IMG/VR virus record: IMGVR_UViG_3300042445_001212
Location: 1-25,005 of that record
Strand: one strand, 5' to 3'
Source: a virus
DNA: 25,005 bases
Below the pieces are notes generated by a model, which did no database searches, was not told where the DNA came from, and was given only the letters and a program-made list of their open reading frames with translations. Position 1 is the stretch's first letter, and each line of letters begins with the position of its first letter. The translations under genes and the position numbers were made by a program. Below are positions 1 through 25,005 of the stretch, one piece after another.

Positions 1-1430
1 ATGCGATTGATATCATTAACGTGGCGATTAACGCTCAGCAAGCTAAGAACGTTTTTTTCAAAGGATTTAAATCAAAGATAGAAAGATCTCCCTGGTTTGC
101 TGGAAAGTTTTATGCAAAGGCAGACAGCATTGAATTTGACCACTCAATCACAGTCTACTCAGGACATTCTGAACGAGAGTCTCACGAAGGACTTAACCTA
201 ATTCTGGCGGTACTTGATGAGATATCAGGATTCGCACAAGAAATTGGTACTGGTAATGACCAAGGTAAGACAGCAGATAATATTTATAAAGCTTTTCGTG
301 CATCTGTTGACTCAAGATTTCCAGACCTAGGAAAAGTTGCACTACTATCTTTCCCACGTTTCCCAGGAGACTTTATATCACAAAGATATGATGCTGTAAT
401 TGCAGACAAAGATGTAGTAACAAAGACTCATAAGTTTATTATGAACCCAGACTTGCCAGAAGAAGCTGAGGGTAATTCATTTGAAATTAATTGGGAAGAA
501 GATACAATTCTTAACTATAAGTTTCCTGGAATGTTTGCTTTAAAACGTCCTACCTGGGTTGTAAATCCTACTCGTAAAATTGATGATTTTAAGCTAGCAT
601 TTTATACTGATCTTGGAGATGCTATGCAAAGATTTGCTTGTGTCCCAAGCTTTTCTTCTGACGCATTTTTTAAACAGCGTGAAAAAGTCCAGGGTGCAAT
701 GACAATTCGTAATCCAATAGATAACTTTAAAAGATTTGATGAAACTTTTAAGCCAAACCCAAATAAAAAATATTATGTTCATGCTGACCTTGCACAAAAG
801 CACGATAAATGTGCGGTAGCTATAGCTCACGTAGAAAAGTGGGTATCTGTTCAAGTTATGAAAGACTATGAGCAAGTAGTTCCAGTAGTAATTGTAGATG
901 CTGTAGCTTGGTGGGAGCCAAAGAAGGAAGGCCCCGTAAACCTTTCAGAAGTTAAGCAGTGGATTCAAAACCTTAGAAGGCAGGGATTTGATCTTGGAAT
1001 GGTTAGCTTTGACCGTTGGCAATCTTTTGACATACAGAATGAGCTAAAGTCTGTGGGTATTAAAACTGAAACAGTGTCAGTAGCAAAGAAACATTATGAA
1101 GATATGGCTATGCTTATTTATGAAGATCGTGTAGCTATGCCAATGATTGATTTGTTATTTGAAGAACTTACAGAACTTAAAATTATGAAGAATAACAGAG
1201 TTGATCACCCTAGAAAAAGTTCTAAGGACTTAGCGGATGCTGTTTGTGGTGCAATCTTTGGAGCTATTTCACACACACCAAGAGATTTGAATCTTGAGGT
1301 AGAGGTTCACACATGGTCTGATGCTACAAAGATAGCAAACAGAGAACAGCAAGATTTGTTAGAGGCTAACAGAAAAAAAGAAATGCCAGAAGACGTGCGT
1401 GACTTTTTAGATAGCTTTAACTTAATATAA
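1..1430 (+). CDS. terL: Phage terminase large subunit (5' end outside window)
   Basis: This is the ATPase-nuclease motor that packages phage DNA into the prohead. The reading frame is open from base 3 through the left edge, so the GTG at 21 is probably not the real start and the Walker A part lies upstream. Numbering from that GTG, a Walker B-like segment LILAVLDEISGF has D66/E67. The C-terminal RNase H-like nuclease domain has its acidic residues in YYVHADLAQKHDK (D256), SFDRWQ (D331) and SKDLADAVCGA (D403/D406), in the order usual for TerL. A short hairpin followed by seven T lies just after the stop. The family assignment rests on motif order and on the phage context; it fits better than any other nuclease. 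Confidence 0.9.
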   Translation, partial: AIDIINVAINAQQAKNVFFKGFKSKIERSPWFAGKFYAKADSIEFDHSITVYSGHSERESHEGLNLILAVLDEISGFAQEIGTGNDQGKTADNIYKAFRASVDSRFPDLGKVALLSFPRFPGDFISQRYDAVIADKDVVTKTHKFIMNPDLPEEAEGNSFEINWEEDTILNYKFPGMFALKRPTWVVNPTRKIDDFKLAFYTDLGDAMQRFACVPSFSSDAFFKQREKVQGAMTIRNPIDNFKRFDETFKPNPNKKYYVHADLAQKHDKCAVAIAHVEKWVSVQVMKDYEQVVPVVIVDAVAWWEPKKEGPVNLSEVKQWIQNLRRQGFDLGMVSFDRWQSFDIQNELKSVGIKTETVSVAKKHYEDMAMLIYEDRVAMPMIDLLFEELTELKIMKNNRVDHPRKSSKDLADAVCGAIFGAISHTPRDLNLEVEVHTWSDATKIANREQQDLLEANRKKEMPEDVRDFLDSFNLI

Positions 1431-1468
1431 ACAGATTTGTTTTTTATAAAACTCTAAACCAAAGCTTT

Positions 1469-1489
1469 AAGCAGTGTTTTGCTTTTTTT
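1469..1489 (+). terminator. Weak intrinsic terminator after terL
   Basis: AAGCA (1469-1473) pairs with TGCTT (1480-1484) around a 6-nt loop, running into seven T (1483-1489). The stem is short. An alternative, mutually exclusive 8-bp pairing AGTGTTTT (1473-1480) with AAAACACT (1490-1497) overlaps it and spans the -35 region of the next promoter. Confidence 0.4.
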
Positions 1490-1507
1490 AAAACACTATG
1501 CTATAAT
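1479..1507 (+). promoter_or_regulatory. Promoter of the ribonucleotide reductase operon
   Basis: TTGCTT (1479-1484), 17-bp spacer, and an extended -10 TGcTATAAT (1499-1507). Predicted start of transcription is near 1514, giving a leader of about 30 nt with AAAGG as ribosome binding site before the ATG at 1543. The inverted repeat AGTGTTTT/AAAACACT lies over the -35 and spacer, a plausible operator. Confidence 0.6.
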
Positions 1508-1542
1508 ATACATCTAACTCAATCAAGAAAGGCACCATCCTT

Positions 1543-3597
1543 ATGTCAGATTTTTTCTCCTTCAGACTTCCAGTAGATTTTGTTGAAAAATACACTACTG
1601 TAGAGGCACCATTTGGTTTCAAAGACGCAGGAGAAAACTCCATTGGAGAAATTACTTTTGCAAGAACCTATTCTCGCATTAAAGAAGATGGAACCAAAGA
1701 ACGCTGGTATGAAGTTTGCCGTAGAGTTATTGAGGGTATGTATTCTGTACAGAAGAATCATGCAAAAGACAACCGCCTTCCATGGAACGACTACAAGGCC
1801 CAGAAGTCTGCACAAGAAGCTTTTGATCGTATGTTTAACTTAAAGTGGACACCACCAGGACGTGGCATGTGGACTTTTGGAACCCCACTAACAATGGAAA
1901 AGCGTAACTCTGCAGCCCTACAAAACTGTGCTGTTGTGTCTACAAAAGATCTAGACAAGAATGATCCAGGAGCTTTGTTTGCTTGGGTAATGGATGCCCT
2001 CATGCTTGGTATTGGTGTTGGCTTTGATACCCTTGGACAAGACAAGGCGTTTCCAATCCACGCACCAACAGAGCCAAAGGTAGTCTACGAGATTCCAGAC
2101 ACTCGTGAAGGCTGGGTAGAAGCTACAAGATTACTTCTTAATTCATTCTTGAGACCAAACCAAAATATTCAGGAGCTAGACTACTCGCTCATTAGACCAT
2201 TGGGTGCACCAATCAAAGGCTTTGGAGGAACTGCTTCAGGACCTGGACCACTAATTGCTTTGCATGAACAGATTAGTAAAGTTATTGGTGGAAGAGCTGG
2301 AGAAACTTTAGACTCTCGTGCGATTGTAGATATCATTAATCTAATTGGAACCTGTGTTGTATCAGGAAACGTGCGTCGTTCTGCTACTCTAGCTTTGGGT
2401 GTGGAGGGCGATGATGATTTCTTAAACCTAAAGAATGCAGAAGCTTTTCCAGAGCGCAACAGTTATGATCCAAAAAATCCAGGGTGGGCATGGATGAGCA
2501 ATAACTCTATCTCTGCTACTGTTGGTATGGATTACTCAAAGTATGTAGATCGTATTGTAGATAACGGAGAGCCAGGATTTATTTGGTTAGATGTTGCTCG
2601 TAACTATGGGCGTTTGGCAGACCAACCAGATGGTGCAGACTACCGTGTAGTAGGGTTTAATCCGTGTGCAGAACAGCCACTGGAGTCCTATGAGCTCTGT
2701 ACCCTAGTTGAGGTACACCTAAACCGTCATGAGTCCAAGGAGGACTTCCTACGGACTCTGAAGTTTGCTTATCTATATGGTAAGACTGTTACTTTGTTGC
2801 CAACACACTGGCAGCAGACTAATGGAATCATGCAGCGTAATCGTCGTATTGGAACATCCCTGACAGGCATTGCATCTTTTGCTGACGAGAATGGTCTTCC
2901 AACAGTTCGTAATTGGATGGATGAAGGTTATAACAAGATTCGTTTCTATGACAAGAAATATTCTGAATGGCTATGTGTTCGTGAATCAATTCGTGTAACT
3001 ACCGTAAAGCCATCTGGGTCAGTATCACTTCTATCAGGTGCAACACCTGGAGTTCACTGGGGGCCAGGCGGAGCTTTCTACCTACGTGCTATTCGTTTTG
3101 GAAACACAGACCCAATGCTGCATTTGTTCAGGGCAGCTGGATACAAGTGTGAAGATGATTTAGTATCAGCAAATACTACAGTTGTATACTTCCCAATTAA
3201 GTCTGGACAAAAGCGTAGCGAGAAGCAGGTATCTCTGTTTGAGAAAATGTCTCTTGCTGCAACTGCTCAAGAGTATTGGTCAGACAATGGTGTATCAGTA
3301 ACTCTATCCTTTGACAAGGAAACAGAAAAGCAGCACGTAGCATCTGTTCTTAATATGTACGAGGGTAAGCTAAAGGCTGTATCATTCTTGCCAATGGGAA
3401 ACACTGTATACCCACAGCAACCATACACAGAGATTACAGAAGATGAGTATGACTACTACATTGGTCGTATTGCTAAGATTGACTTCTCTGCAATTTACGA
3501 TGGTATAGAGAATCTAGAAGCTGTTGGGGAAAGCTATTGCAATACAGACTACTGCGAAATTAAGATAGAGACTAACAACCGATACTTGCAAAACTAA
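1543..3597 (+). CDS. nrdJ: Class II (adenosylcobalamin-dependent) ribonucleoside-triphosphate reductase
   Basis: It reduces ribonucleoside triphosphates to deoxy forms for phage DNA synthesis, using a cobalamin-derived radical. At 684 residues it is a little shorter than the monomeric Lactobacillus leichmannii enzyme (739). All five functional cysteines can be placed by spacing: C129 in LQNCAVV, the thiyl-radical C375 in NPCAEQP, its redox partner C386 eleven residues later (408/419 in the reference enzyme), and the C-terminal shuttle pair C666/C671 in SYCNTDYC (731/736). The phosphate/glycyl-like loop region VKPSGSVSLLSGATPG is also present. A thioredoxin follows after 12 nt, the expected reductant. 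The enzyme works under oxic or anoxic conditions but depends on cobalamin from the host or its surroundings. Confidence 0.95.
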   Translation: MSDFFSFRLPVDFVEKYTTVEAPFGFKDAGENSIGEITFARTYSRIKEDGTKERWYEVCRRVIEGMYSVQKNHAKDNRLPWNDYKAQKSAQEAFDRMFNLKWTPPGRGMWTFGTPLTMEKRNSAALQNCAVVSTKDLDKNDPGALFAWVMDALMLGIGVGFDTLGQDKAFPIHAPTEPKVVYEIPDTREGWVEATRLLLNSFLRPNQNIQELDYSLIRPLGAPIKGFGGTASGPGPLIALHEQISKVIGGRAGETLDSRAIVDIINLIGTCVVSGNVRRSATLALGVEGDDDFLNLKNAEAFPERNSYDPKNPGWAWMSNNSISATVGMDYSKYVDRIVDNGEPGFIWLDVARNYGRLADQPDGADYRVVGFNPCAEQPLESYELCTLVEVHLNRHESKEDFLRTLKFAYLYGKTVTLLPTHWQQTNGIMQRNRRIGTSLTGIASFADENGLPTVRNWMDEGYNKIRFYDKKYSEWLCVRESIRVTTVKPSGSVSLLSGATPGVHWGPGGAFYLRAIRFGNTDPMLHLFRAAGYKCEDDLVSANTTVVYFPIKSGQKRSEKQVSLFEKMSLAATAQEYWSDNGVSVTLSFDKETEKQHVASVLNMYEGKLKAVSFLPMGNTVYPQQPYTEITEDEYDYYIGRIAKIDFSAIYDGIENLEAVGESYCNTDYCEIKIETNNRYLQN

Positions 3598-3609
3598 CTA
3601 AGGAGAAAC

Positions 3610-3861
3610 ATGAAACAACTATTACACTTTACAGCAACATGGTGTCAGCCGTGTAAACAAATGGAACCACTGATTGCAAAACTTGTTTCAGAAAATCTAG
3701 ATATAAACTATGACAAGATTGACGTGAGTGATGAGTTTGATCCAGCAGTTGAGTATGGTGTTAAAGGTGTTCCAACTTTTATTGCAATAATTGATGGTAA
3801 GGAAGTTTCTAGACACACTGGAACTGCAACAGAAGAAAAGTTGTTGAGTCTTTTTAATTAA
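3610..3861 (+). CDS. Thioredoxin-like protein
   Basis: Small (83-residue) thioredoxin-fold disulfide reductase with the active site WCQPC (C12, C15) and the cis-proline motif GVPTF (P55). It is shorter than bacterial thioredoxins (about 105), as usual for phage thioredoxin/NrdH-like proteins. It begins 12 nt after the reductase stop behind the Shine-Dalgarno AAGGAG, so it is co-transcribed, and its likely job is to re-reduce the C666/C671 pair of that enzyme. The WCxPC motif is thioredoxin rather than NrdH glutaredoxin type. Confidence 0.9.
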   Translation: MKQLLHFTATWCQPCKQMEPLIAKLVSENLDINYDKIDVSDEFDPAVEYGVKGVPTFIAIIDGKEVSRHTGTATEEKLLSLFN

Positions 3862-3870
3862 ATAAAATGG

Positions 3871-3910
3871 TATAATAGTCTTGTTAGAAATAACCCCACT
3901 AACAAGGAGA
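3871..3910 (+). promoter_or_regulatory. -10 box, 5'-terminal hairpin and RBS of the secreted proline-rich protein
   Basis: TATAAT at 3871-3876 with no clear -35. Transcription should begin near 3882, so the mRNA would start with TTGTTAG (3881-3887), which pairs with CTAACAA (3899-3905) across an 11-nt loop. The 3' arm runs into the Shine-Dalgarno AAGGAGA (3904-3910), so folding could partly mask it. The site is 7 nt from an ATT codon at 3918. Confidence 0.55.
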
Positions 3911-3917
3911 CCCCACA

Positions 3918-5303
3918 ATTAAAAAATTTTTATATTCAGCAATAGTCTTAGCTATATTTTCTTTATCATTACTTTGGCCAACTACTGCTAAAGCATCTAC
4001 AACTGCAGTGTGCGACACCTATCAAGTTAATGGTGGTGATCAGGCATTCTTAATGAATTTAAATACCCCACTAGAATTTGGTGGCACTGTATATAATGGT
4101 AACGTTTATGTGAGTCCTAAAGGAACAGTAACGTTTGGACAGGGTGATTATACTTTTTGGGACTACCCAGCAACACCATCAATCTCTATAGCTTCGTGGG
4201 ACTATCACGCTTTTGCAACTGGAACACATCCTTGGGCAGCACAGAATGATTTGTATGTAAGGTATGGGTCAACAGCAACATCAATTTGTGTTGATTGGAA
4301 AGTTTTGCCTTGGGGTCAGTCTTCTGGAAATCCAGTTTATATAAGATTAATTGCAGAAGTAAATCCAGTAAATTACACCTGGACCCCTACCTATCAAGTA
4401 AGTTCTACTGCTCCAGCAGGTGCTAGATATGGTGTTCGTTATACTCAGGGTGGTCCAGTATTACCTTTAACTATTCAAACAATAACTGAGCCACCAGCAC
4501 CAGCTCCTGTGGTTCCTCCAGCCCCAGAGCCGTCTCCAGAACCTACTCCAGAAGAGCCTACGCCTAGCCCTACACCTACCCCAGAGCCAACCCCAGAGCC
4601 AACCCCAGAGCCAACCCCAGAGCCAACCCCAGAGCCTACGCCTGAACCTACTCCAAGCCCTGCCGTGCCCGTTGAACCTGTCGTGCCACCAACCAACCCA
4701 GTAGACCCAACACCAGAACCTTCCCTGGAGCCTGAGCCACAAGTGCCGCCAGGAATAGAGCTAGAGGAACTAGAAGAAGCAATCCTGCCAACTGAAGAAC
4801 TTGAAGAATTTGTAGAACCTTCACCTGAAATAACTCCTTATATTATAGAACCAGAAGAAGAGTTTATCACATCTGCAGAAGAATTACAAGAGGACATATC
4901 TGCAGAAGAATTAATGCAGGTAGATTTTGATCTAATTATAGCTACAGACCTTTCAGAAGCTCAGGTAGAGGCCATCATAGAGGCTGCGTTAGAAATATTT
5001 GAAACAGCAGAAGAAGGTTCTCTAGAATACGAACAAGCTCTTGAAGCTTTGTTTTTAGCGGCTGAAGCAGATGACATAGTCATTGATGAAGCTATAGCAG
5101 CTATTCCACTTCTTGGAGATGTTCTTGGAGGAGCTACAGAACTTATTAACTTCCTTGGAAATGCTGGGGCAGACATGAGTCCAGAAACAAGGGAAGAGTC
5201 AGAAAAAGTAGTCGTTACAGCAATTGTTGCAGTGCAAGCAGCACTATCAGCAGTTTCTATAAGCGGTATAGCAACAACAGTAAACATAAGGAACGGAGCA
5301 TAA
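3918..5303 (+). CDS. Secreted protein with beta-rich head, PEPT repeats and helical tail; probable ATT start
   Basis: An in-frame stop at 3900 and no ATG, GTG or TTG before the GTG at 4008 leave ATT at 3918 as the start: it is 7 nt after AAGGAGA and gives a textbook signal peptide (KKF, hydrophobic core AIVLAIFSLSLLW, cleavage near AKA-ST). Starting at GTG 4008 would remove the whole signal. After the signal comes a beta-rich domain resembling nidogen-like (NIDO) domains, with PKGTVTFGQ and ASWDYHAFA, then a Pro/Glu linker of PEPT repeats, an acidic stretch and an Ala-rich helical tail (EAQVEAIIEAALEIFETAEE). C-terminal tails of this sort recur in actinophage proteins. Function unknown; a surface, exclusion or receptor role is inference. 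ATG of the next gene follows directly. Confidence 0.75.
   Translation: MKKFLYSAIVLAIFSLSLLWPTTAKASTTAVCDTYQVNGGDQAFLMNLNTPLEFGGTVYNGNVYVSPKGTVTFGQGDYTFWDYPATPSISIASWDYHAFATGTHPWAAQNDLYVRYGSTATSICVDWKVLPWGQSSGNPVYIRLIAEVNPVNYTWTPTYQVSSTAPAGARYGVRYTQGGPVLPLTIQTITEPPAPAPVVPPAPEPSPEPTPEEPTPSPTPTPEPTPEPTPEPTPEPTPEPTPEPTPSPAVPVEPVVPPTNPVDPTPEPSLEPEPQVPPGIELEELEEAILPTEELEEFVEPSPEITPYIIEPEEEFITSAEELQEDISAEELMQVDFDLIIATDLSEAQVEAIIEAALEIFETAEEGSLEYEQALEALFLAAEADDIVIDEAIAAIPLLGDVLGGATELINFLGNAGADMSPETREESEKVVVTAIVAVQAALSAVSISGIATTVNIRNGA
4581..4652 (+). repeat. 12-bp tandem repeat coding PEPT
   Basis: Four perfect copies of CCAGAGCCAACC (4581-4628) followed by two degenerate copies (to 4652). They encode a (PEPT)n linker inside the secreted protein. 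Copy number is likely to vary between relatives through slippage. The repeats also create long open frames on the other strand that are not genes. Confidence 0.9.
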
Positions 5304-5489
5304 ATGAAATTTTTAATAGCATTAGCTAAGGACGTCATAGATCAGGCATGGACATTGCTTGGTATGGTCGTAGCTTGGCTTGTCCTGGAGGGCTCTGCTA
5401 AGGAACTAACAGGAAACCTCATACTAATTACCCTATTAGTATGGATAGTAACATTTCCTATTTTTCGTTATGAAAAAGAGGATAAATAA
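5304..5489 (+). CDS. Small two-helix membrane protein
   Basis: 61 residues; the ATG follows the TAA of the secreted-protein gene without a gap, so translation is probably coupled (GGAACGGAG upstream). Two hydrophobic segments are visible, about residues 12-30 (QAWTLLGMVVAWLVLEG) and 39-54 (LILITLLVWIVTFPIF), with a charged tail RYEKEDK. It lies between a secreted protein and a holin-like gene. No family recognised with certainty; an accessory lysis role is inferred from position only. Confidence 0.65.
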   Translation: MKFLIALAKDVIDQAWTLLGMVVAWLVLEGSAKELTGNLILITLLVWIVTFPIFRYEKEDK

Positions 5490-5503
5490 TCATGGGAGGT
5501 AAC

Positions 5504-5770
5504 ATGAAGAAACAAGCAGTAACAGGTGGTCTTGATACCATCATAAACATCTTTTGGAGAATTCTAGCCGTATTTGCAGCATCAGGACTAACAGTCTTGG
5601 GTGCAGGAGCAGTAGTTGGTGTTGAACTCTTGGATGCCGTCCTTATGGCAGGTATCTTGGGGGTAGCCACAGTAGTTGAAAAACTAGCTAGATCCTTCCT
5701 AGAAGATGGAAAGCTTACTTTATCAGAGATTGACGAAGCCTTTGCTAAGGTAGACAAAAACTCCAAGTAA
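5504..5770 (+). CDS. Holin-like membrane protein
   Basis: 88 residues. The ATG at 5504 is chosen over the in-frame ATG at 5492 because the Shine-Dalgarno GGGAGGT (5494-5500) lies between them. Two hydrophobic segments (about 12-30 and 33-55, INIFWRILAVFAASGLTVLG and AVVGVELLDAVLMAGILGVA) are followed by a charged C-terminus with LSEIDEAFAKVDK. Size, topology and neighbourhood suit a phage holin that permeabilises the cell membrane for the endolysin, but no diagnostic motif exists for the class. A second holin candidate is at 13526. Confidence 0.6.
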   Translation: MKKQAVTGGLDTIINIFWRILAVFAASGLTVLGAGAVVGVELLDAVLMAGILGVATVVEKLARSFLEDGKLTLSEIDEAFAKVDKNSK

Positions 5771-5776
5771 GCATAG

Positions 5777-5833
5777 TTGACAGTCCCCTCTGGGTAGTGT
5801 ATAATAAAGATACACCATTTTAGAGGGGATTTT
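5777..5833 (+). promoter_or_regulatory. Promoter embedded in nested inverted repeats (possible terminator-promoter hybrid)
   Basis: Consensus TTGACA (5777-5782), 17-bp spacer and TATAAT (5800-5805). Around it lie two nested palindromes: outer TCCCCTCT (5784-5791)/AGAGGGGA (5822-5829), and inner GTGTAT (5797-5802)/ATACAC (5810-5815). The outer 3' arm is followed by TTTT (5830-5833), so RNA reading through from the holin side could terminate here, while the new promoter drives the next gene. AGGGGA also serves as its ribosome binding site. Confidence 0.65.
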
Positions 5834-5836
5834 GTC

Positions 5837-6367
5837 ATGACCTGTATAGCTGCCATTAAAGCCAATGGCAAAGTATATATGGCTGGAGATCGTGGGGCAT
5901 CAACTGATGATACCATCATGCATATTTCTAAGCCAAAAGTTAAAGCATTTGGTCCATATGTAATAGGATATGGAGGAACTATGGAAGGTCAAAGATTACA
6001 ATATAGCTTTGATCCTCCAAAACCACATCCAGATGAAGACCTAGATGTTTTTATGCACACAACATTTCTAAAATATCTTAAAGATTTTTATGAAGAGTGG
6101 TGGGTTGAAACATCAAAAGATGCAGAACTAGAGATGTTAATTTCAATTAAAGACAAGCTGTATGAGCATACTTCTTCAGACATGTCTATGAATGAGTTTT
6201 CTTCTAACTTCTTGTCTATTGGATCTGGTTCATCCTTTGCTATGGGATATTTATCTGCAACTGTTTCTACTAAAATGACCCCAGAAAAAATGGTAGAAGG
6301 TGCAGTAAAAACTGCAATTAAATTTTCACCAACTTGCTCTGGCACCGTTGACATTCTATCCACTTAG
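5837..6367 (+). CDS. Proteasome beta-subunit/HslV-like Ntn hydrolase
   Basis: 176 residues. After loss of Met1 the chain begins with threonine, as in proteasome beta subunits and HslV, where Thr1 is the nucleophile. Numbering from that Thr, the other catalytic positions fall where they do in the family: D17 in AGDRGAS, K33 in ISKPKVK, the G45-G46 turn in GYGG and S129 in GSGSSFAMG. The usual D166 is not visible (FSPTCSG instead of an Asp-x-x-Ser-Gly), so activity may be reduced or differently supported. There is no propeptide. It has its own strong promoter and no ATPase partner (HslU, ARC/Mpa) within the window. Roles could be protein turnover of host factors or prohead proteolysis; both are inference. 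Confidence 0.75.
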   Translation: MTCIAAIKANGKVYMAGDRGASTDDTIMHISKPKVKAFGPYVIGYGGTMEGQRLQYSFDPPKPHPDEDLDVFMHTTFLKYLKDFYEEWWVETSKDAELEMLISIKDKLYEHTSSDMSMNEFSSNFLSIGSGSSFAMGYLSATVSTKMTPEKMVEGAVKTAIKFSPTCSGTVDILST

Positions 6368-6382
6368 GAGTACAATATACCT

Positions 6383-6643
6383 ATGAATAAAAAAACATTT
6401 GACGAATGGCTACAAGAAGGCCTTTCACTTGGCTTCTGTGGTCCAGCAATTTGCTATCCACATGACGGATTGCCATTAACTGAACAAGAAGATGAGCAAT
6501 TTGGTGAGGGTGAAGACCCTTGCATACACATTATAAGACTCTACGAAGACTTGGAAACAAAGAAAGCAGTAGAAGAAAATCATTCTCCCTCTGTGTGGAG
6601 AGCAACCAATAGTGGTTTTGACTTAACAATAAAGAAAGACTAA
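6383..6643 (+). CDS. Conserved actinophage small protein with CYPHDG motif
   Basis: 86 residues, acidic, no membrane segment. It contains FCGPAICYPHDGLPLTEQE and EDPCIHIIRLY, a pattern I recognise from small uncharacterised proteins of many actinophages ('C-Y-x-H-D-G-x-P-x-T-x-x-E' and 'DPCIHxxRL'). The conserved Cys and His residues (C19, C24, H27, C47, H49) suggest metal binding, which is inference. It starts 15 nt after the Ntn-hydrolase stop behind TAGGAG and is probably in the same transcript. Confidence 0.7.
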   Translation: MNKKTFDEWLQEGLSLGFCGPAICYPHDGLPLTEQEDEQFGEGEDPCIHIIRLYEDLETKKAVEENHSPSVWRATNSGFDLTIKKD

Positions 6644-6644
6644 A

Positions 6645-6752
6645 ATGGCAAAAACAAAAGGTAACAGAAACGATAACCGACCAAATGGAAAAGCTGCAAA
6701 AAAGCATCCAAAGATTTTTGATGCTATCAAGCGTCGTTTAATAAATAAATAG
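6645..6752 (+). CDS. Very small basic protein
   Basis: 35 residues beginning one base after the preceding stop (TAAAATG), sequence start MAKTKGNRNDNRP and end AIKRRLINK. About a third of the residues are Lys or Arg, so nucleic-acid binding is plausible but unproven. It closes the operon ahead of the tRNA cluster. The close coupling and the strongly biased composition argue for a real gene; no family recognised. Confidence 0.55.
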   Translation: MAKTKGNRNDNRPNGKAAKKHPKIFDAIKRRLINK

Positions 6753-6758
6753 TAACAA

Positions 6759-6830
6759 TGATCCATAGCTCAACGGCAGAGCAGAGAGCTGTTAACTCTA
6801 AGGTTCCTGGTTCGAATCCAGGTGGGTCAG
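6759..6830 (+). tRNA. tRNA-Asn (GTT)
   Basis: Cloverleaf: acceptor TGATCCA/TGGGTCA with one G-U pair and discriminator G6830, D stem GCTC/GAGC, anticodon loop CTGTTAA with GTT at 6791-6793, T arm CCTGG-TTCGAAT-CCAGG. The outermost anticodon-stem pair is G-A. The 3' CCA is not encoded. Confidence 0.93.
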
Positions 6831-6885
6831 CTAATGGTGTGGTCCATACCACTCTCAAGGGTAGAAGAGATAAAAATGGACACTA

Positions 6886-6956
6886 GTGACTATCGCATAA
6901 TGGTAGTGTGTAACCTTGCCAAGGTTAATGTGCGAGTTCAATTCTCGCTAGTCACT
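6886..6956 (+). tRNA. tRNA-Gly (GCC)
   Basis: Acceptor GTGACTA/TAGTCAC (7 perfect pairs), anticodon arm TAACC-TTGCCAA-GGTTA giving anticodon GCC, T arm GCGAG-TTCAATT-CTCGC, discriminator T6956. CCA not encoded. The D stem is short (CGCA/TGTG). Confidence 0.93.
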
Positions 6957-6958
6957 CT

Positions 6959-7006
6959 GAGAGTATCCTAGCATGACTCATAAGAACCATTTCACTGGAT
7001 GCTCTC
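6959..7006 (+). other. 10-bp hairpin between tRNA-Gly and tRNA-Asp
   Basis: GAGAGTATCC (6959-6968) pairs fully with GGATGCTCTC (6997-7006), one G-U, enclosing 28 nt. It begins 3 nt after tRNA-Gly and ends 4 nt before tRNA-Asp. The loop contains CTCATAA, the anticodon loop sequence typical of Met tRNAs, but no anticodon stem flanks it. Candidate processing signal or relic RNA. Confidence 0.45.
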
Positions 7007-7010
7007 TTTA

Positions 7011-7084
7011 GGCTCTGTAGCTCAGTTGGTTAGAGCACTACCCTGTCACGGTAGGGGTCGCCAGTTCAAGTCTGGTCAGAGTCG
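7011..7084 (+). tRNA. tRNA-Asp (GTC)
   Basis: Acceptor GGCTCTG/CAGAGTC with one G-U pair, D arm GCTC-loop-GAGC, anticodon loop CTGTCAC with GTC, T arm CCAG-GTTCAAG-type (GCCAG/CTGGT region), discriminator G7084. CCA not encoded. The next coding gene starts 18 nt downstream, with its ribosome binding site just after the tRNA. Confidence 0.93.
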
Positions 7085-7102
7085 CAAGGAAAGAGGTATT
7101 CT

Positions 7103-7846
7103 ATGGGTAAGCAAGAGATAATACTCAACAGGTTGTTGCCTGGCCCTCCAGTGTTTCCAGTAGTTCCATTAACAGCAAAAAGAAACTGGATGGATGACTC
7201 AAGAGATAAATTTGCTTATAAGTGTATACCATTAAATATTGCTAATCAGTATGGCTATACAGTTTTATGTCCAGCAGACTTCACTTTAGACTGGTATGGA
7301 GGGGTAGAAGAAAAAGATGTTGACTTCCAGGTAACATCTGAAGAAGAATATTTTAAAGATCACCTTCATAGTTATTTTGGTGGTGGAACCTTTACCATAC
7401 ATCTAGATTTTATTATAAGAACTCCAGAAGGTTTTTCAACCTACATTCGTGGGGTTCCTAATGAAACAAAGCAGGGACTTAAACCATTAGACGCCATTGT
7501 TGAAACTGATTGGCTATCCTATACTTTTACTTACAACTTTCTTCTTACAGAGCCAGGTAGCTACAGCTTTAAAAAGGGTGAGCCACTGTTTGTATTTTTC
7601 CCAATTGAAAGAGCAACTGTAGAAAAGTTTAAACTAAAAGAATCTAGAATAGAAGAAGACACAGAACTGCTGACAGACTTTGAAGACTATCATCGTAAAA
7701 GAATAAAAGCAATTTCTGTGCCAATAACAAAGCCAGTGTTTCAAAACTTTTACAGAAATGGGACAAAAGCATCTGGAGAAAAGGTTAGTATCAAAAACCA
7801 CATTACAAACTTGATTTTTGGTGGTAAGCGTGGTAAGATTAACTAA
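7103..7846 (+). CDS. DUF6065-like protein
   Basis: 247 residues, no signal peptide or membrane segment. Conserved-looking segments are CPADFTLDWYGGVEEKDVD, SYFGGGTFTIHLDFIIRTPEG, GVPNETKQGLKPLDAIVETDW and a GEPLFVFFPI strand; this order matches what I recall of DUF6065, a family of unknown function found in phages and bacteria. Motif memory, not a search, supports the call. It lies between tRNA-Asp and tRNA-Thr, starts behind AAAGAGGT, and probably shares a transcript with the tRNAs, which would be released by processing. Confidence 0.65.
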   Translation: MGKQEIILNRLLPGPPVFPVVPLTAKRNWMDDSRDKFAYKCIPLNIANQYGYTVLCPADFTLDWYGGVEEKDVDFQVTSEEEYFKDHLHSYFGGGTFTIHLDFIIRTPEGFSTYIRGVPNETKQGLKPLDAIVETDWLSYTFTYNFLLTEPGSYSFKKGEPLFVFFPIERATVEKFKLKESRIEEDTELLTDFEDYHRKRIKAISVPITKPVFQNFYRNGTKASGEKVSIKNHITNLIFGGKRGKIN

Positions 7847-7850
7847 TAAT

Positions 7851-7923
7851 GCCTCTATAGCTCATCTGGTAGAGCGACGCACTTGTAATGCGTAGGTGAC
7901 GGGTTCAAGTCCTGTTGGAGGCT
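7851..7923 (+). tRNA. tRNA-Thr (TGT)
   Basis: Acceptor GCCTCTA/TGGAGGC (one G-U), D arm GCTC/GAGC, anticodon arm ACGCA-CTTGTAA-TGCGT giving TGT, T arm ACGGG-TTCAAGT-CCTGT, discriminator T7923. Starts 4 nt after the DUF6065-like gene. CCA not encoded. Confidence 0.93.
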
Positions 7924-7929
7924 CTCTTG

Positions 7930-7997
7930 TGATATAATTTATATTCCTGCCCAGTAAAAGGGAGGAACAAAACAACTCGCTGAAAAGGAGAAACAAA
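7930..7997 (+). promoter_or_regulatory. Promoter and structured leader of the first hsp20 gene
   Basis: Extended -10 TGaTATAAT (7930-7938); transcription should start at about 7945. There the RNA begins with a hairpin: TTCCT-[bulged G]-CCC (7944-7952) pairs with GGG-AGGAA (7960-7967). It is followed by ACTCGCT, then AAGGAG (7986-7991) before the ATG at 7998. The second hsp20 leader (19359-19409) has the same order: CCTGCCCA arm, bulged G, ACTCGCT, AAGGAG. Confidence 0.6.
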
Positions 7998-8393
7998 ATG
8001 GTAACAACATTTACTACGGAGTTCTTAAAAGATCCGTTTTTTAATATGGGTTTGAATACCCTGGCAGCACCAAAACCTAGCTATCCACCATACAATATTG
8101 TAAAGATTGACGAAGATACTTTGGTCATGGAATTTGCGGTAGCTGGATTTAAAAGGGATGAGATCAGTGTTACAACTGAAAAGAATGTCCTAACTATCAA
8201 GTCAACAAAAGATGATTCTGACGATAAGGAATACCTGCACAAAGGTATTGCTGCTCGTAAGTTTACTCGTTCTTTTACACTACCTGAATATTTTGAGGTA
8301 GATGGAGCAACAGTTGACAATGGCATTCTATACATTAATCTAATTAGGAATATTCCAGAAGAGAAGAAGCCTAAAGTAATTAATATCAAGTAA
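7998..8393 (+). CDS. hsp20: Small heat-shock protein (Hsp20/alpha-crystallin), copy 1
   Basis: An ATP-independent holdase chaperone that binds unfolding proteins as oligomers. 131 residues with a short N-terminal arm (LKDPFFNMGLN), an alpha-crystallin domain (about 33-122; MEFAVAGFKRDEISV, GIAARKFTRSF, LPEYFEVDGATVDNGILYI) and a C-terminal I-x-I motif (INI) that normally links dimers. The domain is highly similar to the second copy at 19410. Phage-encoded Hsp20 is known from cyanophages and often assists in virion assembly or stress during infection. It follows tRNA-Thr and has its own promoter. Confidence 0.95.
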   Translation: MVTTFTTEFLKDPFFNMGLNTLAAPKPSYPPYNIVKIDEDTLVMEFAVAGFKRDEISVTTEKNVLTIKSTKDDSDDKEYLHKGIAARKFTRSFTLPEYFEVDGATVDNGILYINLIRNIPEEKKPKVINIK

Positions 8394-8397
8394 AAAA

Positions 8398-8427
8398 ACA
8401 ACCTGAGCACGTTGATAAAAGGCTCAT
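8398..8427 (+). other. Conserved hairpin element downstream of hsp20, copy 1
   Basis: ACAACCTGAGCACGTTGATAAAAGGCTCA, with TGAGC pairing to GCTCA (stem at 8404-8408 and 8422-8426), begins a few bases after the hsp20 stop. The same element with a compensatory pair change (TGGGC/GCCCA) follows the second hsp20 gene. Only the pair and one loop base differ. An extended -10 lies 13 nt further on. Confidence 0.65.
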
Positions 8428-8436
8428 CTTAAAAAC

Positions 8437-8483
8437 TGATATAATAGAGTTATGCTGAAAAGCATTTAACCCTATAAGGAGAT
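8437..8483 (+). promoter_or_regulatory. Promoter and 5' hairpin of the M23 endolysin gene
   Basis: Extended -10 TGaTATAAT (8437-8445) without a clear -35. The predicted RNA start (about 8452) coincides with a hairpin ATGCT-GAAA-AGCAT (8452-8465) having a GNRA-type tetraloop. The Shine-Dalgarno AAGGAG follows and the ATG is at 8489. Confidence 0.6.
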
Positions 8484-8488
8484 TTAAT

Positions 8489-9175
8489 ATGACAACTTGG
8501 ATTAGGCCAGTAGATGGCGGATCAATTTCAGATACTTTTGAAGGACACAAGAATAGAGCAAAGCCAGCTCTAAACCCAGGAATAGACTATGCGGTTGGTA
8601 CTGGTACACCAGTAAAAGCAGTTGCCGATGGAACTGTAACTGGTATTGTTACAACATTCACTGGCTCTGGTGGCATGATGATATTCCTAAGCTTCCCTTC
8701 AGGTCACACAGCAGACTACTTACATCTTTCACGTATTGATGTTACTCCAGGACAGGCAGTAAAGCAAGGTCAAGTACTTGGACTATCAGGTGGCTCAGGG
8801 CTGGGCTCTATGACTGGCTATGGCGCTCACCTTCACTTCTCTTTCCGTGTTGGTGGTAAGCCAACAATGGGTGCAGGCAACATTGACTACGAAGCTTTCC
8901 GTGGAGCACCTACAAGCGCTGCACCAGCAAAGCCAGCTGCTGCCACCAAGGCACCTGCTGCATCTTCTAGTGGATCAAGACCTTATCCTGGAAAAGAACT
9001 AAAGAAGGGTGCACCAGCAGGTCCAGATGTTCTTTACCTACAAAACAAGCTAGGCATAAACCCTCCAGGTCCGTTTGGCCCACAAACTCACACTGCTGTT
9101 GTTGCTTTCCAAAAGAAGCACAATTTGCTAGCAGATGGAATTGTTGGCCCACTAACTTGGTCCAAACTGGGCTAA
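8489..9175 (+). CDS. Endolysin: M23 peptidase with peptidoglycan-binding domain
   Basis: 228 residues. Residues 1-145 form an M23 (LytM-type) zinc endopeptidase that cuts peptidoglycan cross-bridges: D33 in NPGIDYAVG, H79 in YLHLS and H114/H116 in GAHLHFSF. In LytM the first zinc ligand is a His four residues before the Asp; here that place holds Asn29, and the nearest His is H20 in EGHKNR, an arrangement I also associate with actinophage lysins. A Pro/Ala/Ser linker (about 146-168) joins a C-terminal PG_binding_1 domain (KKGAPAGPDVLYLQNKLG to GIVGPLTWSKLG). No signal peptide, so a holin is needed for export. Confidence 0.9.
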   Translation: MTTWIRPVDGGSISDTFEGHKNRAKPALNPGIDYAVGTGTPVKAVADGTVTGIVTTFTGSGGMMIFLSFPSGHTADYLHLSRIDVTPGQAVKQGQVLGLSGGSGLGSMTGYGAHLHFSFRVGGKPTMGAGNIDYEAFRGAPTSAAPAKPAAATKAPAASSSGSRPYPGKELKKGAPAGPDVLYLQNKLGINPPGPFGPQTHTAVVAFQKKHNLLADGIVGPLTWSKLG

Positions 9176-9188
9176 CTATATAATAAAA

Positions 9189-9365
9189 ATGCCTATATAC
9201 GAGTATGAGTGTTCAAGCTGCAAAGTTAAAGATACGTTTGTTCGTGGAATCAATGATGAAGATCCTGGATATCAGTGCAAGACTTGCAACTTGAGCCTCA
9301 TTCGTGTATACTCATTAGGTGCCGTTGTATTCAACGGAAGTGGATTTTATAGTAAGGACAAGTAA
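9189..9365 (+). CDS. FmdB-type zinc ribbon protein
   Basis: 58 residues beginning MPIYEYECSSC, the typical opening of FmdB-family small zinc ribbons, with a second CxxC (C8/C11 and C30/C33, YQCKTC) about 20 residues on. Such proteins probably bind one zinc; their function is not established. It begins 13 nt after the endolysin stop, and its stop overlaps the next ATG (TAATG). No good Shine-Dalgarno, so translation may be coupled. Confidence 0.8.
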   Translation: MPIYEYECSSCKVKDTFVRGINDEDPGYQCKTCNLSLIRVYSLGAVVFNGSGFYSKDK

Positions 9366-9604
9366 TGGTAGAAGCTAAACAAAAAGAATGGGTCCTTAAT
9401 GCAAATGATCGTTGTGATCATGGTTGCGACGCACAAGCCTATATTTATGTCAAGGGTGTAGACGGAGACTTATTGTTTTGTGCACACCACTATGAAGAAA
9501 TTATGAGTAATCCTTTGGGGTATAAAAACATGATGAGTTTTGCAATAGAAGTTGTAGACGAACGTGAAAAGCTTATTGAAAATAGGCTAAAGGGAGATGA
9601 CTAG
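9365..9604 (+). CDS. DUF7455-like zinc-binding small protein
   Basis: 79 residues with WVLNANDRCDHGCDAQAYI and GDLLFCAHHYEE: a Cys-rich N-terminus and the CxHH motif of the actinobacterial DUF7455 type ('L-x-A-x-D-R-C-D', 'LxFCxHH'). Metal coordination by C17, C21, C53 and the two His is likely by inference. TAATG overlap with the FmdB gene and AAGGA upstream indicate the same operon. Function unknown. Confidence 0.75.
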   Translation: MVEAKQKEWVLNANDRCDHGCDAQAYIYVKGVDGDLLFCAHHYEEIMSNPLGYKNMMSFAIEVVDEREKLIENRLKGDD

Positions 9605-10009
9605 ATGTTTGAATATTATGTAAAACAAGTTACTAACGTTGTAGATGGAGACACTATTGACGTAGTTATTGATTTAGGGTTTGATATTAGTTTTACTTCA
9701 CGTGTTAGGTTGGCTGGCATTGATACCCCAGAAAGTCGTACAAAGGATAAGGCAGAAAAAGTTTTAGGCCTAGAGTCTAAGAAGTATTTGGCAGATCGTA
9801 TCAAGGCAGCAAAGACTGTTGTTATTAAAACTGAGAAGATGGATTCATCTGAAAAATATGGTCGCATCCTTGGTTGGCTATACCTTGATGGCGAAGGCAA
9901 CTCAATCAATACTGAAATGATTGAGAAGGGCTATGCCTGGGGGTACCTAGGAGACACCAAGGTAAAAGACTTTGAAGTATTGGCTAAGGCTAGAGCAAAG
10001 ACATTGTAA
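9605..10009 (+). CDS. Staphylococcal-type (thermo)nuclease
   Basis: 134 residues, an SNase-fold Ca2+-dependent phosphodiesterase of DNA/RNA. Catalytic residues can be placed on the Staphylococcus enzyme: DGDT (D14-D16), R35, D40, T41 and E43 in RVRLAGIDTPES, and R87 in KYGRILGW, at the same numbers as the reference for all but the first motif. There is no signal peptide, so it acts inside the cell: host DNA breakdown or phage DNA processing are candidates. It starts right after the previous stop behind GGGAGA and overlaps the next gene by TAATG. Confidence 0.92.
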   Translation: MFEYYVKQVTNVVDGDTIDVVIDLGFDISFTSRVRLAGIDTPESRTKDKAEKVLGLESKKYLADRIKAAKTVVIKTEKMDSSEKYGRILGWLYLDGEGNSINTEMIEKGYAWGYLGDTKVKDFEVLAKARAKTL

Positions 10010-10335
10010 TGCTAGAGCCATCTATTGAAGAGCTAGTCCTTAGTGGAGTAGTAGAAGTTTCTGGAATTGATTCCAAAAGTGGTGAGTTTGTTTATAGCTT
10101 TACAAATGACATTAACGATGTTGTCCCCGAATTTATGCATAAAAGATTAAATTTTGTAAAAAATGAGGTAGATTTTTTTCTAGAGCTAGGTTTTCTTGAG
10201 ATGAATAATCCAAAGTCTAGAAACCCAATACTGTTTTTAACAGACAAGGCTTTTGATGAAGAAGAGATCTCAGGCTTATCTAAAAGAAAACAAAGTTCTT
10301 TGGACGAAATAAAGCGACTGTTTGAAGAAAGATGA
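10009..10335 (+). CDS. Hypothetical protein
   Basis: 108 residues, translationally coupled to the nuclease (TAATG). It appears helical and charged, with VPEFMHKRLNFVKNEVDFFLELGFLEMN in pieces suggesting a winged-helix-like alternation, but no family is recognised. The C-terminal half is Lys/Glu-rich (SKRKQSSLDEIKRLFEER). It ends on top of the extended -10 box of the following leaderless gene. Confidence 0.65.
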   Translation: MLEPSIEELVLSGVVEVSGIDSKSGEFVYSFTNDINDVVPEFMHKRLNFVKNEVDFFLELGFLEMNNPKSRNPILFLTDKAFDEEEISGLSKRKQSSLDEIKRLFEER

Positions 10336-10341
10336 TATAAT
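10333..10341 (+). promoter_or_regulatory. Extended -10 of a leaderless gene
   Basis: TGaTATAAT ends at 10341, exactly 6 nt before the ATG at 10348, so transcription should begin on or next to the start codon. No ribosome binding site is present. Confidence 0.65.
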
Positions 10342-10347
10342 ATTATT

Positions 10348-11397
10348 ATGACAGAAAATAATAGCGGTGGCATCAAAGAGCCAGGAGACTGGCCAACTGG
10401 TAAGTCTAAAAATGTTGGTCGCAAACTTAAGGCAAAGCGTCGTAAGCCAGTATATGTTTCTGACTCTACTGGTGCTGTAATTGCTGGAAATAGTTCAATG
10501 ACAACAAAGTCAGCGATCAAAGAAGGTGACTTCGTAATGGGTCAGACTTCTGAGGGTGTTGTTCATGGAGTTGTTGAACACATCATGTGGGAGGGTGGAA
10601 CACTTGGAACACCTGGATCAGAGTATGCTCTTGAGTCTATGCCACCAGAAAATCCAGCGATGTCTGTAAGAATTTATGAAGAAGACGATGACACGTGGGA
10701 GCCAACCGCCTATAGCATTGGAATGATGTATGTAGACGCAACAGTTTTTGAAATGGAAGACCATGACATGGATGAAATGGAAATGATTTCAAAAGCAGAT
10801 AGCTATTCTCCAACATCTGGAATGAAGTCTGCAGCACGTCGTGCACTTAAATGGAAAGCAGAAGGAAAAGCTACAGGAGCTGGAACGCCAGTTGGCTGGG
10901 GTAGGGCAACAGATATCGTAGCTGGAAGATCAATGTCTTTATCAGTAGTTAAAAGAATGTATTCTTTCTTCGCCAGACATGAAGTAGACAAAAAAGGAAA
11001 AGACTTTTACAATACAAGCAATCCTAGTAACGGTCGTATTATGTGGGACGCCTGGGGTGGAGACGCAGGATTCTCTTGGTCACGTGCAATTGCAAACCGT
11101 GAAATGGACAAAGCCTTGTTTTCTAATTTTGGAAAAGACTATACAAATGTAGATCAGCTTACACAAATATTTAAATCTGTTACAGTTGGATCAATGGTCT
11201 CCTGGAACTCTTCTGGAGGAAGAGCATCTGGAAAAGTAACAAGAATTATTCGCAGTGGAACTTACAATGTTCCAGGAACAGACGTTAGCCTAAATGCTAG
11301 CGAAGAAGACCCAGTAGCAGTCATCAGACTATATCGTGATGGAGAAGCTACTGACACAACCGTTGCCCACAAACTAAAAACTTTACGAACCCTTTAG
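10348..11397 (+). CDS. Multi-domain phage protein with HVA1/tudor-like C-terminal domain (paralogue A)
   Basis: 349 residues. After a basic N-terminus (RRKP), residues about 56-135 form an SH3/tudor-like unit (KEGDFVMGQTSEGVVHGVVE). Residues about 150-255 form a conserved phage domain: SPTSGMKSAARRALKW, FFARHEVDKKGKD, WDAWGGDAGFSWSR. Residues about 277-349 resemble DUF2945 (HVA1 tudor) with GSMVSWNSSGGRASGKV and a KLKTL end. The first two units recur in order in the 390-residue protein at 19909, which lacks the last one. I know the central domain from phage structural-gene regions, but its function is unknown; a virion-associated role is inference. Leaderless expression is predicted. Confidence 0.75.
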   Translation: MTENNSGGIKEPGDWPTGKSKNVGRKLKAKRRKPVYVSDSTGAVIAGNSSMTTKSAIKEGDFVMGQTSEGVVHGVVEHIMWEGGTLGTPGSEYALESMPPENPAMSVRIYEEDDDTWEPTAYSIGMMYVDATVFEMEDHDMDEMEMISKADSYSPTSGMKSAARRALKWKAEGKATGAGTPVGWGRATDIVAGRSMSLSVVKRMYSFFARHEVDKKGKDFYNTSNPSNGRIMWDAWGGDAGFSWSRAIANREMDKALFSNFGKDYTNVDQLTQIFKSVTVGSMVSWNSSGGRASGKVTRIIRSGTYNVPGTDVSLNASEEDPVAVIRLYRDGEATDTTVAHKLKTLRTL

Positions 11398-11411
11398 AGG
11401 TCGGAAAAACA

Positions 11412-11807
11412 ATGGAACTTTTTTTATTTGGGGTATTGACAACCCTAACCTTAATTGCTATAATTAGACAGTACAATAAAGCTAACTACCCTAAAAAGGA
11501 TAAGAAGGCTCTTGTTCGTCAAAGCTCTATGTTTTTATTAATTAAAAACTTTTTGCCAGACTTAATGTTTGATTCAAGATACAGATACAGTCAAGCAATA
11601 ATATACGAACAAGATAAAACGTTTGACTATATAGAGATGCCAGATAAAAAGGCATACTGGCTAGACAAAAATAAAATTTATTATGCAGAAGTAATAGATG
11701 GAAAGTTTGATCCAGGTAATAAAAAATTAACTGAGATGAAAAATTTGTCTGAAGAAGAAGTAAGCAAGTTGTTATATATTTACAATAGTTTAAAGAGTGG
11801 ATTTTAA
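11412..11807 (+). CDS. Hypothetical membrane-anchored protein
   Basis: 131 residues with one N-terminal hydrophobic helix (LFLFGVLTTLTLIAII, about 3-18) followed by a soluble region rich in Lys, Tyr and Asp (YRYSQAIIYEQDKTFDYIEM). The helix looks like an uncleaved anchor. Starts 14 nt after the preceding gene behind AGAGGT. No family recognised. Confidence 0.65.
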   Translation: MELFLFGVLTTLTLIAIIRQYNKANYPKKDKKALVRQSSMFLLIKNFLPDLMFDSRYRYSQAIIYEQDKTFDYIEMPDKKAYWLDKNKIYYAEVIDGKFDPGNKKLTEMKNLSEEEVSKLLYIYNSLKSGF

Positions 11808-12159
11808 GTTGATAATTGCAGTACAGGGTACAACTAATTTTAATGACTACAATATCTTTATGAGGTCTATGTCAGTTGGCATGTCTTCTCTTCCTAAAGA
11901 AGATAAAGAAATTTTAGTATACAGTGTTGGGCCTAAAAATATCAACAACTTTGTAACAGAATTTTGTAACATTACTGAACGTAGCTTAAAAGCTAGAGGT
12001 ATCAAAATTAGATACAACAAGGTTCCTATTTCTTGGGCTGAACAAAACATTGACAAAATAAACTATCTAGTTTTTTTAAGCAAGCCAGGAGAGTATAACT
12101 CTAAGCTAGTTGCTGAGGCAGAACTTAGCGGTATTGAAGTAGGGATATTTAGATACTAA
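11797..12159 (+). CDS. SLOG/DUF2493-like nucleotide-binding protein
   Basis: 120 residues. The N-terminus IIAVQGTTNFNDYNIFMRSM resembles the 'hxhxGsRxfxDxxxhxxxl' opening of SLOG/DUF2493 (YspA-like) Rossmannoid proteins that bind nucleotides, with a later LVFLSKPGEYNSKLVAEAE segment where the phosphate/base would sit. Start is GTG at 11797, overlapping the previous gene by 11 nt; a TTG at 11809 is an alternative. No strong Shine-Dalgarno for either. Ends with TAATG overlap to the next frame. A search is needed for family certainty. Confidence 0.6.
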   Translation: MDFKLIIAVQGTTNFNDYNIFMRSMSVGMSSLPKEDKEILVYSVGPKNINNFVTEFCNITERSLKARGIKIRYNKVPISWAEQNIDKINYLVFLSKPGEYNSKLVAEAELSGIEVGIFRY

Positions 12160-12194
12160 TGTCAAATGATAAAATTCAAAATAAAGAGGTAAAA

Positions 12195-12404
12195 ATGGTA
12201 GTAGCTTCACTAGAGAAGATGGAAGAAATCGTCTCAAAAAATAAATCATTATCATGGGATGGTTGGAATGTAGTGGAACTCATTAAAACATCAGGGGCAC
12301 TTTACAAGCCTAATGGTGTAAAAATTAATGGAGTTTGGTATATCAAAAACATTTTTAACGCTGAATCTTATGGATGGAAAGTTCCAAGCAGATATGTGGA
12401 GTAA
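12195..12404 (+). CDS. Conserved hypothetical small protein (SWDGW motif)
   Basis: 69 residues from the ATG at 12195, chosen because AAAGAGGT (12183-12190) sits just before it; the frame is open from an earlier ATG at 12159 that overlaps the previous stop (81 residues), which is the alternative. Motifs MEEIVSKNKSLSWDGWNVVEL and GVWYIK...GWKVP read like a small actinophage family I have seen without a known function. No membrane segment. Confidence 0.65.
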   Translation: MVVASLEKMEEIVSKNKSLSWDGWNVVELIKTSGALYKPNGVKINGVWYIKNIFNAESYGWKVPSRYVE

Positions 12405-12407
12405 GAC

Positions 12408-12692
12408 ATGCAAAACCAATCATGGAAAGACAAGGCTGCATGTCTTGGAGAAGAAACAAATGATTACTTTGATAATTATGAAGAAGATCTTGAACTAAGG
12501 CCTATAGTAGATAAAGTTTGTAGGGAGTGTCCAGTGAGAAAAATGTGTTTTGCTGCAGGAGTTTCTGGTAAAGAAACTGGAGTATGGGGCGGAGTTTATT
12601 TTGAACAAGGAGACATATCTAGGGAATTTAATAGACATAAAGCCAAAGAGGGCTGGGCAAAAACCTGGCAAGCACTAACAACGGATAGCTAA
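12408..12692 (+). CDS. WhiB-family iron-sulfur transcriptional regulator
   Basis: 94 residues with the complete WhiB signature: four cluster cysteines C12 (KAACLG), C38, C41 and C47 (VCRECPVRKMC) and the GVWGG turn (58-62). WhiB proteins bind a [4Fe-4S] cluster and contact the host sigma-A, activating or repressing transcription. They occur only in Actinobacteria and their phages, which fixes the host phylum. The C-terminus (REFNRHKAKEGWAK) is basic but lacks a clear AT-hook. It probably redirects host or phage transcription. Shine-Dalgarno GGAG precedes the ATG. Confidence 0.93.
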   Translation: MQNQSWKDKAACLGEETNDYFDNYEEDLELRPIVDKVCRECPVRKMCFAAGVSGKETGVWGGVYFEQGDISREFNRHKAKEGWAKTWQALTTDS

Positions 12693-12694
12693 TT

Positions 12695-12919
12695 ATGGAA
12701 ATATGGTCATGGATACTTGCCGCTATTGGCGTAGCAGGCATTTACTTTGTTGGAAGAAAAACCCTTTGGGGTTGGCTTGTGCTACTGTTTAATGAAACCA
12801 TTTGGATTGCTTATGCATTGGTAACAGAGCAGTATGGCTTTATTGTTTCTGCTATTGCATATGCGGTAGTATATATTAGATCTTATCTACACTGGAAGGA
12901 AGATTCAAATGTACACTGA
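12695..12919 (+). CDS. Small membrane protein, three helices (PnuC-like fragment?)
   Basis: 74 residues, nearly all hydrophobic: helices at about 3-20, 23-42 and 48-65, with the pattern GRKTLWGWLVLLFNETIW that recalls short PnuC-like membrane proteins of actinophages. Transport has not been shown for such short forms, so this is a weak analogy. It begins 2 nt after the WhiB stop and overlaps the next gene by 11 nt. Confidence 0.6.
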   Translation: MEIWSWILAAIGVAGIYFVGRKTLWGWLVLLFNETIWIAYALVTEQYGFIVSAIAYAVVYIRSYLHWKEDSNVH

Positions 12920-13151
12920 TGCAATGAAAAGAGCCTTTCATTCAATAGAAGCTCCTAAAGGTTTTGCAGGGGTACAGCTTCTTGAAAATGAAAACTTTAT
13001 AACAATAAGGCTTGACGAAAAACTTTTTGCTAACCTTGATGAGTTTGCAAAACGTGAAGCGATTCAGTATGTATTTTTAGTAAAAAAAGCTCTAGAAGAC
13101 AATGGAGCAATTGTTCTTGTAGTAAGAAAAGCATTAGGAGAGAATAAATGA
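12909..13151 (+). CDS. Hypothetical small protein
   Basis: 80 residues, soluble; alternating strand/helix pattern (FAGVQLLENENFITIRLDE, then REAIQYVFLVKKALEDNGAI, each part of one unit). GGAAGG stands upstream inside the preceding gene, and the stop overlaps the next ATG. No family recognised; the tight packing supports coding status. Confidence 0.65.
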   Translation: MYTDAMKRAFHSIEAPKGFAGVQLLENENFITIRLDEKLFANLDEFAKREAIQYVFLVKKALEDNGAIVLVVRKALGENK

Positions 13152-13522
13152 TTGTTGATAATCAGTTTTTATATATTACACTGGTCGCCGTGCTTTCTTT
13201 TTTGAGCATTTTATTGGGTACCCTGCTAGTATTGTCTAGAAATAAAAATAAAAGTCTTAGCGACATAGTTTCTAATCGTGAAGAAATCGCTAATGAATCA
13301 TACATCAAGTTTTTGAATACTTCTAGAGATGATGCATTTAACTACATCATAGAGGTTCAAGATAAAATTAATAACTTTGCAAGCAAGGTTGAGCCACAGC
13401 TTAACTATTTTAATACTTATGGTAAGGCAGTTCCAAGTCCACACACAATTATATTAGAGGAAATAGACTCTGCATATAAGGAACTTAAAACTATCTTGCC
13501 AGAGGAAAACAAGGAGAAATAA
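13148..13522 (+). CDS. Membrane-anchored helical protein
   Basis: 124 residues with an N-terminal membrane helix (about 9-28, LVAVLSFLSILLGTLLVLS) and a long helical cytoplasmic or external part: REEIANESYIKFLNTSRDDAF, YIIEVQDKINNFASKVEPQL. The segment YIKFL...SRDDAFNYIIEVQ resembles small membrane proteins common next to phage holins. It overlaps the preceding gene by 4 nt and sits directly before a holin-like gene, which suggests, without proof, a lysis-accessory role. Confidence 0.65.
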   Translation: MIVDNQFLYITLVAVLSFLSILLGTLLVLSRNKNKSLSDIVSNREEIANESYIKFLNTSRDDAFNYIIEVQDKINNFASKVEPQLNYFNTYGKAVPSPHTIILEEIDSAYKELKTILPEENKEK

Positions 13523-13525
13523 AAA

Positions 13526-13846
13526 ATGAATACAAAGAATATCAAAGCAGCACTAGATTCATATGCACGTAACCTACTTGGTGTTGTGCTAGCACTAATT
13601 ACAACCACCATGACAAGTACTGGATTGGCATCGCCACTAGACTTTGGTACTGGGGAATGGCTAACAGTAGCTAATGGACTATGGGCAGCAGCTATCCCAA
13701 CAGTCTTGCGCTACATCAACAAGCAAGATCCAGCATTTGGACTTGTTGCTGAAGTAGTAGCTAAAGAAGCCTCTAAGAAGCTCTCAGAGGCTGCTAAGAA
13801 GGCTTCTGCAAAGAAGCCAGTAGCAAAGAAGTCTGCAAACAAGTAG
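13526..13846 (+). CDS. Holin-like membrane protein with Lys/Ala tail
   Basis: 106 residues. Two hydrophobic stretches (about 15-35 and 48-64) precede a strongly basic C-terminal tail made of KKASAKKPVAKK-type repeats (about 80-106), the topology of actinophage holins. A holin would let the M23 endolysin reach the wall. It starts 3 nt after the previous stop behind AAGGAG and is followed by an intrinsic terminator, so it ends the 9-13.8 kb operon. With 5504-5770 it is one of two holin candidates. Confidence 0.7.
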   Translation: MNTKNIKAALDSYARNLLGVVLALITTTMTSTGLASPLDFGTGEWLTVANGLWAAAIPTVLRYINKQDPAFGLVAEVVAKEASKKLSEAAKKASAKKPVAKKSANK

Positions 13847-13863
13847 ACCTTCTATAAGGATTG

Positions 13864-13889
13864 GGCGGGTCAGAAATGGCCCGCCTTTC
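13864..13889 (+). terminator. Intrinsic terminator after the holin-like gene
   Basis: GGCGGGTC (13864-13871) pairs with GGCCCGCC (13878-13885), 8 bp with one G-U, loop AGAAAT, followed by TTTCC. It is the most GC-rich element in its neighbourhood. The next promoter's -10 starts 4 nt further on. Confidence 0.8.
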
Positions 13890-13892
13890 CTG

Positions 13893-13898
13893 TATAAT
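13893..13898 (+). promoter_or_regulatory. -10 box after the terminator
   Basis: TATAAT at 13893-13898 preceded by TG (no spacer base). No -35 visible because the terminator stem occupies that place. Predicted RNA start about 13905, only 4 nt before the ATG at 13909. Confidence 0.5.
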
Positions 13899-13908
13899 GG
13901 GAAGTAGT

Positions 13909-14604
13909 ATGGACGTAGTATATATTTGTAAACCAGGGGATAACGAAGAGCTAAGATACTCAATTAGATCTGTTGTTAAAAACTTACCACACGATAAAAT
14001 CTGGGTAGTTGGTGGAAAGCCAGGCTGGTATACTGGAAACCACATCCCTGTTAGTCAGAACAGATCAAAGTATGTCAATGCTAAAAATAATCTAAGAGCT
14101 ATATGTAACAGCCTTGAAATTTCAGAATCATTTATCTTAATGAATGATGATTTTTATATAATAAACAAAGTTGACACACTTCCAAATACCCATGGTGGTT
14201 ATTTATTAGACAAAATAAACAATTATAAAATAAACAATGGCCTTGATCCTAATATAAGTGTTTATGGTAGGATGCTAATAAAAACAGAATCATTAATTTA
14301 TCGTAAAATTAAAAATAAAGTTATAAATTATGAGCTTCACGTTCCAATGATTATGGAAAAGAAAAAGTTGTTAAAAATTATGTTATTGGATGGACTCTGG
14401 AGATCAGTCTATGGAAATTTTTATAATGTGGGTGGAATAGAAATGGATGATGTTAAGGTATATGGATTAAATTCCAAACAAAAATCATACGATATTACTA
14501 ACCTAAGATATGACTATCTGTCTAGTAGTGATGATTCGTTTAAAGAAATAAAAAAATTAATCCTAGATAATAGGTTTAGATCTAAGTCCGTCTATGAGAT
14601 TTAA
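13909..14604 (+). CDS. Stealth-like sugar-phosphate transferase / glycosyltransferase
   Basis: 231 residues from ATG 13909; upstream in-frame starts (TTG 13861, ATG 13897) lie in the terminator or -10 box and are rejected. The opening DVVYICKPGDNEELRYSIRS and the acidic motif FILMNDDFYI resemble conserved regions 1 and 2 of Stealth proteins (hexose-1-phosphate transferases for surface polysaccharide), though the protein is shorter than those. Sugar transfer to phage or host surface is inference. It runs convergently into the minus-strand GT4 gene and overlaps its 3' end by 42 nt. Confidence 0.6.
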   Translation: MDVVYICKPGDNEELRYSIRSVVKNLPHDKIWVVGGKPGWYTGNHIPVSQNRSKYVNAKNNLRAICNSLEISESFILMNDDFYIINKVDTLPNTHGGYLLDKINNYKINNGLDPNISVYGRMLIKTESLIYRKIKNKVINYELHVPMIMEKKKLLKIMLLDGLWRSVYGNFYNVGGIEMDDVKVYGLNSKQKSYDITNLRYDYLSSSDDSFKEIKKLILDNRFRSKSVYEI

Positions 14605-15624
14605 GTACTGTGGCTTTAGTTTTTCTATAGAAAAATTTTGTTGAGCTATCTCAAATGCTTGTTTTTTTAATTCATGTTTTAGATTACTATCTAAGCTAAT
14701 ATATTCATCAATCAACTTGGCCAAATTTCTAGGATCTGCTGAAAACAAAGCTATCTTGGTTTTAGCCATAAAGAATCCATCACCATTTGTTGCTGTAAGC
14801 CACTTACTTGGAAGAATTTGATTGTTTGGTGATATATCAGTCATAAAGACTGGCATTGCACTAAAAAGAGCTTCATTCATTGGAAGACAAAGTCCAGCAT
14901 ATTTACGAGGCAATACCATACCATCAAAACCATTATACATATCTTCACGATTAGCAGGATTGCCAACTTCAATCTTAAGCCTTGAATCTTTTGGTACTGT
15001 CTCTATTGGCGTTTGGCTTTGAATAACAAGTTCGTAGTCAGCCTTTGAGTATTTAAGCATAGCCATAATTGTTTCTGTACCGTTTCGATCACGTGCGGCT
15101 CTCCTGCCACCTATGTGTAGCAATCTATTGTGATCCTTAGATAGATTATTTTCTTTTATTTTGCTAAACAATAAATCATTGGTTGGTGGTGGTAAATGTA
15201 TAACCTTACATCTTTTACCAAACATAGACTTTACACGATCAATATTCCACAAACTTGGAGCAAGCAGAATATCTGGAAGTGGTGCTCTTGGAACAGAAAG
15301 ATTTTCAAACAACTCATAGTTATATTGTAAAATAGTTGTAATTCCCCGTGCTTTAGCCTTTAAGACTAGGGTATCGCTATAAAATACTTCACAACTTAAA
15401 ACAACGTCTAGTCCATTTAAAAATTCTTCAACAAGACTGTCTTCTGGGAATCCAAAACTGTTTATAACATTTCTTCCAGCATACCATTCTGGATGTTGTT
15501 TATTTTCATTAAAAGGTGTAGAGTCAATAAGAAGAATCTTTTCTGGGTTTAGCATTTCTACAAGTTCCCTTGTTTGATTTCCTAGTCCAGTATTGTCAGA
15601 CCTAGCAATAATTCCCAGACTCAT
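14563..15624 (-). CDS. GT4-type glycosyltransferase
   Basis: 353 residues, GT-B fold. N-terminal half includes SDNTGLGNQTREL (acceptor side), and the C-terminal half shows the typical donor-site order: RLLHIGGRRAARDRNGTE, ELVIQSQTP and DGMVLPRKYAGLCLPMNEAL, equivalent to the 'E-x7-E' region although the first Glu is not obvious. It is the last gene of a six-gene minus-strand operon and overlaps the preceding nucleotidyltransferase gene by 4 nt (ATGA). Likely sugar target: virion protein, DNA or host glycan; undetermined. Confidence 0.8.
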   Translation of the reverse strand: MSLGIIARSDNTGLGNQTRELVEMLNPEKILLIDSTPFNENKQHPEWYAGRNVINSFGFPEDSLVEEFLNGLDVVLSCEVFYSDTLVLKAKARGITTILQYNYELFENLSVPRAPLPDILLAPSLWNIDRVKSMFGKRCKVIHLPPPTNDLLFSKIKENNLSKDHNRLLHIGGRRAARDRNGTETIMAMLKYSKADYELVIQSQTPIETVPKDSRLKIEVGNPANREDMYNGFDGMVLPRKYAGLCLPMNEALFSAMPVFMTDISPNNQILPSKWLTATNGDGFFMAKTKIALFSADPRNLAKLIDEYISLDSNLKHELKKQAFEIAQQNFSIEKLKPQYLNLIDGLRSKPII

Positions 15625-16286
15625 AGATCCATCTCTTTATATAGTTGCTTCAATCCCTTTAGTGTTCCAATGTCCATATATTTGCCACCTGGCTTTACTG
15701 CTCTGATGTCAGCACTGTTGGATAACCATTCTTTTAGTTGTTTTCCAGGGTGGTCTAGAGTTGTGTCTAAGTGTTTAATCATGTCTTTACTAAACATCAT
15801 GGTTCCCCACATGTCTAGGTAATCACAATTTTCTACCTTATCTTCAGACTGAATCACTTTATTGCCAGACAATAATACCTGCCCAACACGACCCTTTAAC
15901 TCATCTGTGCATTCCCAAACGCCCAAGACTAAGTCGGCATCTGTCTCTTTCATCATTTCTTTATAAATGTTTACTGGTGTATTTATTATGTAGGTATCTG
16001 GCATACCAACAAGTATAGTATCGTTATAGTCACCAACCATAAACTTAATTGCATCAGACATTGTGGTAGGCTCACGAACAATTAGCTTAATGTTCATGTC
16101 CATATTTTGTACAATAGGAACCCACTCAGGCCTAGTTGATACACGAACTTCATCGCATACTTCTAGCATTTGTTCTACATGCCACTGAAGCAAGGATCTT
16201 TCATCGGAGATAGGTAAGCAAAATTTTGGTATACCCCCAATCCTAGATGCTTTTCCAGATGCTGGCAAAACTCCTATTGTATGCAT
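15621..16286 (-). CDS. Sugar nucleotidyltransferase (NTP-transferase family)
   Basis: 221 residues. It begins with TIGVLPASGKASRIGGIPK, a variant of the GxGxR-x-PK nucleotide-binding loop of sugar-1-phosphate nucleotidyltransferases (RmlA, GlmU type), followed by PISDERSLLQWHVEQML and the metal-site motif VGMPDTYI (Asp). It would make an NDP-sugar that the neighbouring transferases use. Shorter than RmlA, so probably the catalytic core only. It shares a 1-nt junction with the GT2 gene and a 4-nt overlap with the GT4 gene: one transcript. Confidence 0.85.
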   Translation of the reverse strand: MHTIGVLPASGKASRIGGIPKFCLPISDERSLLQWHVEQMLEVCDEVRVSTRPEWVPIVQNMDMNIKLIVREPTTMSDAIKFMVGDYNDTILVGMPDTYIINTPVNIYKEMMKETDADLVLGVWECTDELKGRVGQVLLSGNKVIQSEDKVENCDYLDMWGTMMFSKDMIKHLDTTLDHPGKQLKEWLSNSADIRAVKPGGKYMDIGTLKGLKQLYKEMDL

Positions 16287-17074
16287 TATTTCAACCCATA
16301 ATTTTTCTTTAAAGTTGCTATATCATTTATTGGCCAATAGTCCAAAGATTTTGTTGGATCATTGAATGGATATTTATATTCTCCCCAACCTTCTCTTGTC
16401 CTGTCTCCACCCCATTTAGATTTAAAGTAATCATGAACACCATCAATATTTATTTTTAGTCCATCTATTGTTGCACCGCCATCTACTTGACATATGACAT
16501 CAACTTCTGCTGCTTCAGCACTAATTCTCATTACATAACTTATTGGAGCATTAGGATGTGGAAAATAATCACGCCAAGAAACTGAAACATCTGATTCAGG
16601 ATCATTTATTAACTGCTCTTCAAGCAATAAACACCTATGATCCCAGTCACAATCATCAAAGTTATATGGATAAAAGTTTTCATCAAAGTATCCAATTGCA
16701 CTAACTAATTTTTTGTTTATTCCACAAAGATGCCATCCGTGTTGTGTTCTAAACATTACACCATTAAACCCTTTAAGCATTTCAATGATGTGTGAAAAAG
16801 GCTGATTAAACAACATCGAAGACGAAACAACAAAAGTCCAATCGTGATTCTTTTTTAATGCTATATTCCAGGCTCTTGCTAAACCAATGTTTTCTGACTG
16901 ATACTCTACTTGAAAGCCATATTGCTTTTCAAATACTTCACATTCTCTATTACCGCTGTTATCTATAAGCAAAACATTTTTATCTTTTATAGATTCCAGG
17001 CATTTATATATTCGATCTGTTACTCTATAAATAGGTATACAAATTAAATAATCAATATTAGTATCTGTTTCCAT
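16286..17074 (-). CDS. GT2-type glycosyltransferase
   Basis: 262 residues, GT-A fold: YLICIPIYRVTDRIYKCLES, VLLIDNSGN, SENIGLARAWNIAL (donor-binding) and FVVSSSMLF where the DxD normally sits (here SSS, so the metal motif is altered), then GYFDENFYPYNFDDCDWDHR, the usual acceptor-side 'ED/DD-x-D' region. Start ATG 17074 has the strongest ribosome binding site of the operon (GAGGAGG, 8 nt upstream) and overlaps the methyltransferase end by 17 nt. The lost DxD may mean another nucleophile geometry or a changed activity. Confidence 0.8.
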   Translation of the reverse strand: METDTNIDYLICIPIYRVTDRIYKCLESIKDKNVLLIDNSGNRECEVFEKQYGFQVEYQSENIGLARAWNIALKKNHDWTFVVSSSMLFNQPFSHIIEMLKGFNGVMFRTQHGWHLCGINKKLVSAIGYFDENFYPYNFDDCDWDHRCLLLEEQLINDPESDVSVSWRDYFPHPNAPISYVMRISAEAAEVDVICQVDGGATIDGLKINIDGVHDYFKSKWGGDRTREGWGEYKYPFNDPTKSLDYWPINDIATLKKNYGLK

Positions 17075-17750
17075 AGATATATCCTCCTCTTTCAGGGCTT
17101 CCTAAAATTTCTAAGCCAAACTGCTTAGCTAATTTCTCAACCATGATTCCAAATTTGCCGTCAAAAGACTTATCAAACTCAAGCACTAGATAATTAATTT
17201 TTGCAAGTATTTTTTCGGGGGCATTAATTATAAGATCAAACTCTGCACCCTCAATGTCAATCTTCATAACGTCAACATGCTTAATGTTATTCTCTTTAAA
17301 CAGCTTTTCCAATGTGATTGCCTGGATCTTTGTTTGCCCAACACCTTCGATTTCAAAAATGCTGCTATTTCCACCACGATTAGTTATTAAAACTTCTTTA
17401 TTCTCGTGCCAAATTGCTTTATTAATAACGAAAACATTCTCTACTGGATTGTCTTCTATGTTTTTCTGCAAAAGAATTAGATTATGTGGCTCAGGCTCAA
17501 TAGCAAAGACCCTGATCTTTCTTTTTCTATCTTTATTAAAGTTGTCAACAAAAAGACTTACGGAGCCAACGTTGGCACCAATATCAACAAAAACAGCATT
17601 TTTATTTTTAGCAAAGTGCCATTGATGAATTCTATAAACGTTTTCAGTCCAAGTTTCTTCAATAACCTTCCAGTCCAGGTCGTGATCATCGCTTGGATCA
17701 TGCTCTTCATCTCGCAAATTAAAGACATAGCCGTTAGTTTCTAAAATCAT
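17058..17750 (-). CDS. FkbM-family SAM-dependent methyltransferase
   Basis: 230 residues from ATG 17750, which forms an ATGA overlap with the stop of the upstream gene and has AAGGA upstream; an earlier in-frame ATG (17780) would overlap more. SAM-binding motif FVDIGANVGS (54-63), acidic ribose contact in FAIEPEP (E85) and the family hallmark KIDIEGAE (163-170). FkbM enzymes O-methylate sugars or polyketides, so with the adjacent glycosyltransferases it probably methylates a sugar. Confidence 0.9.
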   Translation of the reverse strand: MILETNGYVFNLRDEEHDPSDDHDLDWKVIEETWTENVYRIHQWHFAKNKNAVFVDIGANVGSVSLFVDNFNKDRKRKIRVFAIEPEPHNLILLQKNIEDNPVENVFVINKAIWHENKEVLITNRGGNSSIFEIEGVGQTKIQAITLEKLFKENNIKHVDVMKIDIEGAEFDLIINAPEKILAKINYLVLEFDKSFDGKFGIMVEKLAKQFGLEILGSPERGGYIYGNRY

Positions 17751-18688
17751 AAATTTAATTCCTTTAAGATGTGCTGCCACCTATTCTTATAAGTATAGTT
17801 GGCCTTAACCAGCTCATGGCCAGACCTTCTAATCTTTTCACGCTCTTCATCATGCTCTAGGTAATAATCTACTAACTGCTGCAATTGATCCAAGTTGTTA
17901 TACTCATAAAAAACTAGATGCTTCTTATCTTCAAACTCTCTTTCAAGACCTTTTATATAAGGGTGAATTAAAAATCCACCACGACCAATGGTTTCATAAA
18001 TTCTATCCGACCAATAGTCTGGGTAGACAAACTCTGGGCATAAAGCATCTCCAACTACCACCTTTGTGGAGGCATAAAGATTGTTTAGGTCCTGCCCCCT
18101 TACAGTTCCTAGCCCTTCTCTTCCATATAGGTTAAATCTTGCACCATAAGTCTGACTTAAAAAATTAATAAGTTTCGGTCTATATGGCCACTCTGGATGA
18201 TAAGTTTTGCTTCCGACAAAGATAACTTCTTCTTTTGCAATAGCTGGTGTATAGTTACATTCCTTATCATAAACTCCAGCTGGCAGGTAATGTCCTTTTA
18301 CAGATGTTTTTTTATTAAACCAATCAGCCATTTTACTATCTACAGTAAAGAAATGATCTATAAATTGATACACTGGTTTACGCAACAAATCTTTTTCTCT
18401 ACCTAGCCCAAACCAAAGATCTAAGTGGTAGGTCATGCTAGGAACTTTGTTTGCTTTTAACTCAAGTAAAACATCTTGCATGGTAAGTCTTCCTGGGGTG
18501 TTCCAGCCGTGCGTGTGAACCCAAATAAAAAGGTTGCTTTCTTTTGCACTTTGAAAGACTGTTTCAGAGTTTGCTTCACTTTCTTGTAGCCTAACTACTT
18601 CGTGGCCCAAAGACTCTAGAGTTTTTGAATGGTGGGATTCGCTACTAAAATCTACTCGAAAATTTCCTAAGAATGTTATCTTTGCCAT
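17747..18688 (-). CDS. CgeB-like glycosyltransferase
   Basis: 313 residues, GT-B type. The C-terminal half has the CgeB/Glyco_trans_1_2 pattern: VVVGDALCPEFVYPDYWSDR, RIYETIGRGGFLIHPYIKG and LVFYEYNNLDQLQQLVDYYL, followed by a helical end (REKIRRSGHELV). N-terminal half: KITFLGNFR and WVHTHGWNTPGR. Such proteins are frequent in large actinophages next to glycan genes. AGAGG is upstream of the ATG; 14 nt separate it from the membrane-protein gene, and its stop overlaps the methyltransferase start. Confidence 0.85.
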   Translation of the reverse strand: MAKITFLGNFRVDFSSESHHSKTLESLGHEVVRLQESEANSETVFQSAKESNLFIWVHTHGWNTPGRLTMQDVLLELKANKVPSMTYHLDLWFGLGREKDLLRKPVYQFIDHFFTVDSKMADWFNKKTSVKGHYLPAGVYDKECNYTPAIAKEEVIFVGSKTYHPEWPYRPKLINFLSQTYGARFNLYGREGLGTVRGQDLNNLYASTKVVVGDALCPEFVYPDYWSDRIYETIGRGGFLIHPYIKGLEREFEDKKHLVFYEYNNLDQLQQLVDYYLEHDEEREKIRRSGHELVKANYTYKNRWQHILKELNL

Positions 18689-18702
18689 ACTAGCCTCTTA
18701 CG

Positions 18703-19293
18703 CTACAGGCGTATTGCCTTAGCAAATACAACTCTAGACGCCATCTTAGAAGCGGCAATGATTGCAATTGGTGCAGCAATGCTAAGGGTTGTTCCTGCCC
18801 ACATACGTGGTTCCAGGTATTCCCAACCCCAAAAATCTAAGGTATGAAAAGCGTTTGCCAAAACAGCAATGCCACCAAACATAAGCATTCCAAGAACAGC
18901 TCCAAAAGTTTTTTCTGGCTTGCCTTCTTCTGTAAGTCGAGAAGCAAGAACTAAATATGCGACTAAGAACAGTAAATACATAAGCTCAATAAAGAAAAAG
19001 AATAGTCCAGCCATCCAGTCCTGAGAAAGTCCAACAAATTCTGCAACAGCTGTAATACCATTAAAAGAAACAATGGCAGAAGAAATAAAAGCAAATCCAA
19101 TTCCAATCAACCATGACCAGAGAATTATCTTTTGATCAATCTGAATTTTTGGAGCACGTTTTGATTCTTGAAGCTCGTATCTCTGACGTTTGGAATCTTC
19201 TACACGTATCACAGTGGCCTCCTGGCCCCCAGTATAATTGGCTCTTTCAGCAAGCATTCGCTGCCTTGCTCTAAATGACATTGGATTACTCAT
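18703..19293 (-). CDS. Four-helix membrane protein
   Basis: 196 residues. A basic, soluble N-terminus (about 1-50, RARQRMLAERANYTGG) precedes four hydrophobic segments at about 56-78, 95-118, 130-150 and 165-185. It is the first gene of the minus-strand sugar operon; the promoter at 19303-19331 lies just upstream and the ATG (19293) is only 9 nt after the -10 box, giving a leader of about 3 nt. No family recognised. A role in anchoring or exporting the operon's product is inference. Confidence 0.7.
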   Translation of the reverse strand: MSNPMSFRARQRMLAERANYTGGQEATVIRVEDSKRQRYELQESKRAPKIQIDQKIILWSWLIGIGFAFISSAIVSFNGITAVAEFVGLSQDWMAGLFFFFIELMYLLFLVAYLVLASRLTEEGKPEKTFGAVLGMLMFGGIAVLANAFHTLDFWGWEYLEPRMWAGTTLSIAAPIAIIAASKMASRVVFAKAIRL

Positions 19294-19302
19294 AATGCAT
19301 CA

Positions 19303-19331
19303 ATTATACCACTAAAAGGTGTCAATGACAA
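19303..19331 (-). promoter_or_regulatory. Minus-strand promoter of the sugar operon
   Basis: Read on the minus strand: TTGTCA (19331-19326), 17-bp spacer, extended -10 TGgTATAAT ending at 19303. It is divergent from the hsp20 copy-2 promoter. Palindromes in the shared region include GTCAaTGAC (19321-19329) and AGCATA (19331-19336)/TATGCT (19342-19347), candidate operators. Confidence 0.7.
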
Positions 19332-19343
19332 GCATAGAACATA

Positions 19344-19409
19344 TGCTATAATTATTAGGCCTGCCCAATTGGGGGGCATTAACTCGCTTAATACAAGGAG
19401 ATGATATAC
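19344..19409 (+). promoter_or_regulatory. Promoter and structured leader of the second hsp20 gene
   Basis: Extended -10 TGcTATAAT (19344-19352); predicted RNA start 19359, where a hairpin begins: GCCT-[bulged G]-CCC (19359-19367) pairs with GGG-GGGC (19371-19377) around AATT. ACTCGCT follows, then AAGGAG (19395-19400), 9 nt from the ATG at 19410. The layout repeats that of 7930-7997. Confidence 0.6.
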
Positions 19410-19799
19410 ATGGTTATTACAACACCATTTGCAGGATTTGGTCTAGATATTGACAAATTCTTTAGCACAACACCAGCAGCAAACACCTACCCACCATACA
19501 ACGTTGTCAGGATTGACGACGACAAGATTGTGATGGAGTTTGCGGTAGCTGGATTCAAGAAGAACGAGATCAGTATTACTACTGAGAAAAATGTTCTATC
19601 TATAAAAGCAGAAAGGCCAGACGCTGACGATAAGAAATACCTACACAAGGGTATTGCTGCTCGTAAGTTTACTCGCTCATTCTCACTACCCGAATACTAT
19701 GAAGTAGATTTGGCTAAGTTTGAAGACGGCATTCTGTATGTTCATTTAGTAAGAAACATCCCAGAAGAGAAAAAACCAAAATCAATTAAGATTGGTTAA
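19410..19799 (+). CDS. hsp20: Small heat-shock protein (Hsp20/alpha-crystallin), copy 2
   Basis: 129 residues from ATG 19410; the in-frame ATG at 19401 touches the Shine-Dalgarno and is rejected. The alpha-crystallin domain (MEFAVAGFKKNEISI, GIAARKFTRSF, LPEYYEVD, DGILYVHLVRN) is nearly identical to copy 1 over long runs, while the N-terminal arms differ (AGFGLDIDKFFSTTPA). The C-terminal I-x-I motif is IKI. Different N-terminal arms suggest different clients or co-assembly of mixed oligomers. Confidence 0.95.
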   Translation: MVITTPFAGFGLDIDKFFSTTPAANTYPPYNVVRIDDDKIVMEFAVAGFKKNEISITTEKNVLSIKAERPDADDKKYLHKGIAARKFTRSFSLPEYYEVDLAKFEDGILYVHLVRNIPEEKKPKSIKIG

Positions 19800-19815
19800 A
19801 AACGATGATATCCTT

Positions 19816-19848
19816 TAGGTAGCTTAACTTTCCAAGGACCGCTACCTA
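19816..19848 (+). terminator. Hairpin after hsp20 copy 2
   Basis: TAGGTAGC (19816-19823) pairs perfectly with GCTACCTA (19841-19848) around a 17-nt loop. There is no T run after it, so it may be a non-canonical terminator or an RNA element. No counterpart after copy 1. Confidence 0.45.
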
Positions 19849-19852
19849 GGAG

Positions 19853-19883
19853 ACAACCTGGGCACGTTGCTAAAAGGCCCACA
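19853..19883 (+). other. Conserved hairpin element downstream of hsp20, copy 2
   Basis: ACAACCTGGGCACGTTGCTAAAAGGCCCA: TGGGC pairs with GCCCA. Compared with the copy at 8398 the second base pair of the stem is G-C instead of A-U, a compensatory change, and one loop base differs. The extended -10 of the next gene lies 13-15 nt downstream in both places. Confidence 0.65.
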
Positions 19884-19893
19884 ACAATACATA

Positions 19894-19902
19894 TGATATA
19901 AT
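19894..19902 (+). promoter_or_regulatory. Extended -10 of a leaderless gene
   Basis: TGaTATAAT ending at 19902, 6 nt before ATG 19909. Identical spacing to the promoter of its paralogue at 10333. Confidence 0.65.
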
Positions 19903-19908
19903 GGCTAT

Positions 19909-21081
19909 ATGCCATATCATGTTGGAGAAAAGGGATCTTACGGTTGCTCAGGCTACCCTGCCCTTAAAGACGATGGAACTGTAATGGGTTGCCACACTAC
20001 AGCCGAAGAAGCTGCTAATCAAATTTATGCAATCAATCAGTCTGAGGGAAATATTGAAGCTGGTGTTGGAATTACTAATCCAGAAGAATGGCCTATGGAT
20101 AAAGCAGAGACTGATAGAAATGGTATGGGTTCCAAAATTGGTCAGCCAGAGCCAGCCTCTAAAAAACCTTCTGCACTAAAAGATCCTAAGAAAAAACCAA
20201 AGAATAGAGTTGGTGGTGCTGGTGGAGATTCTGCTGGTGCAATCTCAACTACAAATGGTGGAACATCTATGGGAACTAAGGCAGACGAGAAGGTTGCCCC
20301 TTGCTGGGATGGATACACTCAGAGGGGAATGAAGCCAGGGGACAATGGTCGCATGGTTCCTAACTGTATTCCAGTTTCTAAAGCAGAAGCTCGCATTACT
20401 GAGGGAGACTTCGTAAGTGCAAGGACCGTAGAAGGTATGATCATTGGTCAGGTAGAGCACATTATGCGTGAAGGCGGCAGATATGGCGAGCCAGGAAACC
20501 CTTACTCTATTGAGTCTACTCCAGAAAATCCAGCGGTAGCTATTAGAATTTTAGAAGAAGACAATGGAATCTACGAATACGACGATGAAATGTACTACTA
20601 CACACCATACTCAATTGGTGCATTGATGTCAGACGTCGAAAGAATTAACATGCCAAACATCAGTATGGAAGATTATGAGGATGGTAAATATGATGAATAC
20701 ATGGACAAAGCTGAAGGCTACTCTCCTCCTGCTGGGGCTAGGGCTGCTGCTCGTAGGGCTATCAAGTTCAAAGAAGACGGCAAAGCAACAGGAGCAGGAA
20801 CTGCAGTTGGATGGACTAGAGCTAGACAATTGGCTAATGGAGAGACACTCTCGCTAAGCACAGTTAAGCGTATGTATTCCTACTTCTCTCGTCACGAAGT
20901 AGACAAGAAGGGTAAGGATTGGGGAAACCAGGCTAATCCTTCTAATGGATACATTATGTGGCTAGCGTGGGGTGGAGATGCGGGATACTCTTGGTCTCGC
21001 AAAATCTCTCAAAGAGAAGCAGACAAAGCTCTATTTTCTGACTTTGGTAAAGATTATACCTCAGTAACAAGACTAATTTAG
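19909..21081 (+). CDS. Multi-domain phage protein (paralogue B of 10348)
   Basis: 390 residues. Residues 1-50 are a small Cys/His domain (PYHVGEKGSYGCSGYPALK, MGCHTTAEEAANQIYA) also met at the ends of phage head proteins; residues about 131-156 hold PCWDGYTQRGMKPGDNGR with VPNCIPV; residues about 162-245 are the SH3/tudor-like unit (TEGDFVSARTVEGMIIGQVE); residues about 268-370 are the domain GARAAARRAIKF, YFSRHEVDKKGKDWG, WLAWGGDAGYSWSR. It lacks the DUF2945-like end of paralogue A. Virion association is inferred from where such domains occur. Leaderless. Confidence 0.75.
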   Translation: MPYHVGEKGSYGCSGYPALKDDGTVMGCHTTAEEAANQIYAINQSEGNIEAGVGITNPEEWPMDKAETDRNGMGSKIGQPEPASKKPSALKDPKKKPKNRVGGAGGDSAGAISTTNGGTSMGTKADEKVAPCWDGYTQRGMKPGDNGRMVPNCIPVSKAEARITEGDFVSARTVEGMIIGQVEHIMREGGRYGEPGNPYSIESTPENPAVAIRILEEDNGIYEYDDEMYYYTPYSIGALMSDVERINMPNISMEDYEDGKYDEYMDKAEGYSPPAGARAAARRAIKFKEDGKATGAGTAVGWTRARQLANGETLSLSTVKRMYSYFSRHEVDKKGKDWGNQANPSNGYIMWLAWGGDAGYSWSRKISQREADKALFSDFGKDYTSVTRLI

Positions 21082-21083
21082 TT

Positions 21084-21488
21084 TTACTTCATGTCGATTA
21101 AGTATCGAACATTATCAATAAAGCCAGCTCTAATTGCTGCTTTCAGCATCTTATGAGAAGATGATCCGTACTTAGGTAAGTCTGAGAAGTAAACGATATA
21201 CTGGGTGTCTGGGTTTAAAGATTTAATCAAAGCTGCGTTGGCTATAGCTTTCTTTACGTTGTCTGTTCTCTTAGCTCCAGGACGCTTCTTCTCCCCCTGC
21301 AAACCACCCTTAGCTTCAACATAAACCTGAGTTCCTCTATTGTCATAGGCAAAATCAACTTCACAGCCAGTATCCTCTACGATAACATTCTTAGTTATGT
21401 TGGTTGTTCCAAATCTAGATAGGTCTATCAGGACCTTAGACTCAAACTCATCTCCAGAACGTTTAGACTCTGACTGAAAGTTGATCAT
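21084..21488 (-). CDS. PD-(D/E)XK nuclease-like protein
   Basis: 134 residues. E14 in SGDEFESKV (helix), then CEVDFAYDN with D45 and VYVEAKGG with E58 and K60, the D-x12-E-x-K core of PD-(D/E)XK nucleases, followed by a basic segment GEKKRPGAKR that could hold DNA. A Holliday-junction or single-domain restriction-type activity are possible; the sequence does not decide. It overlaps the small gene at 21485 by ATGA and ends 2 nt from the convergent paralogue B. Confidence 0.8.
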   Translation of the reverse strand: MINFQSESKRSGDEFESKVLIDLSRFGTTNITKNVIVEDTGCEVDFAYDNRGTQVYVEAKGGLQGEKKRPGAKRTDNVKKAIANAALIKSLNPDTQYIVYFSDLPKYGSSSHKMLKAAIRAGFIDNVRYLIDMK

Positions 21489-21670
21489 GTTTCTTCAGAC
21501 ATTCTATTGATACCAGCAATATATCCAGCCTGCCAAGCCTTTATCTCTGGCTCTGAGGGCAGTTCTTGAAGCGTCTCAATATACTCTTGCATATCTACCT
21601 TAGCTTTTTTAATGATAGATGCTGTCTGCCTGTCTAGCTTTCGCTTCTCTTGTCTTTCAAGTTTACTCAT
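21485..21670 (-). CDS. Small helical protein
   Basis: 61 residues from ATG 21670. The promoter dictates this start: TATCAT ends exactly 6 nt before it, whereas the in-frame TTG at 21676 would be upstream of the RNA start. Basic N-terminus (KLERQEKRKLDRQT) and a long amphipathic helix; IKAWQAGYIAGINRM is a conserved-looking end. It overlaps the nuclease gene by 4 nt, so the two are co-translated. Unknown function; possibly a partner of the nuclease. Confidence 0.7.
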   Translation of the reverse strand: MSKLERQEKRKLDRQTASIIKKAKVDMQEYIETLQELPSEPEIKAWQAGYIAGINRMSEET

Positions 21671-21676
21671 GAACAA

Positions 21677-21705
21677 ATGATACCAGCAAAATGGCGGTAT
21701 GTCAA
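21677..21705 (-). promoter_or_regulatory. Minus-strand consensus promoter, leaderless
   Basis: TTGACA (21705-21700), 17-bp spacer, extended TGgTATCAT (ending 21677), then 6 nt to ATG 21670. Its -35 lies in the stop region of the 39-residue gene upstream. Confidence 0.8.
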
Positions 21706-21821
21706 GCTTGCTTAGAAGCTTCTATAATATCACAATAGCAATACTCTTTATGCTTAATGATATCAAAATAAAGATCTAATGCTAGGATATGGATCTTTCC
21801 GCAAACACATTTATAGAGCAT
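21702..21821 (-). CDS. 39-residue zinc-ribbon-like protein
   Basis: Translated from ATG 21821 to TGA 21702. Two Cys pairs, KCVCGK near the start and YCYCDII near the end, are 26 residues apart and fit a tiny zinc ribbon. An extended -10 TGgTAGAAT lies 5 nt before the ATG. It precedes the two minus-strand genes in the same direction. Size makes this provisional, but the paired cysteines and promoter are hard to explain otherwise. Confidence 0.55.
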   Translation of the reverse strand: MLYKCVCGKIHILALDLYFDIIKHKEYCYCDIIEASKQA

Positions 21822-21826
21822 AATCA

Positions 21827-21835
21827 ATTCTACCA
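21827..21835 (-). promoter_or_regulatory. Minus-strand extended -10 for the 39-residue gene
   Basis: TGgTAGAAT on the minus strand, 5 nt before ATG 21821; no clear -35. Leaderless arrangement. Confidence 0.4.
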
Positions 21836-21862
21836 ATGTTTATTAATCTGATATACTTTAGT

Positions 21863-22021
21863 GTGGACTTAGAAAAAGAGATAAACAATATCTTATTTAA
21901 TCTTGGTAAAGAGATTAAGATACATAGGGTAGATCAAGAGAATACCCTGATTGAAATTGAGTATGAGAAGTATACCGTCGAAATTCTGAGGGTATTTATG
22001 AACTATCTCTCAGAAGAATGA
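21863..22021 (+). CDS. Hypothetical small protein, GTG start
   Basis: 52 residues from GTG 21863. The frame is open from ATG 21836 (61 residues), but an extended -10 TGaTATACT (21849-21857) ends 5 nt before the GTG, as in other leaderless genes here, and there is no Shine-Dalgarno for either start. Acidic/basic alternating helix-strand protein (DLEKEINNILFNLGKEIKI, VEILRVFMNYLSEE). No family recognised. Confidence 0.5.
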   Translation: MDLEKEINNILFNLGKEIKIHRVDQENTLIEIEYEKYTVEILRVFMNYLSEE

Positions 22022-22022
22022 C

Positions 22023-22052
22023 TTGACAATACCCTGCCTAATGCACTATAAT
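22023..22052 (+). promoter_or_regulatory. Consensus promoter with leader
   Basis: TTGACA (22023-22028), 18-bp spacer, TATAAT (22047-22052). RNA start near 22059; unstructured leader with AGGAG (22071-22075) before ATG 22081. Confidence 0.8.
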
Positions 22053-22080
22053 ATAGGCTAAACAATAAATAGGAGAACAA

Positions 22081-22329
22081 ATGAAGAACATTTATAAGAG
22101 TATCGTAATATCTACAGTCTTTGGTAATGCTATTGCCTTGCCAGTAGTAGCCTACACGTTCCCATGGGATACCTACCTAATTGATCCAACACCGTACTAC
22201 ATCGTACAGGCTGGCTCTCTAGGATTCCTTATCGCTGTATGTATTTTTGTCTACGAATGGGCAAAGTATGCAGATAAGCCATGGCTAACAAAGCTTGGTG
22301 TAAAGAAGCCTAAACGAGTAAAAAGATAA
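22081..22329 (+). CDS. Small two-helix membrane protein
   Basis: 82 residues: hydrophobic segments at about 6-25 (KSIVISTVFGNAIALPVVAY) and 40-60 (YYIVQAGSLGFLIAVCIFVY), then a basic tail KKPKRVKR. It has its own consensus promoter and good ribosome binding site. No family recognised; membrane location is clear. Confidence 0.75.
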   Translation: MKNIYKSIVISTVFGNAIALPVVAYTFPWDTYLIDPTPYYIVQAGSLGFLIAVCIFVYEWAKYADKPWLTKLGVKKPKRVKR

Positions 22330-22354
22330 GTAATAGTTTTATTTTTATAATTCA

Positions 22355-22479
22355 TGGTAAAATAGTAGTACCTTTTTGTTTGAATAAAACCAGACACGAA
22401 GGTTTATAACTTAATAGGGGAACCCCCCACTAACACTCAACGACCGAGTACTAACTACCAAGGAAAGGTAGGTCGCTAA
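22355..22479 (+). promoter_or_regulatory. Promoter and ~110-nt structured leader of the NlpC/P60 gene (riboswitch candidate)
   Basis: Extended -10 TGgTAAAAT (22355-22363); predicted RNA start 22370. The leader opens with ACCTT (22370-22374) pairing to AAGGT (22399-22403), enclosing GTTT/AAAC. GGGG-AA-CCCC follows (22417-22426). The 3' part folds CGAC (22441-22444) with GTCG (22472-22475) and, inside, CTACC (22455-22459) with GGTAG (22467-22471), placing the purine-rich AAGGAAA in a loop just before ATG 22480. That is the form of an expression platform. Ligand unknown. Confidence 0.5.
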
Positions 22480-23238
22480 ATGAAAAGAAACAGGTTAATT
22501 CCTATTGGTGCCTTTGCACTAATGTTGACTATTGGCACGGGCCAGGCCTTCGGTGCTATCTTAGAAGCTAATGAAAACGCTCAAGAACCCCAAAGAATAA
22601 CACAGGTAACAAAAGATGTTGTTATATCTGGCCCAGTAAAAACTGTTGCACCACCCATAACAGCAGTTCTTAAGTCACAGGCTCCAGAGATTGGGTCTGT
22701 AGACTGGATGGCACAGCAAAAAGCAGAAAAAGATCAGCTTAGGCTAGAGGCTGAACAAGCAAAAGCAGAGCTTGAGTCTGAGGTTGAAAGACTAGAGGCA
22801 GAGCTAGAAGCTGAAATTAATCGGCAAGCACAAATCAAAGAAAATACAGAAAGACTGAACGAAGCTATTGAGTTAGTAAAAGCTCAGGTTGGAGTTAGTC
22901 GTTGGTATGCTGGTGGATCTTCTCCACCATCCTGGGACTGCTCTGGTCTTGTTCGCTGGGCATACCTACATGTTGGTATAGACATGAGGCATAGTGCTAC
23001 AGCTCAAAGAGATTTTGGAACTATTATAACTGATCCAAAGCCTGGAGACCTTGTGTCATTTAGCCACCAAGGCTGGAGTACTGCATACCACATTGGAATT
23101 TATTTAGGTCCTGACCAGATGGTTCACTCTGGAGGTAAGCCAGGAACTAAGACACAGATTAGATCTATTAGTGACTGGGCCAAGGTAAACGGTAATAGTG
23201 AAGTTGTCTATACACGCATCGTAGAAACCAATAATTAG
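22480..23238 (+). CDS. Secreted NlpC/P60 peptidoglycan hydrolase
   Basis: 252 residues: a signal peptide (MKRNR, hydrophobic core about 8-24, cleavage near AFG-AI), a spacer rich in Pro/Val, a Glu/Lys-rich coiled coil (about 80-125) and a C-terminal NlpC/P60 cysteine peptidase (about 130-252) with catalytic C154 (WDCSGLV), H204 (AYHIGIYLG) and a polar third residue, H216, in MVHSGG. The family cuts D-Glu-containing peptide stems of peptidoglycan. The layout is that of host secreted wall hydrolases (RipA/PcsB-like), unlike the signal-less M23 endolysin, so export does not need a holin. Confidence 0.92.
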   Translation: MKRNRLIPIGAFALMLTIGTGQAFGAILEANENAQEPQRITQVTKDVVISGPVKTVAPPITAVLKSQAPEIGSVDWMAQQKAEKDQLRLEAEQAKAELESEVERLEAELEAEINRQAQIKENTERLNEAIELVKAQVGVSRWYAGGSSPPSWDCSGLVRWAYLHVGIDMRHSATAQRDFGTIITDPKPGDLVSFSHQGWSTAYHIGIYLGPDQMVHSGGKPGTKTQIRSISDWAKVNGNSEVVYTRIVETNN

Positions 23239-23242
23239 GCAC

Positions 23243-23271
23243 TTGACATCACTTCTCATATACTGTACAAT
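23243..23271 (+). promoter_or_regulatory. Consensus promoter of a leaderless gene
   Basis: TTGACA (23243-23248), 17-bp spacer, TACAAT (23266-23271), then 6 nt to ATG 23278. Confidence 0.85.
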
Positions 23272-23277
23272 ATAGGT

Positions 23278-23520
23278 ATGAATAATAATGATGGAATTGA
23301 TGACTACTTCGATACCCAGCTAAGTAAGGGTAACGTCCGTGAAAAGCCAGACTGGGCTGAGCGTATCACACGCAGTAGAGCTAGGTTCTACCAAGAGGGC
23401 ATGGCCCACGGAGCAGAACTAGAGCGTGACCGTATCATTAAAATATTAGACAAAAATCTGGGTAGATTAGATTGGGACGACTTAGTTAAACTTATTAGAC
23501 AAGAAGACCTAGATGACTGA
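23278..23520 (+). CDS. Hypothetical protein
   Basis: 80 residues, charged and mostly helical (RSRARFYQEGMAHGAELERD). Leaderless start 6 nt after the -10. Its TGA overlaps the next gene's ATG by several bases. The segment FYQEGMxxGxxxERDRIIKIL is a type often seen in small phage proteins with no known function. Confidence 0.7.
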   Translation: MNNNDGIDDYFDTQLSKGNVREKPDWAERITRSRARFYQEGMAHGAELERDRIIKILDKNLGRLDWDDLVKLIRQEDLDD

Positions 23521-24100
23521 GCCAAAGATTGTTGAGAACTTACTTTCTAAAGAAGATTATGATACCCTTTATGGGCATCTGTTTAATTTAAATAAAGAAT
23601 CTGACTGGGGGGATGAAGAATCTGGCACTTTTCTTTCTGCTGACCCTGACCTTGGAAGACACCTTTATTCAGACCAAGTTATAGAAGAATATGGAGAAAA
23701 GCTAGTACCACTAGCAAGAGAGATTTTCAATAGTGAAACACTGTTGCTATCCTACTCTCTGTTCTCTCATTATGAGGGACCTAATGCAAACCTACACAGG
23801 CATAAAGACTCCAACGCCTGTACATACACACTTGACATGTGCCTATATCAAACAGAGCCTTGGGATCTTTATGTAGAGGGTAAGCCTTACACACTATACC
23901 CAAACCAGGGACTCGCTTTCCTGGGAGAGGAACAGGAGCATTGGAGAGAAGCATATCCAAATCCAGATACTCAAAAGGTTGGTATGATATTCTTTCACTT
24001 TGTTGAGCCAGACCATTGGTTCTTCAAAGAAAATCCAGACAAACTAAGGAAAGGTATGGAACGATGGCCAAAATGGCAAGCCTTCACGCAGAAGGACTAA
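23513..24100 (+). CDS. 2-oxoglutarate/Fe(II)-dependent oxygenase
   Basis: 195 residues, double-stranded beta-helix fold inferred from motifs: iron ligands H97 and D99 in HRHKDSNACTY, distal H143 in EQEHWRE, and R145 in the 2-oxoglutarate carboxylate position. Between them are TLDMCLYQTEPWDLYVEGK and PNQGLAFLGEEQ, typical strand regions. The family hydroxylates proteins, nucleic acids or small molecules and is frequent in phages; here the substrate is unknown. It overlaps the preceding gene by 8 nt. Confidence 0.85.
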   Translation: MTEPKIVENLLSKEDYDTLYGHLFNLNKESDWGDEESGTFLSADPDLGRHLYSDQVIEEYGEKLVPLAREIFNSETLLLSYSLFSHYEGPNANLHRHKDSNACTYTLDMCLYQTEPWDLYVEGKPYTLYPNQGLAFLGEEQEHWREAYPNPDTQKVGMIFFHFVEPDHWFFKENPDKLRKGMERWPKWQAFTQKD

Positions 24101-24162
24101 CTGACGACGATCTAGAAACTGCAGAGATTGCTGCAATCCTAGAAGAGGTGTTTGTAGACTAA
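24064..24162 (+). CDS. Very small acidic protein overlapping the oxygenase end
   Basis: 32 residues from ATG 24064, or 29 from ATG 24073, in a different frame over the last 37 nt of the oxygenase. Composition is strongly acidic (DDDLETAEIAAILEEVF). It has no clear ribosome binding site (GGAA nearby) and is followed after 1 nt by the next small ORF. Provisional; the conserved operon spacing is the main support. Confidence 0.4.
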   Translation: MAKMASLHAEGLTDDDLETAEIAAILEEVFVD

Positions 24163-24163
24163 T

Positions 24164-24301
24164 ATGAGAAATCAGATTATAAAAGACAGCCTTAAGCTAG
24201 GTGCCCTTATTGTTGCAGTTCTATTTATCTTTGTAGTAGGACTACCGTTCCTAGTGAGCGATGAGTTCGACGAAATTTGGTTATCTATTACTGGACGATA
24301 A
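24164..24301 (+). CDS. 45-residue single-helix membrane protein
   Basis: One membrane helix at about 12-31 (LGALIVAVLFIFVVGLPFL) flanked by a basic N-terminus (MRNQIIKDSLK) and an acidic C-terminus (SDEFDEIW), as in small regulatory or lysis-related membrane proteins. It begins 1 nt after the preceding stop. No known family. Confidence 0.55.
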   Translation: MRNQIIKDSLKLGALIVAVLFIFVVGLPFLVSDEFDEIWLSITGR

Positions 24302-24342
24302 AGTTCGGCGGTAAATAAGAGATCCATACAAGCACAAGGTGC

Positions 24343-24371
24343 TTGACATTCTCTAGTATCCCCTGTATAAT
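24343..24371 (+). promoter_or_regulatory. Consensus promoter of a leaderless gene
   Basis: TTGACA (24343-24348), 17-bp spacer, TATAAT (24366-24371), then 6 nt to ATG 24378. Confidence 0.9.
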
Positions 24372-24377
24372 TTATAT

Positions 24378-24590
24378 ATGAGTCAATTTGCTACAGCTAA
24401 GAGAGATACATACATTAACCGAATGAGCAATTCTGACATAGAATATCTCGTTCCAGAGGGTAAGTGGCTATTCCACATTACATCCCCAACGCAGGTCAAA
24501 TACCTAGAACTAGGAGAGATCGCTGTCTGGGACATGACCACTGGTGGGGTCTGCTATGGGTATGCCAAGGACTGGGAAGTATCTCAGTGA
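24378..24590 (+). CDS. Hypothetical protein
   Basis: 70 residues, soluble, Trp/Tyr-rich with predicted beta strands (KWLFHITSPTQVKYLELGEIAVW). Leaderless. Its TGA overlaps the GTG start of the next gene (GTGA). No family recognised. Confidence 0.7.
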   Translation: MSQFATAKRDTYINRMSNSDIEYLVPEGKWLFHITSPTQVKYLELGEIAVWDMTTGGVCYGYAKDWEVSQ

Positions 24591-24766
24591 GTAATCCTTG
24601 CTGGTACTGTAATAAGGAGCTCCAAGAGCCTACAGTGACCTATAGAAGAAGACATATCAAGAAGAAGCGTAGGATAGATATAACAGTCCATTCTGCTTGC
24701 TTTAAGTCTTTGAGCAGATCACGTAAGGAATATAGGGTAATCGTTCCAGGAACAGTAGCTCAATAA
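24587..24766 (+). CDS. Small basic Cys-containing protein, GTG start
   Basis: 59 residues from GTG 24587, which makes the usual GTGA coupling with the previous stop; the longer frame opening at 24464 lies inside that gene and is rejected. Zinc-ribbon-like ends: PCWYCNKEL near the start and VHSACF in the second half (CxxC + HxxC), with a highly basic middle (RRRHIKKKRRID). Nucleic-acid binding is a reasonable inference. Confidence 0.65.
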   Translation: MSNPCWYCNKELQEPTVTYRRRHIKKKRRIDITVHSACFKSLSRSRKEYRVIVPGTVAQ

Positions 24767-24804
24767 TTCGGGGAATTTAAGGTCCTATCGTAATCCCTAT
24801 ATGC

Positions 24805-24833
24805 TTGACAAATACTTGACCAACCAGTATAAT
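24805..24833 (+). promoter_or_regulatory. Consensus promoter at right end
   Basis: TTGACA (24805-24810), 17-bp spacer, TATAAT (24828-24833). RNA start about 24840, leader with AAGGAG (24871-24876) before ATG 24883. Confidence 0.9.
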
Positions 24834-24882
24834 AGATACGTAACAAATGCCAAATAGATAATAAGCGATTAAGGAGAAACAC

Positions 24883-25005
24883 ATGGCAAAATGGGAAGAA
24901 AACGAATACGTAATTGAAGCAAAACAAGACATCATTAGTTCTAAGGAAAGCTTGGCTGAATCACAAGAAATTTTTGATAAGTATTCAGAACAGGTAAAAG
25001 CAATT
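24883..25005 (+). CDS. Hypothetical protein (3' end outside window)
   Basis: First 41 codons only: MAKWEENEYVIEA then a Glu/Lys/Ser-rich helical stretch (SSKESLAESQEIFDKY) that looks like the start of a coiled coil. A strong promoter and AAGGAG precede it, so it is likely well expressed. Too little is visible to name it. Confidence 0.7.
   Translation, partial: MAKWEENEYVIEAKQDIISSKESLAESQEIFDKYSEQVKAI

Follow-up and report, generated by a model that had tools for sequence, protein, structure and literature searches.

The two hsp20 genes of the window (the whole stretch of viral DNA analysed here, 25,005 nt, from IMG/VR record IMGVR_UViG_3300042445_001212) are each followed by a 28-nt element that is, almost beyond doubt, a compact H-type pseudoknot, in which CAAC/GUUG (S1) is interlocked with UGRGC/GCYCA (S2). 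Judging from sequence comparison, this element may well be a cis-acting part of the upstream gene's 3' UTR, where it would protect the 3' end of abundant phage mRNAs or define it, a reading to which we give an even chance. A sequence-only reading had reported a 29-nt repeat at 8398 and 19853, each time 3' of hsp20, and both copies were found at these places (ACAACCTGAGCACGTTGATAAAAGGCTCA, 8398-8426; ACAACCTGGGCACGTTGCTAAAAGGCCCA, 19853-19881). They differ, as it had also described, at three positions, namely the two bases of one stem pair (A-U to G-C) and one loop base. The general architecture comprises an S1 of about 4 bp, an S2 of 5-6 bp, and linkers of one C, two nucleotides and an A-rich loop (Table 1).

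Table 1. Features around the two pseudoknot copies of the window, with the stems (S) and loops (L) of each copy
Feature	Positions	Strand	Evidence or details
hsp20 gene 1 (131 aa), partner 5' of element 1	7998..8393	+	PF00011 (9.4e-20), phrog_432
Pseudoknot element 1	8399..8426	+	sequence, descriptor scan, covariation in relatives; first nucleotide 5 nt past the stop codon
Element 1, S1	8399-8402/8411-8414		CAAC/GTTG
Element 1, L1	8403		C
Element 1, S2	8404-8408/8422-8426		TGAGC/GCTCA
Element 1, L2	8409-8410		AC
Element 1, L3	8415-8421		ATAAAAG; crosses S1
Extended -10 of the next gene (8489..9175)	8437..8445	+	TGATATAAT; sequence; hsp20 relatives alike
M23 peptidase with peptidoglycan-binding domain (endolysin-like), next gene after element 1	8489..9175	+	PF01551 (2.2e-21), PF01471 (3.2e-11)
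hsp20 gene 2 (132 aa), partner 5' of element 2	19401..19799	+	PF00011 (1.8e-20), phrog_432
Hairpin AGGTAGC...GCTACCT, between hsp20 gene 2 and element 2	19817..19847	+	sequence, predicted fold
Pseudoknot element 2 (sequence, descriptor scan, covariation in relatives)	19854..19881	+	
Element 2, S1	19854-19857/19866-19869		
Element 2, L1	19858		C
Element 2, S2	19859-19863/19877-19881	+	TGGGC/GCCCA
Element 2, L2	19864-19865		
Element 2, L3	19870-19876		
Extended -10 of the next gene (19909-21081)	19894..19902	+	TGATATAAT; sequence

The 5-bp stem had initially been taken for a hairpin, and the interlocking stem CAAC/GTTG, which flanks the first half of that stem, had been overlooked. Indeed, dinucleotide shuffles fold as well as the 5-bp hairpin by itself (z -0.19), and a pseudoknot descriptor has exactly two matches in the window, versus 0-0.2 per shuffled genome; a search with a 17-mer, allowing up to 3 mismatches, also gave two window matches, versus a chance mean of 0.09. 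The two window copies are thin evidence by themselves and are probably paralogous, because the identity between the hsp20 genes is 76% over 300 nt and another pair of genes is repeated as well (10348-11397 and 19909-21081, both phrog_2859, with repeated stretches). These phrog_2859 paralogues are repeated together with hsp20 and the element, which suggests a duplicated hsp20-element-gene block that was later split by insertions.

A search with the Hsp20 protein gathered 80 loci without using the RNA, and 200 nt past each hsp20 stop were scanned. The pseudoknot is present in 52 of the 80 loci, versus 1.2% of shuffled flanks, and variants missed by the strict filter were found in three loci. S1 takes the forms CAAC/GTTG, CATC/GATG, AGCC/GGCT, AGTC/GACT, ACTC/GAGT, ACAC/GTGT and CGTC/GACG, and S2 the forms TGAGC/GCTCA, TGGGC/GCCCA, TGGCC/GGCCA, TAGGC/GCCTA and TGGGAC/GTCCCA. 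In 28 distinct sequences from these loci, (i) 99.2% of the cells are paired (80.0 in shuffles, at most 36.5 in slid alignments), (ii) 48 cells are doubly changed (14.4 in shuffles), (iii) the covariation score is 0.557 (0.194 in shuffles, at most 0.104 when slid) and (iv) 6 of the 9 pairs change on both sides, i.e. three of the four pairs of helix 1 and three of the five pairs of helix 2; the shuffle control ignores relatedness, but the compensatory changes nonetheless recur in many backgrounds. Two crossing stems with compensatory changes in each are what defines an H-type pseudoknot. Selection on RNA structure, as proposed from the sequence alone, is thus strongly supported by independent relatives in which both stems covary, and the structural interpretation survived a check for its two weak points, a lack of further covarying copies and likeness by duplication only. 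Furthermore, cells with a G-T wobble outnumber those with an A-C mismatch by about 14 to 1 in 38 hsp20-anchored sequences, which points to an RNA of the coding strand.

In IMG/VR, the exact window sequence gave no match as a pattern, whereas a generalised pattern, CCTGNGCATGN{2,8}AAACTGCNCA, which leaves S1 pairs 2-4 and the middle S2 pair unconstrained, matched at least 120 stretches. The middle S2 pair is A-U or G-C in all 113 distinct viral sequences among the matches listed (2 of 16 combinations expected). In a set of 122 sequences, S1 pairs 2 and 3 are always paired, with all four Watson-Crick types, and pair 4 is paired in 103; pair 5 is paired less often than in shuffles, so that S1 is about 4 bp long. 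Because the pattern itself fixes the core bases, these were excluded as evidence.

The placement of the element was counted on 131 non-redundant viral copies, 14 of which lie inside a predicted ORF. For the copies outside ORFs, the upstream gene is on the same strand in 103 cases and on the opposite strand in 6. The distance from the stop codon to CCTG peaks at 6-14 nt, is never 5 nt or less and reaches over 50 nt. The proteins encoded upstream recur (DUF932 in 16/87, Hsp20 in 10/87, several ssDNA-binding proteins, two RNR and a capsid protein), whereas those encoded downstream are heterogeneous, the commonest family accounting for 4/63. Based on the strand bias, the stop distance and this difference between the two sides, the element belongs to the preceding gene. 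Three functions had been offered in the sequence-only reading, and the one best supported is that of an mRNA 3'-end stabiliser. A regulator of the next gene is disfavoured by the recurrence of the upstream neighbours, the heterogeneity of the downstream ones and the variable distance to the promoter, and a small free-standing RNA by a start only a few nucleotides past stop codons, on the coding strand. The extended -10 announced 13-15 nt downstream does follow both window copies (gaps of 13 and 15 nt between element and TATAAT); a promoter part (-35 or activator site) was rejected because the spacing to TATAAT varies between loci. A riboswitch, which would call for a 5' UTR, functionally linked genes and an expression platform, was rejected because the downstream genes are heterogeneous and the element lies 3' of the recurrent ones.

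A signal at the DNA level, such as a recombination linker or a nuclease target at module borders, would agree with the presence of the element at gene borders in unrelated phages and with an apparent CRISPR spacer carrying the motif (L269). Such a signal is barely credible, being largely refuted by the compensatory changes in crossing stems, by the wobble excess and by the orientation bias. The short distance between stop codon and knot would suit a translational element acting by stop-codon readthrough, by frameshifting or by blocking reinitiation at the next gene, and H-type pseudoknots a few nucleotides past the recoding site are known as readthrough or frameshift signals in other viruses. 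However, UAA dominates among the stop codons that precede the element (65 TAA, 13 TAG and 6 TGA), the distance varies from 6 to over 50 nt, and the frame past the hsp20 stop at element 1 closes again in about a dozen codons, which makes a translational role very improbable.

On its 3' side, the element is followed by a promoter (as in the window), an ORF with a ribosome-binding site, a tRNA or a tmRNA. A tRNA begins 3-13 nt 3' of the element in 10 of the 131 copies, the tRNA-Asp cases belonging mostly to one clade; the element also precedes tRNA-Val in the crAss phage cr124_1, a tmRNA in cr7_1 and a tRNA in Nostoc phage NMeng1. For roughly half of the copies, another ORF lies within 50 nt downstream on the same strand, so a copy need not always mark the end of a message.

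Searching with the DUF932 protein yielded 44 distinct 3' flanks, 42 of which contain the pseudoknot, with AAAT, AATT or TAAT in S1 and matching partners. One flank (L414) is a near miss, and another (L412) has a terminator-like hairpin (CGGGGGAGA-ATAAAA-TCTCCCCCG-TTTT) at the pseudoknot's spot, before the same tRNA as in its DUF932 relatives. Most hsp20 loci devoid of the knot have an RNA of about 90 nt that possesses a -10 and is closed by a GC-rich stem, behind which comes a T run. In view of these structures, the slot after hsp20 and DUF932 genes is filled by alternative 3'-end-like structures.

The hairpin of L412, which ends in four T, is also a likeness to intrinsic terminators, and the 3'-end reading has its strongest rivals in a pausing or termination of the polymerase and in a site for protein binding. 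In the former, the nascent pseudoknot would halt or release the host RNA polymerase between units, in replacement of a terminator hairpin. This is consistent with the hsp20 relatives of the window, where the element stands just before the next promoter, with TTTTT(T) starting 4 nt past S2 in some DUF932 copies, and with the near absence of G from the first 8 nt or so downstream (1-4% in the first four nucleotides). However, the U tract is inconsistent: T4 occurs within 12 nt in only 27/129 copies and T5 within 15 nt in 12/129, the window copies have no T tract, as previously remarked, and a same-strand gene without its own promoter often comes next. An intrinsic terminator in the usual sense (GC-rich hairpin with an immediate U tract) was rejected for this reason, the element being a pseudoknot whose simple-hairpin z is near 0, and pausing or termination by the knot itself is unlikely.

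From the structure, strand, place, partners and substitution described above, we infer an exonuclease block, a gain in stability and an abundance of the upstream product, which could be connected as follows: (i) the message would end 3' of the knot, by distant termination, by an endonuclease cut or by RNase P cleavage at the tRNA or tmRNA, (ii) the knot, with its A-rich third strand, would halt 3'-to-5' exonucleases, (iii) the upstream mRNA would thereby gain a defined and long-lived 3' end, and (iv) abundant Hsp20, ssDNA-binding protein or DUF932 protein would be favoured over the product of the next gene. The knot would stand in for a terminator or a REP-type hairpin without being an intrinsic terminator. 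Its position after the stop codon, on the coding strand, is indeed that of REP and other 3'-stabilising hairpins (PMC13289151), which are also structured, need no U tract and can be multi-copy. Unlike these, it is a 28-nt pseudoknot and not a long GC-rich hairpin, it is centred on phages, and its exonuclease block is putative. With the RNase R activity of B. subtilis, a tail of 12 nt behind a stem-loop was not digested and one of 28 nt was (PMC9040804); this limit fits a knot located 3-13 nt from an RNase P cut, since little single-stranded tail would be left. Conversely, the digestion of strong stems by RNase R when the tail is longer counts against an exonuclease block (PMC9040804). E. coli messages terminated by Rho are trimmed back as far as stabilising hairpins that lack U tracts and are followed by sequence rich in C and poor in G (PMC13289151). 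The parallel is weak because the G-poor stretch after the element is only about 10 nt long; a Rho-utilisation site was rejected on the same ground and for the absence of a long C-rich stretch.

Taken singly, the stems are weak (about -2 and -5 to -7 kcal/mol), so an exonuclease roadblock would depend on tertiary structure. Luteovirus frameshifting pseudoknots are H-type and very compact; their loop 1 contains a C, and their loop 3, which is rich in A, lies over stem 1. The element resembles them in its compact fold, loop 1 C and A-rich loop 3, and differs in its stem lengths, in being without a slippery-site function and in a triplex that is presumed.

A point against the 3'-end reading is that the invariant bases of L1, L2 and L3 might just as well be the mark of a binding site. 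According to this second rival, the fixed bases (L1 C, S2 UG, L2 AU, L3 AAAC) would form a pocket for a factor, from host or phage, that exerts feedback on the gene before the element or switches the gene after it. The hsp20 set was selected only by the flanking CC and a loose frame, and there too the core and unpaired bases are strongly conserved, with invariant columns; moreover, the T-even gene 32 and rpsO operators are protein-bound pseudoknots (PMC3014915), and genes for ssDNA-binding proteins are among the upstream partners. Such a site is doubtful, however, since hosts and genes are very diverse, the element comes after and not before the recurrent genes, and a triplex-stabilised knot would also show conserved loop bases. 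In T-even gene 32, the pseudoknot is found 67 nt before the gene's start codon, and gp32 binds it (PMC3014915). This pseudoknot and the present element are both small H-type pseudoknots of phage mRNA, with two stacked short stems and a link to an ssDNA-binding protein, but the present element stands 3' of the gene, differs in sequence, accompanies several kinds of genes and occurs in unrelated phages. An operator of the gene 32 type was rejected because the element is downstream of recurrent genes and the operator upstream of the start of the ssDNA-binding protein gene (PMC3014915). The STAXI RNA (RF01728; PMC2864571) is likewise a small pseudoknot of phage-like contexts, partly near genes for ssDNA-binding proteins; it is repeated at least twice and usually three times, often has UUCG loops and is found in Enterobacteriales. 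Membership in STAXI was rejected, as the present element has a different architecture, is mostly single and has no Rfam match.

Among phages, one to three strict copies per genome were found, and tandem candidates make up 3 of 113 among the matches listed, the element being mostly single. It lies right after the ribonucleotide reductase gene in Roseophage SIO1 and near the end of this gene in Celeribacter phage P12053L and Lentibacter phages ICBM1-3, and also occurs in the crAss-like phages cr7_1 and cr124_1, in Nostoc phage NMeng1 and in Lactobacillus phage phiEF-1.1; Mycobacterium phage Labelle and Proteus phage Myduc, seen as BLAST matches, are candidate carriers. The motif set was absent from the plasmids and E. 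coli genomes searched. In 198 Bacteroidota genomes, the pattern matched two genomes and the reversed control none; many pattern matches in genome contigs are due to chance, being within ORFs or without stems. A subset of the bacterial copies comes after an ORF of about 20 codons (M-K-R-F-x-x-P-R-V-A-H-C-x-E-G-C type) or overlaps its end, with one copy per genome where checked. Its neighbours are often redox genes, i.e. genes for superoxide dismutase, rubrerythrin, a prismane-family protein or aldo/keto reductase. The peptides had no NCBIfam match. Such mini-ORFs (MKRFxxPRVAHCxEGC...), with their end at the pseudoknot, were noted in ten loci of anaerobic and other bacteria; UGA stands directly past GGC-TGC in two loci (L245 and L303), and TGT takes that place in a third (L283).

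In Rfam 15, no family was above its gathering threshold: the window and 18 viral loci gave only tRNAs, and 18 genome loci nothing. A low-threshold search of window positions 8330-8520 and of four other loci returned weak matches far below the gathering scores. A literature search found no paper describing the motif, and motif sequence strings retrieved from full-text literature, among the matches listed, only papers on unrelated subjects; comparison with a 2023 phage-RNA catalogue was outside the scope of this search. In 2023, Fremin, Bhatt and Kyrpides reportedly catalogued structured RNAs predicted in viruses and phages. H-type pseudoknots and 3'-stabilising structures are known kinds of RNA, while the present family, its place and its spread appear undescribed. 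More tentatively, with a confidence somewhat short of even and based on sequence data, the element could represent an undescribed and widespread class of phage RNA, namely a minimal mRNA end resistant to 3'-to-5' exonucleases that replaces terminators in phages of alphaproteobacteria, gut bacteria, cyanobacteria and probably actinobacteria, and that is also found behind tiny cysteine-containing bacterial ORFs.

It is uncommon for unrelated phages to share a covarying structured RNA, and little is understood about bacterial 3' UTRs. The element bears on how phage messages without recognisable terminators obtain stable 3' ends, and a module of 28 nt with clear stem-swap mutants makes the idea directly testable. 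Should the element indeed block 3' exonucleases, it would be the bacterial equivalent of the exonuclease-resistant RNAs of viruses, acting in the reverse direction, and would provide a very small component for the construction of stable mRNAs.

Several other features were observed. The RNA of about 90 nt lies right after hsp20 in twelve loci. It has a TATAAT of its own, its closing stem (CCCCACACAGG/CCTGTGTGGGG and variants) covaries, its interior contains CTTAGGATGGATTAGTTACC and its end is rich in T; it has no Rfam match and is apparently a second undescribed RNA. The hairpin between hsp20 gene 2 and element 2 is also present in eight relatives. A Bacteroidetes MAG contig (JAGVVH010000482.1), likely a phage or prophage, has five strict copies in about 5 kb, four of them with CACGA/TCGT in S1, and a tandem second knot with a different S1. 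In an Oscillatoriaceae MAG (L269, position 212), the motif is directly 3' of CAGGGATTGAAA, which resembles the end of a CRISPR repeat, and is thus apparently a spacer that targets a copy in a phage. In Lentibacter phage ICBM2 (NC_048671.1, 13051-13097), the annotated glutaredoxin start is upstream of the pseudoknot and is, for this reason, probably wrong. Both hsp20 5' UTRs of the window (7945-7995 and 19362-19400) share CCTGCCCA...GGG...CTCGCT between TATAAT and the ribosome-binding site, which is perhaps another structured leader; this exact pattern did not recur in other loci. Finally, the window contains tandem 12-bp repeats coding for a proline-rich stretch (4505-4655) and a phage gene for an HslV/proteasome-like peptidase (5837-6367, phrog_1040).
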